Assembly: GCF_900177685.1 (NCBI RefSeq)
Contig: NZ_FXAY01000004.1
Coordinates: 1 to 64,000, forward strand
DNA length: 64,000 nucleotides
Direction: 5' to 3'
Source: Agreia pratensis
Lineage (GTDB): Bacteria; Actinomycetota; Actinomycetes; Actinomycetales; Microbacteriaceae
The translations under genes and the position numbers were made by a program. This document shows, piece by piece, positions 1 to 64,000 of this stretch; the first letter of the stretch is position 1, and each line of letters starts with the position of its first letter. The notes under the pieces were generated by a model. That model was not told the origin of the DNA and did no database searches. It worked only from the letters and a program-made list of their open reading frames with translations.

Positions 1-56
1 TGCGCCGATGGTACTGCAAGGGGGACCTTGTGGGAGAGTAGGACACCGCCGGACTC
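1..56 (+). rRNA. rrf: 5S ribosomal RNA, 3' end (partial)
   Basis: The first bases match the conserved 3' part of actinobacterial 5S rRNA: the GATGGTACTGC segment, the GTGGGAGAGTAGG segment and the closing ACACCGCCGGAC. The 5' half lies outside the window, so this is the tail of an rRNA operon, presumably preceded by 16S and 23S. The exact 3' end is judged from the conserved terminal stem and could be off by a few bases. A strong hairpin follows at once. Confidence 0.9.
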
Positions 57-69
57 CTATTACACGAAT

Positions 70-92
70 GGCCACCCCACACCGGGGTGGCC
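70..92 (+). terminator. rRNA operon terminator hairpin
   Basis: GGCCACCCC, loop ACACC, then GGGGTGGCC form a perfect 9-bp stem about 14 nt after the 5S end. It is followed by ATTTCGCGTTT, a weak T tract. This is a rho-independent-type terminator ending the rRNA transcript and insulating the downstream gene. Confidence 0.85.
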
Positions 93-125
93 ATTTCGCG
101 TTTAACGACCTCTGCGGCAGACCGG

Positions 126-131
126 TAAAGT
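126..131 (+). promoter_or_regulatory. -10 box of leaderless promoter for fadD-like gene
   Basis: TAAAGT lies exactly 6 nt before the GTG start at 138. The same spacing recurs before many genes in this window and fits a leaderless transcript beginning at the start codon. No good Shine-Dalgarno sequence is present here. Confidence 0.5.
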
Positions 132-137
132 CGTAGG

Positions 138-1844
138 GTGCTCAGAGCAGAGAATCCTCCCCAGTCCGCCCGACCTTGGCTTGCGAGCTATCCTCCCGGT
201 CAGGACTCCGACATCCCTGAGATCACATTCCGATCGATCCCGGAGCTCGTCGCCGCGACATGCGCCAAGTTCGGCGACCAGCCCGCGTTCTCCAACATGG
301 GGCATGCACTGTCATTCCGTGAGGTCGACGTGCTGTCCGATCGCATGGCGGCGTTTTACCAGAAAGAACTGGGCCTCGTTCCGGGCGATCGCATCGTCAT
401 CCAGCTGCCCAACCTTCTGCAGTTTCCCGTCGCCATGTTCGGGGCGCTGAAGGCCGGCCTTGTCGTGGTCAATGCGAACCCGCTCTACACGGCGCATGAG
501 CTCAAATCGATCCTCGTGGACTCCGGAGCGGTCGCGGTCGTCGTACTCGAGAACTTCGCGGTGACGCTCGATCAGGAGATCGGCGGCACCGACATCCGGC
601 ACGTCATTCTCACCTCGGTGGGCGACCTGCTGCCGCTGCCGCAACGTGCCTTCACGAACTTCGCTGTGCGGTACGTCAAGAAGATGGTTCCCGCCCACTC
701 TCTGTCGGGCACGATCTCGTTCCGTGACGCCCTCAGCAGGGGAGCGCAGCTCGTCTTCGACGCCCCGAACATCGCACCCGAAGACCTGGCCTTCCTCCAG
801 TACACCGGAGGCACGACGGGCGGTACGAAGGCCGCCATGCTGACCCACCACAACATGCTGGCGAATCAGTTCCAGATCATGGGACCGATCCGCGTCGCGT
901 TGCAGGAGGGCAAGGAGACGGTCATCGCCGCTCTGCCGCTGTACCACGTGTTCTGTCTGACGGTGAATTGCCTAGGATTCTTCCATTTCGGCGCACATAA
1001 CGTGCTCATCACGAACCCTCGTGAGACGGACGCGCTCATCAAGACCGTGACGAAGTACCGGCCGAGCGTGCTCATTCTCGTGAGCACCCTGGCTGCAGCC
1101 CTTCTCGACCGGCCGGGCTTCGATGCTCTCGACTTCACCCCGCTCAAGTTGAGCGTCGCGGGCGGGATGGCGCTGCGCACGCAGGTCGCCGAGGAGTGGG
1201 AACGCCGCACGGGCTCGCAGATGGTGGAGGGCTACGGCCTGACAGAGGCGTCTCCCGTCGTATCGGTGAACCCCACCGTGGGAACGGCCCGGCTCGGAAC
1301 GATCGGCCTTCCCCTTCCGTCGACCTACGTCGAGATCCGCGATGATGACGACGTGGCGGTTCCCCTGGGCGAGAGGGGTGAGCTCGTGATCTACGGCCCT
1401 CAGGTCATGAAGGGGTACTGGAACAAGCCGGAGGAGTCGGCGAAAGCCATCGGGCCCGACGGATGGCTGCACACCGGAGACGTGGCGATCATGGATGCTG
1501 ACGGCTATGTGACCATCGTCGATCGCATGAAAGACATGATCGTCGTCGGTGGGTTCAATGTGTATCCCGCCGAGGTCGAGGAGGCTGTACTCAGCGATCC
1601 TCGGGTGAAGGAGGCCGGAGTCATCGGTGTCGAAGACGAACACTCGGGCGAGACCGTCAAGCTGTTCGTGGTGCGCCAGGATCCGTCGCTGACCGAGGCC
1701 GACATCAGGGGCTATTTGAAAGACCGTCTGGCCGGCTACAAACGGCCGAAATACATCGTGTTCCGCGATGAACTGCCCAAGACCAACGTCGGCAAGATTC
1801 TGCGGCGCGAGTTGAGGGAGCCGGGCGACGCGGCCTCGCGATAG
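138..1844 (+). CDS. fadD: Long-chain acyl-CoA synthetase (AMP-forming)
   Basis: Predicted to activate fatty acids with ATP to acyl-AMP and then acyl-CoA, feeding beta-oxidation or lipid synthesis. The 568-residue protein carries the full ANL-superfamily signature: the phosphate-binding loop YTGGTTGGTKAAMLTH near residue 220, GYGLTEASP near 365, DGWLHTGDVA near 445, the hinge IVDRMKDMIVVGGFNVYP, and the C-terminal lysine motif PKTNVGKILRREL. Length is normal for FadD. GTG at 138 is chosen because no later start keeps the N-terminal PWLASYPPG block and a -10 box lies 6 nt upstream. A stable hairpin follows the stop. Family is certain; substrate chain length cannot be read from the sequence. Confidence 0.9.
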   Translation: MLRAENPPQSARPWLASYPPGQDSDIPEITFRSIPELVAATCAKFGDQPAFSNMGHALSFREVDVLSDRMAAFYQKELGLVPGDRIVIQLPNLLQFPVAMFGALKAGLVVVNANPLYTAHELKSILVDSGAVAVVVLENFAVTLDQEIGGTDIRHVILTSVGDLLPLPQRAFTNFAVRYVKKMVPAHSLSGTISFRDALSRGAQLVFDAPNIAPEDLAFLQYTGGTTGGTKAAMLTHHNMLANQFQIMGPIRVALQEGKETVIAALPLYHVFCLTVNCLGFFHFGAHNVLITNPRETDALIKTVTKYRPSVLILVSTLAAALLDRPGFDALDFTPLKLSVAGGMALRTQVAEEWERRTGSQMVEGYGLTEASPVVSVNPTVGTARLGTIGLPLPSTYVEIRDDDDVAVPLGERGELVIYGPQVMKGYWNKPEESAKAIGPDGWLHTGDVAIMDADGYVTIVDRMKDMIVVGGFNVYPAEVEEAVLSDPRVKEAGVIGVEDEHSGETVKLFVVRQDPSLTEADIRGYLKDRLAGYKRPKYIVFRDELPKTNVGKILRRELREPGDAASR

Positions 1845-1867
1845 TCTGGGTGCACAGTCTTCTTCAC

Positions 1868-1885
1868 GCGGCGCCTGGGCGCCGC
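1868..1885 (+). terminator. Putative terminator hairpin after fadD
   Basis: GCGGCGC, loop CTGG, GCGCCGC form a perfect 7-bp GC-only stem about 24 nt past the fadD stop. There is no T tract, so it may be a weak terminator or simply a stable 3' structure. Confidence 0.45.
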
Positions 1886-1909
1886 CACGATCGAACGGTA
1901 GTTGTTTTC

Positions 1910-2089
1910 ATGAGAGTCATCGTCTTCGTCCTGTGCCTGGCTGCCTTCGTCGCCGGGATGGTTGTGATGGCATACGCGTTCCCGGGAGATGGCGGATTCC
2001 TCGCTGAGGTCTTCGTGGGCGGCGTGCTGCTGTCGTCGGCCGCCGTCTTCGTGCCCATGAGCGTTCTGCGCTGGCTCGACCGGGCTTAG
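1910..2089 (+). CDS. Small two-helix membrane protein, function unknown
   Basis: A 59-residue hydrophobic protein. The first helix is MRVIVFVLCLAAFVAGMVVM and the second spans roughly residues 31-50 (LAEVFVGGVLLSSAAVFVPM), with a short positively charged tail. I chose the ATG at 1910 rather than an in-frame GTG at 1850, because the earlier start would add a polar, arginine-rich leader across the fadD terminator hairpin. It sits downstream of fadD on the same strand with a 65-nt gap. I recognise no family. It may simply be an accessory inner-membrane protein. Confidence 0.55.
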   Translation: MRVIVFVLCLAAFVAGMVVMAYAFPGDGGFLAEVFVGGVLLSSAAVFVPMSVLRWLDRA

Positions 2090-2112
2090 AGCAGCCCGAT
2101 CGACGCCCGCGC

Positions 2113-3609
2113 CTACCAGGCTGCGGGCTTGTAGTCCTTGAGAAAGACCCCGTGCAGGTCTTCGCCTGCCTCGCCCTGAACGATCGGGTCGTAGACCCGC
2201 GCTGCGCCGTCGACGAGGTCGAGCGGGGCGTGGAAGCCTTCCTCCGCCAGGCGCACCTTGGTGGGATGCGGACGCTCGTCGGTGATCCAGCCCGTATCGA
2301 CGCTGGTCATGAGAATCCCGTCGGACTCGAGCATCTCTCCGGCGCTCGTGCGCGTGAGCATGTTCATGGCGGCCTTAGCCATATTGGTGTGCGGGTGGCC
2401 GGGGCCCTTGTAGCGACGACCGAACTGCCCCTCCATGGCGGAGACGTTGACGATGTACTTGCGACGGGCCTCAGACGCGGCCATCACCGGGCGCAACCTG
2501 CTCACAAGGATGAAGGGCGCGGTGGTGTTGGCGAGTTGCACCTCGAGCATCTCGAGGGGATCGACATGCTCGACATTCTGAGTCCAGCTGTTGACGTCGT
2601 GCAGATCCGGAACCAGCCCGCCGGCATCGATCGCGGTTCCTGCAGCGAGGCGGTCGAGCGAGCTCGATCCCGGCGCCATGGCGAGGCTCGTGAGTTCCGA
2701 AGCCGTGAGCTTGTCAGCCACGAGCGCGGTCGATCCCAGAATCGGGTGCGCAGCCACTGAGGCGGCCAAAGCCTGGGGATGCGGGTCGTTCGTGTGTCCG
2801 AACGTCACCAGCTCGGGCAACGGTCGGTCTGTCGGCAACGGCTCGAGCTCGGCATCCGTCAGCGGTGCATAGGAGCCAGGAGAGCGCTTGACGGTCTGCG
2901 CGGCATTGTTGATGAGGATATCGAGGGGGCCTTCGGCGGCCACGGCGTCGGCGAGCGCGATCACCTGCGCCGGATCCCTGAGGTCGATTCCCACGACCTT
3001 CAGCCGATGCACCCACTCGGATGCGTCGGGCAGGCTCGAGAAGCGACGTACGGCATCGCGAGGAAAGCGTGTCGTGATCGTCGTGTGTGCCCCGTCGCGC
3101 AGCAGACGCAGCGCGATGTACATGCCGATCTTCGCCCGGCCACCCGTGAGAAGCGCGCGCTTGCCGGTGAGGTCGGTGCGGGCATCCCGCTTCTGGTGGC
3201 TCATCGCCGCGCAGTCGGGGCAGAGCTGGTGGTAGAACGCGTCGACCAGCGTGTAGTGCTGCTTGCAGATGTAGCAGGCCCGCGACTTGAGCAGCGTGCC
3301 CGCGGTCGGCGCCTCGATGGTCGTGGCCAGAGGGATGCCGCGGGTCTCGTCGTCGATGCGATCGGACGCCCCTGTCGCGGTGGCAGCGACGACGGCTCGG
3401 TCGGCGGCGGCGATGCGCGCGCGCTTCTCTTGGCGGCCGTGGTTCTTGACGGCCTTGAACATCTTGGCGGTCGCGCGACGAACGGCCACGAAATCCGGAT
3501 GCTCCTGCTCGAGTGTGTGCAGCTGCGCCAGCACCCGAAGGGTCACCTCGAGTTCGTCGGCGGTGAAGCCGGCAGGCGGCGTTTCGGGGTCATTCGGCAG
3601 GTCTGTCAT
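2113..3609 (-). CDS. Unusual SDR-fold oxidoreductase with zinc ribbon
   Basis: A 498-residue short-chain dehydrogenase/reductase-type protein, far longer than a classical 250-residue SDR. Residues 1-100 are helical and charged. Cys112, Cys115, Cys130 and Cys133 (CYIC...CPDC) form a likely zinc ribbon. The Rossmann fold starts at about 150 with TGGRAKIG (155-162) and NNAAQ (234-238), followed by a long insertion (about 245-350). Ser390 is in the usual catalytic Ser position. The YxxxK motif reads T408-N-M-A-K412, so the catalytic Tyr is replaced by Thr while Lys is kept. It is divergent from the Nudix gene, with 47 nt between starts. Substrate unknown; it may be catalytically atypical or a binding protein. 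Confidence 0.75.
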   Translation of the reverse strand: MTDLPNDPETPPAGFTADELEVTLRVLAQLHTLEQEHPDFVAVRRATAKMFKAVKNHGRQEKRARIAAADRAVVAATATGASDRIDDETRGIPLATTIEAPTAGTLLKSRACYICKQHYTLVDAFYHQLCPDCAAMSHQKRDARTDLTGKRALLTGGRAKIGMYIALRLLRDGAHTTITTRFPRDAVRRFSSLPDASEWVHRLKVVGIDLRDPAQVIALADAVAAEGPLDILINNAAQTVKRSPGSYAPLTDAELEPLPTDRPLPELVTFGHTNDPHPQALAASVAAHPILGSTALVADKLTASELTSLAMAPGSSSLDRLAAGTAIDAGGLVPDLHDVNSWTQNVEHVDPLEMLEVQLANTTAPFILVSRLRPVMAASEARRKYIVNVSAMEGQFGRRYKGPGHPHTNMAKAAMNMLTRTSAGEMLESDGILMTSVDTGWITDERPHPTKVRLAEEGFHAPLDLVDGAARVYDPIVQGEAGEDLHGVFLKDYKPAAW

Positions 3610-3644
3610 AACCGGACGATTCTACCCGCGGCCGCTCGGCACCA

Positions 3645-3650
3645 TAGTCT
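3645..3650 (+). promoter_or_regulatory. -10 box, leaderless Nudix promoter
   Basis: TAGTCT ends 6 nt before the ATG at 3657, the recurring leaderless spacing in this window. Confidence 0.55.
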
Positions 3651-3656
3651 CGTCTT

Positions 3657-4124
3657 ATGGCGACTCCTGATTTCGTATTGGCCCTGCGCGAGAAGATCGG
3701 TCACGCTCCACTCTGGCTCTCTGGCATCACTGCCGTCGTCACACACGACGACAACGTGCTGATGGTTCGACGCTCCGACAACGGAGCCTGGACGCCCGTG
3801 ACCGGCATCATCGATCCGGGCGAGCAGCCCGCGACGGCGGCCGCTCGCGAGGTTCTCGAGGAGGCCGGTGTGGTCGCTGTGGCCGAGCGGCTCTCGTGGG
3901 TGCACACGCTGCCCATGCTGACGTACGACAACGGCGACCAGTCCGAGTACCTCGATCTCACGTTCCGCATGCGCTACGTCTCCGGTGATCCCTACCCCGC
4001 CGACGGCGAGAACACCGAGGCCCGCTGGTTCGCCCTTCACGAGCTGCCGGAGATGTCTCTCGACATGCGCACGCGCATCCGGTACGCCCTCGACGACATT
4101 CCTGCCGCGCGCTTCGAGCAGTAA
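3657..4124 (+). CDS. Nudix hydrolase
   Basis: A 155-residue Nudix-family pyrophosphohydrolase that cleaves nucleoside-diphosphate-linked substrates with Mg2+. The Nudix box GX5EX7REUXEEXGU is intact: it begins at GIIDPGEQ near residue 50 and ends with AAREVLEEAGV. A short N-terminal extension (FVLALREKIGHAPLW) precedes the core and is common in actinobacterial MutT-like proteins annotated as ADP-ribose or NUDIX hydrolases. The C-terminal segment ARWFALHELPE is the usual last strand and helix. The start is supported by the -10 box 6 nt upstream. The substrate cannot be assigned from sequence; a housekeeping role is likely. Confidence 0.88.
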   Translation: MATPDFVLALREKIGHAPLWLSGITAVVTHDDNVLMVRRSDNGAWTPVTGIIDPGEQPATAAAREVLEEAGVVAVAERLSWVHTLPMLTYDNGDQSEYLDLTFRMRYVSGDPYPADGENTEARWFALHELPEMSLDMRTRIRYALDDIPAARFEQ

Positions 4125-4138
4125 CGTTCGATCAGGCC

Positions 4139-4573
4139 CTATTCGATGACGGCGATCACGATCGAGAGTACGACGCTGGCCGCCCCGACGCCCGTGAAGA
4201 TGTAGCCCAGAAGCCTCAGCAGATGTCCCTCGCGATGGGCGGGGTCGGTGCGAGCCTGCTCGGGGCGTCGAGGGTTCACGAACACGGTGACGTCGTCACC
4301 CTCCACCAGATGGGCGGTCTCCTCGGTGTCTGCGGGCAGCTCGTAGAGGTGGCCGTCGTCGCCCAGCCACCGGAAGACGTGCGGCTCGACGACGTCGCCG
4401 TGCGGCGCATCCGGAGTCGGGTGACGAGCCACGATGACCGCCATCGTCTCCGTCCAGCCGCTGAAGGCAAGCCGACGAACGTAGCCCGCGATAAGCAGAG
4501 GCACGCCGAGGCCGAGGCCGATCCATGAGAGGAGCTCCAAGACCAGCGATGCTGCGTCGAGGGGCGTGGTCAT
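4139..4573 (-). CDS. DUF3592-like membrane protein
   Basis: A 144-residue protein with two membrane segments, near residues 10-33 and 118-142, flanking an extracytoplasmic or cytoplasmic beta-rich middle. The middle contains FRWLGDDGHLYELP and VEGDDVTVFVNPRRPEQAR, the pattern of DUF3592 proteins (a small beta domain ending in V-x-Y/F-x-P-x-x-P). Function is unknown. It lies 16 nt downstream of ligD on the same strand, so it may be co-transcribed with the ligase, but no functional link is known. It is convergent with the Nudix gene. Confidence 0.6.
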   Translation of the reverse strand: MTTPLDAASLVLELLSWIGLGLGVPLLIAGYVRRLAFSGWTETMAVIVARHPTPDAPHGDVVEPHVFRWLGDDGHLYELPADTEETAHLVEGDDVTVFVNPRRPEQARTDPAHREGHLLRLLGYIFTGVGAASVVLSIVIAVIE

Positions 4574-4589
4574 GGATCGATTTTAGGGG

Positions 4590-7040
4590 CTAAGCGGGAC
4601 GAGGCTCTTCGACAACGACATCGGCGGGCTTCTTGTCGGTGCGCCACCCTCGCCAGACGGGCTGGCGGAGCCGGTTCGTCGTCGTCCACTCCGCGAACTC
4701 GACCTCTCCGACCTGGGACGGGGTGATCCAGTGCGCATCGCGGGCGTCGGCCGCCGGCACGTCCGTGGCCGGTGACGTTGTGCGCTTCATCCGAGAGAAC
4801 CGGGTCATCAACTCGGCGAGATCTCGTTCGCTGAAGCCTGTTCCGACGCGACCCGCGTAGCGGAGTTCTCCGTCTCGAGGCACGGCGACGAGGAGAGAAC
4901 CGATCGAGTTCGCTCGTCGCCCTGCTCCTGGCCGCCATCCCACGACCACGACCTCCTGCGTCTTGTGCAGTTTGAGCTTGATCCACGCAGACGACCTTTT
5001 GGCCGGTCGATACGTCGAATCGCGCTTCTTGGCCACGACGCCCTCGAGGCGCAGCTCTGCGCTCGCGGCGAGGGCTTCGTCGAGGTCGCCTTCGTAGGCG
5101 GGAGGAACCTGCACGAGCGACGTCGTGTCGGCCGCGACGATCTCCTCCAGCAACAAACGCCTCTCGTCGTAGCCGCGCGAGGTCAGCGACTCGTCGCCCT
5201 GCTCGAGAGCATCGAAGACGAAGTAGTGCGCCCTGGTCGACGAGATCGCCCGCTCGATCTCGGATTGCTTCGTGAGCTTCATGCGAGTCTGCAACCGCCC
5301 GAAGTCGGGACGCCCTCGCGCATCGAGCGCGACGATCTCGCCATCGAGAACGCAGTCTGTCGCCGTGCCGACGGACTCCGCGACCGCCTCAGCGAGCTCG
5401 GGGAAGCTGCGAGTGAGGTCGTTTCCATTGCGGCTGGTGAGCCGAACATCGCCGCCTCGCACCCGAGCGATCACGCGGATGCCGTCCCACTTCATCTCGA
5501 AAGCCCAGCCTGCGGGGGAGTCATCGGCGATAACGGTCGCGGGTGTTCCCAGAGTGGCGAGCATCGGCGAGATGGGTCTGCCGGACGAGGCCGAGCGCTT
5601 CGGATCGGCTGCGCGTGTGGGAGACGCCGTGGGCGCTGCGGGCTGCGCCGGATCCATCAGATGGATGAGCCAGTTGTTCTCTGCCCGGCCCGCGCCACCC
5701 GTGTGGATGAGGGCGAACCTCCGCGGCTCGCCGAGGCCCGACGGCTTCGTGCCCGTCAGCGTAGCGATCACTTCTTTTCCGTCGCGCCACTTCTCGAGTT
5801 CGTACGTGCCGGCATCCCAGATCGTCACCTCGCCCCCGCCGTATTCTCCGGCAGGAATCGTGCCCTCGAACGAACCGTACGCGAGCGGGTGGTCCTCTGT
5901 CTGCACGGCCAGGTGGTTCTGTTTTCCCGACGTCGGCACTCCCTTCGGCAGCGCCCAACTCACGAGCACCCCGTCGTGCTCGAGACGGAAGTCGTAGTGG
6001 AGTCGCCTGGCGTGATGCTCCTGAATTACGAACGAGCGCCCCTCGGTGGGTGCTGCGGCCTCGCTCGGCACGGGCTCCGGCGTCTTCGACGCGTCGCGCT
6101 TCTGCCGATAGGTCGCCAGCCTGTCGGCCGTCGGTTCGAGTGCGTCGAGGTGGCCCTTGACTAGATCGGCGAGCGGATCGCCTCGACGCTTCACGCGCCG
6201 GAGCACCTCATGAAAGTCGAGTTGGGCGAGCGAGGGACTCGCCAGCTCACGCCAGGTTCGGGGCGCAGCGACCATCGGATGCGACCGGCCCCGCAGAGAA
6301 TACGGGGTGATCGTCGTCTTCGATCCGTTGTTCTGGCTCCAGTCGACGAGCACCTTCCCCGTGCGCAAGTGTTTCTTCATGTCGCTGACGATGAGGTCGG
6401 GATGGGCGGACTCCAGCGCGCGGGCGAGTTCGTGAGCCACGGCCGACACCTCGCCGGAGGTCTGCTTGCCGTCGAGGGCGGCATAGAGGTGTATACCCTT
6501 CGACCCGCTCGTGACGGGCATGGGATCGAGGCCCATGTCGCGAAGGATCTCGCGGGCGAGGCGGGCCACCTCCGCGCACTCCGGCAGACCGGCGCCCTCT
6601 CCGGGATCGAGGTCGAGGACCAGGCGATCGGGGTTCTTCGGCTCGCCCGTTCGAGCGAAGCGCCACTGTGGCACATGGATCTCGAGGGCCGCGATCTGGC
6701 CGAGCCAGGTGAGCGTGGCGAGATTGTTGACGAGCGGGTAGTCGTTCGCGTGGTTCTTGTGCTCGATCGTGCCGCGGGTGACCCAGTCGGGTGTGCCGTC
6801 GTCGAGGTTCTTCTGAAAGAACATCTCGCCGGGATGCTCTGCCGTGCCGACGCCATTCACCCACCTCTTGCGCGTGGCTGGCCTGTCGCGAGCATGCGGA
6901 ATGAGAACAGGAGCGATGGACGCGTAGTAGTCGAGCACCTCACCTTTCGTCGTTCCTGTCTCGGGATACAGCACCTTGTCGAGATTGGTGAGGGTGAGCC
7001 GCTGCCCGCCCACGGACACCACCTGTTTCGTCGCGCTCAT
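4590..7040 (-). CDS. ligD: Multifunctional NHEJ DNA ligase LigD
   Basis: Repairs double-strand breaks together with Ku. The 816-residue protein has the three-domain mycobacterial order. First is a primase-polymerase domain at about 5-300, with RLVLDLDPGEGAGL carrying the metal-binding aspartates and SGSKGIHLYA. Next is a 3'-phosphoesterase at about 335-480 (EHHARRLHYDFRLEHDG, HPLAYGSFEG). Last is an ATP-dependent ligase whose adenylated Lys517 lies in FEMKWDGIRVIARV, followed by LDGEIVALD and the C-terminal OB fold. An in-frame TTG at 7070 would add ten residues; ATG at 7040 is preferred because it starts the conserved N-terminus. It is divergent from ku, with a perfect inverted repeat at its start. 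Confidence 0.93.
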   Translation of the reverse strand: MSATKQVVSVGGQRLTLTNLDKVLYPETGTTKGEVLDYYASIAPVLIPHARDRPATRKRWVNGVGTAEHPGEMFFQKNLDDGTPDWVTRGTIEHKNHANDYPLVNNLATLTWLGQIAALEIHVPQWRFARTGEPKNPDRLVLDLDPGEGAGLPECAEVARLAREILRDMGLDPMPVTSGSKGIHLYAALDGKQTSGEVSAVAHELARALESAHPDLIVSDMKKHLRTGKVLVDWSQNNGSKTTITPYSLRGRSHPMVAAPRTWRELASPSLAQLDFHEVLRRVKRRGDPLADLVKGHLDALEPTADRLATYRQKRDASKTPEPVPSEAAAPTEGRSFVIQEHHARRLHYDFRLEHDGVLVSWALPKGVPTSGKQNHLAVQTEDHPLAYGSFEGTIPAGEYGGGEVTIWDAGTYELEKWRDGKEVIATLTGTKPSGLGEPRRFALIHTGGAGRAENNWLIHLMDPAQPAAPTASPTRAADPKRSASSGRPISPMLATLGTPATVIADDSPAGWAFEMKWDGIRVIARVRGGDVRLTSRNGNDLTRSFPELAEAVAESVGTATDCVLDGEIVALDARGRPDFGRLQTRMKLTKQSEIERAISSTRAHYFVFDALEQGDESLTSRGYDERRLLLEEIVAADTTSLVQVPPAYEGDLDEALAASAELRLEGVVAKKRDSTYRPAKRSSAWIKLKLHKTQEVVVVGWRPGAGRRANSIGSLLVAVPRDGELRYAGRVGTGFSERDLAELMTRFSRMKRTTSPATDVPAADARDAHWITPSQVGEVEFAEWTTTNRLRQPVWRGWRTDKKPADVVVEEPRPA

Positions 7041-7056
7041 GCTGACATTGTCAGCA
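7040..7056. promoter_or_regulatory. Palindrome in ligD-ku intergenic region
   Basis: TGCTGAC, ATT, GTCAGCA is a perfect 7-bp inverted repeat touching the ligD start codon. It sits in the 70-bp gap between divergent ligD and ku, so a factor bound there could block ligD transcription or translation. It is a candidate operator with no known cognate regulator. Confidence 0.4.
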
Positions 7057-7110
7057 CGCGCCAGGGTCAAGGGCTAGTGCTTGCGCGCCGAGAGGAGTTC
7101 ACTCGGGTGT

Positions 7111-8040
7111 ATGAGAGCCATCTGGAAAGGTGCCGTCACATTCGGCCTCGTGAACGTGCCTGTCAAGGTCTATGCGGCCACCGAGGATCACGACATCGCC
7201 CTGCACCAGGTACACGACGAAGACGGCGGCCGCATCCGCTACCAGAGACGCTGCGAGATCTGCGGCAAGGTCGTGGACTACGCCCACATCGACAAGGCTT
7301 TCGACGACGGTGAGCGCACGGTGGTGCTGACCGACGACGACCTCTCGAGTCTGCCCGAGGAGAAAAGCCGCGAGATCGACGTGGTCGAGTTCGTGCCGAG
7401 CGAGCAGATCGATCCGATCATGCTCGACCGCAGCTACTTTCTCGAACCCGACTCGTCGAGCGCCAAGTCGTATGTGCTGCTCAGGCGCACGCTCGAGCAG
7501 ACCGACCGCACCGCGATCGTGCACTTCGCTCTGCGGCAGAAGACTCGGCTCGGGGCTCTGCGCGTGCACGGAGACGTACTCATGCTGCAGTCGCTGCTCT
7601 GGTCGGACGAGGTGCGAGAGGCTTCGTTCGCCGCCCTCGACGAACGCGTGCGCATCACGGCGAAAGAACTCGAGATGTCGAGCGCTCTCGTCGACAGCTT
7701 CGCCAGCGACTTCTCGCCCGAGGACTTCACCGACGACTACCAGGCGCAACTCCAAACGCTCATCGACGCCAAGCTCGAGCAGGGCGAGGCGCTCGACACC
7801 GACGCCACATTCGGCGAGCAGCCCGAGAAGGAGGCCGGGGGAGAGGTCATCGACCTCATGGAGGCTCTGCGGCGCAGTGTGGAACGCAATGCTGCCAAGA
7901 AGAAGCCCGCGCCGAAGAAGAAGCCCGCGCCGAAGAAGAAGGCTGCTGTGAAGAAGGAGCCTGCTGCGAAGAAGGCTGTCGCGGCGAAGAAACCGACCGC
8001 CACGAAAGAGCCCTCCGCCGAGAAGAAGCGCCGGGCGTAA
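7111..8040 (+). CDS. ku: DNA end-binding protein Ku
   Basis: Bacterial Ku forms a homodimeric ring on double-strand break ends and recruits LigD. The start MRAIWKGAVTFGLVNVPVKVY is the canonical Ku N-terminus, so ATG at 7111 is used rather than the in-frame TTG at 7081; AGGAG lies about 13 nt upstream. The core (about 1-255) includes the Cys pair region RRCEICGKVV and the central beta-barrel bridge. The C-terminal 50 residues are a low-complexity Lys/Ala/Pro tail with repeated APKKK and AAKK units, as in other actinobacterial Ku proteins, where such tails bind DNA. The 309-residue length is typical. It is divergent from ligD. Confidence 0.95.
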   Translation: MRAIWKGAVTFGLVNVPVKVYAATEDHDIALHQVHDEDGGRIRYQRRCEICGKVVDYAHIDKAFDDGERTVVLTDDDLSSLPEEKSREIDVVEFVPSEQIDPIMLDRSYFLEPDSSSAKSYVLLRRTLEQTDRTAIVHFALRQKTRLGALRVHGDVLMLQSLLWSDEVREASFAALDERVRITAKELEMSSALVDSFASDFSPEDFTDDYQAQLQTLIDAKLEQGEALDTDATFGEQPEKEAGGEVIDLMEALRRSVERNAAKKKPAPKKKPAPKKKAAVKKEPAAKKAVAAKKPTATKEPSAEKKRRA

Positions 8041-8043
8041 TGT
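8038..8043 (+). promoter_or_regulatory. -10 box overlapping ku stop codon
   Basis: TAATGT uses the ku TAA stop as its first three bases and ends 6 nt before the GTG of the acyl-CoA dehydrogenase. This suggests the downstream gene has its own leaderless promoter and is not just a ku read-through. Confidence 0.45.
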
Positions 8044-8049
8044 GGGGGC

Positions 8050-9204
8050 GTGCACTCCCCGCTGATCCCCGACGACGTGTTCGAACGCATCCGTTCGCGC
8101 GCGGCGGGATACGACCGTGACAATGCCTTTCCGCACGAGGATCTCGCCGATCTGACCGAACTCGGCTACCTTCGGCTCTTCGCCCCCTCGTCGCGCGGCG
8201 GACACGGGCTGGGTCTCGCCGATGTCGCGCGCGAGCAACGGCGCCTTGCCGCCGCGGCACCCGCGACGGCTCTCGCCATCAACATGCACCTCGTCTGGAC
8301 GGGCGTCGCGAAGGCCCTGCTCGATCGCGGCGACGAGTCGCTCGCCTTTGTGCTCGACGAGTCGGTCGCCGGTGAGATCTTCGCCTTCGGAAACAGCGAG
8401 CCGGGCAACGACCTCGTGCTGCTCGACTCTCGAACCCGAGCCGACGGGCATCCCGATGGCTCCTACTCATTCACGGGCCGCAAGATCTTCACGTCGCTGT
8501 CGCCGGTCTGGACCAGACTCGGCGTGTTCGGTCGCGACGACACGGGCCCGGATGCGCCCCAGCTGGTGCACGCCTTCATCGACCGCGCGGCCGGCGGCTA
8601 TCGAATAGAAGACGACTGGGACACGCTCGGAATGCGTGCGACGCAGAGCCACACCACGATCCTCGAGGGAGTCACGGCGACGGCCGACCGGGTGTTCCGG
8701 CGCATCGCACCGGGGCCGAGTGCCGACCCGCTGGTCTTCGCGATCTTCGCGAACTTCGAGATCCTCGTCGCCGCCGTCTACGCCGGCATCGCCGATCGAG
8801 CGCTCGAGCTCGCCGTAGAAGCGGCCCACCGCAGAACGAGCCTGAAGTCGGGCGGCCGGCCGTACGCATCCGACCCCGACATTCGGCGCAGGGTGGCCCA
8901 GGCCGGCATCGCGCTCGACGCGCTCGAGCCGCAGATCGACCGGATGGCGTGCGATGTCGACAGGCTGGTCGACCACGGCGCCCTGTGGTTCGCGAAGCTG
9001 GTCGGGCTCAAAGTGCGCGCGACGGAGACCGCACGGGTCGTGGTCGATCAGGCGGTCAGGGTCACCGGAGGGTCGGCGATGTCGAACTCGAGCGAGCTCG
9101 GGCGTCTCTACCGTGATGTACTGGCGGGTATGTTCCACCCTTCAGACGACGACTCCGCGCACGCCACCGTGGCGAACACCCTTCTCGGACCGGTGCCGGA
9201 GTGA
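8050..9204 (+). CDS. Acyl-CoA dehydrogenase family flavoprotein
   Basis: A 384-residue member of the acyl-CoA dehydrogenase fold. The N-terminal helical domain (GYLRLFAPSSRGGHGLGLADV) leads to the middle beta domain (GEIFAFGNSEPGND, FTGRKIFTSLSPVW, DTLGMRATQSHTTILEGV) and a C-terminal four-helix bundle ending with QAVRVTGGSAMSNSSELGRLYRDVLAGMFHPSDDD. The ending, with its final histidine-proline rather than a catalytic glutamate region, resembles the DszC/HsaA-like flavin monooxygenase branch as much as true dehydrogenases, so substrate and reaction are uncertain. GTG start at 8050, 9 nt after ku. The next gene overlaps its stop by 4 nt (GTGA), indicating coupled translation. Confidence 0.8.
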   Translation: MHSPLIPDDVFERIRSRAAGYDRDNAFPHEDLADLTELGYLRLFAPSSRGGHGLGLADVAREQRRLAAAAPATALAINMHLVWTGVAKALLDRGDESLAFVLDESVAGEIFAFGNSEPGNDLVLLDSRTRADGHPDGSYSFTGRKIFTSLSPVWTRLGVFGRDDTGPDAPQLVHAFIDRAAGGYRIEDDWDTLGMRATQSHTTILEGVTATADRVFRRIAPGPSADPLVFAIFANFEILVAAVYAGIADRALELAVEAAHRRTSLKSGGRPYASDPDIRRRVAQAGIALDALEPQIDRMACDVDRLVDHGALWFAKLVGLKVRATETARVVVDQAVRVTGGSAMSNSSELGRLYRDVLAGMFHPSDDDSAHATVANTLLGPVPE

Positions 9205-9710
9205 GCATCATCGCGTTCGGTGAGCGCACGCCGCTCGTGGCTGGCACCGCATGGATAGCCCCGACCGGCACGCTCATCGGGCGAGTGACGGTCGGCGCCG
9301 AGAGCAGCGTCTTCTTCGGAGCGGTTCTGAGAGGGGACTCGTCGGAGATCACGGTGGGCGAGCGCAGTAATCTGCAGGACAACGTCGTGGTGCACGCCGA
9401 CCCGGGGTTTCCGACGCGTATCGGCGACGGAGTGAGCGTCGGCCACGGCGCCGTGTTGCACGGCTGCACCGTCGGAGATGACAGCCTCGTCGGCATGAAC
9501 GCCACGGTCTTGAACGGAGCGGTGATCGGCGCGAACTGCCTCATCGCGGCCGGAGCCGTTGTGCTCGAGGGCACCGAGATCGCAGCGGGATCGCTCGTGG
9601 CTGGGGTGCCGGCGAAGGTTCGACGCGAACTCACCGACGACGAGCGTGACGGCATCCGAACGAACGGCAGCAACTACGTGGCGCTGTCTCGGGCTTACGG
9701 TGCGTCGTAG
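9201..9710 (+). CDS. Gamma-carbonic-anhydrase-like hexapeptide-repeat protein
   Basis: A 169-residue left-handed beta-helix protein of the gamma-class carbonic anhydrase/PaaY group. Repeats of the (I/V/L)GxxxxV type run from about residue 25 to 135. Motifs include GRVTVGAESSVFFGAVLRGD, SNLQDNVVVHAD and VSVGHGAVLHGCTVGDD, giving the metal-ligand histidines expected of this family (VVVHAD, VGHGA, VLHGC). The C-terminal helix REL..DERDGIRTNGSNYVALSRAY is typical. It may be a carbonic anhydrase or a CoA-thioester-related protein; activity cannot be read from sequence. The GTG start overlaps the dehydrogenase stop, and its own stop lies 11 nt inside the next gene. Confidence 0.85.
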   Translation: MSIIAFGERTPLVAGTAWIAPTGTLIGRVTVGAESSVFFGAVLRGDSSEITVGERSNLQDNVVVHADPGFPTRIGDGVSVGHGAVLHGCTVGDDSLVGMNATVLNGAVIGANCLIAAGAVVLEGTEIAAGSLVAGVPAKVRRELTDDERDGIRTNGSNYVALSRAYGAS

Positions 9711-10878
9711 AGGCGCCGTTGCTCTAGCGATCGTCTGTCTCGGCCTGTTCCTGACCTCGTGCGCCGCGTCTGACGCTGAGCAAGCCACCCCATCTGCTTC
9801 GCCGACCGAGACCGCAGAATCGACACCAACTCAGCCTCCCTCCGTCGAAGATCTGACGGCGCAATACGCCGCGGTGCGCCTCGACACCATGACGCTCGAG
9901 CAGAAGGTCGCCTCGATGTTCATCGTTCGGGCGCCCGGCCTCGACGGTGCTGCGTGGCAGGCGACCGTGTCACGAGGTCTCGGCGGACTGATCCTCATGG
10001 GTGAGAACATCCCGGCGACGCCCGAGGAACTGGCCGCGCTGACAGGCGGGGTCAGCTCTGGCGACGGTCTTTCTCCTCTCATCGCGATCGACGAGGAGGG
10101 AGGCGACGTGACCCGACTTCCCTACGACGGGTTCGCCGGCGCTGATAGCCTCGCCGCCGAGCCCGAGTCGGCGACGCTCGACGCCTTCACCGGCCGGTCG
10201 ACGTTGCTCGGCAGTGTCGGGGTCTCGGTGAACTTCGGTGTCGTCGCCGATGTGACGGCCGACCCCGCATCGTTCATATTCAGCCGAACGCTCGGACCGG
10301 ATGCGGCAACAGCAGCACCGAAGGTCGCCGCCGCGGTGGCCGGCGAGAAGGGCCGAGTCTTCAGCACCCTCAAGCACTTTCCCGGGCACGGAGAATCGAC
10401 GGATGACTCGCATACCAGCGTGCCGCAGATCGATGTCGACCTGGGCGGATGGCGTGCTCGGGACGCCCCTCCTTTCAAGGCGGGCATCGATGGCGGCGCC
10501 GAACTGGTGATGTTCGGGCATCTGGCCTACATCCCCGTCGACCCGCAGCCGGCGAGCCTGTCCTCGACCTGGCACTCGATCCTGCGAGACGAACTGGGGT
10601 TCACCGGCGTGACCGTGACCGACGACATGGGAATGCTGGAGGCGACGGGTCTTCCCGAGTACGCGAATCCCGACGAGAACGCCATTCGGGCAGTTGCGGC
10701 GGGCAATGACCTGCTCCTGTACGTGACACCGGGCGATATCGACGCGACCATCTCGGCGGTCGTGGGTGCTGTGGAGTCAGGAAGGATCGACTCCGCCGTC
10801 ATCGACGACGCGGTGACCCGTGACCTCGAGCTTCGACGCACCCTCTGGCTGCGGCAGCATCCTGACACCGCATTCTGA
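9700..10878 (+). CDS. nagZ: Lipoprotein beta-N-acetylhexosaminidase-like glycosidase (GH3)
   Basis: Predicted surface-anchored GH3 beta-N-acetylglucosaminidase acting on cell-wall muropeptides or GlcNAc sugars. The start is GTG at 9700, giving RRRGAVALAIVCLGLFLTSC, a lipoprotein signal with lipobox L-T-S-C21. A Ser/Thr/Pro linker is followed by the GH3 catalytic domain: MTLEQKVASMFIVR, the NagZ signature KHFPGHGESTDDSH with its general acid/base His, and TVTDDMGM carrying the likely nucleophile Asp. Length, 392 residues, is normal for NagZ. It overlaps the previous gene by 11 nt, forming a three-gene run with the dehydrogenase and gamma-CA-like genes, although no shared pathway is evident. 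Convergent with the citrate synthase gene 1 nt away. Confidence 0.87.
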   Translation: MRRRGAVALAIVCLGLFLTSCAASDAEQATPSASPTETAESTPTQPPSVEDLTAQYAAVRLDTMTLEQKVASMFIVRAPGLDGAAWQATVSRGLGGLILMGENIPATPEELAALTGGVSSGDGLSPLIAIDEEGGDVTRLPYDGFAGADSLAAEPESATLDAFTGRSTLLGSVGVSVNFGVVADVTADPASFIFSRTLGPDAATAAPKVAAAVAGEKGRVFSTLKHFPGHGESTDDSHTSVPQIDVDLGGWRARDAPPFKAGIDGGAELVMFGHLAYIPVDPQPASLSSTWHSILRDELGFTGVTVTDDMGMLEATGLPEYANPDENAIRAVAAGNDLLLYVTPGDIDATISAVVGAVESGRIDSAVIDDAVTRDLELRRTLWLRQHPDTAF

Positions 10879-10879
10879 C

Positions 10880-12016
10880 TCAGCCCTCGACGTGCCGTTC
10901 GTCATGACCCGAGTACGCGCTCAGCGGCCTGATGAGAGAGTTCGACGCCCGCTGTTCCATGATGTGCGCGGTCCAGCCGACGATGCGGCTCGCGACGAAG
11001 AGCGGCGTGAAGGTCTCGGTGTCGAAGCCCATGAGGTGATACGCCGGGCCCGACGGGTAGTCGAGGTTCGGCAGAATGTTCTTGCGCGCCGTCATGGCCG
11101 TCTCGAGTGCGTCGTAGAGGGCACCGAGATCGGGGCGGTCGTAGTGCTCGAGGAGGGCATCGAGACTCGTCTTCATGGTGGGCACTCGTGAATCGCCGTG
11201 CTTGTAGACGCGGTGACCGAAGCCCATGATCTTGCGTTTTTCGGCGAGGGCGGTGTCGAGCCAGGCGGCTGCCTTGTCGGCCCTGCCCACCTCGTCGAAC
11301 GTGTGCATCACGGCCTCGTTGGCGCCGCCGTGCAGGGGCCCTTTGAGCGCGCCGATGCCTCCCACGACTGCCGAGTACAGATCGGCCAGCGTCGACGTGA
11401 TGACCCGGGTCGTGAAGGTCGACGCGTTGAAGGAGTGCTCGGCGTACAGAATCATCGACACGTCGAACGCATCGACCACGACCAGCTCTGGAACATCGCC
11501 GAAGGTCATGTGAAGGAAGTTGGCCGAGTAGCCCAGATCGTCGCGCGGCTCGACGACGTCGTCGCCGTGCCGCCGCCTCTGGTCATACGCCACGATCGCG
11601 GGGATTCTGGCGTAGAGCCCGATCGCCTTCTCGAGCTCGGCCTCGGGCGAGTCGTCGGATGCGCGCGGGTCGCTCGCGCCGATGACGCTCACGGCGGTGC
11701 GCAGCACGTCCATCGGGTGCGCCGTGAGAGGCAACTCGTCGATGATGCGACGTACCGCGACGGGCAGTGCGCGCTGGGCGCGTTCGACGCGCTCGAACTC
11801 GGCGAGCTGCTCCTCGGTGGGCAGCTCGCCATGCCAGAGGAGGTAGGCGACCTGCTCGAAAGAGCACAGCGCGGCCAGCTCTTGGACCGGATAGCCGCGG
11901 TAGAGCAGTGAATTGGTCTCGGGATTGACCTTCGAGATAGCCGTCGTATCGACGACGACACCGGCCAGACCTTTGTGGATGCGAGGTTCTTCGACGATCG
12001 CGGACGAATCAGACAC
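10880..12016 (-). CDS. prpC: Citrate synthase / 2-methylcitrate synthase
   Basis: Condenses oxaloacetate with acetyl-CoA or propionyl-CoA. The 378-residue length and the N-terminus IHKGLAGVVVDTTAISKVNPETNSLLYRGYPVQELA match the short, hexamer-independent PrpC/CitZ branch. Catalytic residues are visible: His in LKGPLHGGANEAV, His in MGFGHRVYKHGD, and Asp in LMGFDTETFTPLF. GTG at 12016 is selected because a good AAGGAG lies 7 nt upstream; an upstream ATG at 12034 would place that Shine-Dalgarno inside the coding sequence. No prpB or prpD is adjacent, so methylcitrate-cycle membership is inferred from similarity only, and it may serve as the general citrate synthase. Confidence 0.88.
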   Translation of the reverse strand: MSDSSAIVEEPRIHKGLAGVVVDTTAISKVNPETNSLLYRGYPVQELAALCSFEQVAYLLWHGELPTEEQLAEFERVERAQRALPVAVRRIIDELPLTAHPMDVLRTAVSVIGASDPRASDDSPEAELEKAIGLYARIPAIVAYDQRRRHGDDVVEPRDDLGYSANFLHMTFGDVPELVVVDAFDVSMILYAEHSFNASTFTTRVITSTLADLYSAVVGGIGALKGPLHGGANEAVMHTFDEVGRADKAAAWLDTALAEKRKIMGFGHRVYKHGDSRVPTMKTSLDALLEHYDRPDLGALYDALETAMTARKNILPNLDYPSGPAYHLMGFDTETFTPLFVASRIVGWTAHIMEQRASNSLIRPLSAYSGHDERHVEG

Positions 12017-12093
12017 GGGCAGGCTCCTTCGCATGAGGCGGCGCCCTCCCGAACGGGGGCGCGGTCGCCATGCTATCGAACCCGGGTGATGAA

Positions 12094-12951
12094 TCAGGGG
12101 GCCGGCGGGGTCTGCGACTTGCGTCGAGTGACCGTGCGAACGATGACGAGCGTGATCGCCGCGAGCGCCGCCAAGACGAGCAGCCACGGCAGGGCGACGC
12201 CGAGAGCCACCAGAGAGCCGTTGAGGGCGGCGACAAGGGAGTTCCAGCCGACGGCGAGTCCACCCCAGAAGTCTTTCGGCGCGCCCGGGCGGCCCGAACC
12301 TTCCGTGTGGAGCTGGAGATCGATCGTCGAGTAGGCGACCTGGTCGCCCAACAGGTCGCGTTGCGACTTCAAAGAATCCAGGTCGGCCTGGCGGGTGGAG
12401 ATCGCGGACTCGAGCGCGATCAGGTCGTCTATGTCGGTGGCCGCGGCCATCAGGTCGAGCAGCCTGTCGACCGATCCCTGCATGGCCGTGATGCGGGCAT
12501 CCAGATCGGTGGTCTGGGCCGTGACATCTGTCGATGAGATGGACGCGGAATCGACGGTGCCGAGCTTCTTCAGATCGTCGAGCACCGTGGTTACCGCGTC
12601 TTCGGGAACCCTGATCGTGAGCTCGGCGCTCGCCGACTCGGAATCCGTTCCCGCACGCTCGGACCGGTTGTCGATGTGCCCGCCGTGCTGTTCGACGACG
12701 GTCACCGCTGACGCACTGGCTGTGCTGGGGTTCGTCACGCTGATCGAGACCCAGCCCGTCGTGATGACCTGCGCGTCCGCTGACACGGCGCCGTCTTCGG
12801 CACCGCCGGAGGCCGATTGGTCTCGTTGCGGAGCTACCGGCGCTGGGCGTCCTCCCTCTGACGGAGAAGATGCCCCCGACGAACTCGAGCACCCCGCGAG
12901 CAGCACAACGACGGCGACGGTGGCGGCGACAGTGAGCGCGTATCTCTTCAT
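12094..12951 (-). CDS. DUF4349 lipoprotein
   Basis: A 285-residue membrane-attached lipoprotein of the DUF4349 family, function unknown. The signal peptide ends in LLAGC (Cys21), then a Ser/Gly/Pro-rich linker. The DUF4349 body includes a conserved ITTGWVSISVTNPS strand, ELTIRVPEDAVTTVLDDLKKLG, a coiled coil (about 165-200) with TDIDDLIALESAISTRQADLDSL, and YSTIDLQL. A C-terminal helix at about 235-270 (LVALGVALPWLLVLAALAAI) followed by RRK places the tail in the membrane. The start is ATG at 12951, with a TAGCGT -10 box 7 nt upstream; an in-frame GTG at 12960 overlaps that box. It lies 77 nt upstream of prpC on the same strand. Confidence 0.8.
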   Translation of the reverse strand: MKRYALTVAATVAVVVLLAGCSSSSGASSPSEGGRPAPVAPQRDQSASGGAEDGAVSADAQVITTGWVSISVTNPSTASASAVTVVEQHGGHIDNRSERAGTDSESASAELTIRVPEDAVTTVLDDLKKLGTVDSASISSTDVTAQTTDLDARITAMQGSVDRLLDLMAAATDIDDLIALESAISTRQADLDSLKSQRDLLGDQVAYSTIDLQLHTEGSGRPGAPKDFWGGLAVGWNSLVAALNGSLVALGVALPWLLVLAALAAITLVIVRTVTRRKSQTPPAP

Positions 12952-12958
12952 GAGGCTC

Positions 12959-12964
12959 ACGCTA
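12959..12964 (-). promoter_or_regulatory. -10 box for DUF4349 gene
   Basis: On the minus strand TAGCGT ends 7 nt before the ATG at 12951, matching the leaderless pattern seen elsewhere here. Confidence 0.45.
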
Positions 12965-13054
12965 GGGACGGTTGCCTGCGAGCGGAGTGAGCGAGATGCG
13001 ATGGTTACCCTCTCGTTATCGGGCCGTTACGGTTCTTGCTTCGAGCGAAGCGCC

Positions 13055-13060
13055 TAGGCT
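13055..13060 (+). promoter_or_regulatory. -10 box, leaderless aldo-keto reductase promoter
   Basis: TAGGCT ends 6 nt before ATG 13067; a weak -35 candidate GTTCTT lies 17 nt further upstream at 13032-13037. Confidence 0.55.
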
Positions 13061-13066
13061 CGAAGC

Positions 13067-14050
13067 ATGGAATATCGCACCCTCGGACGCACTGGTCGAA
13101 CCGTATCGAGCATCGGACTCGGCACTTGGCAGCTCGGAGCGGATTGGGGTGACGTGAGCGCTGCCGAAGCCCACGCGGTTCTCGACGCTGCCGTGGAGTC
13201 GGGCGTCACCTTTTTCGATACCGCCGACGTCTACGGAGACGGACGCAGCGAGCAGCTGATAGGCGAGTATCTCGAGGCGCACCCCGACAGTGAGGTCACC
13301 GTCGCCACGAAGATGGGCCGACGGGAGGCGCAGGACCCGTCGAACTTCACGCTCGAGAAGTTTCGCGAGTGGACCGACCGGTCGAGGCGCAACCTGAACG
13401 TGCAGACGCTCGACCTGGTGCAGCTGCACTGCCCGCCGACTGCGGTGTTCAGCTCGGACGCCGTGTACGACGCGCTCGACACCCTCATCGACGACGGAGT
13501 CATCGCCAACTACGGAGTCAGCGTCGAGACGTGCGATGAGGCGCTCGCGGCCATCGCTCGCCCGGGCACCGCAACGGTGCAGATCATTCTCAACGCGTTC
13601 CGGCTGAAGCCGCTCGACGCCGTGCTGCCCGCAGCCATCGAAGCGGGCGTGGGCATCATCGCGCGCGTTCCGCTGGCATCCGGTCTGCTCAGCGGCCGGT
13701 ACTCGGCCGACACCGTGTTCGCGGCAGACGACCACCGCAACTACAACCGCGATGGCAGCGCCTTCGATGTGGGGGAGACCTTCTCCGGCGTCGATTTCGA
13801 GGCCGGCGTCGCAGCGGCCCGCGAGTTCGCCGCGCTCGTTCCCGACGGCACGACTCCCGCCGCGGCAGCCTTGGCGTGGGTCGCGTCGCGACCGGGTGTG
13901 AGCTCGGTCATTCCCGGCGCCCGCAACGTGGCCCAGGCGCGAGCGAACGCCGCGGCCGGGTCTGTCGGCTACCTCGGCGAAGTCTTCGAAGACGGCGTGA
14001 ATGACATTTACGACCGCTACTTCCGTGAGGCCGTGCACGGGCGCTGGTGA
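13067..14050 (+). CDS. Aldo-keto reductase
   Basis: A 327-residue NADPH-dependent (beta/alpha)8 oxidoreductase. It begins with MEYRTLGRTGRTVSSIGLGTW, the classic long-AKR N-terminus. The catalytic tetrad is visible: Asp and Tyr in FFDTADVYGDG (about residues 47-57), Lys in VATKMG (about 84) and His in LVQLHCPP (about 125). The C-terminal NADP-binding region includes SSVIPGARNVAQARAN. This subfamily (AKR12/13-like) reduces sugars or general aldehydes; the substrate is not predictable. It has its own leaderless promoter, stands alone between divergent or separate genes, and shows normal composition. Confidence 0.88.
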   Translation: MEYRTLGRTGRTVSSIGLGTWQLGADWGDVSAAEAHAVLDAAVESGVTFFDTADVYGDGRSEQLIGEYLEAHPDSEVTVATKMGRREAQDPSNFTLEKFREWTDRSRRNLNVQTLDLVQLHCPPTAVFSSDAVYDALDTLIDDGVIANYGVSVETCDEALAAIARPGTATVQIILNAFRLKPLDAVLPAAIEAGVGIIARVPLASGLLSGRYSADTVFAADDHRNYNRDGSAFDVGETFSGVDFEAGVAAAREFAALVPDGTTPAAAALAWVASRPGVSSVIPGARNVAQARANAAAGSVGYLGEVFEDGVNDIYDRYFREAVHGRW

Positions 14051-14148
14051 CAAATTGCCGTGGGTGATGCGCCGGTGGCGTGTTGCTGCATCGATGCTCG
14101 TGATCTCGGGGCTACTTTCGTAGGCGGCCCAACAGAACGAGGACATCG

Positions 14149-15459
14149 GTGAGTAGAGCACGTCGGACGAACAACACGATCACTGCCCTGGTCGTCGCTG
14201 CGATTGTCGGCGCGACCACGCTGTCTGGCGGCGCAGCCGCACGGGCCGACGACTATCCCTCGTGGGACGACGTGCAGGCCGCGAAGGCCAGCGAATCGGC
14301 GAAGCAGGCGGAGGTCGACCAGATCACCCAGCTGCTCGCGCAGCTGAAAGACGAGGCGTCTGCGGCCGAGCAGCAGGCCAATGAGAAGTGGACTCTCAAC
14401 GAGAAGGCGCAGAAGGCCCTCGAAGACGGTCAGAAGACGGCCGATTCGCTGGCCGATCGCGCGGCCAGTCTGCAGGCGTCAGCGGATGCGTCGAAGAAGC
14501 AGGCCGCGCAGCTCGCGGCGCAGTTCGCCCGTCTCGGCGGTGGCGAAGACGTCTCGTCGATGCTGCTGACCAGCTCCTCGGGTGAGAGCGACGACCTGCT
14601 GGGCAAGCTGGGATCGTTGAGCAAGCTCAGCGAGACCGTCTCCGGCGTCTATGCCACCGCGAAGACGCAGAGCAACGAAGCCGCCGCGATGAGCGACCAG
14701 GCCCAGGTCGCGAAGGACGCATTGACGGCGCTGGCGAATACGGCGTCGACATCGCTCGCTGACGCCCTCGCCGCCCAGAAGGCCGCGGTCAGCGCGGTGA
14801 ACGCGCAGTCGGCCCACGAATCCGAGCTGCAAGCGCAACTCGCCTCGCTCACCCAGAACGTGGCCACCACCGAGGCGGACTATCAGGCCGGCGTCGCCGC
14901 TGCGGAGGCCGCGGCAGCCGCGGCCGCGGCCGCCGCCGCGCAGGCCGGCTCCGCGCCCGGAGCGCCCATCTCTGACGACGCACGCACGCTCGCGCTGGAA
15001 CTGGTCGGCGACATCCAGGCCGGTCGTCTGACGGGCGCCCAGCCCGACCACCTTCAGGAGATCGAGTGGATCGCAGCCGGTGACTCCGTGGAGAACTGCG
15101 GCATCGACACGCAGATCCTCGCCGCGATCGTCGTAGCCGTGCGTACATTCGGCTCGGCCGGAGTGAGCGACATCAATCGCAAGTGCACCGGCCAGATCGA
15201 GGGTGCCGGCATCTATTCGGCGCACTATGTGGGCGGGGGAGGCCATGCGGTCGACTTCAACGCGCTCGACGGTCAGGGCCTCTCGGGAGCAGACGACAAT
15301 TCGCTGCGCCTGATCGCGGTGCTCGATCAGGTGATGCCCTCGGGGTCCGGACTCGGCCAGCGCCAGTGCCGCATCAATGCCGGGGATGAGCCCGATTTCT
15401 CGAACTTCCATGACTTCGCCGACACCTGCACCCACCTGCACGTCGACGACCTGACCTGA
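14149..15459 (+). CDS. Secreted coiled-coil protein with VanY/M15-like C-terminal domain
   Basis: A 436-residue exported protein likely acting at the cell wall. The signal peptide (about 1-33) ends at AAARADD. Residues 38-255 form long coiled coils rich in Ala, Gln, Lys and Glu, like the RipA/CwlO/FtsX-partner type N-termini, ending in a poly-Ala stretch (about 250-264). The C-terminal domain (about 275-436) has a small metallopeptidase-like pattern: IYSAHYVGGGGHAVDF and CTHLHVDD resemble the S-x-H...D and H-x-H ligands of VanY/M15 D,D-carboxypeptidases. Cysteines near 316, 346, 405 and 427 could form disulfides. GTG start; GAGGA lies about 7 nt upstream. Peptidoglycan hydrolase is an inference. 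Confidence 0.65.
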   Translation: MSRARRTNNTITALVVAAIVGATTLSGGAAARADDYPSWDDVQAAKASESAKQAEVDQITQLLAQLKDEASAAEQQANEKWTLNEKAQKALEDGQKTADSLADRAASLQASADASKKQAAQLAAQFARLGGGEDVSSMLLTSSSGESDDLLGKLGSLSKLSETVSGVYATAKTQSNEAAAMSDQAQVAKDALTALANTASTSLADALAAQKAAVSAVNAQSAHESELQAQLASLTQNVATTEADYQAGVAAAEAAAAAAAAAAAQAGSAPGAPISDDARTLALELVGDIQAGRLTGAQPDHLQEIEWIAAGDSVENCGIDTQILAAIVVAVRTFGSAGVSDINRKCTGQIEGAGIYSAHYVGGGGHAVDFNALDGQGLSGADDNSLRLIAVLDQVMPSGSGLGQRQCRINAGDEPDFSNFHDFADTCTHLHVDDLT

Positions 15460-15467
15460 TCCGAGCG

Positions 15468-16292
15468 TCAGCCGAGGTCGTCGGGGTCTTTTCCGGTGCG
15501 CTGCCCGCTGTCGAGCGCAGCGATGCGCGCGCGGTCGTCATCGTCGAGAGCGAAATCGAAGACGTCGATGTTCTCGCGGATGCGTTCGGGCGTGATCGAT
15601 TTCGGAATGACGATGTTGCCGAGGTCGAGCTGCCAGCGCAGCACGATCTGAGCCGCCGACCGGCCGTGCTTCGCGGCCAGAGCGGCCAGGGTGGGGTCGT
15701 CGAGGATTCGGCCCCGAGCCAACGGTGACCATGCCTCGGTCGCGATCGAGTGCGCGGCGTCGTACTTGCGCACCTCGGCCTGCTGAAGCCACGGATGCAA
15801 CTCGACCTGGTTGACCACAGGGGTCTCTCCACCCTCCTGGGCGAGCCTCTCGAGGTGGTGCGGGTGAAAGTTCGAGACGCCGATCGAGCGGACGACCCCG
15901 TCGGCTTTCAGGCTCTCGAGCGCCCGCCAGGTCTCGACGTAGCGGTTCTGCCGCGGTGCGGGCCAGTGGATGAGGTAGAGGTCGAGGTAGTCGAAGCCGA
16001 GTTTCTCGAGACTCGTGTCGAACGCGCGACGCGTCTCGTCGTATCCGTGATCGCTCTGCCACACCTTCGACGTGACGAACACCTCGTGTCGGGGAACGTC
16101 GCTCGCTCGGATCGCCTGCCCGACGCCCCTCTCGTTTTCGTAGAACGCGGCAGTGTCGATGTGGCGGTACCCGGTTTCGAGGGCGTGAGCGGCGGCATCT
16201 GTCGCCTCACTGTCTGAGACCTTGTACACACCCAGCCCGAGCTGGGGGATGGCGCGGCCGTCGGACAGAGTGACAAGGGGAGAAGTGGGCAT
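15468..16292 (-). CDS. Aldo-keto reductase (2,5-diketo-gluconate reductase type)
   Basis: A 274-residue AKR5-type reductase. Motifs in order: LSDGRAIPQLGLGVYKV, HIDTAAFYENERGVG (catalytic Asp and Tyr), FVTSKVW (Lys), DLYLIHWP (His), IGVSNFHPHHLERL and the C-terminal GNIVIPKSITPERIRENIDVFDF that binds NADP. It is closely related to the AKR at 46906-47742, which shares these motifs. ATG at 16292 is used; a longer frame to 16373 exists, but a GATAAT -10 box lies 6 nt before 16292. It is divergent from the LacI regulator (73 nt between starts). It may help sugar metabolism with that operon, but no direct link is visible. Confidence 0.88.
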   Translation of the reverse strand: MPTSPLVTLSDGRAIPQLGLGVYKVSDSEATDAAAHALETGYRHIDTAAFYENERGVGQAIRASDVPRHEVFVTSKVWQSDHGYDETRRAFDTSLEKLGFDYLDLYLIHWPAPRQNRYVETWRALESLKADGVVRSIGVSNFHPHHLERLAQEGGETPVVNQVELHPWLQQAEVRKYDAAHSIATEAWSPLARGRILDDPTLAALAAKHGRSAAQIVLRWQLDLGNIVIPKSITPERIRENIDVFDFALDDDDRARIAALDSGQRTGKDPDDLG

Positions 16293-16298
16293 TCGACC

Positions 16299-16304
16299 AT
16301 TATC
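16299..16304 (-). promoter_or_regulatory. -10 box, leaderless AKR promoter
   Basis: Minus-strand GATAAT ends 6 nt before ATG 16292. It lies in the short divergent region shared with the LacI-family gene. Confidence 0.5.
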
Positions 16305-16365
16305 GACGACGGTCGTTCGCACGCCCGTCGTGCAGACTAGAGGACGACGAGAGAGGGAAGCGAGA

Positions 16366-17430
16366 ATGGCCAAAGCGCCTACTGTCTATGACGTGGCCGA
16401 GCGCGCGGGCGTATCGATCGCCAGCGTCTCGCGCGTCTTGCGCAGCCCCGACTCGGTGAAGCAGCAGACCCGAGAGCGGGTGCTCGAGGCCGTTCGGCAT
16501 CTCGGCTACGTTCCGAGTGCGAATGCCCGCGGGCTCGCGGCTCGGCGAACCAACGTGATCGGGCTGTTCTTTCCCGGCCACGACGATGTGGCGGGATCCG
16601 AGGGCCAGCTCGTCGCGGCATCCGGCGGGGTCACGACCGTGCGTGACGACCCGACGACCGAGCCGGAGACGAACAACTTCTACTTCGACGAGGTGCTGCG
16701 CGGCGCCGAGATCGAGGCCTGGCGACGAGGCTTTGCGCTGATGGTGGCAGCCGGTCGTGGGGCGTCGCGCGAGGCGATCGTGAACGACATCGCGGGACGG
16801 GTCGATGGTCTGGCCGTGCTGGCACGCACCGTGCCCGACGAACTGCTCACGCATGTGGCCCGGCGCATCCCCGTGGTCGTTCTCGCGGCGACGCGCGGAA
16901 CGGACGAGTTCGATCACGTGAGCGTCAACAACGCTCCCGGCATGCGCGCTATGACCGAGCACGTTCTGAGCGCGGGGGCCAGGCGCCTGCTGTACATCGC
17001 CGGCCCCGAGGACTCGCCCGACGATGCCGAGCGACTTCAGGGATTCAGGGCGGCGGTCGACGGCGTCGCAGACGTGACGGTCGAGCTGATCCGCGGCGAC
17101 TTCAGCAGGGTTCAGGGGCGTGAGATCGCGCTGGGCATCGACCCGCTTCCCGATGCGATCGTCTGCTCGAACGATCAGACGGCGCTCGGCGTTCTGGATG
17201 CGATGGGTCGCCGGTCGATCAGCGTTCCTGATGACGTGATGGTCACCGGTTTCGACGGCATCACGGCCGGGCGGCACTCGTCGCCGCGCCTCACCACCGT
17301 GCACCAGCCGATGGTGGAGCTCGGCCGCGCGGCCATCCAGGCGTTGACCGCCCGCCTCGACGACCCGTCGATGGACGCGCGGTCGCTCGTGCTCCCGGTG
17401 CAGGTCCTGTTGAGGGAGAGCTGCCCGTAG
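16366..17430 (+). CDS. LacI-family transcriptional regulator
   Basis: A 354-residue sugar-responsive regulator. The HTH and hinge are textbook: PTVYDVAERAGVSIASVSRVL (about 4-24) and GYVPSANARGLAARRTN (hinge, about 46-62). A periplasmic-binding-protein-like ligand domain follows, with IAGRVDGLAVLA, VSVNNAPGMRAMTEHVL, DAIVCSNDQTALGVLDAM and VTGFDGITAGRHSSPRLTTVHQP. An insert near residues 75-100 (GHDDVAGSEGQ to TEPETNN) lengthens the first subdomain. ATG at 16366 follows GAGAGGGAAG. It directly precedes the beta-glucoside operon, whose promoter carries a LacI-type palindrome, so local repression relieved by a beta-glucoside-derived ligand is the natural model. Confidence 0.92.
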   Translation: MAKAPTVYDVAERAGVSIASVSRVLRSPDSVKQQTRERVLEAVRHLGYVPSANARGLAARRTNVIGLFFPGHDDVAGSEGQLVAASGGVTTVRDDPTTEPETNNFYFDEVLRGAEIEAWRRGFALMVAAGRGASREAIVNDIAGRVDGLAVLARTVPDELLTHVARRIPVVVLAATRGTDEFDHVSVNNAPGMRAMTEHVLSAGARRLLYIAGPEDSPDDAERLQGFRAAVDGVADVTVELIRGDFSRVQGREIALGIDPLPDAIVCSNDQTALGVLDAMGRRSISVPDDVMVTGFDGITAGRHSSPRLTTVHQPMVELGRAAIQALTARLDDPSMDARSLVLPVQVLLRESCP

Positions 17431-17436
17431 GGTTCG

Positions 17437-17465
17437 CGAGAGCTTCACGCGGAGGTGAATTCTCG
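17437..17465 (+). terminator. Hairpin between lacI-type gene and sugar operon
   Basis: CGAGA-gc-TTCAC, loop GCGGAG, GTGAA-t-TCTCG forms two 5-bp stems split by a small internal loop, 7 nt after the regulator stop. No T tract follows. It probably reduces read-through into the operator-controlled promoter immediately downstream. Confidence 0.4.
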
Positions 17466-17468
17466 GGC

Positions 17469-17499
17469 TTGCATTTGCAAACTGTAAGCGCATACAGTT
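17469..17499 (+). promoter_or_regulatory. Promoter with overlapping LacI-family operator
   Basis: TTGCAT (17469-17474) and TACAGT (17493-17498), 18 nt apart, make a sigma-A-type promoter. Embedded in it is a 20-bp palindrome, 17480-17499, with arms AACTGTA and TACAGTT around AGCGCA; its GCGC centre is typical of LacI-family operators. Repressor binding would cover the -10 box. The operon start codon is 65 nt downstream. Confidence 0.75.
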
Positions 17500-17563
17500 A
17501 GCTGAACGTGCACGTCACGACCAAACACGTCAGTTCATCGTCGACCTGAGAAAAGCGGTTTCA

Positions 17564-19216
17564 ATGAAGCACCCAACAAGGCGCCGGCTGGGCGCACTCG
17601 TCTCAGCAATCATGCTGACCACGGGGCTCGCGGCTTGCAGCATCCAGATCGAGAGCGCACCCGACCCCTCGATTCCGAAAGACACGATGCTCGTGGCCGC
17701 CGACAATGGCTCACCGCTGTTCGAGCGCAACTTCAACCCCTACATGACGAACAAGCGCACGGCCGCGTTCTACATGTACGAGCCCCTCGTTGTTCTCGAC
17801 AATGTGACGGGTGAGGAGCACCCCTGGCTCGCGACGGGCTATGCACTTCCCGACCCCTCGACTGTGGTGTTCACCATTCGTGACGGTGTGAAATGGTCTG
17901 ACGGCAAGCCGTTCACCCCGAAAGACGTGGCCTTCAGCTTCGATCTGCTCAAGAAGTACCCGACCTTCGACCTGCAGGGCATCTGGACGTACATCGACAC
18001 GGTCGAGACGAGCGACACGACGGTGACCGTGCACCTCAAGGCGCCTGACGTTCCCGCCGCGCAGCTCATCGCGACGACGCTCATCGTGCCGGAGCACATC
18101 TGGAAAGACGTGCCCGACCCGTCGACGTTCCGAAACCCCGACCCGGTCGGCACCGGACCCTACACTCTGGGCAACTTCGCCGCCCAGCAGTACACGATCG
18201 ACAAGAACCCCACCTACTGGCAGGCCGACAAGGTCGCCGCCGAGCACATCATCCTGCCGGCCACCAACACGCAGCTCGACGTGGCCACCAAGGGCTACGA
18301 CTGGGCCTATTCGTTCATCTCCGACGTCGACGGCGCCTGGGTGGGCGCGGGTAACAAGAACACCTACTGGTTCCCGCCGGGAGGCACGGTCGCTCTGTTC
18401 CCGAATCTGACCAAGGCGCCCTTCAACGACCTGAACGTGCGGCAGGGACTGTCGCTCGCGCTCGATCGCAAGGCTGTGGGCGACTCGGCCGCCGAGGGCT
18501 ATATGGATGTGGCGGGTCAGACGAACATCCTGCTCCCGTACCAGCAGAGCCTGCTCGATCCGTCGATTCCCGACTCGGGGCTCGTGACCCAGAACCAGCA
18601 GAAGGCGCTCGAGTACTTCGCCCAGGCCGGCTACACCCAGCAGGGCGGCAAGCTCGTCGATGCCTCGGGCACCCAGCTCAGCTTCACCATCACCACTGCG
18701 AACGGCTACAACGACTGGCTGAAGGGTGTGCAGGAGGTGCAGAAGCAGTGGGGTGCCATCGGCATCGACGTGAAGGTCTCGAGCCCGCAACCCGCGGCCT
18801 ACCAGCTGGCTCTGCGCAACGGCGAGTACGACCTCGCCATGGGCGGAACCGGCGGAACCGGCTCGATCTTCCGCGATTTCAACTCTCTGCTCTCGAGCGA
18901 CTATCTGAAGCCCGTCGGCCAGGAGGCGACGAACAACTTCGAGCGCTACAGCAACCCCGAGGCTGACGACCTGCTCGCCCAGTACAAGCTCGCCGTAGAT
19001 CCGGAGAAGCAGAAGCAGCTGGGCTATCAGCTGCAGAACGTCGTCTACAACGATCTGCCCATCCTCAGCCTCTACTACGGCGGATCGTGGGGCCTGATGA
19101 GCGATGCGAAGTTCACCGGCTGGCCCAGCGCGGCCGACCCGTATGCCTCGCCCAAGACCTACGAATCCACCCCTCTGCTCGTTCTCACCCATCTGAAGAA
19201 GGTCAACGATGACTAG
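17564..19216 (+). CDS. ABC transporter substrate-binding lipoprotein (SBP_bac_5, oligosaccharide/peptide type)
   Basis: Captures the substrate for the importer encoded downstream. The 550-residue protein has a lipoprotein signal with LAAC (Cys25) and the cluster-C family-5 fold: VVFTIRDGVKWSDGKPFTPKDVAFSFD (about 105-131), NPDPVGTGPYTLGNF, and VRQGLSLALDRKAVGDSAAEGY. This family binds peptides or, as with the Thermotoga cellobiose and xyloglucan proteins, beta-oligosaccharides. The presence of a GH1 enzyme, a LacI regulator and no peptidase in the operon favours beta-glucosides. Its stop overlaps the permease start by 8 nt. The Shine-Dalgarno (GAAAAG) is weak. Confidence 0.88.
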   Translation: MKHPTRRRLGALVSAIMLTTGLAACSIQIESAPDPSIPKDTMLVAADNGSPLFERNFNPYMTNKRTAAFYMYEPLVVLDNVTGEEHPWLATGYALPDPSTVVFTIRDGVKWSDGKPFTPKDVAFSFDLLKKYPTFDLQGIWTYIDTVETSDTTVTVHLKAPDVPAAQLIATTLIVPEHIWKDVPDPSTFRNPDPVGTGPYTLGNFAAQQYTIDKNPTYWQADKVAAEHIILPATNTQLDVATKGYDWAYSFISDVDGAWVGAGNKNTYWFPPGGTVALFPNLTKAPFNDLNVRQGLSLALDRKAVGDSAAEGYMDVAGQTNILLPYQQSLLDPSIPDSGLVTQNQQKALEYFAQAGYTQQGGKLVDASGTQLSFTITTANGYNDWLKGVQEVQKQWGAIGIDVKVSSPQPAAYQLALRNGEYDLAMGGTGGTGSIFRDFNSLLSSDYLKPVGQEATNNFERYSNPEADDLLAQYKLAVDPEKQKQLGYQLQNVVYNDLPILSLYYGGSWGLMSDAKFTGWPSAADPYASPKTYESTPLLVLTHLKKVNDD

Positions 19217-20270
19217 CGTCACGATCGCGCCCGGCAGCGCAGACATCTCTGCCGCGCCCCGAATAACAGGTTCAGGCAAGGGAAGGGCGTGGGCCTACGT
19301 CGCCCGCAAGGCCGGGCTGCTGCTGCTCACATTGTGGGCGGCCATCACGCTCAACTTCATCCTTCCCCGGCTGATGCCCGGATCGCCGGCCGACGCGGCC
19401 CTGGCGAAGCTCGCACAGAACGGGCCGGTGAGCGACGCGACCAAGGCGGCGATCGAGGCTCAACTGGGTGTGCCGACCGGCAACATCCTGGAGCAGTATG
19501 TGGCGTACCTGCATCAGGTCGTCACGCTCGACTTCGGCGTCTCGTACACGTTCTACCCGCAGAGCGTGTCCGAACTGGTCAGCACCGCGCTGCCCTACAC
19601 GCTCGTGTTGGTCGGCGTTGTGACGATCATCGCCTTCGTGCTCGGCACCCTGCTCGGTGTGCTCGCCGCCTGGAAGCGCGGCACCTGGCTCGACACGCTG
19701 CCCACGCTCGCCGGATCGTTCGCCAGCGCGTTTCCGTACTTCTGGACCGCGTTGCTGCTGCTGTTCTTCGCCGGCTACGTCGGCAGACTGTTCCCCACCT
19801 CCGGCGCGTACGGGCCGACCGCTTCGCCGCAGTTCACGCTCGGGTTCCTGGGGGACGCGATCTATCACGCGGCTCTTCCGGCGCTGACGATTCTCATCAC
19901 CTCGCTGGGCAGCTGGATTCTCGGCATGCGCAACACGATGATCTCGACGATCGGCGACGACTACGTGACCTTCGCCGAGGCCAACGGTCTGAAGCCTCGC
20001 ACCGTCGCCCTGCGCTACGCCGCACGCAACGCGATCCTGCCCAACCTCACGTCGTTCGGCCTCGCGCTCGGTGGAGTCGTCGGCGGATCGATTCTCGTCG
20101 AGCGGGTGTTCGGATACCCCGGCATCGGCTACCTGCTCTTCAACGCGGTCACCAACCAGGACTACCCGCTGATGCAGGCCCTGTTCCTGATGATCACCGT
20201 GAGCGTGCTCATCGCCAACTTCCTCGTCGACATCTTGTACGGCGTGCTTGACCCGAGGACCCGCCGATGA
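19209..20270 (+). CDS. ABC transporter permease (DppB/OppB family)
   Basis: The first inner-membrane permease of the family-5 importer. The 353-residue protein begins with a cytoplasmic tail, then a first helix LLLLTLWAAITLNFILPRLMPGSP, which is the signature OppB N-terminus. A periplasmic loop follows, then five more helices (VLVGVVTIIAFVLGTLLGVLAAW, FPYFWTALLLLFFAGYV, and later ones). The EAA-type coupling loop reads YVTFAEANGLKPRTVALRYAARNAILP. The gene overlaps its neighbours on both sides (8 nt and 4 nt), so expression is translationally coupled within the operon. Function is well supported; the transported sugar is inferred from context. Confidence 0.9.
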   Translation: MTSVTIAPGSADISAAPRITGSGKGRAWAYVARKAGLLLLTLWAAITLNFILPRLMPGSPADAALAKLAQNGPVSDATKAAIEAQLGVPTGNILEQYVAYLHQVVTLDFGVSYTFYPQSVSELVSTALPYTLVLVGVVTIIAFVLGTLLGVLAAWKRGTWLDTLPTLAGSFASAFPYFWTALLLLFFAGYVGRLFPTSGAYGPTASPQFTLGFLGDAIYHAALPALTILITSLGSWILGMRNTMISTIGDDYVTFAEANGLKPRTVALRYAARNAILPNLTSFGLALGGVVGGSILVERVFGYPGIGYLLFNAVTNQDYPLMQALFLMITVSVLIANFLVDILYGVLDPRTRR

Positions 20271-21205
20271 GCACTCAGAGCATTCCCCCCTCGACCCGCG
20301 CTGTGCGCGCCATCGAGGAAGCATCCATCGCACCTGCCCCGAGCCCGCTCAAGGTCGTGCTGCGCGTCGCATCCACCGTGTGGTCGAACGGCAAGGCCCG
20401 CATCGGCATCATCATCCTCGGACTGATGATTCTGATCGCGGTCTTCGCGCCGTTGCTCGCCCCCTACGGCGCCAGGCAGAACGGCTTCGACCGCTCCGCT
20501 GATGCCTCGGCCGCGCACTGGCTCGGCACGACGGCCGCCGGCGAGGACGTTCTGTCTCAGCTCATCTGGGGCGCGCAGATCAGTATCTTCGTCGGACTCG
20601 TCGCCGGCCTGCTCTCGACCGTGATCGCGGTTCTCGTGGGGCTCAGTTGGGGGTACGTGCGGGGCTTCGGCGCCGATGTCATCAACTTCATCGTCAACCT
20701 GTTCCTCGTGATTCCGGGTCTTCCGTTGATGATCGTGATCGCCGCGTACCTCTCAGGTGGCGGAATCGGCATGATCATCGTGGTCGTCGTGATCACCGGA
20801 TGGGCGTGGGGCGCGAGGGTATTGCGCAGCCAGACGCAGTCGCTGCGTTCTCGTGACTTCGTCACCGCCGCGGTCTTCAGCGGCGAACGTCCGTTCCGCA
20901 TCGTGTTCCGCGAGATCCTGCCGAACATGACCTCGCTCATCGTCGGCAACTTCTTCGGAGCCGCCACCGCCGCGATTCTGGCGGAAGCCGGACTCGAGTA
21001 TCTCGGCCTCGGAGACACCACGGTTGTCAGCTGGGGAACGATGCTCTTCTGGGCGCAGAACTCCAACGCCCTGCTCACAGGCCAGTGGGCGCTGCTCTTC
21101 GCGCCCGGTCTCTGCATCGCCCTGCTCGCCACGAGCCTCACCCTCATCAACTTCGGCGTCGACGGAATCTCCAATCCGCGCCTCCGGGAAGGAAGCAAGC
21201 GATGA
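20267..21205 (+). CDS. ABC transporter permease (DppC/OppC family)
   Basis: The second permease, 312 residues, pairs with the preceding one to form the channel. An N-terminal cytoplasmic segment rich in Pro and Ala is followed by ARIGIIILGLMILIAVFAPLLAPYG, the OppC signature, then HWLGTTAAGEDVLSQLIWGAQISIFVG (periplasmic entry and helix 2). The EAA coupling loop is RSRDFVTAAVFSGERPFRIVFREILPNMTSL, and the end contains the typical GLEYLGLGDTTVVSWGTML element. ATGA overlaps link it to the upstream permease and the downstream ATPase, which is typical of tight import operons. Confidence 0.9.
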   Translation: MSTQSIPPSTRAVRAIEEASIAPAPSPLKVVLRVASTVWSNGKARIGIIILGLMILIAVFAPLLAPYGARQNGFDRSADASAAHWLGTTAAGEDVLSQLIWGAQISIFVGLVAGLLSTVIAVLVGLSWGYVRGFGADVINFIVNLFLVIPGLPLMIVIAAYLSGGGIGMIIVVVVITGWAWGARVLRSQTQSLRSRDFVTAAVFSGERPFRIVFREILPNMTSLIVGNFFGAATAAILAEAGLEYLGLGDTTVVSWGTMLFWAQNSNALLTGQWALLFAPGLCIALLATSLTLINFGVDGISNPRLREGSKR

Positions 21206-22848
21206 CCGCCCTGCTCGAGATCACAGACCTCTCGGTCGACTATGGAGAGGGCGCCGGCAGCACTCACGCTGTAAACCACGTATCGTTCACCCTCCAGCAT
21301 GGCGAGTTCGTCGGACTCGTCGGCGAATCGGGCTCCGGAAAGTCCACCCTGGGTTTCGCCGTCACGGGACTGTCGAAGCCGCCGGCCCACGTCGTGGGCG
21401 GCAGCATCCTGCTCGACGGGGTCGACATCGCGAGCCTCTCGAGCGCCGATCTGCGTGAGCAGCGGCACGGTGGCATCGCCATGGTGCTGCAGTCGGGCAT
21501 GAATGCGCTGAACCCCGTGCGCAGCATCCGTAATCACTTCGTCGACATCTTCCGCGCCCACGGTCATATCGACCGCGCGGACTGGAACTCTCGCGCCGAG
21601 GAGCTCGTCGCCAAGGTCGAGCTGCCCTCCAGCGTTCTCGACCGTTATCCCGGCGAGCTCTCGGGAGGTATGCGCCAGCGCGTGTCGATCGCGCTCGCGC
21701 TGTCGCTCGAACCGAAGCTCATGGTCTTCGACGAGCCGACGACCGCGCTCGACGTTCTCGTGCAGCACGCCGTGATGGACACCATCATCGAGCTGCAGAA
21801 GAAAGAGAACTTCACGGCGCTGCTGATCAGCCACGACCTGGGCATCGTGCTCGAGTCGGCGCAGCGTGTGCTCGTCATGCACGAGGGCGAGATCGTCGAG
21901 GATGCTCCGTCGCGGCAGATTCTCGAAAGCCCGCGCGACGACTACACGAAGATGCTGCTGTCGCACTATGCAGATCCGCGCGCCGACGTCGTCGAGCTGC
22001 CGGGCTTCGAGAAACGCGTGGCTTCTGTCTCGTCGCGCACCCGGCAGAAAGACCAGAAGGCCATCGTCGTCGACCACGTCTCGAAGGTGTACCCCGCGCC
22101 CCGCCGGGGCGAGCCCCAGGTCACCGCGGTCGACGATGTCTCGTTCACGCTCGAGCCGGGCCAGTCGCTCGCGCTCGTCGGCGCATCCGGAAGTGGCAAG
22201 TCGACGCTGGCGAAACTGATCACCGCGGTCGAGAAGCCCTCCGCGGGCAGCGTGCGCTTCGGCGATCTCGACGTGGGCTCGCTGCGCAGAGGTCAGTTCC
22301 GCCAGCTGCACCGCGACGTGCAGATGGTGTTCCAGGATCCGTACGCGGCACTGAACCCGCTGCACACCGTCGAGTACACGCTCACGCGGCCTGTTGTGAA
22401 CTTCACCGGGCTGAAGGGCCTGGATGCGCGGCGTCGGGTTCTCGAGCTGCTCGACACGGTGGGTCTGTCGCCGGTCGAGGAGTTCGCGGCGAAGCTTCCG
22501 CACCAGCTGTCGGGTGGCCAGCGTCAGCGCGTGGTGATCGCCCGCGCCCTCGCGAGCAACCCGCAGGTGATCATCGCCGATGAGCCCGTATCGATGCTCG
22601 ATGTGTCGCTGCGTGCCGGCGTGCTCGCCCTGCTCGAAGACCTGCGCGAGCAGTGGGGCGTGTCGCTCCTCTACATCACCCACGATCTTCTGTCGGCGCG
22701 CGTGGTGACCGACAACATCATGGTGTTGAACGGCGGCCGAGTGGTTGAACGTGGCAACACCGCCGAGGTGCTGCGCAACCCGAGCGACGAATACACGATC
22801 CGCCTGCTCGACGCCATTCCGAACCCCGGCCGACGGGACGTCGCGTGA
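21202..22848 (+). CDS. Fused ABC transporter ATP-binding protein (two ATPase domains)
   Basis: Powers the importer. Two complete ATPase cassettes are fused in 548 residues, equivalent to DppD plus DppF in one chain. Domain 1 has Walker A GESGSGKST (about 41-49), signature LSGGMRQRVSIAL and Walker B LMVFDEPTTALDV. Domain 2 has GASGSGKST (about 331-339), the linker motif QMVFQDPYAALNPLHT, signature LSGGQRQRVVIARAL and VIIADEPVSMLDV. ATG at 21202 overlaps the permease stop and has GGAAGGAAGC upstream. The following hydrolase start overlaps its stop (GTGA). Fused double ATPases of this kind are common for family-5 importers. Confidence 0.92.
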   Translation: MTALLEITDLSVDYGEGAGSTHAVNHVSFTLQHGEFVGLVGESGSGKSTLGFAVTGLSKPPAHVVGGSILLDGVDIASLSSADLREQRHGGIAMVLQSGMNALNPVRSIRNHFVDIFRAHGHIDRADWNSRAEELVAKVELPSSVLDRYPGELSGGMRQRVSIALALSLEPKLMVFDEPTTALDVLVQHAVMDTIIELQKKENFTALLISHDLGIVLESAQRVLVMHEGEIVEDAPSRQILESPRDDYTKMLLSHYADPRADVVELPGFEKRVASVSSRTRQKDQKAIVVDHVSKVYPAPRRGEPQVTAVDDVSFTLEPGQSLALVGASGSGKSTLAKLITAVEKPSAGSVRFGDLDVGSLRRGQFRQLHRDVQMVFQDPYAALNPLHTVEYTLTRPVVNFTGLKGLDARRRVLELLDTVGLSPVEEFAAKLPHQLSGGQRQRVVIARALASNPQVIIADEPVSMLDVSLRAGVLALLEDLREQWGVSLLYITHDLLSARVVTDNIMVLNGGRVVERGNTAEVLRNPSDEYTIRLLDAIPNPGRRDVA

Positions 22849-23696
22849 CGTTCGGCGGGCTCACACTGCCCGCGTCACTGACCGTCTTCTCGATCGACGG
22901 GCTGACCGCGTTCCGTGCTACGCCCGTCGGCCCTGAGCGGGGAGTCGTACTCTTCGTTCCCGGGTTCACCGGCTCGAAGGAGGATCACCGCTTTCTGGTG
23001 GATCTCGCAGCGCGTCGAGGCTGGGATCCCTACTCTTACAGCCAGCGAGGCCAGGCCGACTCGATCGCGCCGCACGGCGTCGACGAGTACTCGCTCGACA
23101 AGCTTGCGGCCGACGCGGTCGCCGTCGCGGAGAGCATCGGACGAGGCCGACCCGTTCATCTGGTGGGCCACAGTCTCGGTGGCCTCGTCGCCCGGGCGGC
23201 AGCCATCCTGCGCCCGTCGGTCTTCGCCGACCTGACCATGCTCTGCTCGGGTCCGGGCGGCCAGGGAACGGAGCACCATCGCGATGATGCGGCGTTCGTG
23301 GCCCGACACGGCACGCTCGCATGGTGGGAGCACAACAACCCACTCGGTGCGAGAAACGAAGACGAGGTCTTCGTGCGCGATCGTGCGGCGGCCTCCAGCG
23401 ACGACAACTTTCTCGCCATGGCGGCGATCCTGCGCGATACCCCCGATTCGAGCGACGCCCTCCGCCACACCGGTCTGCCGGTGCTCGTGGCGCACGGCGA
23501 TTCCGATGATGCCTGGCCCATCGCATCCCAACTCGCCATGGCTCGCCGGGTCGGCGCGCGCTACGAGATCATCCCGAATGCCGGGCACCTGCCGAACATC
23601 GACAACCCGGAATACACGACCGAGCTGCTCGACGGCTTCTGGTCGCAGCGACCGGGCGCTCAAGACCCCAGCACCAACGACAAAGGAGAATCCTGA
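22845..23696 (+). CDS. Alpha/beta-fold hydrolase in sugar operon
   Basis: A 283-residue serine hydrolase. The oxyanion region VLFVPGFTGSKEDH, nucleophile elbow GHSLGG (Ser110), acid in VLVAHGDSDDAWP and the histidine in NAGHLPNID make a complete catalytic triad. There is no signal peptide, so it is cytoplasmic. It sits between the transporter ATPase and the beta-glucosidase with overlaps on both sides, so it probably acts on the same imported substrate. One possibility is removal of an acyl or aryl ester from a beta-glucoside before or after glucosidase action; that is inference. GTG start, and AAAGGAGAA for the next gene lies inside its 3' end. Confidence 0.8.
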   Translation: MTFGGLTLPASLTVFSIDGLTAFRATPVGPERGVVLFVPGFTGSKEDHRFLVDLAARRGWDPYSYSQRGQADSIAPHGVDEYSLDKLAADAVAVAESIGRGRPVHLVGHSLGGLVARAAAILRPSVFADLTMLCSGPGGQGTEHHRDDAAFVARHGTLAWWEHNNPLGARNEDEVFVRDRAAASSDDNFLAMAAILRDTPDSSDALRHTGLPVLVAHGDSDDAWPIASQLAMARRVGARYEIIPNAGHLPNIDNPEYTTELLDGFWSQRPGAQDPSTNDKGES

Positions 23697-24868
23697 TGCT
23701 CACCTTCCCCGACGGCTTTCTGTGGGGTGCGGCCACCGCCGCCCACCAGATCGAGGGAAACAACGTCAACAGCAACTGGTGGGTTCACGAGAACGAGCCG
23801 GGCACCACGATCGTGGAGCCCTCCGGAGACGCGGCGGACAGCTACCACCGCTACCGTGAGGACATCCGTCTGCTCGCAGATCTCGGGCTGAACTCCTACC
23901 GATTCAGCATCGAGTGGTCGCGCATCGAGCCCGAGCGCGGGCTCTACTCGCGCGCATCCGTCGATCACTACCGACGCATGGTCGACACCTGCCACGAGTT
24001 CGGAATCGAGCCCATCGTGACGCTGATGCACTTCACCGTTCCCCGATGGTTCGAGAACGACGGATTCTGGCGTGCGTCCGACGCGGCCGATCTGTTCGCC
24101 CGCTACACCGAACTCGCCCTGCCCGTCGTGGCCGAGGGCGTGAACTACGTGTGCACCATCAACGAGCCGAACATCGCCGCGATGCTGGCCGGGGGAGAAG
24201 ACGCGTCGAACCTCGTGGCCTACGGTCTTCCGAAGCCCGACCTCGGCGTGGCCGACGCGCTGCTCGAGTCTCACCGGCGCTCGCGAGAGGTGCTGTCGCA
24301 GGTCTCCGGACTCAAGACGGGCTGGACCATCGCGACTCAGGCCTTCGAGGCTGCCGATGAGCCTGGCTCAGAGGAGAAGAAGCGCGAGATCGCCTACCCG
24401 GCCGAGGACTGGTACCTCGAGAATGCTGCCGGCGACGACTTCATCGGCGTGCAGGCCTACACCCGCAACATCGTCGGACCGGAGGGCATCCGCCCGCCCG
24501 CCGCCGATGTCGAGAAGACGCTCACTCAGTGGGAGTACTTTCCACCAGCCGCCGGAATCGGCGTTCGTGCCGCGTGGGAGCTGAGCGATCACACGCCGGT
24601 CATGGTCACCGAGAACGGCATCGCGACTCAAGACGACAGCCGCCGCATCGACTACACCCGCGGTGCCCTCGAGGGCCTGCACGCGTGCATCGAAGACGGC
24701 ATCACCCTGCTGGGATATCAGCACTGGTCGGCGCTCGACAACTACGAGTGGGCCTCGGGCTTCGCACCCACCTTCGGGCTCATCGGCTGGGACAAGCAGA
24801 CCTTCGAGCGCACCCCCAAGCCCAGCGCGAGCTGGTACGGCGAGGTCGCCAAGGCAAACGGGCTCTAG
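23696..24868 (+). CDS. GH1 beta-glucosidase / 6-phospho-beta-glucosidase family
   Basis: Hydrolyses beta-glycosides brought in by the preceding importer. The GH1 N-terminal signature FPDGFLWGAATAAHQIEG is present. The general acid/base is Glu157 in TINEPN and the nucleophile is Glu306 in VTENG, so both catalytic residues are intact. W at WSALDNYEWASGF matches the aglycone-side motif DNYEW. At 390 residues it is shorter than the usual 440-480, with compressed loops between the catalytic strands. Because uptake is by ABC transport, not PTS, unphosphorylated beta-glucosides are the likely substrate. AAAGGAG lies 10 nt upstream; ATG overlaps the hydrolase stop by one base. A long hairpin follows. 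Confidence 0.9.
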   Translation: MLTFPDGFLWGAATAAHQIEGNNVNSNWWVHENEPGTTIVEPSGDAADSYHRYREDIRLLADLGLNSYRFSIEWSRIEPERGLYSRASVDHYRRMVDTCHEFGIEPIVTLMHFTVPRWFENDGFWRASDAADLFARYTELALPVVAEGVNYVCTINEPNIAAMLAGGEDASNLVAYGLPKPDLGVADALLESHRRSREVLSQVSGLKTGWTIATQAFEAADEPGSEEKKREIAYPAEDWYLENAAGDDFIGVQAYTRNIVGPEGIRPPAADVEKTLTQWEYFPPAAGIGVRAAWELSDHTPVMVTENGIATQDDSRRIDYTRGALEGLHACIEDGITLLGYQHWSALDNYEWASGFAPTFGLIGWDKQTFERTPKPSASWYGEVAKANGL

Positions 24869-24875
24869 GGCTGTG

Positions 24876-24919
24876 AGTCAGGGCCAGAGCAGCGTCGTCG
24901 ACCAGCTCTGGCCCTGACT
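24876..24919. terminator. Bidirectional terminator-like hairpin inside pdxH end
   Basis: AGTCAGGGCCAGAGC and GCTCTGGCCCTGACT form a perfect 15-bp stem with a 14-nt loop, placed between convergent genes and overlapping the last codons of the pdxH-like gene. There are no flanking T tracts. It probably blocks read-through from both sides. Confidence 0.6.
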
Positions 24920-25531
24920 GCTGTAACGCAGTCTCTGGTGCCTGCGCTCGGCATCCGACTGCCAGAATTCGACCGACTCGGGGCGCACGCACCAGAGGGT
25001 CCACGTGGGCGACACGAGTTCTGGATGCGCGTCGAGTTCGCGCGCGGCGTTGTCGATGGCGGCCTCGCTCTCGTCGTAGCTGCCGAGCGGCTGACTCTGC
25101 GGGCTGCCGAGAGCCACGGCGCGCGCGCCGATGCCCCTGCGAGAGAAGTCACGAGCGTTCTGCTCGTCTGAGCCGCGGCTGACGGTTCCGCGCACTCGCA
25201 CGGAGCGGCCGACCGTCGGCCAGTAGAAGGTGAGCGCCGCCACGGGATGAGCCGTCAGCTCGACGCCCTTCGCGCTCGCGGAGCTGCTCGCGAACCACCA
25301 GCCGTCGTCGGTGAGGTCTTTCAGGATCAGCACCCGCGCATCCGGAACGCCGTCGGCGTCGACCGTGGAGAGCGTCATGGCATGCGGCTCGACCTGGCCG
25401 ACCTCGACCGCGTGGGTGAACCACTCGACGAAGAGCTCGAGGGGGTTCTCAGGTGCAGTCGACGGATCGAACAGCGGGGGAGTGCCCGTGAGGCTCTTGA
25501 GCGGACGGAGGCTGTCTCTCAGAGGTCGCAC
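24878..25531 (-). CDS. pdxH: Pyridoxamine 5'-phosphate oxidase (PdxH-like)
   Basis: An FMN-dependent oxidase converting PNP/PMP to PLP. The 217-residue protein has the family pattern: PLELFVEWFTHAVEVGQVEPHAM, LSTVDADGVPDARVLILKDL, WWFASSSASAKGVEL, ALTFYWPTVGRSVRVRGTV and the C-terminal PESVEFWQSDAERRHQRLRY followed by W...L.P, which matches PdxH's FMN and substrate contacts (the usual RLHDR is RRHQRLR here, a small deviation). GTG at 25531 begins 2 nt after the MFS stop, so it is translationally coupled with that gene. A salvage role is likely; a general flavin-binding paralogue is possible. Confidence 0.82.
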   Translation of the reverse strand: MRPLRDSLRPLKSLTGTPPLFDPSTAPENPLELFVEWFTHAVEVGQVEPHAMTLSTVDADGVPDARVLILKDLTDDGWWFASSSASAKGVELTAHPVAALTFYWPTVGRSVRVRGTVSRGSDEQNARDFSRRGIGARAVALGSPQSQPLGSYDESEAAIDNAARELDAHPELVSPTWTLWCVRPESVEFWQSDAERRHQRLRYSSQGQSWSTTLLWP

Positions 25532-25533
25532 GA

Positions 25534-26745
25534 TCAGAGTCCGCTCACGGTCTGGATGGGTTCGGTGTCGGGAATGGGGCTGGCGTCTTTGCCCCGCAGG
25601 TCGGGGTGCCAGCGCTTGCCGATGAGGGGAACGAGGAACCCGAGGAGGCCGAGTGCCGCGGCCACGTAGAAGGCGCCGGATGCGCCCTGGCTGTCGATGA
25701 GGAACCCGGCGAACGCGCTTCCGACGGCGGCGCCGATGAGCTGGCCGGTGCCCACCCAGCCATAGGCCTCGGCCGTGTCGCTGAAGCGGACGCTCGACGA
25801 GACGATCGAGAACATCACGGCGAGGGCAGGCGCGATGCCGATTCCCGCGACGAACAGGGTGACCGAGAGCCACCAGATGTTCAGCGACGCGGCGGCGAGA
25901 GCTGTTCCCACGAAGACGATCAGCATGCGACGCGCCAGTGCCCACGGCCCGATGGGCACGTGGCCCAGCGACAGGCCACCGACGAGCGAGCCGACGGCGA
26001 AGATCGCCAGCACGATTCCGGCTTCGAGGCCGTCATGACCGAAGGTGGCGACGACGCCGGCCTCGATCGCCGCACAGGCGGCCACAAGCAGGAAACCGAC
26101 GATCGTGGCGAGGAGCACAGGCGGCTTGGCGAGCACTGCGCCGAGCTTGCGCCTGGAGCGCGGGATGCGCACCCGACCGAGCTCCGGGCTGGCGATGAAC
26201 CACGTTCCGCCGCCGACGAGGAAGACGACCGCGAGCAGGATGCCCCATACCGTGCCGACCTGCGTCGAGACGAAGGTCGTGATGACGGGGCCGACGACCC
26301 AGATGATCTCTTGCGCGGATGCGTCGAGCGAGAAGAGCGGAGTCAGCTGCTTCGAATTGACCATCTTGGGGTAGATCGTGCGCACGGCCGGCTGGATGGG
26401 TGGCATCGTGAGGCCGGCGACGAGAGCGACTCCCATGGCGGCCGGGATCTCGAGCGGCAGCAGTGCGATAGCCGAGATCGCGATGGCGCAGATGACCATC
26501 GTGATCGTGATGACCTGACGCATGCCCCACACGCCCATCAGGCGCGAGGTGAGAGGGCCGGCGATGGCCTGGCCGATGCTGAGCGCCGCCAGAACGAGGC
26601 CTGCCGCGCCATAGGAGTCGTGCACGCGTTCGATGTGCAGGAGGAAGGCGAGCGAGAGCATGCCAAAGGGGAACCGGGCGGTGAGTTGCGCGGCGATAAT
26701 GCGCGCGACCCCGCGGGTCTTCAGGAGATTCGAGTAGCTGCTCAC
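25534..26745 (-). CDS. MFS transporter
   Basis: A 403-residue, 12-helix major facilitator superfamily transporter. It starts MSSYSNLLKTRGVARIIAAQLTARFPFGM with hydrophobic helices thereafter and a cytoplasmic loop PELGRVRIPRSRRKLGAVLAKPP between halves. GTG start at 26745; a TAGAGT -10 box is 9 nt upstream on the minus strand, and GAGAAG provides a possible Shine-Dalgarno. The arrangement and length fit small actinobacterial exporters of drugs or sugars, but no substrate motif is visible. The pdxH-like gene follows after 2 nt, so the two are likely co-expressed; a vitamin B6 link is only a guess. Confidence 0.78.
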   Translation of the reverse strand: MSSYSNLLKTRGVARIIAAQLTARFPFGMLSLAFLLHIERVHDSYGAAGLVLAALSIGQAIAGPLTSRLMGVWGMRQVITITMVICAIAISAIALLPLEIPAAMGVALVAGLTMPPIQPAVRTIYPKMVNSKQLTPLFSLDASAQEIIWVVGPVITTFVSTQVGTVWGILLAVVFLVGGGTWFIASPELGRVRIPRSRRKLGAVLAKPPVLLATIVGFLLVAACAAIEAGVVATFGHDGLEAGIVLAIFAVGSLVGGLSLGHVPIGPWALARRMLIVFVGTALAAASLNIWWLSVTLFVAGIGIAPALAVMFSIVSSSVRFSDTAEAYGWVGTGQLIGAAVGSAFAGFLIDSQGASGAFYVAAALGLLGFLVPLIGKRWHPDLRGKDASPIPDTEPIQTVSGL

Positions 26746-26757
26746 AACTTCTCTACT

Positions 26758-29700
26758 CTACCGTCCAGCCGGTACAAGTGCCTTCTGAATACGTTGCATA
26801 GAGACAGGCTCCGCCGTTCCGAGCGATTGTGCAAACAGGCTCACGCGGAATTCCTCGAGGAGCCAGCGCGCGTGCACGATATTCGCCGGCGAATGAGGCG
26901 CGAGGGGAATCCGGCCGCCCGCATCCGTGTAGCGTTTCGTCGCGGTCTGCACCTCGGTCATCCAGGCCCGATCGCGCGCCGCATTCTCGGCGAGTTTGTC
27001 GAGCCTCTGCGTGAGCGCTTTGAGGTAGCGCGGTAGCTGGCGAAGCTGCGTCGTACCCGTCGCAGAGACGAATCCGGGGTAGATGAGCCCCTTCAGCTGT
27101 TCGCGGGCATCGCCGAGGGCCGCGAGAAGCGCCATGCTGGTGACACCCTTCAGCGCCTTCTCCGCATCACGCGCGGCCGAGAGGATCGTGGTGACGACTC
27201 CGACGGTCGCGTAGAGCTCGTCCATGACCGTCGCCGAGAGGCGGTCTCGGGCCGTGGAGAAACCGGCCTCGTTCCAGAGCATGCCATCCGGTGCCACGTC
27301 GAACAGAACGCGCTGCGCGACCGCCCGCAGACAGTCGTCGAAGAGCGCCTGCACGTTCTGATATGGACTGGTCGCCAGCATCAGCTTCTCGTTCTGGGAG
27401 AGGTGCTCACGAACGTACGACAGAGGCGACGGCACGGCGAGGAGCAGCAGACGCACGATGCCGCCGGGGGTCTGCAGCGCCTGCTCGTCGGGCGAGGTCA
27501 TCAACCTCAGCGCCACGGAGGAGCCTTCGTCGACGAGCGCCGGGTAGGCCCGGATCACCCCTCCGTGCTGCTTGGTGTCGACGAGCTTGGGCAGTTCGCC
27601 GAAACTCCACGACGTGAGTCCCGTGCGTTCGAGATCACTCGATACGCGCGTCGTGGCCTTCGCCACGGATTCGCGTGCGGCGCCGCGGTGCTTCTGCTGC
27701 AGGGCGGGCAGATCCTTCGAGACAGACAGCGTCTTGCCCCGCTCGTCGACGACCCTGAACGACATGCGGAGGTGAGACGGCAGACGGTCGCGCTCGAAGT
27801 CGGATGCGCTGACCGAGACGTGCGCGAGACGTGACATCGTCGTTGCCAGGGCGGTCAGGTAGCCCTCGTCCCCACCCTGCTCGGGCGTCTCGGCGACCAG
27901 GCGTACCGCCCAGTCGGTGGAGGGCACGAAGTTGCGGCGGATGTTCTTGGGCAGCGACTTGATGAGCGCCGTCACGAGTTCGACGCGCAGCCCCGGCACC
28001 TGGTACTCGAAGGATTCGGGCTTCAGCCTCGGCAACAGCGCGAGGGGCACAGTCGCCGTGACGCCGTCGTCTTCAGTGCCCGGTTCGAAGCGATAGCTCA
28101 GGCCCAGGCGCTGATCCTCCTGCTGCCAGGTCGTCGGGTATTCGTTCTCATCGATCTCCGGGGCGCCCTCGGGCACCAGGGCGTCGATGGTCATGGTGAG
28201 AAGGTCGGGGGTGTCGTGCTTCGCCGTCTTCCACCAGCCCTCGAAGGTGCGCTGCGAGAACACGTCGCGGGGGATGCGTTCGTTGTAGAAGTCGAAGACC
28301 GCCTCGTCGTCGGTCAACAGGTCGCGGCGGCGGCTGCGCTCCTCGATCTGCTCGAGCTCTTTGCGGAAGGCGCGGTTGGCCCGGTCGAACGCCTGCTGCG
28401 ATTCCCAGTCGCCCTCGACGAGCGCGTGGCGGATGAACAGCTCGCGCGCGTACGACGGGTCGACTCTCGAGAACTGGATGCGCCGCTTCTCGACGATCGG
28501 AACGCCGAATAGCGTCACCCGCTCGTAGGCGACGACGGAGCCCTGTTTCTTCTCCCAGCGGGGCTCGGAGTAGCTGCGTTTGACCAGATCGCCTGACAGT
28601 TTCTCGGCCCACGACGGGTCGATCGCCGCGTTCATGCGAGCGAACAGGCGGCTGGTCTCGACGAGCTCTGCGCTCATGACCGCGGCGGGCTGCTTCTTGC
28701 CCAACACTGAACCGGGGAAGATGCTGAAGCGGGTCTGGCGTGCACCCACATAGTCCTTCTTGACCGCGTCCTTCAGGCCGATGTGCGACAGAAGTCCTGA
28801 CAGGATCGAGCGGTGGATGCCGTCTGGATTCACCGCGGGCTCGCCGATCGTGAGACCGAGCGGTCTCGACAGCTGCTTCAGCTGGCGATACACGTCCTGC
28901 CACTCGCGGATGCGCAGGTAGTTGAGGAACTCGTTCTTGCACATGCGGCGGAACGCGCTCGACGATAGCTCCGACTGCTTCTCTTCGAGGTAGTTGTAGA
29001 GGTTGAGGAGCGTGAGGAAGTCGCTCGTGGGGTCGGTGAAGCGGCCGTGCAGTTCGTCGGCCCTCTGGCGCTTCTCGAGAGGGCGCTCGCGGGGGTCTTG
29101 AATGGTGAGCCCTGCGACGATGAGCATCACCTCGCGGCTCGTGCCCGTCTCTTTCGACTCGATCACCATGCGGGCGAAGCGCGGCTCGATGGGCAGCCGC
29201 GCGAGGTCGCGACCGATCCTCGTGAGCCGCGGTTGGGCATCCGGCGCCTTTTTGTCTGTGTCTGGCGCCGTGCGCAGCGCGCCCAGCTCGGTCAGCAGGT
29301 CGAGGCCGTCTTTGATGCCGCGCGACTCCGGCGGCTGCAGGAAGGGGAACGAGGCGATGTCGCCGAGGCCCAACGAGATCATCTGCAGGATGACCGCGGC
29401 CAGGTTCGTGCGCAGAATCTCGGGTTCGGTGAACTCGGGGCGTTTCTCGAAGTCTTGTTGCGAATACAACCGGATGGCGATTCCATCGCTGGTTCGGCCC
29501 GAACGGCCCGAACGCTGGTTGGCCGAGGCCTGCGAGATCGCCTCGATCGGCAGGCGCTGCACCTTGGAGCGCACGCTGTAGCGGCTGATGCGCGCGGTGC
29601 CCGCGTCGATCACGTACTTGATGCCGGGAACGGTGAGGCTGGTCTCTGCCACGTTGGTCGCCAGCACGATGCGTCGGCGCACACCGGGCGTGCTGCTGCG

Positions 29701-30588
29701 CTGGAAAACCCGGTGCTGGTCGGCGCTGGACAGTCGTCCGTAGAGGGGCAGGATCTCCGTGACTCCGCCCGCCGAACTGCGATTGGCGAACTTTCCCTTG
29801 AGCGACTCCTCCGCGTCGCGGATCTCGTTCTCGCCCGAGAGAAAGACCAGGATGTCGCCGTCGCTCTCGCGACCCAGCTCGTCGACCGCCTCGCCGATGG
29901 CCTCGAAGACGTCGCGGTCGGGTGTCGCGTTCCCTGAGCCTGTCGACGGGGAATCCTCGTCGTCGTCGCGCTCATCGGCGCCGTCTTCGGCGACGAGCGG
30001 CCGATAACGGATCTCGACCGGGAACGTTCGCCCGGAGACCTCGACGATCGGTGCGTCGTCGAAGTGGCGAGAGAAACTCTGCGGGTCGATGGTGGCAGAG
30101 GTGATGATCAGCTTGAGGTCGGGCCTCTTCGGCAGCAACTGCTTGAGGTAGCCCAGGAGGAAGTCGATGTTGAGGCTGCGTTCGTGAGCCTCGTCGATGA
30201 TGATCGTGTCGTACTTCGAGAGCATGCGGTCGTGATGCATCTCGTTGAGCAGGATTCCGTCGGTCATCAGCTTGATGCGGGTGTCTTTCGACGCCCGGTC
30301 GGTGAAGCGCACCTGGTAGCCCACGAGGCCGCCGACCTCCTGGCCGAGTTCTTCGGCGATGCGCTCGGCGATGGTGCGCGCTGCGAGGCGTCGGGGCTGC
30401 GTGTGACCGATCGACTCGCGGCCGAGTTCGAGACAGATCTTCGGAAGCTGCGTGGTCTTTCCTGAGCCCGTCGCGCCTGCGACGATGACCACCTGGTTCT
30501 CTGCGATCGCGCGCGCGATGTCGTCGCGACGCTGGCTGACGGGGAGTTCAGGCGGAAAGATGATGTTCAGGAGGGGATCCATGGGCAT
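26758..30588 (-). CDS. hrpA: ATP-dependent RNA helicase HrpA
   Basis: A DEAH-box helicase of 1276 residues, typical of HrpA. Walker A VAGATGSGKTTQLPKI (about 35-50), DEAH in IIIDEAHERSLN (about 127-138), SAT in LIITSATIDPQSF, and the C-terminal helicase half with VLATNVAETSLTVPGIKYVID and NQRSGRSGRTSDGIAIRLY are all intact. The HA2/OB region and the HrpA-specific DUF3418 tail follow. Roles in RNA processing and ribosome rescue are known for the family. A TAGAAT -10 box lies 3 nt before the ATG at 30588 and 9 nt before an ATG at 30582 (two residues shorter), so the true start could be either. Its start is 6 nt from the ABC operon's end, with no terminator seen. Confidence 0.93.
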   Translation of the reverse strand: MPMDPLLNIIFPPELPVSQRRDDIARAIAENQVVIVAGATGSGKTTQLPKICLELGRESIGHTQPRRLAARTIAERIAEELGQEVGGLVGYQVRFTDRASKDTRIKLMTDGILLNEMHHDRMLSKYDTIIIDEAHERSLNIDFLLGYLKQLLPKRPDLKLIITSATIDPQSFSRHFDDAPIVEVSGRTFPVEIRYRPLVAEDGADERDDDEDSPSTGSGNATPDRDVFEAIGEAVDELGRESDGDILVFLSGENEIRDAEESLKGKFANRSSAGGVTEILPLYGRLSSADQHRVFQRSSTPGVRRRIVLATNVAETSLTVPGIKYVIDAGTARISRYSVRSKVQRLPIEAISQASANQRSGRSGRTSDGIAIRLYSQQDFEKRPEFTEPEILRTNLAAVILQMISLGLGDIASFPFLQPPESRGIKDGLDLLTELGALRTAPDTDKKAPDAQPRLTRIGRDLARLPIEPRFARMVIESKETGTSREVMLIVAGLTIQDPRERPLEKRQRADELHGRFTDPTSDFLTLLNLYNYLEEKQSELSSSAFRRMCKNEFLNYLRIREWQDVYRQLKQLSRPLGLTIGEPAVNPDGIHRSILSGLLSHIGLKDAVKKDYVGARQTRFSIFPGSVLGKKQPAAVMSAELVETSRLFARMNAAIDPSWAEKLSGDLVKRSYSEPRWEKKQGSVVAYERVTLFGVPIVEKRRIQFSRVDPSYARELFIRHALVEGDWESQQAFDRANRAFRKELEQIEERSRRRDLLTDDEAVFDFYNERIPRDVFSQRTFEGWWKTAKHDTPDLLTMTIDALVPEGAPEIDENEYPTTWQQEDQRLGLSYRFEPGTEDDGVTATVPLALLPRLKPESFEYQVPGLRVELVTALIKSLPKNIRRNFVPSTDWAVRLVAETPEQGGDEGYLTALATTMSRLAHVSVSASDFERDRLPSHLRMSFRVVDERGKTLSVSKDLPALQQKHRGAARESVAKATTRVSSDLERTGLTSWSFGELPKLVDTKQHGGVIRAYPALVDEGSSVALRLMTSPDEQALQTPGGIVRLLLLAVPSPLSYVREHLSQNEKLMLATSPYQNVQALFDDCLRAVAQRVLFDVAPDGMLWNEAGFSTARDRLSATVMDELYATVGVVTTILSAARDAEKALKGVTSMALLAALGDAREQLKGLIYPGFVSATGTTQLRQLPRYLKALTQRLDKLAENAARDRAWMTEVQTATKRYTDAGGRIPLAPHSPANIVHARWLLEEFRVSLFAQSLGTAEPVSMQRIQKALVPAGR

Positions 30589-30594
30589 TCCATT

Positions 30595-31314
30595 CTAGAT
30601 TCCTTCGCGCAGAGCTCCCGCGTGGCGTCCGCGTCGCGCGCTGAGGCGACCGTCATGGATCTCGAGGATGCGGTCGGCGTGAGTCGCCATTCGCGGATCG
30701 TGAGTGGACACGATCGCGGCGACATCGCGTTCGTGCACGAGGGTCGAGATCAACGACATCATCGTCTCGGCGTTGAGGCTGTCGAGTTGCCCGGTGGGCT
30801 CATCGGCAATGATCAGCCTGGGGTTGTTGGCGAGGGCTCGTGCAATTCCGAGTCGCTGCTGCTGGCCGCCGGAGAGTTCGTTCGGCCTTTGCTTCGCGTG
30901 CTCGCCCAGCCCCACTACCGAGAGCAGCTCGTCGACCCGCGCGGCGCGTTCATCTGCGGCAACCCCGACGAGTCGCATCGGCAGCTCGACATTCTCTGCT
31001 GCGGTGAGTGCCGAGAGCAGCGCAAAAGTCTGAAAGATGTAGCCAATCTCCCGTCGCCTCATGTCTACGAGATCGCGATCGCTCGCACCGGTCACCCGCC
31101 GTTCGCCCAGCCACACCGTGCCCGAGGTGGGGATATCGAGACCTCCAAGAAGGTTGAGCAGAGTGGTCTTACCAGAGCCCGACGGTCCACGCAGCACCAC
31201 GAGTTCGCCGGCGCGAACGTCGAGAGTGGCGTCGACGAGGGCCCGCACTTCGGTCGTACCACTGCCATAGGTGCGAGTCAGGCTCTCGGAGCGCAGCACC
31301 ACGTCGTCGCTCAT
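30595..31314 (-). CDS. ABC transporter ATP-binding protein (LolD/MacB type)
   Basis: A 239-residue ATPase of the MacB/LolD/FtsE class that drives FtsX-like permeases. Walker [24 protein letters not shown] (about 41-63), the family-specific [25 protein letters not shown], signature [21 protein letters not shown], Walker [13 protein letters not shown] and the switch His in VSTHDPRMA are present. It is last in the four-gene run and overlaps the upstream ATPase by 4 nt (ATGA). The cassette is the more standard of the two ATPases here, the other carrying an extra domain. A mechanotransmission-type exporter or envelope protease regulator is likely; substrate unknown. Confidence 0.9.
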
Positions 31315-32210
31315 CTCTGGTCGTCCTTCGCCTCGGTCGCTGCTGTCCGCTCGGTCGGATGCACCTGCGCATGGTCGTCTGCCAGTTCCACGCGAACGAG
31401 CCCGTCGAGGCCCAGGCTGCGCACATACTCCTGCGGAAGTTGTAGGCGCCCTACCCGGTCGAGCACGACGAATTCCTGCGACCGGTGCTGCTGTTCGCCG
31501 AACTCGTCGGTCTCGGTGCTGCGATGCACTTCGGTCGAGAGTCGTCCGTCTCTGATCTGAACGGTCCTCCGCACCTTCGCCGACACATCCTCGTCGTGGG
31601 TCACGATGAGAATGGTGACCCCCAGCTCGCGGTTCACCGCCGCCAGGGCATCGAGAACGAGTTGCGAGTTGATGTCGTCGAGTTCGCCCGTCGGCTCGTC
31701 GGCGAAGAGAACCTCTGGTTCGTTCGCGAGCGCTACCGCGATCGACACGCGCTGTTGTTGGCCACCCGAGAGCTGCGCAGGTCGGCGGCCCGCGAACTCG
31801 CCCATACCGAGCAGCTCGACGAGCTGTTCGGTGCGGTTCGCCCGCTGGGCGCGGGGCATTCCCGCGATGGCGAGCGGCATCGCGATGTTCTGGCGCGCCG
31901 TGTAGTACGGCAGGAGGTTGCGGGAAGTCTGCTGCCAGACGAAGCCGACAGTGTGTCTTCGGTACTGCGTTCGCTGCGCCGACGTCATGGTGAGGAGATC
32001 GTGACCGGCGACGATCGCCCTGCCCGCCGTAGGAACCTCGAGACCCGTGAGAATGGCGAGCAGCGTCGATTTGCCCGAGCCTGAGGCGCCGACGATCGCG
32101 ATCAACTCGCCTTGGTCGACCTCGAGTGTCAGGCCCTGCAGTGCCTGTACCTCCACCTCGTCTGTCGAGAAGATCTTGACCAGGTCTGCGCATTCGATCT
32201 GAAGGGTCAT
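31311..32210 (-). CDS. ABC transporter ATP-binding protein with AbrB-like C-terminal domain
   Basis: A 299-residue MacB-class ATPase. The cassette (about 1-225) has Walker A GASGSGKSTLLAILTGLE, signature [21 protein letters not shown], Walker B LFADEPTGELDD and VTHDEDVS. The last 60 residues carry a separate small domain, EFVVLDRVGRLQLPQEYVR... LVRVELADDHAQVHP, which resembles the SpoVT/AbrB swapped-hairpin fold (GRLQLPxE motif). Such a tail is unusual on an ABC ATPase and could dimerise or bind DNA or a regulator. It overlaps the permease upstream and the second ATPase downstream by 4 nt each. Expression within one operon with two FtsX-like permeases is expected. Confidence 0.82.
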   Translation of the reverse strand: MTLQIECADLVKIFSTDEVEVQALQGLTLEVDQGELIAIVGASGSGKSTLLAILTGLEVPTAGRAIVAGHDLLTMTSAQRTQYRRHTVGFVWQQTSRNLLPYYTARQNIAMPLAIAGMPRAQRANRTEQLVELLGMGEFAGRRPAQLSGGQQQRVSIAVALANEPEVLFADEPTGELDDINSQLVLDALAAVNRELGVTILIVTHDEDVSAKVRRTVQIRDGRLSTEVHRSTETDEFGEQQHRSQEFVVLDRVGRLQLPQEYVRSLGLDGLVRVELADDHAQVHPTERTAATEAKDDQR

Positions 32211-34885
32211 GACTCTCCCATCTTGAGGGTGGATGCGGGGGCGAACCGTCTTCCGATCGCTGCCGCGATAAATACAGCTGCCACGATCGTCACCGCGTAG
32301 ATACCGAACGCGGCAGCGATCCAGAGCGGATTGATTGCCGGAGTAGGCAACGTCGTGCCACCGAAGAATCCACGAAGATCGAGCACCGCGGTGACGATGT
32401 AGGGCAGGACTATTCCGAGCGCCGCCCCCACCAGAAGAGCCGAGATCGCTACCGGCCCGAACTCCCAGGCCACGAGAGCCCGAACCTGGCGCGGCGTCAT
32501 ACCGACAATTCGCATTACCGCCACCACTCGATTTCGGGATGCCGCCGATGCCATGGCTGCAAGGGCGATGATGAGCATGGTGAAGATCAACGTAGCCCCC
32601 GCGGTGAGAACAAGAGATACCTCTATCGCCGAGGTCGTGGGAGCGGCCTTTCTCTGGCGGAGTTCGGAGTGCACGTCGTAAATGCCTGCGGACTCGATGA
32701 ACTGTTCGGGCTGCGCCTTCAGCACAGCGCTTCGAATCGCCTCGATGTCGGCAGGGCCATAGTCCTCGTCGAGACTGATGAGAACGCTGCGCGGCTCCTG
32801 CTCGCTCATGCCCAGTTCGGCTGCCGTGTCGTCATCGATGATCAGCCAGATGTCAGGCATGCCGGGGATCGCGGAGTCGGCGATGACGTCCGTGGGCTGA
32901 ATCGAGATGTCGCCCAGCCGGATCTCCGTGCCCTGCAGCAGGTCGGCTAACGACTGGGACACCAGCACGGGCCGCGGCGACTGGTTCGCCGACCCGAGCT
33001 CGGGCAGGTCCCCGCGCACCGCTGCGAGCGCGGTCGGGTCGACGAGCAGCACATCAAGACGGGTGGTTCCGGCTTCGTCTGTCAGAGTCGCGTTCTCCTG
33101 CACTGTCAGCGCGGCTGCAGCGTCGACCTCGGGCAGATGCCGGATGTCTTCGAGCAGCGCGTCGGGCAGATCGTGGGCGTCGACCCGGGCGTCGGCGCCG
33201 ACGCTCTCGGTCGCCGCGCGCTGCTGGCTGGCGTCGACAGTGCTGATCATGATCGTTGAAAACATGACCATCGACACTCCGACGATGAGCGCGAGTGCCG
33301 CGATTGCACCGATTGCGGGATCACGGATGGCTCGCGCCGACCCCACCTCGGCCACCGGCGCCGGCCGCCTGCGAACAACTGCACGCACAGCACGCAAGGG
33401 AATGGGAAACACCCTCAACCCCAGAAGACCGATAGACGCTGCCAGAAGCAGCGGGGTCGCGGCGAGCAGCGGATCGACGCCGAAGACGTCACCCGAGGGC
33501 ACGAGTCCGCGACGCTGGAGAAGTACCAACGCGACGATTGCTGCGCCAGCGAGTGCCGCCTCGAGAACCCATCGGATGCGCGACGTCGAACGCACCGAGA
33601 TGTCGTTGCGCGAGTCGCGAAGGCCGCCGGGCGAGACCAGGATCGCCGCGAGGACGATCGGGCTGAGAGCGAGAGCCACCGGCGCGAGCAACCCATCGAG
33701 TCCGACTCTCTCCGGTAACACCATCGCGGCGACTGATAGCGCCGCGATCGACCCGGGGATCGAGATCGCCGCCGCCTCGATGGCCATCACGCCGCGGAGC
33801 TGTCCCATCGAGGCGCCTCGCGCCGACGCGAGACTCAGCGAGAAGCGTCGACGGCGAACGAGAGTCTGAATGCTCAGAGCGTACGTCGCCAGCAGAACAC
33901 CGAGAAGACCGGATAGCGATAGCGCGACTAGCGCAACCGCGGCTGACACCTTCACCTCCGTGCTCTTGATCACGTCGGTGAACGAGGTCTTGAGAGTGAG
34001 GGCGCCGAACTCGGGGAGAGGCACCGGCGTCGCGGTCACCTTGCGAATCTGCGTTGCCAGCAGTTCCCGATCCGCGAAGGAATACGCGCTCGGGTCGACC
34101 GTGATCCAGGCGACAAGAACACCTGCTGCGAACGGTTCGCGCAGCGACGCGATCGAGTCGGGCGCGACGTACACGGTCGCCTGGATTATCGGTGCCCGGC
34201 CGGTCTCACGGATGATCAATGGGTGTTCGAGGTCGTAAGCGTGATCCCAATAAGCATTCTCGGGATCATCGGGTTCGTAGATTCCCGCGATTCTCAGGGC
34301 CGCAGATGAATACGGCACGACCTCGCCGACAGCGAGCTTCATCTCTGTCGCGGACTTCTGCGAGATGGCTATCTCGATGGGATTCTCGACTGCGGGAGTA
34401 CCGTCTTCGAGTGTCCAGGGCCGGGGCGCTTCGCCCGAGACGTAATGCAGTCGCTCGTTGAATGCCAGGTCTATGGCGAGCCGTAGCGAGAGATCCACGC
34501 TCTTGTCGGCTTTGCTCGAGCTCTGCCCCGTCGAACTCTTGGCAAGCCAGACAGCAGCACCGGCTCCGTCGGCGAGCGGGTGGGGGAGCGTCGACGGCAC
34601 CTTCTCGATTGCGCTGTCGGTGCCGCCGAGCATGCTCTGGGCCGTCGACCCCGTCCCCGAGGCGGGCAAGCCGATGCGTCCTTCCCCGCTCAGATCCAGA
34701 CGAGGAGGGCTTTCCGTGCCGAGCTCGAAGCTCAGCTCGGCGGTGGCGACCGCGGCAAAAGCTCGCGGCACGATGGCAGCGACGAAAACCGTCGCCGTGA
34801 CAAGAACGGCCACGAGAAGGGATGCCCGAAACCCCGCTCGCAGGTGGTCGAAGACGAGGCGCACGGGAGAAGTGATGTCGTTCAC
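32207..34885 (-). CDS. FtsX-like ABC permease (892 aa)
   Basis: A large MacB/FtsX-type permease. Residues 1-50 hold the first helix (ASLLVAVLVTATVFVAAIVPRAFA), then a long extracytoplasmic domain (about 50-290), a four-helix block (about 300-430), a second extracytoplasmic domain (about 480-730), and a C-terminal set of helices with EVSLVLTAGATLIFTMLIIALAAMAS and TPRQVRALVAWEFGPVAI, the coupling element of this family. There is no obvious signal peptide cleavage. It overlaps the ATPase downstream and the second permease upstream by 4 nt each. Its partner permease is of the same type, so they may form a heterodimeric exporter or a sensor-like complex; what it transports is unknown. Confidence 0.82.
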   Translation of the reverse strand: MNDITSPVRLVFDHLRAGFRASLLVAVLVTATVFVAAIVPRAFAAVATAELSFELGTESPPRLDLSGEGRIGLPASGTGSTAQSMLGGTDSAIEKVPSTLPHPLADGAGAAVWLAKSSTGQSSSKADKSVDLSLRLAIDLAFNERLHYVSGEAPRPWTLEDGTPAVENPIEIAISQKSATEMKLAVGEVVPYSSAALRIAGIYEPDDPENAYWDHAYDLEHPLIIRETGRAPIIQATVYVAPDSIASLREPFAAGVLVAWITVDPSAYSFADRELLATQIRKVTATPVPLPEFGALTLKTSFTDVIKSTEVKVSAAVALVALSLSGLLGVLLATYALSIQTLVRRRRFSLSLASARGASMGQLRGVMAIEAAAISIPGSIAALSVAAMVLPERVGLDGLLAPVALALSPIVLAAILVSPGGLRDSRNDISVRSTSRIRWVLEAALAGAAIVALVLLQRRGLVPSGDVFGVDPLLAATPLLLAASIGLLGLRVFPIPLRAVRAVVRRRPAPVAEVGSARAIRDPAIGAIAALALIVGVSMVMFSTIMISTVDASQQRAATESVGADARVDAHDLPDALLEDIRHLPEVDAAAALTVQENATLTDEAGTTRLDVLLVDPTALAAVRGDLPELGSANQSPRPVLVSQSLADLLQGTEIRLGDISIQPTDVIADSAIPGMPDIWLIIDDDTAAELGMSEQEPRSVLISLDEDYGPADIEAIRSAVLKAQPEQFIESAGIYDVHSELRQRKAAPTTSAIEVSLVLTAGATLIFTMLIIALAAMASAASRNRVVAVMRIVGMTPRQVRALVAWEFGPVAISALLVGAALGIVLPYIVTAVLDLRGFFGGTTLPTPAINPLWIAAAFGIYAVTIVAAVFIAAAIGRRFAPASTLKMGES

Positions 34886-37800
34886 TCGTGCCCCTCACCT
34901 GGCAGAAGCCGCGAGGCGAGGGCTCGGACCCGTCTGCTCAGATCGATGAGGATAGCTGCGGTTCCCACGATGAGCGCACCCAGCAGCAGACTGAGCCCTG
35001 GCCAGTCCACTGCGAGAGATGCTGCGGACGAGAGATACCCACGATCTACAGCGGCGCGAGCGAGTTGCGGCACCGTCAGCACGCCCACGAGCGCTCCGGC
35101 GGCAGCACCGGCGAGAAGCGCCAGCACGAGCACGAACAGCATCTCTCGCACAACGACTGCCGACTGTTCTGCGGGCCGCATTCCCAGCGCTCGAAGCGCT
35201 GCGATATCGCTGCGGCCCCATCGAATTCGCGAACTCGACGCAGAACCCACAGCGATGAACGCGAACAGCAGGCAGGTCGCTGCGGCTCCCCACAAGGCGA
35301 TCGATGCCGCGCCCAAGACCTTGCGGGCCTCGGGATTGTCGCGCAGGTCGACCTGAGCGTTTGCGGGCACAACTCCGCGCACAGACTCGCGTACCTGCTG
35401 CTGCTCGGCGGTCGTGATCCACAGATCGGTGGATTCAGCAGCAACGCTGCTCGTTCGTTGGTGGAAATGGTTGATCGCGGAGAGATCCATCAGCAATGCC
35501 ATGTCGCTGTCGGCGCCAGGAACCGCCGGCACGATCGCCGTGACCACGGCGTTGGCATTGCCGACGACGTCGCGCAGGCTGAGCGCGATGAGATCTCCGA
35601 TCCGTAGGTCGAGTGCGTGTGCGAGCGGCGCGGAAACCACAACCCTCGGTCGCAGGTAGTCGCTGGCTGAGCCGTCGCTGGCCGATGTCATCCGCAGGAA
35701 CGGAAGTCCGGCATCCAGCACAAAACCATCGCCGCTTACGTTGCTCTCCGGGGGCAGACCGAACTCGCTCAGGGTGTCGAGGCTCCAGAACTGGCCGAGT
35801 GCTACCGTCTCGGCAGTGCCTCCGACCTGAGCGTCGAGACTCACGAGCCGAAAACTCGGCCGAGTCGCATCGAACGATTGATCTGCGAACGAGATATCGA
35901 TCGAGACGAGCGACCCCGGTGCAGTGTGTTCTCGGTCGACGAGGGCTACGGTGTATGCCAGAACGCCGTCTGCCTCGACTGTCGGGCTAGCGAACGCCAC
36001 CGTGCGTACACTGCCGAACCGATCCGCGATCCAGGCGCTCAAGGCTGGTGGTTCGTCGAATCCGAGCGCCTCGACGCGAAGGGACAGGGCAGCCGCTCCT
36101 TCAGGAATGATGGGGCCAGGGTCATCCATCTGGATGTCGTCTGCCGCGTCGCTTGGGGAGAAGCTTCCGCCCGCCTCGTTTGCGACCTGTCGCAGCGCGT
36201 CAGGGGTCGCAGCAACCACTGATCCCGTCACAGTGCCGAGCGACAGGGTCTGCACGTCGATTGGAACAACGTCGACGATGTCCTTCGTCGTGGCGACAGC
36301 GTCGCGTTGCTCTGCTGACAGAGGAGCCAGCGGCGACGAGATGCGCACGTCTGCGCCCACATGAAGCGCCGCATTCTGGGCGTAGAGATTCGCCCACGTC
36401 GCCGAGAAGGTGGCTGCCACCGTGCCGGAGCCCGCTGCCAGAGCGACGATGACGAGAGGAGCCGCCACGCGCGCTGTCTGGCGAGCGAGCGTGCGTGCGG
36501 CTAGATGGGTGCCCACTCCGACATCGCGGATGCGCCTGGAGAACAGCCTGACTATGGCGGGAAAAGCGGCGAGCGCCGCGAGCACGACTGCGATGAGAGC
36601 GGCGGCCGGGGCGACGACCACGATGGGATCGATGCTCGATGACCCGTCCGCGTTGGGCGTGAGAGGGGATCCGTATCGCCGTAGTTGCCAGACCGACAGC
36701 CCTGCCGCGATGGCGACGAGAAGGACCACGCCGGGTACTGCGACGCGGCGGGCTCGACTATCGCCGCGGCCCCCCTGCGTCGACTGTGTGATGCTGGTGG
36801 TCGACCGGTAGGAGGACACCGCGGCGATCACGATCGCGCCGATCACCACGATTGCCGGAGCAGCGAAGGCGCTGGGGCGAACAACGACGTGTTGACCCGC
36901 GACAGTCGCTACGGAGAGTCCGATGACGACAATAAAAACCCCGATCACGGCGCCGAGCACTGCGGTGCCGGCAACCTCACACGCCACTCGCGAGGCGATC
37001 GTAGCTGTGGATCGACCGCGGGCCCAGAACACGAGCGTCTCCCGCTCGCGGGTGGCGACCAGGAGCTGCACGAGTTGCCAGAGCGCCACCAGAGCGCTGC
37101 CTGCAATCAGCACCGCGGCGACGGGCTCTATGGCGCGTAACCCCTCGACTCGTCGATCAAAGTCATCGAGGGTGCGCGCTAGCTGACTCTGAACCTGCAG
37201 CGAATCGAAACCGGAAACCTCACCGCGCCAGGCTCGTGACACCGTGGCCCACGCCGCGCTCACGGAACTGCCGTTACTCGAGGTGAAGTCGTCGATCGAT
37301 GTGGGGACCACCGTCCACACTGCTTTTGGCTGAAAATCGAGCTGAGACCATGCACTCTCGGTGATGACGAACGGACCCAAGCGATCTGATCCGCCCGTTT
37401 CGACGGCTTCATCGCCGTACCAGCGAGGGTCGAGGGGGTCTGTCGGGCGCCACATGCCAGAGACCGTGAAAACGACCTGATTGAGAGAGACCTCGTCGCC
37501 GACCCCTAGGCCTAGGTCGGCTGCGGCATCCGCCTGCACTGCAACCTGGTCGGCACCAGAGGGCACCGTTCCGGTATCGAAGACGGCGCGTGAGTCGAGG
37601 TCAGGAACGGTAAGGGCCTCAGCCGGACCAGACCGGTCTCCTGTCGAGAAAATGGCGCCGGCCTCCAGCGTGCGCGTGGTGTCGAACGTCACCTCGACGG
37701 CGCCGAACGTCTTTGCGATCGCCCGCCTGACTTCCGCATCCTGTTCCTCGGCGTTCTCGACGATGTCGAGAGAGGCCCGAAGCGCGAGATCCTCACCGGA

Positions 37801-37941
37801 CTGAGCGGAGAGCTCGGCTCGAAGTCCGGCTGTGGCCTGTTGATCGATAAATGCGGATGTGGCCACGGAAAACGCGCAGACGACGGCTGCCACGATGGCG
37901 ATGGACACCAGTGCGAGAGCGCTCTCACGAAGTCTCGACAC
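34882..37941 (-). CDS. FtsX-like ABC permease (1019 aa)
   Basis: The first gene of the four-gene operon. The first helix LALVSIAIVAAVVCAFSVATSAF is followed by an extracytoplasmic domain (about 30-270), helix block (about 280-430), a long second extracytoplasmic domain (about 510-870) and three C-terminal helices. The FtsX coupling sequence WGRSDIAALRALGMRPAEQSAVVVREM is present near 910. It begins with GTG at 37941. A TAGACT -10 box lies about 55 nt upstream on the minus strand, leaving a short leader that includes GGAG about 12 nt before the start. It is divergent from the acetyltransferase. Length is greater than its partner, mainly in the second extracytoplasmic domain. Confidence 0.82.
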   Translation of the reverse strand: MSRLRESALALVSIAIVAAVVCAFSVATSAFIDQQATAGLRAELSAQSGEDLALRASLDIVENAEEQDAEVRRAIAKTFGAVEVTFDTTRTLEAGAIFSTGDRSGPAEALTVPDLDSRAVFDTGTVPSGADQVAVQADAAADLGLGVGDEVSLNQVVFTVSGMWRPTDPLDPRWYGDEAVETGGSDRLGPFVITESAWSQLDFQPKAVWTVVPTSIDDFTSSNGSSVSAAWATVSRAWRGEVSGFDSLQVQSQLARTLDDFDRRVEGLRAIEPVAAVLIAGSALVALWQLVQLLVATRERETLVFWARGRSTATIASRVACEVAGTAVLGAVIGVFIVVIGLSVATVAGQHVVVRPSAFAAPAIVVIGAIVIAAVSSYRSTTSITQSTQGGRGDSRARRVAVPGVVLLVAIAAGLSVWQLRRYGSPLTPNADGSSSIDPIVVVAPAAALIAVVLAALAAFPAIVRLFSRRIRDVGVGTHLAARTLARQTARVAAPLVIVALAAGSGTVAATFSATWANLYAQNAALHVGADVRISSPLAPLSAEQRDAVATTKDIVDVVPIDVQTLSLGTVTGSVVAATPDALRQVANEAGGSFSPSDAADDIQMDDPGPIIPEGAAALSLRVEALGFDEPPALSAWIADRFGSVRTVAFASPTVEADGVLAYTVALVDREHTAPGSLVSIDISFADQSFDATRPSFRLVSLDAQVGGTAETVALGQFWSLDTLSEFGLPPESNVSGDGFVLDAGLPFLRMTSASDGSASDYLRPRVVVSAPLAHALDLRIGDLIALSLRDVVGNANAVVTAIVPAVPGADSDMALLMDLSAINHFHQRTSSVAAESTDLWITTAEQQQVRESVRGVVPANAQVDLRDNPEARKVLGAASIALWGAAATCLLFAFIAVGSASSSRIRWGRSDIAALRALGMRPAEQSAVVVREMLFVLVLALLAGAAAGALVGVLTVPQLARAAVDRGYLSSAASLAVDWPGLSLLLGALIVGTAAILIDLSRRVRALASRLLPGEGHE

Positions 37942-38083
37942 CGACCAACAACTCCAACTGTGTTGCGCCCGCCTCGTTACAGGAGCGTGTTGCGAGTCTA
38001 GGCGTCTGCCAGATGCGCCGGTAGTCGCTGAGGTTCGAACACGCAGTGTGCGACTCCAGTCTCGGGTCTCGGCTTTCGGTCGG

Positions 38084-38089
38084 TATCGT
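38084..38089 (+). promoter_or_regulatory. -10 box, leaderless acetyltransferase promoter
   Basis: TATCGT ends 7 nt before ATG 38097, opposite the ABC operon promoter in the divergent gap. Confidence 0.45.
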
Positions 38090-38096
38090 GGAGCGG

Positions 38097-38618
38097 ATGA
38101 ATGACGTCGCCCTCGCCCTCCCCGCCGGTTCCGTGCTGCTGCGACGAGCCACGATCGACGATCTCCCGACGATCATCGATCTGCTCGCCGACGACCCGAT
38201 CAGTGCGGCGCGAGGCGACTCCGCCGATGCCGGTGACCGGGAGGCGTACGAGTCTGCGTTTGCGGCCATCGACAGCGACCCTGCTCAACGCTTGCTCGTG
38301 GCCGTCGACGCGCATGGCTCTGACAGCACGGGCGTTGTCGTCGCGACCATGCAGCTCACGGTGATCCCCGGCCTCGCCCGGCGCGGATCGTCACGTCTGC
38401 AGATCGAGGCCGTGCGGGTCTCGTCGAGTCAGCGCAACCGAGGCATCGGCGCGGCCATGATGCGCTGGGCGCTCGCGGACGCTCGCGCCGCAGGTGTGCC
38501 GCTGGTGCAGCTCACGTCAGACGCCGCCCGTGTGGATGCGCACCGCTTCTACGAGCGGCTCGGTTTCGAGGCGTCTCACGTCGGGTTCAAATACCGGGTT
38601 CTCAGCGCAGAGCATTGA
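38097..38618 (+). CDS. GNAT-family N-acetyltransferase
   Basis: A 173-residue acetyl-CoA-dependent acetyltransferase. The beta-strand LLRRATIDDLPTIIDLLADD opens the fold, SSRLQIEAVRVSSSQRNRGIGAAMMRWAL contains the acetyl-CoA-binding Q/RxxGxG/A loop (QRNRGIG), and AHRFYERLGFEASHVGFKY is the C-terminal FYxxxGF signature. ATG at 38097 is chosen over an in-frame start at 38046 because a -10 box lies 7 nt before it and the sequence starts with the expected first strand soon after. Substrate is unknown; such proteins modify drugs, amines or protein N-termini. Confidence 0.85.
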   Translation: MNDVALALPAGSVLLRRATIDDLPTIIDLLADDPISAARGDSADAGDREAYESAFAAIDSDPAQRLLVAVDAHGSDSTGVVVATMQLTVIPGLARRGSSRLQIEAVRVSSSQRNRGIGAAMMRWALADARAAGVPLVQLTSDAARVDAHRFYERLGFEASHVGFKYRVLSAEH

Positions 38619-38659
38619 TGGCGAGATCAACGCCGAGGTAGATGAGGATCGCCGAGGGT

Positions 38660-39430
38660 TCAGAGCGCCGACGGGCTGAGGTGGTGGAAAACGGTCCGAA
38701 TATGAGTCGAATCGATGGTGTGCAGCGCGAAGCCCGGCATAGCTGTCGTGTCGGCGATCGGATCCGTCTTGCTCCCGAGTCTCATCGTCGACACGATCCC
38801 GGGCGCTCCGAGCAGCGGCACGCCGGAGAAGGTCGTCGCCAGCGCGGAGTGGACGTGCCCGGTGAAGATGCCGATGACCTGATCGTGCTCTGCAACAAGC
38901 TCTTCTAACGCTTCCGGATTGGTGAGCCGGTAGAGGCTGTCGGCGAGATCGTGCCCGACGGGGACCGGCGGGTGATGCATAGCCAGTACGACGTGCCCCG
39001 GGGCGCTAGCGATTCGATCCCTGGCGTCGGCGATTGATTCCGGAGCGAGGAAGCCATCGTCACGTGCATCGACGTGGGTGTCCATGCCGACGATTCGCAC
39101 GCCGTCGAGATCCAAGGTGCCACTGAGTGTCTGGCCGCGGCCCGCATCTGAGAGTGCGGCCAGCAGGGGAGCCGAGAGATCGTGGTTGCCTGGTACGACG
39201 AGGGTCGGAAGACCATCGGGCAGTGCACCGAAGAACTCTGCGTACTCGGTCGCGGCGCCGTGATCCGCCAGGTCGCCGGTCACGAGGAGTCCATCGACGA
39301 AAGGCAGATCTCGAACCAGATCGAGGACGGCCCTGAGTCTTCGTGATCGGCCCGGAGACAGGTCGAGGTGCGGGTCGCTGAGGTGGGCGATAACAGGCAA
39401 TGCGCCTCCGTTCGTCGGGTTCGCCGGCAC
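38660..39430 (-). CDS. CpdA-like metallophosphoesterase
   Basis: A 256-residue calcineurin-like phosphoesterase resembling CpdA (3',5'-cAMP phosphodiesterase) or a related cyclic nucleotide hydrolase. All five metal-site motifs are present: D in HLSDPHLD, GDLADHG, GNHD, HH in MHHPPV and GHVH. The start is uncertain: GTG at 39430 has a TAGGCT -10 box 5 nt upstream, which supports a leaderless transcript, while a TTG at 39397 with GGAGG nearby would start MPVIAHLSDPH, the usual family N-terminus. Without a nearby adenylate cyclase or Crp gene the substrate remains unknown. Confidence 0.85.
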   Translation of the reverse strand: MPANPTNGGALPVIAHLSDPHLDLSPGRSRRLRAVLDLVRDLPFVDGLLVTGDLADHGAATEYAEFFGALPDGLPTLVVPGNHDLSAPLLAALSDAGRGQTLSGTLDLDGVRIVGMDTHVDARDDGFLAPESIADARDRIASAPGHVVLAMHHPPVPVGHDLADSLYRLTNPEALEELVAEHDQVIGIFTGHVHSALATTFSGVPLLGAPGIVSTMRLGSKTDPIADTTAMPGFALHTIDSTHIRTVFHHLSPSAL

Positions 39431-39461
39431 CGTTCAGCCTACGAGACGCGGGTCGGTCGGT

Positions 39462-39860
39462 TCAGCGTTGGAGGTCCTCGACGAGCCGACGCAGGCGGTC
39501 GAGATCTTCTCCGACGGTGACGGCATCGCGCTCGAATTCGTCATCGGTGAGGTCGAGTTGGCGCACGGTGAAAACGATCTCGGCCCCATCAGGGTGTGAC
39601 ATGACGCGGACGGGGTTGGTCACCGAGACACCCGAAGGCAGGGTGACGTCGTGGTCGAGGATGCCGAACTCGTTCGGCTCGACGAAGCGCACCGAGACCC
39701 GCCCCATCGGCGATTCGACCCACAGCGTGTCGCCCTCTCGGGTCACATCGGACTGAGCCAGGCCGGATGCCCAGCTCGGCAAGTTGTCGGGGTTCGCTGC
39801 GAACTCGTAGACGGATTGAGGGCTCGCCGAAATGACGCGGCTGACGTGACGGCTTTGCAT
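39462..39860 (-). CDS. SRPBCC-family (START-like) protein
   Basis: A 132-residue small helix-grip protein of the SRPBCC/polyketide-cyclase superfamily, which binds hydrophobic ligands. The opening SRVISASPQSVYEFAANPDNLPSWASG is the characteristic first strand and helix with the P-W motif. The middle GDTLWVESPMGRVSVRFVEP and the last helix FERDAVTVGEDLDRLRRLVEDLQ complete the fold. No ligand can be deduced. A CAGACT box lies 7 nt before the ATG on the minus strand. It lies upstream of, and 31 nt from, the phosphoesterase. Confidence 0.75.
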   Translation of the reverse strand: MQSRHVSRVISASPQSVYEFAANPDNLPSWASGLAQSDVTREGDTLWVESPMGRVSVRFVEPNEFGILDHDVTLPSGVSVTNPVRVMSHPDGAEIVFTVRQLDLTDDEFERDAVTVGEDLDRLRRLVEDLQR

Positions 39861-39974
39861 GACGGTCAGTCTGCCAGCAGCGTTAGACGGGCGGCGAGAT
39901 CAGCTGCGGTGGTCTCGATATGCGGTGCTCGCTCCTCGCGCCGCTACATGATCGGCGCAGCTATCTGTAGGGCG

Positions 39975-41276
39975 TTAGAAGGGGCAGTCGGCGAGGTCCT
40001 CTTCCGGGGTGGCAGCAACTGTGGCGGCGACCAGCGCGACGAGTTGCCGGGGTGCGGGTTCCATACGTCCTTCCGGCCGGATTGTGTACACGTGTCCTGC
40101 GGGTGAGGTCGCGGTGAGGATGTCATCACCGTTCTGGACGAACTGCCACCTCGTGTGGTGCTTCACCTTGTGATGCGCTTGGCTGAGCGGTGCGAGATTC
40201 TCTGGGATGGTGCCTCCGCCGTAGGCGTGATCGTCTGTGTGATCTATATCTGCCTGTTCTGCAGGGACGGTGCAGCCCGGGAACACGCATTCCGGGTGCA
40301 CAAGCCGAGCGTGGTCGATCATCGCCGCGGTTGGCCGGTAGTCGCGGGGGTCGGTGGCGAGGATACGCCCCGTGATCGGGTCGGTGAGGATGCGTCGCCA
40401 TGACGTCGCGTCGGCGGTGAGTTGTGCTGCGGTGGCCGGGTCGATCGGTCCGTAGCCGCGGAGGATCGCTGCCTCCTCACCCACACCCAACAGGGTCATC
40501 GCGGGAACCATGACATGCACTCTGCCGCGGATACCGCGGGTTGCTCCGGGAATGGAGGTTTCTCCGTTGAGGAGCAGGTCGGTGAGGACATCGACCTTCA
40601 GATGTCCCATACTCCGCGGGTCACCACCGCTCTTGAGCCCTGCGGCGAGGCGGATGGCTCGGTCTGCGATCGCGTGGATCTCGGGGGCCGGTGCGAAGAG
40701 GGTGAGGTAGGCCATGCCATCCGCGGCCTGGTCGACGTAGATGCGTCGGGTCGCTGTGGCCTTCTCTGCCCGTTCGACGGCGGTGGTGGGTTGGGCGAGT
40801 TCGACTTCGTGACGGGCCTTGCGGTCGAGTTGCGTCGGGTTCACCTCTGCCGCCAATACGGCGAGTCGGTTGTCGTACGAGGTGAGGGCCTCGCCCTCTA
40901 ACCCGTCGGCGTGTTTGGCGATGACCTCGGCGTGCTCCCACGACAGCACCCCCGCGGTGATCGCGGCCAGTGTCGCCGGAAGACGATCTACGAGGGCTGT
41001 GCTTGTATCGACCAGGGTAGTAGTGCGGTATTCGGTGCGGCGGGTCAGCTGAGCGAGTTCAGTGACGAGCTCGACTCTCTCGACTCGAGCCGGAGACCAG
41101 GCAGGACCGCCCGTGGACGTATCGGTGGGAGCTTGCCGGTGGAGGTGGTTTCTCGCGTCGGTGACGCGTCTGGCCCTGGCCGCAGACAGACGAGCTATCT
41201 GCGCATCGAGGGCGGCAACCTCATCGAGTGCGACCACGTATGGGTCGGGCTCGAAGAGCGGGATTGTGTTTGACAT
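39975..41276 (-). CDS. DUF222 / HNH endonuclease-domain protein
   Basis: A 433-residue protein of the multi-copy actinobacterial DUF222-HNH family (13E12-repeat type), usually of unknown role but often lineage-amplified. The N-terminal DUF222 region (about 30-300) includes WEHAEVIAKHADGLE and GGDPRSMGHLKVDVLTDLLL. The HNH nuclease near 335-385 shows CVFPGCTVPAEQADIDHTDDH and ENLAPLSQAHHKVKH, with zinc-binding Cys pair and catalytic His. ATG at 41276 is used; a TTG at 41288 would overlap an 8-bp inverted repeat flanking the start. It is separated from its neighbours by about 115 and 230 nt, consistent with independent acquisition. Confidence 0.85.
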   Translation of the reverse strand: MSNTIPLFEPDPYVVALDEVAALDAQIARLSAARARRVTDARNHLHRQAPTDTSTGGPAWSPARVERVELVTELAQLTRRTEYRTTTLVDTSTALVDRLPATLAAITAGVLSWEHAEVIAKHADGLEGEALTSYDNRLAVLAAEVNPTQLDRKARHEVELAQPTTAVERAEKATATRRIYVDQAADGMAYLTLFAPAPEIHAIADRAIRLAAGLKSGGDPRSMGHLKVDVLTDLLLNGETSIPGATRGIRGRVHVMVPAMTLLGVGEEAAILRGYGPIDPATAAQLTADATSWRRILTDPITGRILATDPRDYRPTAAMIDHARLVHPECVFPGCTVPAEQADIDHTDDHAYGGGTIPENLAPLSQAHHKVKHHTRWQFVQNGDDILTATSPAGHVYTIRPEGRMEPAPRQLVALVAATVAATPEEDLADCPF

Positions 41277-41291
41277 GGCAGAAGTCAAACA
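41267..41291. repeat. Inverted repeat around the DUF222-HNH start codon
   Basis: TGTTTGAC (41267-41274) and GTCAAACA (41284-41291) are perfect 8-bp inverted arms separated by 9 nt, with the start codon (minus strand, 41276-41274) overlapping one arm. A further TGTTTGATCA copy occurs near 41327. It could be an operator or an RNA hairpin occluding the start. The rest of 41292-41506 is A/T-richer and gene-free. Confidence 0.4.
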
Positions 41292-41506
41292 GCAGCCACC
41301 GACATCGTGTCTGAGTGAGCATTCAATGTTTGATCAGGGAATATTGCTGTGGATAACTACCGGCATGCGCGACGTGTGGAGGAGTGGACGGCGCTCGAAC
41401 CTAGAACGCCTATCGCCCCTGCGGCGAGCTGATCACTCATCGAAATCTTCGGCGCGTTTGCGCCTCTGGTGCTTCGATACCGGGCTCTGCGAGTCGGCAA
41501 CCTGCC

Positions 41507-42103
41507 TCAGCTGAGCAGTTCAGTGTCTGAGCGGTGCTCGCCGTAGAAGGCCGACTGCGACTGCATGATGTCGCTCATCGTCGCGCCCGCGCCAGCGCCG
41601 TAGACGGTGCCCACGAAGTCGAGTTCGCGCTGCACAGCCCAGATCTCATCGTGCCTATCGGGCGAGAACAACTGAGCCGGATCTCCGACGGCCACCCAGG
41701 ATATGGGAACGACGGCACCGGCACTCAGCCGCGTATTCACCTGCACCACCGCATTGATGCGCACCTCGGCCCCGTCGCCGATGACCGCGCCCGGAAAGAC
41801 AGATGCTCCTGTGGCTATGAACACGCCGGAACCGACAGTGCACCCGTTGACGTGGGCATGCGGTCCGACCATGACGTCGTCACCGAAGATGGCCGGATTG
41901 CCTGCCCGTCCGCGGATCACCGCGTTCTCCAGCACCACGACATTGGCGCCGATCACGATCGGCCCATCTTCGGCGGTCACGACTGCACCGTGCATGATGC
42001 GCGATCCCGGCCCGATCGTCACGTCGCCCGAGACGATTGCGGATGCCGCTACCAGCGCATCCGAATCGACCCGCGGATGCGCACCCCGGCTCTCGAACAG
42101 CAC
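41507..42103 (-). CDS. Hexapeptide-repeat (left-handed beta-helix) protein
   Basis: A 198-residue LbH-fold protein of the transferase/gamma-carbonic-anhydrase type. Repeats from DSDALVAASAIVSGDVTIGPGSRIMHGAVV through GVFIATGASVFPGAVIGDGAEVRINAVV form the helix, and a C-terminal tail (VAVGDPAQLFSPDRHDEIWAVQRELDF) resembles the substrate- or metal-binding end of PaaY-like proteins. GTG at 42103 begins 2 nt after the patatin stop, so the two are coupled. It may be an acyltransferase or carbonic-anhydrase-like enzyme. It is a distinct gene from the gamma-CA-like protein at 9201. Confidence 0.78.
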   Translation of the reverse strand: MLFESRGAHPRVDSDALVAASAIVSGDVTIGPGSRIMHGAVVTAEDGPIVIGANVVVLENAVIRGRAGNPAIFGDDVMVGPHAHVNGCTVGSGVFIATGASVFPGAVIGDGAEVRINAVVQVNTRLSAGAVVPISWVAVGDPAQLFSPDRHDEIWAVQRELDFVGTVYGAGAGATMSDIMQSQSAFYGEHRSDTELLS

Positions 42104-42105
42104 GC

Positions 42106-42969
42106 TCAGAGCGTCTCGGCGAGGGTCGCCGCGACGCGTTCGGCGGATGCGCGGCCGACCAGGCGACCCGCCTCGGCCGACGCTCGGCGAGTGGCGGGGT
42201 CGAGAGGATTCGGGCCGAAGGCCGTGATCGACGCCTGGTCGGCGTAGATGATGGCGGTAGGCACCCCACCGAGAGCATCGAGCTCCGCCGTGGCGATGGT
42301 GCCGAGCCCCGGCTCGCCTACACCGGGGAGCGGCGTGACGATGACGACCCAATCGGAGCCGGCCGCGAGATCGGCATTGCTGCCCGACCGGACCCCGCCA
42401 TCCATATAACGCGAGCCGTTGATCGTGACCGGGGGCCAGACGCCGGGAACGGCGCAGCTTGCGGCGACGGCATCGGCGAGTTCGACCCCGCTCGTGCGGT
42501 CGAATGTCACGAACTCGCCGGTCTCGACCTCGACGGCGGTGATCTTGAGGTCGCGCTGCGGCCATTGGGTGTCGGCGAGCCGTGACCTGATGACCTCGAT
42601 ACGCACGCTCTCGTCGACAGACGGGGTGTCGAGGGCGAGGCGGCCGATGCGCCGCCGGGCGTCTTCGGGAGACGTGGCATCCTCGACGGCTGCCATGAAT
42701 TTCGCCTGCAACTCGAGCGCGTCGATGTCGGCGCCGAGTTCTGCGGTCTCCTCCTCGAGCTGCGTGGCGAACGCCTCGGCGATGTCGGTGGCACCGGCCA
42801 GTTGGGCCCCGACCGCAGACCCGGCCGACGTTCCGATGATGCGGGTATTCGGTGCGAACAGCCTCTCGAAGAGCTGCGGATCCGCATCGAAGAGGCCCTG
42901 CATGACGCCGACTTCCCACGCGATTCCGGCGACGCCGCCGCCAGCGAAGACGAGTGATCCTTGGCTCAT
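42106..42969 (-). CDS. Patatin-like phospholipase
   Basis: A 287-residue lipid acyl hydrolase. Family motifs are complete: oxyanion glycines in FAGGGVAGIAWEVGVM, nucleophile Ser in GTSAGSAVGAQL (GxSxG), and the catalytic Asp in YMDGGVRSGSNADL (DGG). ATG at 42969 has GGAGGT 8 nt upstream, so it is preferred over the open frame that extends to 43068. It is cytoplasmic by sequence. It is cotranscribed with the LbH protein, whose start is 2 nt beyond its stop; no established pathway links them. Divergent from the cysteine-synthase operon. Confidence 0.87.
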   Translation of the reverse strand: MSQGSLVFAGGGVAGIAWEVGVMQGLFDADPQLFERLFAPNTRIIGTSAGSAVGAQLAGATDIAEAFATQLEEETAELGADIDALELQAKFMAAVEDATSPEDARRRIGRLALDTPSVDESVRIEVIRSRLADTQWPQRDLKITAVEVETGEFVTFDRTSGVELADAVAASCAVPGVWPPVTINGSRYMDGGVRSGSNADLAAGSDWVVIVTPLPGVGEPGLGTIATAELDALGGVPTAIIYADQASITAFGPNPLDPATRRASAEAGRLVGRASAERVAATLAETL

Positions 42970-43094
42970 GCGAGTACCTCCAGTTGACTGACTCCGAATA
43001 CCGCGAGCAATGCTAGCGCCGCCGCCAAGGAGGAGCCTTCGCGACCCCTGTGTAACAGGGCGACACACGACGGTATGAAGCGTCTTCTTCGCCG

Positions 43095-43100
43095 TATCGT
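43095..43100 (+). promoter_or_regulatory. -10 box, leaderless promoter of the cysteine-synthase/lyase operon
   Basis: TATCGT ends 6 nt before ATG 43107 and is the only promoter element seen for the four genes to 47742. Confidence 0.5.
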
Positions 43101-43106
43101 CGGCTC

Positions 43107-44153
43107 ATGACGAACATCGACACCCGCCCCTTGGCCGCTCCGGCGTCGGGGGAAGAGCCGTGTGTCGAGCTTGTCGAAGACATCACTCCGTCGGTCGTCT
43201 CGCTGATCGGCAACACGCCCCTGATCGAGCTGAATGCGCTCGCGAAGGGGCTGCCGGCGCGAGTACTCGTGAAGCTCGAGAGCCGCAATGCCGGAGGGTC
43301 GGCGAAGGACCGCATCGCGCTGCACATGATTCGTGCCGCCGAGGCGAGCGGGGCGCTCAAGCCCGGGGCCACCATCGTGGAGTCGAGTTCGGGCAACACA
43401 GGCATCGGGCTGGCGCTCGTCGGGCGGCTCACGGGGCACCCCGTGGTGATCATCCACAGCGCCTACATCTCGGATGAGAAGCGTGCTGTTCTCAAGGCCT
43501 ACGGTGCGCGTCTGGTCGAGGCCGACTGGGAAGCACCGCCCGAGAGCCCGAACAACGCCCGCGCCATAGCCGATCGCATCGCCGCAGAGCTGCCCAACTC
43601 GTGGCGCCCGTCACAGTACGAGAACGAGAGCAATCCCGGCGCGCACTATCAGACCACCGGGCCCGAGATCTGGCGTCAGACGGCGAACAAGGTGACGCAC
43701 CTCGTCGCATCTGTCGGCACGGGTGGAACGATCAGCGGGACCGGCCGTTACCTGAAGGATGTCTCGGCCGATCGCATCCGGGTCATCGGGGCCGACCCGA
43801 CCGGGTCGACCTACAGCGGCAACGCGGCAGGGCAGATCAATGTCGAGGGTGCCGGCAACCGGTGGACTCAGCCGAACTGGCCGCAGACGTATCACCACGA
43901 GGTCGTCGACGAGTACGTCGTGGTGTCGGACCAGGAGATCTACGACACCGTGCACACTCTCGCGGCCTCGGAGGCTCTGCTGCTCGGGCCCTCGTCAGCG
44001 CTCGCCGTGGCGGTCGCCTTGCGAGTGGCGGCGAAGGCTCCGCAGGGCTCGGTCGTGGTCGCGATCGCTCCCGACACCGGCGCGAACTATCTGACCAAGG
44101 CGTTCGACGATGCGTGGCTCACCGACCTCGGTGTCGGTACGTATTCGATCTGA
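43107..44153 (+). CDS. PLP-dependent cysteine synthase / cystathionine beta-synthase family
   Basis: A 348-residue fold-type-II PLP enzyme. The Schiff-base lysine lies in GGSAKDRIALHMI (about residue 68), the substrate loop is SSSGNTGIGLAL, and the PLP-phosphate loop SVGTGGTISGTGRYLK is present. Such enzymes incorporate sulfide or thiol into O-acetylserine or related substrates, or form cystathionine. It opens a four-gene operon containing an LLM-type flavin monooxygenase and an ammonia-lyase-superfamily protein, which hints at recycling sulfur released from an organosulfur compound. That is inference. The next gene follows after 30 nt. Confidence 0.88.
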   Translation: MTNIDTRPLAAPASGEEPCVELVEDITPSVVSLIGNTPLIELNALAKGLPARVLVKLESRNAGGSAKDRIALHMIRAAEASGALKPGATIVESSSGNTGIGLALVGRLTGHPVVIIHSAYISDEKRAVLKAYGARLVEADWEAPPESPNNARAIADRIAAELPNSWRPSQYENESNPGAHYQTTGPEIWRQTANKVTHLVASVGTGGTISGTGRYLKDVSADRIRVIGADPTGSTYSGNAAGQINVEGAGNRWTQPNWPQTYHHEVVDEYVVVSDQEIYDTVHTLAASEALLLGPSSALAVAVALRVAAKAPQGSVVVAIAPDTGANYLTKAFDDAWLTDLGVGTYSI

Positions 44154-44183
44154 CCGACGCTCTCTCTTCAAAGGTTTATTGCC

Positions 44184-45485
44184 ATGGCTCTGCTGCATTT
44201 CGGATGGTTTCTCGGCGCGGGTTTCGGTGTGCAGGGATGGGGCGACCCCAGCTACGGCATCGGCTACGACTGGAAGAAGCCCCAGGTCTACCAGGACGCC
44301 GCGCGGCTGTTCGAGCACAGCGGCCTCGATCTGTTGATCATCGAAGACGGTGTGACCGTTCCCGATACCTATGGCGGCACGAGCGAGGTCAACCTCGCCA
44401 ACGCGCGCTTCGCTCCGAAGCACGACCCGCTGCCGCTGGTGCCCTACCTGCTCTCGGCGACCGAGAATCTCGGCATCGTGCCGACCATGAGCGCTTCGTT
44501 CTACGAACCTTTCACGGCGGCACGCCTCCTGGCGACGCTGCAGCACTTCGCCGACGGCCGCCTCGGTTGGAACGTCGTCACCAGCGGCAGCGATCTGGCG
44601 GCGCAGAATTACGGTCTCGATAAGCAGATCGAGCACGACCTGCGCTACGACCGCGCCGACGAGTGGGTCAGCATCATCCGCAAGCTCTGGCGCAGTTGGG
44701 CGCCGGAATCCGTGCTCGAAGACGCGGAGCGCGGGGTGTTCGCCGACTTCACCAAGGTGGCGCCGATCAACCACGAGGGCAAGTTCTTCAGAGTTCGAGG
44801 CCCGATCAACACCGTTCCGATGCCGCAGGAACCCGTGATGGTGCAGGCAGGTGCCTCCGGCCGAGGCCGCGACTTCGCGGGGCAGAACTCCGACGTGATC
44901 ATCGCCCTGTCGTCGACGCCCGAACGCAACCGTCAGTTCCGCGACAGCATCCGTCAGGTCGCGCTGGCTGCTGGTCGCAACCCCGATCACGTGAAGGTGC
45001 TCTTCGCAGTGACGCCGATCGTCACCGCGAATGCCGAGGAGACCGCGAGTGTCAAGGCGCGTCGATCCGATCTCAACCAGGCCGCGATCGACGAGGCGCT
45101 GCAGTCGATCTCATATCTCTCGGGGGTCGACTTCAAGGCATTCGACCTCGATGCTCCGCTGCCCGAACTCACCACGAACAGCAATCAGGGAACCCTCGAC
45201 AACTTCGTGAAGTCGGCCCCTCCCGGTTCAACGCTGCGCGAGATTCTGCAGGTGCGCGCGAACCGGGACGGGCTCGCCGTGATCGGAACCGCAGACGAGA
45301 TCGTCGATCACCTCGAGACGCTCGGCGAGGCAAGCGGGGGAGACGGCTTTCTGTTCGCCGGTCAGGTGCATCCCGCGAATGTGCATCGCACCCTCGATCC
45401 TCTCGTACCCGTTCTGCGCCGCCGCGGCCTCATCCGTCGCGAGTTCGGCGACGGCGGCCTGCGCGGCAACCTCCTGGACTTCTGA
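44184..45485 (+). CDS. LLM-class flavin monooxygenase (NtaA/SnaA/DszA/SsuD superfamily)
   Basis: A 433-residue reduced-flavin-dependent monooxygenase. The N-terminus MALLHFGWFLGAGFGVQGWG, the barrel motifs DLLIIEDG, GIVPTMSASFYEPFTAARLLATLQHFADGRLGWNVVTSG and the YDRADEWVSIIRKLW/HEGKFFRVRGPINTVPMPQEPVMVQAGASGRGRDFAG block match the NtaA/SnaA/DszA branch. These enzymes oxygenate chelators, thioethers, sulfones or sulfonates, and need a separate flavin reductase, which is not encoded here. AAAGG lies 11 nt upstream of ATG 44184. It overlaps the next gene by one base (TGATG). Confidence 0.87.
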   Translation: MALLHFGWFLGAGFGVQGWGDPSYGIGYDWKKPQVYQDAARLFEHSGLDLLIIEDGVTVPDTYGGTSEVNLANARFAPKHDPLPLVPYLLSATENLGIVPTMSASFYEPFTAARLLATLQHFADGRLGWNVVTSGSDLAAQNYGLDKQIEHDLRYDRADEWVSIIRKLWRSWAPESVLEDAERGVFADFTKVAPINHEGKFFRVRGPINTVPMPQEPVMVQAGASGRGRDFAGQNSDVIIALSSTPERNRQFRDSIRQVALAAGRNPDHVKVLFAVTPIVTANAEETASVKARRSDLNQAAIDEALQSISYLSGVDFKAFDLDAPLPELTTNSNQGTLDNFVKSAPPGSTLREILQVRANRDGLAVIGTADEIVDHLETLGEASGGDGFLFAGQVHPANVHRTLDPLVPVLRRRGLIRREFGDGGLRGNLLDF

Positions 45486-46909
45486 TGGGTGTGCTCCGGC
45501 TCGAAGGGCAGCCGATTGTCATCGATGACGTCGTCGTCGTGGCCGACGGCGCGTCGATCGAGCTGGCTCCGGATGTCGTGGGCACCATCGCCCGAGCGCG
45601 TCGCGTCGTCGAGTCGGTGCAGGCATCCGGATCGGCCGTCTACGGCCTGAACACCCACCTGGGCGCCGGACGCGACACGCGAGTCGCAGCCGACGAGATG
45701 GCTGCGTTTCAGAACCGCGTCATCGATAACCACCGGGGCAGCATCGGTGACCCGCTACCCGCGCGCGAGGTGCGTGCGTTGATCTTCGCCCGTGTGGTGG
45801 GCTTCTCGCTGGGCGGGTCGGGTGTGCGGCCCGAGCTCGCGGATGCCTACGGGCGGCTCCTCGACGGCGGCCCGCTCCCCGAGGTCTATGCCACGGGCTC
45901 GGTCGGCGCATCCGATCTCGCGCTGCTCGCCGAGATCGCCGCCCACGTGCGCGAGCGGCTGCCGTTCGCGGCAGGGGAGGCTCTCGCGGCGATCAGTGCA
46001 AACTCTTATTCGATCGGGGTGGGCGCTCTCGCCGTGGTCGAGCTTCGTGCGCTCGTCGCCGAGGCCGATGCGGTGGCGGCGCTGTCGCTCGAGGCTCTGG
46101 GTGCTGTGGGAGGGGGAGGCTCGCTCAGTCCGTTCGATGGGCGAGTGCACGCTCGTCGTCGGTCGGTTGGGCAGCAGCAGACGGCCCAGGCCATCCGAGC
46201 GAGAGTGGCCGGCGGACTCCTGGAAGACGTGGATCGGGCGGCGTCGGTGCAGGATCCGCTGTCGTTTCGAACCGTGCCGCAGGTGCACGGTGCTGTTCGT
46301 GACGCGACTGCGCTCGCGGCATCGATCATCGAAGACGAGCTCAACGCGCCAGGGGACAACCCGCTGGTGGTGCCGGACGGCGACGGAGTGTTGCTCTCGA
46401 ACGGCAATTTCGAGCCGCTCGGAATGGTGTTGACCCTCGAGAGCCTGCGTGTGGCACTCGCTCATCTCGCCGGTATCTCTGAGCGGCGCATCGCCGTGCT
46501 CTCGGGCCTCGCTACGCCACTGCGTCGGTCGGGCAGCAACGCCGTGCCGGGCCTCAGCTGGTACGCGGCGGCGGCCACCCTCGCCGAGGTGCGGCATCTC
46601 GCGAACCCGGTGTCGACATCCGGAACCACGCTCTCCGAGGTCGAGGACCAGGCGTCTTTCGCGCCTCTGGCCGTGCGAATGCTGCAGCAGCAGATCGGGC
46701 TCTGTCGACAGATCTTCGCTGTCGAAGCGCTGCATGCCGCCGAACTCGTGCGCAGCCTCGAGTCGCCTCCCCGGTTAGGACGAGGCACCAGCCGGCTGGA
46801 AGCGGAGCTTGCGGAACGAATCGGCCGCGTCGATACTGGGCGCAACCTCGTGATCGATGCCGTCAAGGCCGTTGCGTCAGCCGGTCGACGTGACACGATT
46901 GATCAATGA
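45485..46909 (+). CDS. HAL/PAL-superfamily lyase lacking the MIO glycine
   Basis: A 474-residue relative of histidine and phenylalanine ammonia-lyases. Conserved HAL positions are kept: Tyr53 in YGLNTHLG, Asn173 in NSYSIGVGAL, FRTVPQVHGAVRD (substrate Arg region), LLSNGNFEPLGM and EVEDQASF. But the MIO-forming Ala-Ser-Gly triad is GSVGA142-S143-D144-L, with the glycine missing where active HALs have ASGDL. The reading frame is intact, so it is not a frameshift; the change suggests the enzyme does not make the usual MIO. Some superfamily members (ergothionase, as I recall) work without MIO. The start codon overlaps the monooxygenase stop by one base. Substrate unknown. Confidence 0.8.
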   Translation: MGVLRLEGQPIVIDDVVVVADGASIELAPDVVGTIARARRVVESVQASGSAVYGLNTHLGAGRDTRVAADEMAAFQNRVIDNHRGSIGDPLPAREVRALIFARVVGFSLGGSGVRPELADAYGRLLDGGPLPEVYATGSVGASDLALLAEIAAHVRERLPFAAGEALAAISANSYSIGVGALAVVELRALVAEADAVAALSLEALGAVGGGGSLSPFDGRVHARRRSVGQQQTAQAIRARVAGGLLEDVDRAASVQDPLSFRTVPQVHGAVRDATALAASIIEDELNAPGDNPLVVPDGDGVLLSNGNFEPLGMVLTLESLRVALAHLAGISERRIAVLSGLATPLRRSGSNAVPGLSWYAAAATLAEVRHLANPVSTSGTTLSEVEDQASFAPLAVRMLQQQIGLCRQIFAVEALHAAELVRSLESPPRLGRGTSRLEAELAERIGRVDTGRNLVIDAVKAVASAGRRDTIDQ

Positions 46910-47742
46910 CTACTTCTGAATCTTCTGTTCCCCTGGTCACCCTCAACGACGGCAACACCATTCCGCAGCTCGGTTTCGGCGTGTTCAAAGTCGACCCCGA
47001 CAAGACGTCGCGCATCGTCGCTGACGCATTCGAGGTCGGCTACCGCCACATCGACACCGCCAAGATCTACGGCAACGAAGAGGGCGTCGGTCACGCCATC
47101 AAGACCAGCGGCATCGACCGCGACGAGCTGTTCATCACCACGAAGCTGTGGAACGCCGATCAGGGTTACGAGTCGGGCCTCGAGGCCTTCGAGAAGAGCC
47201 TCGGTCGTCTGCAGCTCGATTACGTCGACCTGTACCTGATCCACTGGCCGGCACCGGCCAACGACAACTACGTCGATGCCTGGAAGGCGCTCGAGAAGAT
47301 TCGCGAGTCGGGTCGCGCGAAGTCGATCGGCGTCTCGAACTTCACGGTCGAGCATCTCACGCGCCTGCTCGGCGAGACCGACGTGGTGCCGGCTGTCAAC
47401 CAGATCGAGCTGCACCCCGAGTTCCAGCAGCGCGAGATCACCGCATTCGGCCGTGAGCACGGTATTGCTACGGAGGCGTGGAGCCCGCTCGCTCAGGGCG
47501 CGCTGCTGAAAGAGCCGAACGTGCAGGAGATCGCTGAGGCGCACGGCAAGTCGCTCGCCCAGGTGATCCTGCGCTGGCACATCCAGCAGGGCAACATCAT
47601 CTTCCCCAAGTCGAACAACCGCGAGCGTATCGAAGAGAACTTCGACATCTTCGACTTCGAGCTCAGCGACGACGAGCAGGCATCGATCACGGCTCTCGAG
47701 AAGGACGGCCGCGTCGGCGGTCACCCCGACGAGGTCAACTGA
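46906..47742 (+). CDS. Aldo-keto reductase
   Basis: A 278-residue AKR5-type reductase like the protein at 15468-16292. The catalytic tetrad is evident: Asp and Tyr in HIDTAKIYGNEEGVG, Lys in ITTKLW, His in YLIHWPAP. The cofactor-binding C-terminus GNIIFPKSNNRERIEENFDIFDF is present. It overlaps the lyase by 4 nt (ATGA), so it belongs to the operon beginning at 43107 and may reduce an aldehyde or ketone product generated by the monooxygenase or lyase. Convergent with the membrane protein gene 18 nt on. Confidence 0.87.
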   Translation: MTTSESSVPLVTLNDGNTIPQLGFGVFKVDPDKTSRIVADAFEVGYRHIDTAKIYGNEEGVGHAIKTSGIDRDELFITTKLWNADQGYESGLEAFEKSLGRLQLDYVDLYLIHWPAPANDNYVDAWKALEKIRESGRAKSIGVSNFTVEHLTRLLGETDVVPAVNQIELHPEFQQREITAFGREHGIATEAWSPLAQGALLKEPNVQEIAEAHGKSLAQVILRWHIQQGNIIFPKSNNRERIEENFDIFDFELSDDEQASITALEKDGRVGGHPDEVN

Positions 47743-47760
47743 CGCGATAACGCAGCGCCG

Positions 47761-48645
47761 TCAGGGCACGATCGCCGACAAGATCAGAACGAACCCGGTG
47801 ATCACGACCCCGAAGATCACCACGAACGCCCCGCCGATTATCAGTAGGAGTCGGCGGGGCGTCATGCGTGATTTCGTGCTGATGAACGCCTGGCGAAGTC
47901 GACGCCCATCGTCACCGACGACGTTTGCCGCCCGCCCTGCGACACGATCGTCGGAGTAGTTCTCGGTCTGCGACAACGCCTTCGCGCCGAGGACGGCCCG
48001 AATCGACGCGAGCCTCTGCCACAGGGCAGGATCGGCAACGTCGAACGGTTCGTTCGAGTAGAGATAGAAGTGGTCGTCGACGATCTCGGCGTCGAGGTCG
48101 CCCGCATCGTCGATGAGTAGGGCCATGAGGTCCGGAGTCATCACATAGAGAGCGTCGCGTTCGTACCCGGTCGGGCAGTACAGGTGAAAGTGACTGTCGA
48201 AGTCGCCCTCGAGTGACAGTCGCTGATCGCGGGCGATGGGCATCGGGATGCTCGAGCCGAACGTGCGGTCGTTCTGCGTCGCATCCAGCACGATGTGAGG
48301 CAGCGCCCGGTCGAGCCGGATGACGAGATAGCCGTGCGTGGCTCGTCGGGTCGACGTGTACGACGTCGTGATCTGCACGCCTCCCGAGGTCATGCGCGAC
48401 TGCGATCCTCCGACGGTTCCCGTCACCGTTCCGACATCGAACAACCGGCCGTCGACAGTGCCGCTGAATCGATCGCTGACGGATGCGTTCTCGAGGTACT
48501 CGAACAGTGCTCCGCCATACGGCGGAACGGCCGCCGACGGCTCGTAGAGCAGAGCGTTGGCCTCGGCGAATGCCTGAAGCGCATCTCCCCGAGGGGAATC
48601 GCCGAGTGGCGCGACATCGAACTGCGGATCTGCGTGAGAGTACAC
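47761..48645 (-). CDS. Membrane-anchored protein of unknown function
   Basis: A 294-residue protein with a C-terminal membrane segment (about 266-291, [20 protein letters not shown]) and a soluble N-terminal region. It has the recognisable blocks [41 protein letters not shown] and [12 protein letters not shown], which resemble membrane proteins of a DUF3137-like group found across bacteria; this assignment is from memory and not certain. GTG start at 48645 with AAGGAC 7 nt upstream. It is divergent from the DUF255 gene with about 60 nt between. No function can be given. Confidence 0.55.
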
Positions 48646-48693
48646 GATGCTCGTCCTTCGCCGGCGGGGGTTTTCCGCTGCTCAGGGCGAGCC

Positions 48694-48699
48694 TACGCT
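48694..48699 (+). promoter_or_regulatory. -10 box, leaderless DUF255 promoter
   Basis: TACGCT ends 7 nt before ATG 48707. Confidence 0.5.
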
Positions 48700-48706
48700 C
48701 AGGGGT

Positions 48707-50563
48707 ATGGCGAACAGGCTTCACGACGCGATCAGTCCGTATCTGCGATCGCACGCCGACAACCCGGTGGACTGGTTCGCGTGGGGCACCGAGGCGTTCG
48801 ACGAGGCCAAGCGCCGAGACGTGCCGGTGCTCGTCTCGATCGGGTACTCCACCTGTCACTGGTGTCACGTCATGGCGCGGGAGTCGTTCTCCGACCCGAA
48901 GCTCGCGGCGCAGCTCAACTCCCGGTTCGTGGCGATCAAAGTCGACCGCGAGGAGCATCCCGAGGTGGACTCGGTGTATCTCGCCGCGGCTGCCGCGTTC
49001 ACGCAAGGCCTCGGCTGGCCGCTGAACGTCTTCGTCACGCCCGAGGGCAAGGCGTTCTTCGCCGGCACCTACTCGCCTCCCATTCCTGTTCAGGGCCATC
49101 CGTCGTTCGCTCAGGTGCTCGACGCCGTCGACGACGCGTGGCGGTCGAGACGAGACCAGGTCGATCTGACGGCCGAGGCGATATCGGATGCGCTGGCGCA
49201 GGCCGCCGTGGCCACGCCCGTGGGGGCACTCCCTGCCGACGCCCTTGACCGCTTGGACCAGGCGGTGCGAGAACTCGAGGCATACGAAGACACCACATAC
49301 GGCGGCTTCGGTGGCGCCCCGAAGTTCCCGGTCGCGCCCGTGCTGTCTCTGCTTCTTCGGCGAGGTAGCCCCCTCGGGGCGCGCACGCTGCTCGCGATGA
49401 GTCGTTCACCCCTTCGAGACCCGATCGAGGGAGGCTTCTTTCGCTACAGCGTGAATCGTGACTGGAGCGACCCGCATTACGAGCGCATGATCTACGACAA
49501 CGCGCTTCTGCTCGATGAGTACTCGAGGCTCGCCTCGACCCACAATGCCGCGGCCGCGGAGGCACACGACACCGCTGACGGAATCGCGTCGTTCCTCATC
49601 TCCGTGCTGCAGCAGCCCGAGGGCGGCTTCGGATCTGCGCAGGACTCCGAGAGCGTGATCGGCGGCTCGCGCAGCGAGGGCGGCTACTACGCTCTGGATG
49701 CCGCGGGTCGCGCCGCCGAGACCCCTCCCGCGGTCGACGCCAAGGTTCTCACCGGCTGGAACGGTCTCGCCATCGCGGCGCTCGCTCGGTCGGGCTTCGC
49801 GCTCGATCGCACCGACTGGATAGTGGCGGCAACGCGTGCCGCCGACTACCTGCTCGAGTCGCACGTGACCCCGGATGGCTCGCTGTTACGCGCATCCATC
49901 GGTTCGCGCCGGTCGGATGCGGCGGCGACGCTCGAAGACTACGGCGCGTTCGCCGGTGGCCTGCTGGCGCTGGCCTCGGTGACCGGGCGCGCGCACTACG
50001 CGAGCAGCGCCCGGCGACTTATCGACTCGGTGTTCGACGCCGGCTTCACGGCGCCGGGCGGGCGGGACTCGGTGCTGGCGGCTCAGAACATCGCGGCCGC
50101 GGTCGACACCGCGGAGGGGGCGTATCCCTCTGGAGTCAGCGCGGTCTGCTCTGCAGCACTCACCCTGTTCGACCTCACGGGCGAGGCGCGATACCGCGAG
50201 ATCGTGGCGAAGACGGTCGGTGGCGTCGCTACCGAAGCCTTTCCCCGTCCCATCGGCTACGGTGCGACGCTCGAACTCGTGCAGCGTCTACTCGAGCCGA
50301 CCGAGCAGCTGGTGGTCGTGACGCCGGGAACCGCGGTCGTCGCATCTGACCCAATGGTCGACGCGGCGCGCCCGAATACGGAGTCGCTGACCGTCGTCGT
50401 GACCGAGACGCAGGCCCGAGAGTGGGCCGAGGAGGGCTTCGGGCTTCTCGACGGGCGCGTCGCCTCGAACGGGCGAAGCACCGCCTACCTCTGCACCGAC
50501 TTCGTATGCAAGCTGCCGATCACGGAGCCCAGCGACCTAGAACTCGCGCTTCGCTCCGTCTGA
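48707..50563 (+). CDS. DUF255 thioredoxin-domain protein (YyaL/SPATA20-like)
   Basis: A 618-residue protein with an N-terminal thioredoxin-like DUF255 domain and a C-terminal six-hairpin (alpha/alpha)6 region. The start [26 protein letters not shown] is the family hallmark and [15 protein letters not shown] carries the Cxx[20 protein letters not shown] and the middle [19 protein letters not shown] are also typical, though the usual EG motif of the catalytic-like site is slightly shifted. An in-frame start at 48647 would add a basic leader; ATG 48707 is preferred because a -10 box is 7 nt upstream. The stop overlaps the converging galK by 27 bp. Confidence 0.88.
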
Positions 50564-51703
50564 CGGCGTCACGGTGAAGATCTCCGGCGCGGTGAATCCC
50601 GCCCTCTCGAACGCGTCGCTGACTCGTACCGTGACCTGGTCGACGAGCTCGATCGGCGTCAGGGCGATCGCCGCTCCGCCGAAGCCGCCGCCCGTCATGC
50701 GGGCGCCGATGGCCCCGGCCTCGCGCGCTTCGACGACGGCGAGGTCGAGTTGCGGCACCGAGATCTCGAAATCGTCTCTCATCGAGACGTGCGAGGCATC
50801 CAGAATCTCGCCGATCGCGAGGGGCCCGCTCTCGCGCAGAGCGCGCACTGTGGCGAGGACGCGAGCGTTCTCGGTGACCACGTGGCGAACGCGTCGGAAG
50901 GTCTCGTCGTCCATGACCTCACGTGCCCGGTCGAGGTCGGCCACGCCGACGTCGCGCAGGCTCTCGACTCCGAGAGCGGCGGCTCCCGCCTCGCAGGATG
51001 CACGGCGGGCCGCGTATCCGCCGGTCGCGTGCGAGTGGCTCACCTTGGTGTCGATGATCACGATCGCGAGCCCCGCGTCGGCGAAGCCGAGGTCGACGAT
51101 CTCGGACCGCAGCGAGCGGCAGTCGAGGAAGACGGCGGAGTCTCGTCGGCCGAGCAGTGATGCCGACTGATCCATGATTCCGGTGGGGGCGCCCACCGCT
51201 TCGTTCTCAGCCAGCTGGCCGACGCGCGCGAGCGTCGGACGGTCGAGTCCGAGCTGCCAGCGTTCGTCGAGCGCGAGAACGATCGCGCCCTCGATGGCAG
51301 CCGATGACGAGAGGCCGGCGCCAACGGGAACGTCGGACGAGATGTGCGCGTCGAAACCGCGCTGCTCAGCGAGGTCGACGCCGTTCTGTCCGAGGGCCCA
51401 GGCGATTCCGAGCGGGTAGGCCGACCATCCGTCGAGACTGTCCGGGCCGACAGTGGCGAGTTCGACCTCGGCCTCGTCATCACTGAACGTGCTGGTGACG
51501 CGTGCCGTGTTGTCGTCGCGCAGACCGACGGCGGCCCATGTGCGCCGGTCGATGGCGAACGGCAGCACGAAGCCCTCGTTGTAGTCGGTGTGCTCGCCGA
51601 TCAGATTGACGCGTCCTGGTGCCGACCAGACCCCGTCGGCCGGGCGACCGAACTGGGCCTGGAAGTCGGCGGCTGCCTGAGTGGCGATGTCGTCGTGGGT
51701 CAT
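50537..51703 (-). CDS. galK: Galactokinase
   Basis: Phosphorylates galactose to galactose-1-phosphate (Leloir pathway). The 388-residue GHMP kinase has the galactokinase signature [24 protein letters not shown] (about 30-53), the ATP loop [17 protein letters not shown], and the C-terminal [11 protein letters not shown]. Its ATG overlaps the galT stop by 4 nt, and it is the second gene after galT. No galE or galM is near, so the epimerase must lie elsewhere. The 3' end overlaps the DUF255 gene by 27 bp in convergent orientation. Confidence 0.95.
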
Positions 51704-52821
51704 ACGGGGTTCTCCTGGTCAGCGCGGGCGATCGCCTCGCGAACGAGTGCCGCGGATGCCTCCGGCGGCACGTCTCCGATGAAAGCGCCCATTGCGGCCT
51801 CCGAGCCTGCGAGGAACTTGAGCCGGTTGGCCGCTCGTCGGGGCGACGTGACCTGAAGCATCAGGCGCACGTCATCGCGGCCCCTGTTCACCGGCGCCTG
51901 GTGCCAGGCGGAGATGTAGGGCGTGGGGGTGTCGTACAAGGCATCGATTCCGCGCAGCAAGCGCAGGTAGAGCACCGCGAGTTCGTCGCGTTCGTCGCTC
52001 GTCGTCGCCGCGAGATCCGGGATGTGTCGGTGCGGCAGCATGTGCACCTCGATGGGCCAGCGGGCCGCGAAGGGCACGAACGCCGTGAAATGCTCGCCGC
52101 GCAGCAGCACGCGCTCGGAGGACTGTTCGCGCTCGAGGATCTGCGCGAACATGTCTGGGCCGAATCGGTCGATCGAGTCGAGCAGCTTCGTTGTGCGTGG
52201 CGTCACATAGGGGTATGCGTAGATCTGACCGTGCGGGTGATTGAGAGTGACTCCGATCTCGGCGCCGCGGTTCTCGAAAGGAAAGACCTGCTCGATCGAG
52301 GGCATAGCCGACAGCGCGGCGGTGCGCTGAGCCCACGCCTCGACGATCGTGCGGGCGCGCGAGGGAGTCTGCGACGCGAACGATCCGGTATGCGCAGGGC
52401 TGAAGCACACGACTTCGCAGCGCCCCACCGAGGTGCGGGTGCGTTCGAGCCCGAGTTCGGCGAGATCGTCGAGGCCTCGGGGAGCGTTGTCGTCGACGAG
52501 CAGCGGTCCGAACGAGGGGGAGCGGTTCTCGAAAACGGCAACGTCGTAGACGTCGGGAATCTCGGAGGGGTTCGTGGGGGTCGCCGGAGCGAGGGGATCG
52601 GCATCGTCGGAGGGCAGGAACACCCGGTTCTGCCGTGCGGCCGCGATGGAAACCCACTCGCCTGTCAGCACGTCTTGCCTCATGCTCGCTGTCGCGGGGC
52701 GGGGATCGAGCACGCGCGCGTCGGGCAGTCGCTCGGGCGAAAGAGTCGTGTCGGCGTCATCGAAGTAGATGAGCTGACGTCCGTCTGCGAGCACAGTCTC
52801 TCGAACGGCGATGGTGGACAT
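51700..52821 (-). CDS. galT: Galactose-1-phosphate uridylyltransferase
   Basis: Exchanges UDP-glucose and galactose-1-P. The 373-residue protein has the catalytic His-Pro-His motif LNHPHGQIYAYPYV (about 180-193), EVHMLPHRHIPDLA and the GalT dimer-region WHQAPVNRGRDDVRLMLQV. The start is ATG at 52821, with GAGAAAGGG 8 nt upstream; an in-frame CTG/GTG-type extension to 52902 would run through the promoter. It is the first gene of galTK and is divergent from a DeoR-type repressor, which probably responds to galactose or its phosphate. Confidence 0.95.
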   Translation of the reverse strand: MSTIAVRETVLADGRQLIYFDDADTTLSPERLPDARVLDPRPATASMRQDVLTGEWVSIAAARQNRVFLPSDDADPLAPATPTNPSEIPDVYDVAVFENRSPSFGPLLVDDNAPRGLDDLAELGLERTRTSVGRCEVVCFSPAHTGSFASQTPSRARTIVEAWAQRTAALSAMPSIEQVFPFENRGAEIGVTLNHPHGQIYAYPYVTPRTTKLLDSIDRFGPDMFAQILEREQSSERVLLRGEHFTAFVPFAARWPIEVHMLPHRHIPDLAATTSDERDELAVLYLRLLRGIDALYDTPTPYISAWHQAPVNRGRDDVRLMLQVTSPRRAANRLKFLAGSEAAMGAFIGDVPPEASAALVREAIARADQENPV

Positions 52822-52926
52822 GGCGAGCCCTTTCTCGCGAGCGCGGATCACGCTCGGCGGCACAACAGGCGACAGTATTGCACGGCAAGAATTGACAAGC
52901 AATCACAAATAAACGAAAGTCATCTT
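52822..52926. promoter_or_regulatory. Divergent galT / deoR control region
   Basis: For the plus strand, TTGACA (52892-52897) and GAAAGT (52915-52920) are 17 nt apart, and GAAAGT ends 6 nt before GTG 52927, so the regulator transcript is probably leaderless. On the minus strand TACTGT (rc of 52872-52877 region) is a -10 candidate for galT. The A/T-rich stretch around 52890-52920 with repeated ACAA/TTGT units is the likely DeoR operator; it was not defined precisely. Confidence 0.5.
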
Positions 52927-53727
52927 GTGTCTGATGTCGACTTCGTGAATGCCCCCGCTCCCGTGCGGCGCGCTCGCATTCTCGAATTGCTGGCTGCGGC
53001 AGGGTTCGTGAAAGTCACCGAGCTGAGCGTGGTGTTCGGCGTCTCCGAGGTCACGATCCGGTCTGACCTCGACTCGCTCGAATCAGCGGGCGATCTCGAC
53101 CGAGTGCACGGGGGAGCGGTGACGACGGCTGCTTCTCGGCGCACGGAGCCAGCCTTCGAAGAGGCGCTCGGTTCTCTCTGGGACGAGAAGCTGCGCATCG
53201 CCGCCCACGCCGCGAATCTGGTGTCGTCTGGAGACTCCGTGATCATCGATGTCGGAACCACGGCGGCGGCGTTGGCCCGGGCTCTCGTCGACCGTGCCGA
53301 TCTGCGCGACGTCGTGATCATCACGAACGGATTGAAGATCGCCCTCGAGCTCGAGAGCGCTGTGCCGCGGTTCACGGTGATCGTCACCGGTGGCACCCTG
53401 AGGGCGCTGCAGCATTCCCTGGTCAACCCCATGGCCGACGGGCTCTTCGACACCCTGCACGCCGATATCGCCTTCATCGGCTGCAACGGAGTCGACGTGG
53501 AGCACGGCATCACGAACATCAACCTGCCCGAGGCCGAGATCAAGAGACGGATGCTCGGGGCCGCGACTCGACGCGTCGTCTTGGCCGACGGGTCGAAGAT
53601 CGGCCAGGTTCACCTCGGTCGTGTCGCAGATGTGTCGGGTGTCGATGGTGTGATCACGGGAGATTCGGCGCGATCTGCGGCACTCAAGGAATTGCGCGAG
53701 GCGGGCCTCGACGTGACTCGCGTCTGA
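52927..53727 (+). CDS. DeoR-family transcriptional regulator
   Basis: A 266-residue DeoR-type sugar regulator. HTH: RRARILELLAAAGFVKVTELSVVFGVSEVTIRSDLDSLE (about 10-47), then RVHGGAV. The DeoR sensor domain follows: EKLRIAAHAANLVSSGDSVIIDVGTTAAALARAL, IITNGLKIALELES, VTGGTLRALQHSLVNPMA and IGCNGVDVEHGITNINLPEAEIKRRML. GTG at 52927 is chosen because a promoter-like -10 is 6 nt upstream. It is divergent from galTK. DeoR-type proteins usually sense a phosphorylated sugar, so galactose-1-P or a derivative is a reasonable guess. Confidence 0.9.
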   Translation: MSDVDFVNAPAPVRRARILELLAAAGFVKVTELSVVFGVSEVTIRSDLDSLESAGDLDRVHGGAVTTAASRRTEPAFEEALGSLWDEKLRIAAHAANLVSSGDSVIIDVGTTAAALARALVDRADLRDVVIITNGLKIALELESAVPRFTVIVTGGTLRALQHSLVNPMADGLFDTLHADIAFIGCNGVDVEHGITNINLPEAEIKRRMLGAATRRVVLADGSKIGQVHLGRVADVSGVDGVITGDSARSAALKELREAGLDVTRV

Positions 53728-53749
53728 CAGGGGCCGCGCCTCAAGAACG

Positions 53750-54562
53750 TCAGTCGTCCTCCAGCACGTACCTGCCCGACGCGTCGGTGAAGAGCGCCGT
53801 CTGACCCGGACGAGCCTCGCGCACGAAGTTGGCGACCCAGGGGAACCGCGCGACGAAGGAATCGACGGACCAGATCTCGTGGTTGCTGGGGTCGCCCATG
53901 TATTCGTCCGACTCCAGCCCGGTGACCGACTGCAGGTCTCCATCGCTGAAGGTGATCCAACGGGGCGGGTGTTCGGCGTGCAGCTTCGTGATGAAGACGG
54001 GTGCATTGCCGCGCAGGACGCCGGCCACGGTGTCGTTCCTCGTGACGTCGAGCAGCGCATCCGCCGACCCAGCAGCCTCGACCAGTGCATCCCATCCGTT
54101 CGCCGAGGCGAACGAGGCCTCAGCGTCTGTGAGCATTCGGAGTGTACGCACGTGCCCCACCAGGGCGCCGTCGGCAGATCTCACTTCGTCGAATGATGGC
54201 CCCCAGCGCGACGGTGTAACCATGATCGCGGAGATTCGTGTGCCGGTGAGAAAGGGCTCGCTGTTGCGCCAGGGGACTCCCATCGGCGGTACCCGCCGGT
54301 TCTCAGCGATGTCGTCGCATACGATCGCCAGGGCTCTCCACCCCGCGCCCTCCTGGCCCTCGAGCACCTCGACGGCGAGCTCGACCGGCTCACCGGCGTC
54401 AATGGGAAATCGAGACGCTCCCGACGTCATCATCGTGATCGGGCCGTTGGGCGGTCGCTTCTCCGCCACGAGGATCGCTCCTCCGATGCGTTTGTCGTGC
54501 ACCAGGGGATCGATGCCGAGAGAATCGAAGACGTGCGCGGGAAAAGCCTCGTTCGCTGTCAT
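53750..54562 (-). CDS. Suppressor-of-fused (SUFU)-like domain protein
   Basis: A 270-residue protein containing a SUFU-like region in about residues 15-165: KRIGGAILVAEKRPPNGPITMMTSGASRFPIDAGEPVELAVEVL, ALAIVCDDIAENRRVPPMGVPW, then MLTDAEASFASANGWDALVEAAGSADALLDVTR. The C-terminal third (AGVLRGNAPVFITKLHAEHPPRW...SGRYVLEDD) is less familiar. Bacterial SUFU proteins are sometimes toxin-immunity proteins, but no toxin gene is visible here. It lies 53 nt downstream of the rhodanese-like gene on the same strand. Start ATG at 54562; an open frame extends beyond it without a plausible start. Family call is moderate. Confidence 0.55.
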   Translation of the reverse strand: MTANEAFPAHVFDSLGIDPLVHDKRIGGAILVAEKRPPNGPITMMTSGASRFPIDAGEPVELAVEVLEGQEGAGWRALAIVCDDIAENRRVPPMGVPWRNSEPFLTGTRISAIMVTPSRWGPSFDEVRSADGALVGHVRTLRMLTDAEASFASANGWDALVEAAGSADALLDVTRNDTVAGVLRGNAPVFITKLHAEHPPRWITFSDGDLQSVTGLESDEYMGDPSNHEIWSVDSFVARFPWVANFVREARPGQTALFTDASGRYVLEDD

Positions 54563-54615
54563 GGTGTGATTTTTGCAGATCATCTCGGCGCAGTGAAGTG
54601 CGCTGTGATGCTCGT

Positions 54616-54984
54616 TTACGCGAGGCGGGGCTCGATGTAATCGGAGTAGAGGGGCGACCGGCCGTTGCGGTGGGCGAGCTCGTCGAGGTCGATCGGTCGC
54701 TGCTCGCTGAGCCATTTCTGCCGGCCGCCGGTGAGAACGGCGACGCGCTCGAACCCGGCCTCGCGCAGATTGCGTGCCGACTCGGCGGCGCAGAGGCTGT
54801 CGCTCTCGTCGTAGACGACGATCGTGCTCGCCATCGCGTCGATGCGCAGCGAGAGCAGCCGAACCCGGTTTGCGGCCTTCACTATCGCCAGGTTGTCTGC
54901 ACCGAGGTGATCGGCGAGCCACTGCGTCGACACGGTTGACGACGGCAGGTAGGGCCCGGGCGCGAGCGACGTAACGGTATTCAC
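54616..54984 (-). CDS. Rhodanese-like protein without catalytic Cys
   Basis: A 122-residue remnant-like rhodanese domain. It carries STVSTQWLADHLGADNLAIV and VVVYDESDSLCAAESARNLREAGFERVAVLTGGRQKW, which resembles the inactive N-terminal half of a two-domain thiosulfate sulfurtransferase. The active-site Cys is replaced by Asp (VVYDES), and the loop between the two blocks is shortened, so sulfurtransferase activity is unlikely. A GTG at 54984 sits 6 nt after a TAGCGT -10 box that abuts an ATG at 54990; the leaderless model therefore favours the GTG. It precedes the SUFU-like gene and is divergent from the MOSC protein. Confidence 0.6.
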   Translation of the reverse strand: MNTVTSLAPGPYLPSSTVSTQWLADHLGADNLAIVKAANRVRLLSLRIDAMASTIVVYDESDSLCAAESARNLREAGFERVAVLTGGRQKWLSEQRPIDLDELAHRNGRSPLYSDYIEPRLA

Positions 54985-55051
54985 ACGCATACGCTAACCC
55001 GAGCCACCGACAGCGCGGCCTCCCTCGTAAGCGGGGGTAATAAAGCCCGGC

Positions 55052-55057
55052 TAACCT
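55052..55057 (+). promoter_or_regulatory. -10 box, leaderless MOSC promoter
   Basis: TAACCT ends 7 nt before the GTG at 55065. Confidence 0.45.
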
Positions 55058-55064
55058 GAACCGT

Positions 55065-55634
55065 GTGGAGGAAGCATCCGGCGTGAATCTCGAGTTCGAG
55101 TACCGGGTGCGCATCGAGCATCTGCTGGCATCCAGCATCCACCGCTACGAAGGTCGCCCGTCTGACGGGCCGAGGCCCGCCGTCGGGGCCGAGGACCTCG
55201 AGCGCGTTACGATTGGCGCACATCTCGGCATCGTCGGCGACCGGCACTTCGGCAAGGCGGCGCATCGCACTGCCTCCGTGACGATCATGGCCGTCGAGTC
55301 GGTCGAGCACGTCGAACGAACTCTCGGTCTCTCCAACGCTCTCGACCCGCTCGACACTCGCCGCAACATCCTGATTCGTGGCGTCGATGTCGATCGGCTT
55401 CGCGGCGCGGATTTCACGCTCGATTCCGGCGTGGGCCCGGTACTGTTCCACGCGCACCGCCCGGCGAATCCCTGCGCGTGGATGGACGTGATGCTCGCGC
55501 CGGGCGCCCATAAGGCGCTGCGTGGACGAGGCGGGCTGCGCTGCGAGCCGCTGAGCACCGGCGAACTCACGAGAGGGCCGGCCCTGCTGCGGTCGTCGCT
55601 CCGCCTCGATGACGGCGAGCCCCGGCTGTTCTAG
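55065..55634 (+). CDS. MOSC-domain protein
   Basis: A 189-residue protein of the MOSC superfamily (Moco sulfurase C-terminal domain; molybdenum cofactor and other sulfur-carrier functions). It shows GAHLGIVGDRHFG, DTRRNILIRGVDVDRLRG and RPANPCAWMDVML, the last with the expected conserved Cys. It is single-domain, so its substrate is not clear. GTG at 55065 fits a leaderless transcript; a second GTG at 55083 has GGAGGAAG 8 nt upstream, so the alternative start is credible. The rhodanese-like neighbour could suggest shared sulfur metabolism. Convergent with sdaA, 4 bp apart. Confidence 0.78.
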   Translation: MEEASGVNLEFEYRVRIEHLLASSIHRYEGRPSDGPRPAVGAEDLERVTIGAHLGIVGDRHFGKAAHRTASVTIMAVESVEHVERTLGLSNALDPLDTRRNILIRGVDVDRLRGADFTLDSGVGPVLFHAHRPANPCAWMDVMLAPGAHKALRGRGGLRCEPLSTGELTRGPALLRSSLRLDDGEPRLF

Positions 55635-55638
55635 TGCG

Positions 55639-57072
55639 TCAGCACTCGATGACGTTCACTGCGAGGCCACCCTCGCTCGTCTCCTTGTACTTCGTCGACA
55701 TATCGACCCCGGTCTGACGCATCGTCTCGATCACCATGTCGAGCGACACCAGGTGGGTTCCGTCGCCGTTCATGGCGAGGCGGGCGGCGCTCACGGCGGT
55801 CGACGACGCGATCGCGTTGCGCTCGATACACGGAACCTGCACCAGGCCGCCGACGGGGTCGCAGGTCAGGCCGAGGTGGTGCTCCATCGCGATCTCCGCC
55901 GCATTCTCGACCTGACGAGGAGTGCCGCCCAGCACGGCGCACAGTGCGCCGCAGGCCATGGCGCACGCCGACCCGACCTCGCCCTGGCATCCTGCTTCGG
56001 CGCCCGAGATCGACGCGTTCGACTTGAACAGCGAGCCGATCGCCGTGGCCGTCAGCAGGTAGCGGTGGATTCCCGCTCGATCTGCCCCGCGCACGAAGTC
56101 GAGGTAGTAGCGACCGACGGCGGGAACAATGCCCGCCGCGCCGTTGGTGGGTGCCGTGACGACGCGCCCGCCCGCCGCGTTCTCTTCATTGACCGCCAGA
56201 GCGTAGGCGTGCAGCCACTCTGTCGATGTGTCATGATCGCCCGTCGCCGTCTGGCGTTCGAGCTCGAGGCGCTCGCGTAGGCGGGTCGCTCGTCTTGGCA
56301 CGTTGAGTCCGCCCGGCAGTGTGCCCGTGGCGGTGAGGCCCGCGTCGATACAGGCCTCCATCGCATTCCAGATGCGGTCGAGCTGTGCGCGCACGGCGTC
56401 CTCGCCGTGCAGTTCGGTCTCGATGCGCCAGGCGACCTCGGCGATGCTGAGACCCGTCGATTCGCAGATCTTCAGCAATGCGTCCGCGCTCGTGAACGAC
56501 AGCGGATGCTCGACCAGCGGAATACTCGACGAGTCGTCTCCGTCACGCTGGATGAACCCTCCGCCCACCGAGTAGTACGTCTCGCTGAGTAGCGGGAGGG
56601 CATCCGAATCGCCCCACGCGACGAGGCTCAGAGCGTTGGGGTGGGCAGGCAGCCGCGTGTGCGCCTCGAACGAGACGTCTGATTGCTCGATGGCGATCGG
56701 GTGGGTGCCGCCGAGGTCGATAGAACTGCGGTCGCCTCCCGACGCGAGTTCGAGAAAGCCGGCGTCGCGCAGCGCTGTCGAGCTTCCGCGAACGAGTCCA
56801 GACCATGCGCCGTGCACGAGTGTCGGGTCGCACGTCTCGGGGTCGAGGCCCTGGAGCCCGGCCACGACGGCGTCGGGGGTTCCGTGGCCGAGCCCGGTTG
56901 CGCCGAGAGAGCCATAGAGCGAGCAGGTGACGCTGCGAACGTGGTCGAGTGATCCGGATGCGCGGAGGCGGTCGACGAAATCGAGCGCGGCGCGCATCGG
57001 GCCGACGGTGTGCGAACTCGACGGACCGATGCCTACGGAGAACAGATCGAAAAGGGAGACGTATGCGGTCAC
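55639..57072 (-). CDS. sdaA: L-serine ammonia-lyase (L-serine dehydratase, iron-sulfur)
   Basis: Deaminates L-serine to pyruvate. The 477-residue single-chain type has the beta-domain start [21 protein letters not shown] (about 5-25) and the alpha-domain iron-sulfur region: [26 protein letters not shown] and [19 protein letters not shown], supplying the cysteines for the 4Fe-4S cluster. [12 protein letters not shown] is also conserved. Length is normal for the SdaA/SdaB type. GTG start; about 218 nt separate it from the MFS gene on the other strand. No regulator of serine degradation is visible. Confidence 0.93.
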
Positions 57073-57289
57073 ACCCAGACCCTAGTAGCCGAGCGGCGCG
57101 CGCACACCCGTGGCGCAACATCCTGGCCCCGCTCGCCGGAAAGCCGAGCCTCGAGAGCACTGGATGGCACGAATCTGCGTGCGGATTCTAGACCTCGACC
57201 CGGTGTGAATGCATCGCCCCAATGCGTCATTTTCGGAGTACTAATCTGTTGACGTTTGTCATCTGATTCGACGTTCGAGGGAGTTCACG

Positions 57290-58738
57290 ATGTACTCTTC
57301 TGCACCAGCTCGAGACAAAGACGGCGGCGTCCGCAGCCTCGTTCCTGCTCGTATGGACAGACTTCCGTGGACTCGGTTCCATTGGTCGATCGTCGTCGGC
57401 TTGGGGTTCTCGTGGGTGCTCGACGGGCTCGAGATCCAGATCGTCGCCTCCGCAGGTTTTCAGAAAGACCTGGGGATGTCTGCCGCCGAGGTGGGCCTGC
57501 TCGGCACCGTCTACCTGTTCGGACAGATCGCGGGTGCTCTCATTTTCGGGCGTCTCTCCGACAAACTCGGTCGCAAAAAGCTCTTCATCTTGACTCTGGT
57601 GATCTACCTTGTCGCTAGCGGAGTTGCGGGCCTGTCGCCGAACATGTGGTTCCTGCTCGTCTTCCGCTTCTTCGCCGGTATGGGCATCGGCGGCGAGTAC
57701 GCGGCCATCAACTCGGCGATCGACGAGCTGATCCCGTCGAAGTACCGGGGCCGCGTCGACATCGCGATCAACGGCACCTACTGGGGTGGTGCAGCCCTCG
57801 GCTCGGCCGCCAACCTGTTCCTGCTCAACCCCGACATCTTCACCGAGAACATCGGCTGGCGTATCGGATTCTTCATCGGCCCGGTGCTCGGGCTCGCGAT
57901 CATCTACCTGCGTCGGCACATTCCAGAGAGCCCACGCTGGCTGATGACCCACGGGCGCGAGGAGGAGGCCGAGGCGACGGTCGACGACATAGAGAAGCGC
58001 GTGAAGTCGCAGGGGGGCGAGATCGATCCGGTCGACGAGAGCAAGGCGATCACGGTCACGAAGACCGAGAGAGTGCCGTTCAGAACGATCCTGCACGTGC
58101 TCTTCAAGCTCTATCCGAAGCGCACCCTGGTCGGCGCCACGATGATGGTCACCCAGTCGTTCCTCTACAACGCCATCTTCTTCACCTATGCGTTGGTTCT
58201 GCAGAACTTCTACGGAACCTCTCCGTCGTCGACGCAGTACTTCTTCTTTCCGTTCGCCATCGGCAATCTGCTCGGCCCGCTCCTGCTCGGACACCTCTTC
58301 GATGTCTGGGGCCGACGCAAGATGATCTTCCTCACGTACGGTGTCTCGGCGGCCGTGCTCGCGGCATCCGCTGTGTTGTTCAGCATGGACGTGCTGAACG
58401 CGACGACCCAGACCATCTTCTGGTGCGTGTCGTTCTTCTTCGCGTCGGCCGGCGCATCCAGCGCATATCTCACGGTCAGCGAGACCTTCCCACTCGAGAT
58501 CCGCAGCCAGGCGATCTCGTACTTCTTCGCGCTCGGCCAGATCGCCGGCTCGGTCGCCCCGCTTCTCTACGGAATTCTGATCGGAGACGGAACCGACCGC
58601 GGCCCCCTCACCTTCGGTTACTTCCTGGGGGCCGCGATCATGCTCGTGGGCGGGTTGATCGCCCTGATCTTCGGGGTGGATGCCGAACGCAAGTCGCTCG
58701 AGACCGTCACGAGTCCGCTGTCGGCCGTGAAGAAATAG
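57290..58738 (+). CDS. MFS transporter (sugar/aromatic acid symporter type)
   Basis: A 482-residue 12-helix transporter. The MFS signatures are clear: GRLSDKLGRKKLF between helices 2 and 3, RFFAGMGIGGEYAAINSAIDELIPSKYRGR (helix 4-5 loop), and PESPRWLMTHGREEEA after helix 6 as in sugar-porter and aromatic-acid families. GHLFDVWGRRKMIF is the second-half repeat, and SETFPLEIRSQAISY near the end is typical of the ACS/AAHS-type. Start ATG at 57290 with GAGGGAG 8 nt upstream. A promoter was not firmly located in the preceding gap. Substrate unknown; proximity to serine dehydratase is not diagnostic. Confidence 0.85.
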   Translation: MYSSAPARDKDGGVRSLVPARMDRLPWTRFHWSIVVGLGFSWVLDGLEIQIVASAGFQKDLGMSAAEVGLLGTVYLFGQIAGALIFGRLSDKLGRKKLFILTLVIYLVASGVAGLSPNMWFLLVFRFFAGMGIGGEYAAINSAIDELIPSKYRGRVDIAINGTYWGGAALGSAANLFLLNPDIFTENIGWRIGFFIGPVLGLAIIYLRRHIPESPRWLMTHGREEEAEATVDDIEKRVKSQGGEIDPVDESKAITVTKTERVPFRTILHVLFKLYPKRTLVGATMMVTQSFLYNAIFFTYALVLQNFYGTSPSSTQYFFFPFAIGNLLGPLLLGHLFDVWGRRKMIFLTYGVSAAVLAASAVLFSMDVLNATTQTIFWCVSFFFASAGASSAYLTVSETFPLEIRSQAISYFFALGQIAGSVAPLLYGILIGDGTDRGPLTFGYFLGAAIMLVGGLIALIFGVDAERKSLETVTSPLSAVKK

Positions 58739-58751
58739 CGATCAGTACCGA

Positions 58752-59069
58752 CTAGTTCTGGCTGGGCAGTGCCCAGTGCCCCTTCGGCACATAGGTGAAC
58801 TCGAAGTAGTCGGTCCGGTACGAGCCAAGTTTGACCAACGAAATAATGAAGTCGACCAGTGCGCCGACTCCGAAAAGCCCGGCAGTCAGGAGGTAGAGGA
58901 TGCCGAGGCCGATCTGGCCGCGCATGAACCGGTGAACTCCGATCCCGCTGAAAAAGAAGGTCAGCAGAATGTATGCGACCTTGCTGATGCGTCGGGTCGG
59001 CTGCGCCGCGAGGGGCGCCGTCACATTGACGGTGACATTGGCCGGTGTCGGGCGGGAAGTGTCGGACAT
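58752..59069 (-). CDS. TM2-domain protein
   Basis: A 105-residue small membrane protein. After a Pro/Thr-rich N-terminus it has the TM2 fold: RRISKVAYILLTFFFSGIGVHRFMRGQIGLGILYLLTAGLFGVGALVDFI, two helices linked by a G-x-H-R-F turn, typical of TM2 proteins of unknown function. ATG at 59069 has AGAGGAAC upstream. A longer frame beginning near 59129 would lack a Shine-Dalgarno and overlaps a TAGGCT -10 element about 60 nt upstream. Convergent with the MFS gene. The 199-bp gap to 59268 holds this promoter and a small GCACT/AGTGC hairpin at 59179-59194. Confidence 0.75.
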   Translation of the reverse strand: MSDTSRPTPANVTVNVTAPLAAQPTRRISKVAYILLTFFFSGIGVHRFMRGQIGLGILYLLTAGLFGVGALVDFIISLVKLGSYRTDYFEFTYVPKGHWALPSQN

Positions 59070-59267
59070 TGAGTGTTCCTCTCGGTGGGCCACATACCCG
59101 TGGTCGGGCTGCATGCTCAGATGGTGCATCGTGAGCCTAGGGCACCTCAGGACTTACACAGGCGTCCGAGTCAAGGCGGCACTCCCCCCAGTGCGAGGGT
59201 CAGGTGTCATGACTCGGCGACGGAATTCTCATTGGCGATCAAAACGACCGCTGAGGAGCGTCGGAGC

Positions 59268-60116
59268 CTAGGCGAGCCAATGCTGCGGACGCCTGAGGGA
59301 GGGCGGTAAGACGGTTGTGGCGTCGCCCTGCGCGGCATCGACCTGTGGTTGTGTGAGAAACAGAGTCTCCGATAGGTCTGCTGCCTGGAGCCGTGCGTCG
59401 CGCAGATCTGCACCGAGCATGTCGACGCCCGCGAGGTCGCCGTGGCGAAGATCCGCGGCGATGAGGTACGCGCCGCGCAGATCGGCGCCGCACAGGCGAA
59501 CCGATCGTAGGTCGCGACCGACCAGGTCTGCCGACGGGTGCAGATCGCTCGTGTGCTCGGCAGCGGCATAACCGCCGCGCGCCTCTTCACTCACCTCGAT
59601 CAAGGTGCGCCGCACTTCTGAGCGAACACGTTCGACATCAGATGCGAGGATCTCTGGAACGCCGCCGTCGAGGATGCGCAGAATGCTGCCTCGGAGCTGC
59701 TCAACCGGCTCGGAAAGCTCCGAATCGGTGGTTCGCTCGGCCGCTTCGACCAGATACCAGAGCATCTCGTGCAGCTGCCTGACCACGGCGAATGTCCTGA
59801 ACATGTCTGCGCTGGAATCGGGGCGTTCTTTCCAGCTTGTTCCGCCGAACAGGGTGTGAGAGACGTATTGGCCTGCGCCGAAGCAGTCGAATACGGTGCA
59901 GCCGCGAAAACCTCGTCGCCGCAAGGAATCGTGGATGGAGCAGGAGAACGCGTCGGTGAGATTCGAGCAGGGGGTGCCTGCCGGCTTATCGATAGGGAAA
60001 TCGGCGGATCGTTGAAATCCAAAGGCTGTGCAGCACAGTGCGAAGCAGTCAGCGCAGTTCGCTCGCAGGGCCGCGCGGCCGTCGACAGGTACGTCGGAAG
60101 AATCGATGGAGGTCAT
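59268..60116 (-). CDS. Pentapeptide-repeat protein with Cys-rich N-terminus
   Basis: A 282-residue protein. The N-terminal part (about 15-85) is cysteine-rich (NCADCFALCC, CSNLTDAFSCSIH, GCTVFDCFGAG), resembling YkgJ-like metal- or FeS-binding modules. A helical middle follows. Residues about 195-250 hold pentapeptide repeats of the A(D/N)LxxA type (ADLVG, RDLRS, ADLRG, ADLRH, VDMLG, ADLRD, ADLSE), which form a right-handed beta-helix that can mimic DNA. Combination of both modules is uncommon outside actinobacteria. The start is ATG at 60116; the preceding 187 bp contain two short hairpins (GAAAGGTCTTTC and a GGAACTCC/GGAGCTCC stem) but no gene. Role unknown. Confidence 0.78.
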   Translation of the reverse strand: MTSIDSSDVPVDGRAALRANCADCFALCCTAFGFQRSADFPIDKPAGTPCSNLTDAFSCSIHDSLRRRGFRGCTVFDCFGAGQYVSHTLFGGTSWKERPDSSADMFRTFAVVRQLHEMLWYLVEAAERTTDSELSEPVEQLRGSILRILDGGVPEILASDVERVRSEVRRTLIEVSEEARGGYAAAEHTSDLHPSADLVGRDLRSVRLCGADLRGAYLIAADLRHGDLAGVDMLGADLRDARLQAADLSETLFLTQPQVDAAQGDATTVLPPSLRRPQHWLA

Positions 60117-60302
60117 CAGTGAAAGGTCTTTCTGGGGTGATTTCGGAAAGTGGCCGGGGTGCGGGGAACTCCGAAAGGAGCTCCCTCTGCGGCGCACGAA
60201 ATCACCGCCCCTCGAGCGAGGAGCGAACGGGTGTCGCTGAAGGGCCTCTGGGTCACAGAGAGAAAGAAGGTTTCACTGACATCAGGGTAGCGCTGTGGCT
60301 GG

Positions 60303-61049
60303 TCAACCGTGGCGGCTGAGCAGGTCGAGCACGTCGTCGAAGCGACCCTCTCTCTCGGCGAATCGCAGGAAGCCGACGCGACTCACGAGAATCTCGCGCG
60401 CATCCGGCTGCGAAGCGAGGATCGACATGGTCTCGTCGAGGAACTCGTCGACGGGCATCGCGTTGGGATCGTCTTCTTGGCCCATCAGGCTCGTTGCGAC
60501 CGCGGGCGGCGCGAGCTCGAGAACCTGGATGCTCGTGTCGGCCAGCTGCACGCGCAGGCTCTGCGAGAACGAATGGATGGCGGCCTTGGTCGCGCTGTAG
60601 CTGGGCGTGGCCGGCAGCGGCACGAAGGCGAGGCCGGAGGAGACGGTCATGATCGTGGCTGACGGGCGGGACGCCAGGTGCGGCACGAGGGCCGCGATGA
60701 GTCGGATCGGGCCGAGCAGGTTGGTTGCGATGGTGCGTTCGGCAGTCTCAAGGAAGTCGGCCGTGTGCAGATCTTCGGGCTCCATGATTCCGGCCATCAG
60801 AATCACGGTGTCGAGTCCGGGGTGCTCGGCGACGACCTGCTGCGTTGCCCGCTCGATGGAGGAGGCGTCGGCCGTGTCGATCTGCACTGCGCCGATTCCG
60901 GGGTTCTCCTCGACGATCCGGTCGAGGAGTTCCGTGCGGCGACCGCCGATGATCACGTGGTTGCCGGCAGCCTGAAAACGCAGCGCCAGGCCGAGCCCGA
61001 GCCCTGACGTGGCGCCGGGAATGAAAATGGTGTTTCCGGTGATGTTCAT
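60303..61049 (-). CDS. Short-chain dehydrogenase/reductase
   Basis: A 248-residue classical SDR of the DltE-like group. TGxxxGLG-type glycine motif GATSGLGLGLAL (about 11-22), cofactor strand GGRRTELLD, NAG-equivalent LMAGIME, catalytic Ser in MTVSSGLAF and YSATKAAIHSFS (YxxxK) are complete. ATG at 61049 gives the canonical ITGNTIFIPG start; an upstream frame to 61100 has no support. It is divergent from an XRE-family regulator, which is the usual arrangement when the regulator controls the reductase. Confidence 0.88.
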   Translation of the reverse strand: MNITGNTIFIPGATSGLGLGLALRFQAAGNHVIIGGRRTELLDRIVEENPGIGAVQIDTADASSIERATQQVVAEHPGLDTVILMAGIMEPEDLHTADFLETAERTIATNLLGPIRLIAALVPHLASRPSATIMTVSSGLAFVPLPATPSYSATKAAIHSFSQSLRVQLADTSIQVLELAPPAVATSLMGQEDDPNAMPVDEFLDETMSILASQPDAREILVSRVGFLRFAEREGRFDDVLDLLSRHG

Positions 61050-61093
61050 GGCTCGACTCAACACCGAACGCGGGCGGCGCAGAAGGGAGCGGT

Positions 61094-61148
61094 TGTCCAT
61101 GGATTGTCAGTCCCTTGTTGCCACGGGGGTGTACCGCCACCATGGACA
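61094..61148. promoter_or_regulatory. Paired CCATGG sites in the SDR-regulator intergenic region
   Basis: TGTCCATGG (61094-61102) and CCATGGACA (61140-61148) are perfect inverted copies; each contains the palindrome TCCATGGA or CCATGG. The second copy abuts the regulator start (61150). They are candidate binding sites for the XRE regulator on the divergent promoter. Confidence 0.45.
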
Positions 61149-61149
61149 C

Positions 61150-61986
61150 ATGGACAGACCCGCACTCGCCGACTTTTTGAGGCGTCGCCGCGAGGCCCTG
61201 AAGCCGCGCGACGTCGGGCTGCTCGATGGATCACGTCGTCGAACTCCCGGCCTCAAGCGCGAGGAGGTCGCCCTGCTCGTGGGCATGTCGACCGACTACT
61301 ACTCGAGGCTCGAGCAGCAGCGAGGCCCGCAGCCGTCGGAGCAGATGGTGGCCGCGATCGCCCGCGGGCTGCGACTGACTCCCGACGAGCGCGACCATCT
61401 GTTCCGGCTCACTGGGCACAACGCACCCCGTCGCGCTCTCGCGACGAAACACGTCTCGCCCGCGCTGATGCGGGTGCTCGATCGACTCGACGACACCCCG
61501 GCCCTCGTTCTCTCAGACCTCGCAGAGACTCTGGCGCAGAACGCGATGGCGACAGCATTGCTCGGCGACGAGACGCGGTTCAGCGGCCTGGCCGCAAGCG
61601 CGGTATACCGCTGGTTCACCGACCCCGAGGCGCGCGGCCGGTATCCCGAGCGCGACCACGAGCACCAGAGCCGCATCCAAGTCGCCGCGCTACGCGCATC
61701 CGTCTCGGCCTCGGGCGATTCCGAGCACGGCCGGGCGATCGTCTCCGAGCTGCTGGCGACAAGCGAGGAGTTCGCGGCGATCTGGGAGCTGCACGAGGTG
61801 CGCAATCGCTTCGACGATCACAAGACGCTGGTGCACCCGGAAATCGGCGAGATCGAGGTGGACTGCCAGGCGCTGTTCACCGAGAATCTGTCGCAGACAC
61901 TGCTCGTGCTCACGGCGTCACCCGGAACCGAGGCTGCCGAGAAGCTGGCGCTCCTCCGGGTGGTGGGTAACCAGACCTTCGCCTAG
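61150..61986 (+). CDS. XRE-family regulator with MmyB-like ligand domain
   Basis: A 278-residue transcriptional regulator. The N-terminal HTH (LADFLRRRREALKPRDVGL..RRTPGLKREEVALLVGMSTDYYSRLEQQRGPQPS, about 5-65) is the HTH_31 type of the MmyB/streptomycete family. The C-terminal part (about 90-270) has the PAS-like MmyB ligand fold: LDDTPALVLSDLAETLAQNAMATALLGD, FTDPEARGRYPE and ENLSQTLLVLTASPGTEAAEKLALL. ATG at 61150 is in frame after the CCATGG site. It is divergent from the SDR gene, likely its target. Effector unknown. Confidence 0.88.
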   Translation: MDRPALADFLRRRREALKPRDVGLLDGSRRRTPGLKREEVALLVGMSTDYYSRLEQQRGPQPSEQMVAAIARGLRLTPDERDHLFRLTGHNAPRRALATKHVSPALMRVLDRLDDTPALVLSDLAETLAQNAMATALLGDETRFSGLAASAVYRWFTDPEARGRYPERDHEHQSRIQVAALRASVSASGDSEHGRAIVSELLATSEEFAAIWELHEVRNRFDDHKTLVHPEIGEIEVDCQALFTENLSQTLLVLTASPGTEAAEKLALLRVVGNQTFA

Positions 61987-62012
61987 CCTGGATGTATGGC
62001 CGCACGTTGTGG

Positions 62013-62056
62013 CCGCCGGACGAGGGCGCAGTACCCGGAACGCGACAAGACTGACC
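62013..62056 (+). ncRNA. Guanidine-III riboswitch (ykkC-III)
   Basis: The conserved core matches class III: CCGGACGAGG at 62016-62025, CCCGG at 62034-62038, and GACAAGAC at 62044-62051. CCGG (62016-62019) pairs with CCGG (62035-62038), and CAGT (62029-62032) pairs with ACTG (62050-62053) as a pseudoknot. The RBS AAGGAG (62063-62068) lies just after it, so translation control is expected. A likely -10 TAGCCT is at 61984-61989. It precedes a SugE/Gdx-type exporter, its known partner. Confidence 0.9.
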
Positions 62057-62078
62057 ACCACTAAGGAGTGGAACAGTC

Positions 62079-62393
62079 ATGTCTTGGATCGTCCTCGTCA
62101 TCTCCGGAATCCTCGAAGCCGTGTGGGCCACAGCCCTCGGCAAGTCAGAGGGATTCACGCGGCTCTGGCCGAGCGTCATATTCGTCGGCGCGCTCGTCTT
62201 GAGCATGGCCGGCCTGGCGTATTCGATGCGCGACATCCCCGTGGGCACGTCGTATGCCGTGTGGGTCGGAATCGGCGCCGCCCTGACTGTGGGGTATGCG
62301 ATGTTTTTCGGGGGAGAGGGAGTCTCTGTGGTGAAGCTGCTTCTCGTGCTCGGCATCGTGTCCTGCGTCGTCGGACTGAAGGTGCTGCACTGA
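62079..62393 (+). CDS. sugE: SMR-family guanidinium exporter (SugE/Gdx type)
   Basis: A 104-residue, four-helix small multidrug resistance protein. Helix 1 contains the essential Glu13 in VISGILEAVWATALG, and the GTSYAVWVGIGAALTVGYAMFFGGE block and WATALGKSEGFTRLWP match the SugE/Gdx branch rather than EmrE/QacE. The branch exports guanidinium in exchange for protons, and the class III riboswitch upstream supports that. AAGGAG lies 10 nt before ATG. The regulatory coupling means expression should rise with guanidine. Confidence 0.92.
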   Translation: MSWIVLVISGILEAVWATALGKSEGFTRLWPSVIFVGALVLSMAGLAYSMRDIPVGTSYAVWVGIGAALTVGYAMFFGGEGVSVVKLLLVLGIVSCVVGLKVLH

Positions 62394-62408
62394 CGTCGAT
62401 GGACCCGG

Positions 62409-62723
62409 CTACGCCGGCTCCTTGCTCAGCAAATACCGAGCGCGTTCAACGGCGATCACACCGCCAACGAGTACCCCACCGAGCCACAGCCATGATGCGA
62501 AGCTGGAGTCAGCGTTGACGACGTGGAGAATCGTCGCCGCGGCTGATGTCGGCCCCACGACGAGAAACGCTGCCCGATGACTCGATGTCCACGTCTGAGC
62601 GGTTCTGCTGACCCACGGCAGGTTATATCCGACGCGGCGCCAGCGCCTACCGACGCCGAGGGCAGCCAGGCTGATCACCGCGAACGTGACCAGGTAGGCG
62701 ACGAGGAAGGGTGTCCCGGTCAT
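62409..62723 (-). CDS. Small membrane protein, function unknown
   Basis: A 104-residue protein with three hydrophobic segments: about 3-22 (GTPFLVAYLVTFAVISLAAL), 52-70 (AAFLVVGPTSAAATILHVV) and 77-94 (SWLWLGGVLVGGVIAVE). A basic segment RRWRRVGYNLPW follows the first. ATG at 62723 has GGGGAG about 5 nt upstream on the minus strand; a GTG two codons earlier would overlap that Shine-Dalgarno. It is convergent with sugE (15 bp gap). I do not recognise the family. Confidence 0.55.
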   Translation of the reverse strand: MTGTPFLVAYLVTFAVISLAALGVGRRWRRVGYNLPWVSRTAQTWTSSHRAAFLVVGPTSAAATILHVVNADSSFASWLWLGGVLVGGVIAVERARYLLSKEPA

Positions 62724-62834
62724 GATCACTCCCCGAAGTTGTTCGGCCGATATCTGAGCCTACGGCAGGGTCCAGGCGCCGGCGCGAGTCGCATGCCCGC
62801 GTTCGACTGTTCGCACGTGCGGCAGTCTTGACTT

Positions 62835-63350
62835 ATGCGCGACCATACCTTGAGGGTGAGAGCCGGGACCACCGGTGACGTGGATGCGGCACAATCCTTG
62901 ATGGGCAGCGCACGTCGGTGGCTGCATGAACAGTCGATCGATCAGTGGCAGGATCGCGTTCCCGATTCGACGTTCGAGAAGGATGCCGAACGGGGACACT
63001 TTTTCGTCGTTGAAAGACATGGTGCTGTTATCGCCATGGTTACTGTGGCCGATGAGGACGATGAAACGTGGCCAGCGGACGACGTTCCCGCCTCGTACGT
63101 ACATCGCCTCGCGGTCGATTCAACTCACCGCGGGGACAACCTCGGTGGCAGGTTGCTCAGCTGGGTGGAGGTGCGTGCGCAGGAAGCGGGCAAGCAGGTA
63201 GTGCGGCTTGACTGCGCAGCGGACAATCCGGGACTGCGACGATTCTACGAAGCACGCGGGTTCTCCCACGTCGGGGACTCCTCCGTTAGCGACCCGACTG
63301 GCGCACGCTCGCTGAAGATCAGCCTGTACGAGAAGCGGTTGGACGCTTAA
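62835..63350 (+). CDS. GNAT-family N-acetyltransferase
   Basis: A 171-residue acetyltransferase. LRVRAGTTGDVDAAQSLMGSA (first helix region), YVHRLAVDSTHRGDNLGGRLLSWVEVRAQ (acetyl-CoA loop, here RGDNLGG rather than the standard RGxGxG/A), and RLDCAADNPGLRRFYEARGFSHVGD are characteristic. WPADDVPASYVHRLAV resembles the variant fused to small-substrate enzymes. CAGTCT ends 6 nt before the ATG, fitting a leaderless promoter. Convergent with the truncated exporter gene. Substrate unknown. Confidence 0.83.
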   Translation: MRDHTLRVRAGTTGDVDAAQSLMGSARRWLHEQSIDQWQDRVPDSTFEKDAERGHFFVVERHGAVIAMVTVADEDDETWPADDVPASYVHRLAVDSTHRGDNLGGRLLSWVEVRAQEAGKQVVRLDCAADNPGLRRFYEARGFSHVGDSSVSDPTGARSLKISLYEKRLDA

Positions 63351-63368
63351 GTTCCTTTGTCGCGACGC

Positions 63369-64000
63369 TCACCAGGGGCCGGTCGTCACCCACACGGCGA
63401 CAACCGACAGCGCGGCGATGAAGACCCACGAACCGAGGCCCACGATCAAGGCCTTCCAGCCAGTGCGCGCCAGCTCGGCGAACCGGATGCCCGTGCCGAG
63501 CGCGAACAGGGCGGTAGCGAGAAGGGCCGTCTGTAGAACGTCGGCCACCTCGAGCGCCCCGGTGGGCAACGGAACGAGCGTGCGCACCAGAACCGCGGCG
63601 AGGAACCCGAGCACGAACAGGGGCACGATCGGGGGGCGCTTCGCCGGGCCTTCGTCGACGGCCGAGCCGGAAGAGAGCGGGGCGCGGCGACGCTCGACGG
63701 CGCCTACGATCGCCACCATCGGCGCGAGAGTGAGAACCCGAGTGAGCTTGACGACCACGGCGGCTGCCAGGGCCACTGGCCCGGCGATCTGGGCGGTGGC
63801 CACGACCTGGCCCACGTCGTGCACGCTGAGCCCGACCCAGGTTCCGAACTCCGTGGCGTCGAAGCCGAGGGGAATGCGGGCGAGTGGCAGCAGCACGATC
63901 GCTAGGGTGCCGCACAGAGTGACCAAGGCGACGGGAGTAGCGCTCTCCGAGTCTTTCGCACGTGTGACCGCACTCATCGCGCCCACTGCGGATGCGCCGC
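63369..64000 (-). CDS. YeiH-type putative sulfate exporter (UPF0324), 5'-truncated by the window
   Basis: The C-terminal part (about 209 codons) of a membrane protein of the UPF0324/YeiH family, normally about 330-350 residues. The frame stays open to base 64000. Visible helices include TPVALVTLCGTLAIVLLPLARIP, IAGPVALAAAVVVKLTRVLTLAP, PLFVLGFLAAVLVRTLVP and GWKALIVGLGSWVFIAALSVVAVW. FGTWVGLSVHDVGQVVATAQ and FALGTGIRFAELARTGW are family motifs. Function in the family is not settled. An internal GTG/ATG pair near 63986-63977 is probably not the start. Confidence 0.82.
   Translation of the reverse strand, partial: GASAVGAMSAVTRAKDSESATPVALVTLCGTLAIVLLPLARIPLGFDATEFGTWVGLSVHDVGQVVATAQIAGPVALAAAVVVKLTRVLTLAPMVAIVGAVERRRAPLSSGSAVDEGPAKRPPIVPLFVLGFLAAVLVRTLVPLPTGALEVADVLQTALLATALFALGTGIRFAELARTGWKALIVGLGSWVFIAALSVVAVWVTTGPW

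Follow-up and report, generated by a model that had tools for sequence, protein, structure and literature searches.

A guanidine-III riboswitch upstream of a putative Gdx-type SMR exporter gene of Agreia pratensis, with a predicted alternative pairing at the start codon

Results

The aptamer and its helices

The stretch of DNA analysed here, hereafter the window, comprises 64,000 nucleotides of the genome of Agreia pratensis, and the RNA, its helices and the exporter gene described below lie on the forward (+) strand. A scan with the Rfam covariance models (cmscan) gave a match to RF01763 (Guanidine-III) at positions 61994-62059, with 52.6 bits against a gathering score of 36 and an E-value of 4.8e-8, and this match covered model positions 1-67 of 67, i.e., the full length of the model. 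It was the sole match in the whole 64-kb window to reach the gathering score of its own family, and the guanidine-III core pattern was present once in the 64 kb, with no copy in 100 shuffled sequences. The riboswitch put forward in the original prediction has thus passed the covariance-model test, well over the gathering score, and the conserved blocks and complementary segments named there were all read in the sequence between 62016 and 62053: the core block CCGGACGAGG (62016-62025), CAGT (62029-62032), CCCGG (62034-62038), the core block GACAAGAC (62044-62051), and ACTG (62050-62053), which is complementary to CAGT. The RNA, a ribosome binding site and a gene were also said to be visible together, and so they are, with the Shine-Dalgarno sequence AAGGAG (62063-62068, 10 nt before the ATG), the start codon ATG at 62079 and a stop codon ending at 62393. 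Two details of position needed correction. The aptamer begins at about 61994 and not at 62013, a limit that cuts off its 5' hairpin (61999-62013), and the spacing of 23 nt to the gene becomes 19 nt when taken from the end of the Rfam match, or 22 nt from the last P2 nucleotide (62056 in the Rfam alignment), which still places the start of the SMR gene near a ribosome binding site just past the match. The region 61994-62059 is confirmed as a genuine, ordinary example of the known guanidine-III riboswitch class, whose members respond to guanidine, a toxic compound.

The 5' hairpin (model positions 6-20) is drawn after the Rfam structure line, and here it also forms in the MFE fold. Beyond it, the pseudoknot helix P1 joins CCGG at 62016-62019 to CCGG at 62035-62038, while helix P2 joins CAGU at 62029-62032 to ACUG at 62050-62053; the latter nucleotides, paired in P2 in the ON state, also belong to the predicted OFF helix described below. 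Among 127 distinct aptamers, P1 was fully paired (G-U allowed) in 125, as CCGG/CCGG in 99, GCGG/CCGC in 20, CCCG/CGGG in three, TCGG/CCGA in one and with a G-U in two, and P2 was fully paired over its four inner base pairs in 117, the types being CAGU/ACUG (58), CCGU/ACGG (45), ACGU/ACGU (8), AAGU/ACUU (4) and UCGU/ACGA (2); these figures count sequences rather than evolutionary events, each helix having several compensated types. Judged from these aligned sequences, both pseudoknot helices, P1 and P2, covary. The P2 of the window is short, since CAGU:ACUG is followed in the Rfam alignment by two mismatched pairs and then by one G-C, and these two non-standard pairs could be read as signs of a decayed or non-functional copy. 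Such a reading is nevertheless very improbable in view of the aptamer core, which shows no difference among the seven genus members with a match, and of the 4-bp CAGU/ACUG itself, which occurs as inner P2 more often than any other type (58 of the 127 distinct aptamers).

The exporter gene and its neighbourhood

The gene at 62079-62393 encodes a product of 104 aa that carries an SMR domain (Pfam PF00893, 76.1 bits, cut-off 23.7). Its nearest solved structure was Gdx-Clo (6wk5, 6wk8 and others), at 70.1 bits with residues 1-102 matched, followed by the near-identical sequence 8vxu (68.3 bits) and then by EmrE sequences at 41.9 bits and below. In a pairwise alignment, G10, E13, W16, S42, Y59 and W62 are common to the exporter and Gdx-Clo, residue 16 of the exporter being a W that aligns to W16 of Gdx-Clo. 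In the account given in PMC7695847, 6WK5, 6WK8 and 6WK9 are structures of Gdx-Clo, which transports guanidinium whereas EmrE does not; the substrate site of Gdx-Clo includes E13, W16, S42 and W62, and W16 is conserved in Gdx, the Qac subtype having Gly or Ala in its place. With Gdx-Clo as the nearest solved relative, and with W16 kept, sequence comparison supports the assignment of the protein of the window as a Gdx-type SMR exporter, a predicted guanidinium pump. In NCBIfam, the SugE equivalog model NF008512 was the best of the 21 models listed, with 93.7 bits where the EmrE subfamily model reached 39.0, and it stayed below its curated cut-off of 126 bits, so that "Gdx-type SMR exporter" is a safer name than "SugE". 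The designation of this gene as a SugE/Gdx exporter accordingly holds for the Gdx type, with Gdx-Clo nearest and W16 kept, and has to be dropped as regards the SugE name.

Upstream of the RNA, a gene for an MmyB-type HTH regulator (61147-61986) ends 7 nt before the aptamer, and a regulator of this type, together with a divergent SDR gene, lies upstream in six of the seven genus loci, that of the window included. It was rejected as part of the unit and is regarded as a neighbour, because locus L006 keeps the RNA and the exporter without the regulator.

Other loci of the same genome touch on the same subject. Two further SMR genes stand in tandem on another contig (G000:C10:942975-943609) and probably form a paired exporter; an Rfam search of about 3 kb surrounding one of the two (L210; E up to 0.01) detected no RNA. 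A Guanidine-I-like RNA, with 49.3 bits against a curated score of 63 and an E-value of 1.2e-7, was also observed (L149:1501-1608, corresponding to G000:C3:150021-150128). It precedes a gene for an EamA-type transporter with a weak match (106 of 288 bits) to phn_DUF6, a phosphonate-associated model, and the ORF after this gene resembles, by eye, a binding protein.

Structure of the leader

No terminator-like site was found between 61700 and 62500, and terminator-based control was rejected on that ground. A sigma-70 scan recognised no promoter in the same interval, other promoter types being outside that scan.

The core of the Shine-Dalgarno sequence lies in the loop of an inner hairpin, CCACU-AAGG-AGUGG (62058-62071), which in one congener (L002) reads GCU-AAGG-AGC, with one compensated pair and with the outermost pair lost. 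Around this hairpin, folding indicated that GACUG (62049-62053) can pair with CAGUC (62074-62078). On a larger scale, the conserved core strand GACAAGACUG (62044-62053) is complementary to the start-region strand CAGUCAUGUC (62074-62083) at nine of ten positions, and the resulting helix, one A-A excepted, spans the start codon in a conformer of -16.9 kcal/mol. The MFE structure of 62044-62100 (-18.3 kcal/mol) likewise ties the aptamer strand to the start region; for 62044-62090, the fold has a z-score of -2.69, and three of 200 shuffled sequences equalled or bettered its energy. The predicted pairing of positions -3 to +5 (relative to the start) with aptamer positions 52-64 had a probability of 0.87 in the window's own leader. 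These folding results, together with the conservation of GUC reported below, single out GACAAGACUG as the predicted OFF partner of the start region, and we are inclined, with some reserve, to consider this start-site helix as the OFF state in the window.

Distribution of the RNA and the exporter

At E-values up to 0.001, the RNA was found in seven of eight genomes of the genus, that of the window included (all seven over the gathering score), in 146/299 genomes of the family (138 over it), in 121/248 of the order (114) and in 38/296 of the phylum (31), in samples that overlap and with stricter filters in the family, order and phylum searches. The order search listed 124 matches, 10 of which were already in the set, and 90 of the other 114 were added (30 + 60). 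Of 238 loci inspected in the family and the order (236 with the core by pattern and two without it, L143 and L144), 222 had an SMR gene downstream, as judged by an SMR profile to which some of these loci had themselves contributed. Seven of the 236 core loci were first without an assigned gene; L129, L132 and L261 were then found to precede CBU_0592 genes, and L142, L147, L148 and L271 were left without an assigned gene. The phylum loci were scanned on the given strand only, and rows without a gene there are not evidence of absence.

A separate named collection was also considered. The core lay at most 160 nt upstream in 77 of its 80 best-matching exporter genes (the best 80 of 580 relatives), with up to three substitutions allowed, of which there were none in 66 loci and one to three in 11. 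Arthrobacter, Cryobacterium, Rhodococcus, Nocardia, Mycobacterium and Kineosporia were among the genera with core-bearing exporter loci. Because of this wide co-occurrence in the genome samples and in the named collection, a unit made of a guanidine-III RNA and a Gdx-type exporter is standard in many actinobacteria.

In several genomes (G008, G013, G021, G028, G054, G056, G063 and others), the guanidine-III RNA stands before two consecutive SMR genes, possibly a paired exporter under the same switch.

Conservation at the start codon

The leaders were compared in a set reduced from 222 SMR loci to 218 with a start, 198 of them distinct, and finally to 196 with GAC at aptamer positions 57-59 and a linker of 14-40 nt. 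The trinucleotide GUC stands directly before the start codon in 122 of the 198 distinct riboswitch-linked leaders versus one of 22 aptamer-less SMR starts (Fisher p 1.2e-7), these controls being mostly paralogues, nine of them close relatives. With the nine closest controls only, the figure was 1/9 (p 0.004), and in orthologues without the aptamer, a better control of three members only, it was 0/3. In the named collection, GUC was found in 39 of the 77 aptamer-bearing loci. Once exporters were merged into clusters, its mean frequency was 0.51 over 73 clusters at 80% identity and 0.41 over 13 clusters at 70%, and it occurred in only four of the 14 phylum-sample loci outside the family with a resolved SMR start. 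Just past the first base of the start codon, UGUC occupies +2 to +5 in 110/196 leaders, 68 of the 196 having both GUC and UGUC.

The main predicted partner of GUC is G57-A58-C59 of the aptamer, at a mean probability of about 0.44 over the 196 leaders, and two of the aptamer positions 57-59 are needed by P2 in the ON state. In natural leaders, positions -3 to +5 pair with aptamer positions 52-64 at a mean probability of 0.50, exceeding 0.5 in 105 of 196 cases; in chimeras that join the same aptamer ends to aptamer-less SMR leaders, mean pairing falls to 0.115.

These two results bear on a reading in which the aptamer is real but acts mainly through mRNA stability, the ligand-folded pseudoknot blocking RNase E scanning and the start-site complementarity being minor. 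An effect on RNase E is indeed stated, beside translational control, in the relevant part of PMC12186494, which cites Richards and Belasco (2021). Control exerted mainly in this way is nonetheless unlikely, in that it leaves unexplained both the GUC before the start in 122/198 leaders and the excess of pairing over the chimeras, and the two effects can coexist.

Covariation was sought in the OFF helix by swapping linkers between P2 classes (112 leaders), and own and swapped linkers hardly differed in pairing (0.748 versus 0.728, p 0.03; MFE p 0.13). A link between aptamer position 60 and position -4 was seen when exporters were merged at 90% (p 0.004) and vanished at 80% (median p 0.53). The OFF helix, as modelled, is without covariation, and its support comes from conservation and from folding. 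As regards a translational ON switch, an exclusive pairing of the start codon with the aptamer strand was thus predicted and recurrent, with covariation absent.

It may accordingly be asked whether translation is controlled by the Shine-Dalgarno hairpin CCACU-AAGG-AGUGG, or by pairing with the coding region, with the aptamer core strand unused and GUC merely an inherited start context. The core-strand helix has no independent covariation, many relatives offer, on visual inspection, local hairpins around the Shine-Dalgarno sequence (uncounted), and the compensated inner-hairpin pair of L002 points in the same direction, though the outermost pair is lost there. We regard this reading as rather doubtful, since the retention of GUC in about half of the exporter clusters merged at 80% identity, and in about half of the aptamer-bearing loci of the named collection, speaks against mere inheritance. 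Pairing of the core strand with the start region remains our preferred reading for the OFF state.

As for the ON state, a crude emulation left the Shine-Dalgarno core in the CCACU-AAGG-AGUGG loop, and the AUG re-paired with coding sequence, so that folding alone does not show full release of the start site. Binding would bring a change in the folding energy at the start rather than a clean release.

Guanidine-III RNAs before CBU_0592-type genes

In three families of the order, ten guanidine-III matches that exceed the gathering score are followed by a gene for a small membrane protein and not by an SMR gene. Eight of these matches belong to the window's family (L058, L071, L082, L106, L117, L129, L131 and L132) and two lie elsewhere in the order (L257 in G365 and L261 in G388); in an eleventh, weak case (G482:C1:1258097-1258321), the RNA reached 35.0 of 36 bits and the protein 21.7 of 25. 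All eight family proteins scanned, as well as the genes of G365 and G388, passed the 25-bit cut-off of the CBU_0592 family (NCBIfam). The SMR sample included three of these genomes (G015, G062 and G064), and none of the three showed an SMR gene. When 20 CBU_0592 loci of the order were scanned with Rfam, a guanidine riboswitch was present at one, that of the G365 gene (L307), and only a minority of CBU_0592 genes have the guanidine-III link. In a limited literature search, a link between CBU_0592 and guanidine riboswitches was not found in print. The association suggests that a second kind of guanidine transporter may exist, for which the CBU_0592-type protein is a candidate.

Five of these RNAs (L117, L129, L131, L132 and L257), from three genera and two families, are missing two A's, the same ones in each, from GACAAGAC, which is nearly invariant elsewhere. 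Their P1 is intact, and their P2 is kept except for a C-A pair that is also found in canonical copies such as L058. They represent a variant of guanidine-III in which the ligand or the affinity has perhaps changed.

Discussion

The guanidine-III riboswitch ahead of this Gdx-type SMR gene, in its 5' leader, very probably works as a translational ON switch; ligand binding, switching and guanidinium export are what we infer here from sequence. Translational ON control, as already proposed (PMC5696562; PMC12186494), is the most likely mode because no terminator was found. From a mechanistic point of view, the 3' strand of the aptamer, GACAAGACUG, would pair in the absence of guanidine with CAGUCAUGUC around the start codon, and this OFF helix would close the hairpin over the Shine-Dalgarno sequence. 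Guanidine would then stabilise the pseudoknot (P1 CCGG:CCGG, P2 CAGU:ACUG) and recapture the aptamer strand, and the formation of the pseudoknot would lower the structure over the start site, allowing the exporter to be made.

A more general rule can be put forward only tentatively, on the basis of modelled pairing. The invariant ligand-binding strand GACAAGAC might double as an anti-start-codon strand, pairing in the OFF state across the start codon with GUCAUGUC, for which seven of eight pairs are possible; this extension to the class we hold to be somewhat less likely than its converse. With the two strands nearly constant, such a pairing would stay hidden from an ordinary covariation analysis. 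If it is true, the second codon of the exporter and the three bases before its start would be held by the riboswitch.

Comparison with the described members of the class shows how little of this departs from what is known. The guanidine-III (ykkC-III) RNA of T. fusca, whose crystal structure 5NWQ is reported in PMC5696562, has the same core blocks, an H-type pseudoknot and a ribosome binding site close downstream, as far as that report describes them; unlike the class presented there, the P2 of the window is short, with a two-pair mismatch. In its remarks on mechanism, PMC5696562 considers that class III RNAs, once folded, are likely to expose the ribosome binding site and calls the mechanism "less well established", and a review of 2025 (PMC12186494) describes, for guanidine-III, an action on translation, plus protection from RNase E. 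The start-site helix would make this less settled class III mechanism testable with two small mutants. The pairing proposed for the OFF state at the start codon is the only fresh detail here and may be taken as a testable refinement of a known class: where those remarks of PMC5696562 speak only of "competing structures", a specific OFF partner, located at the start codon, is proposed here.
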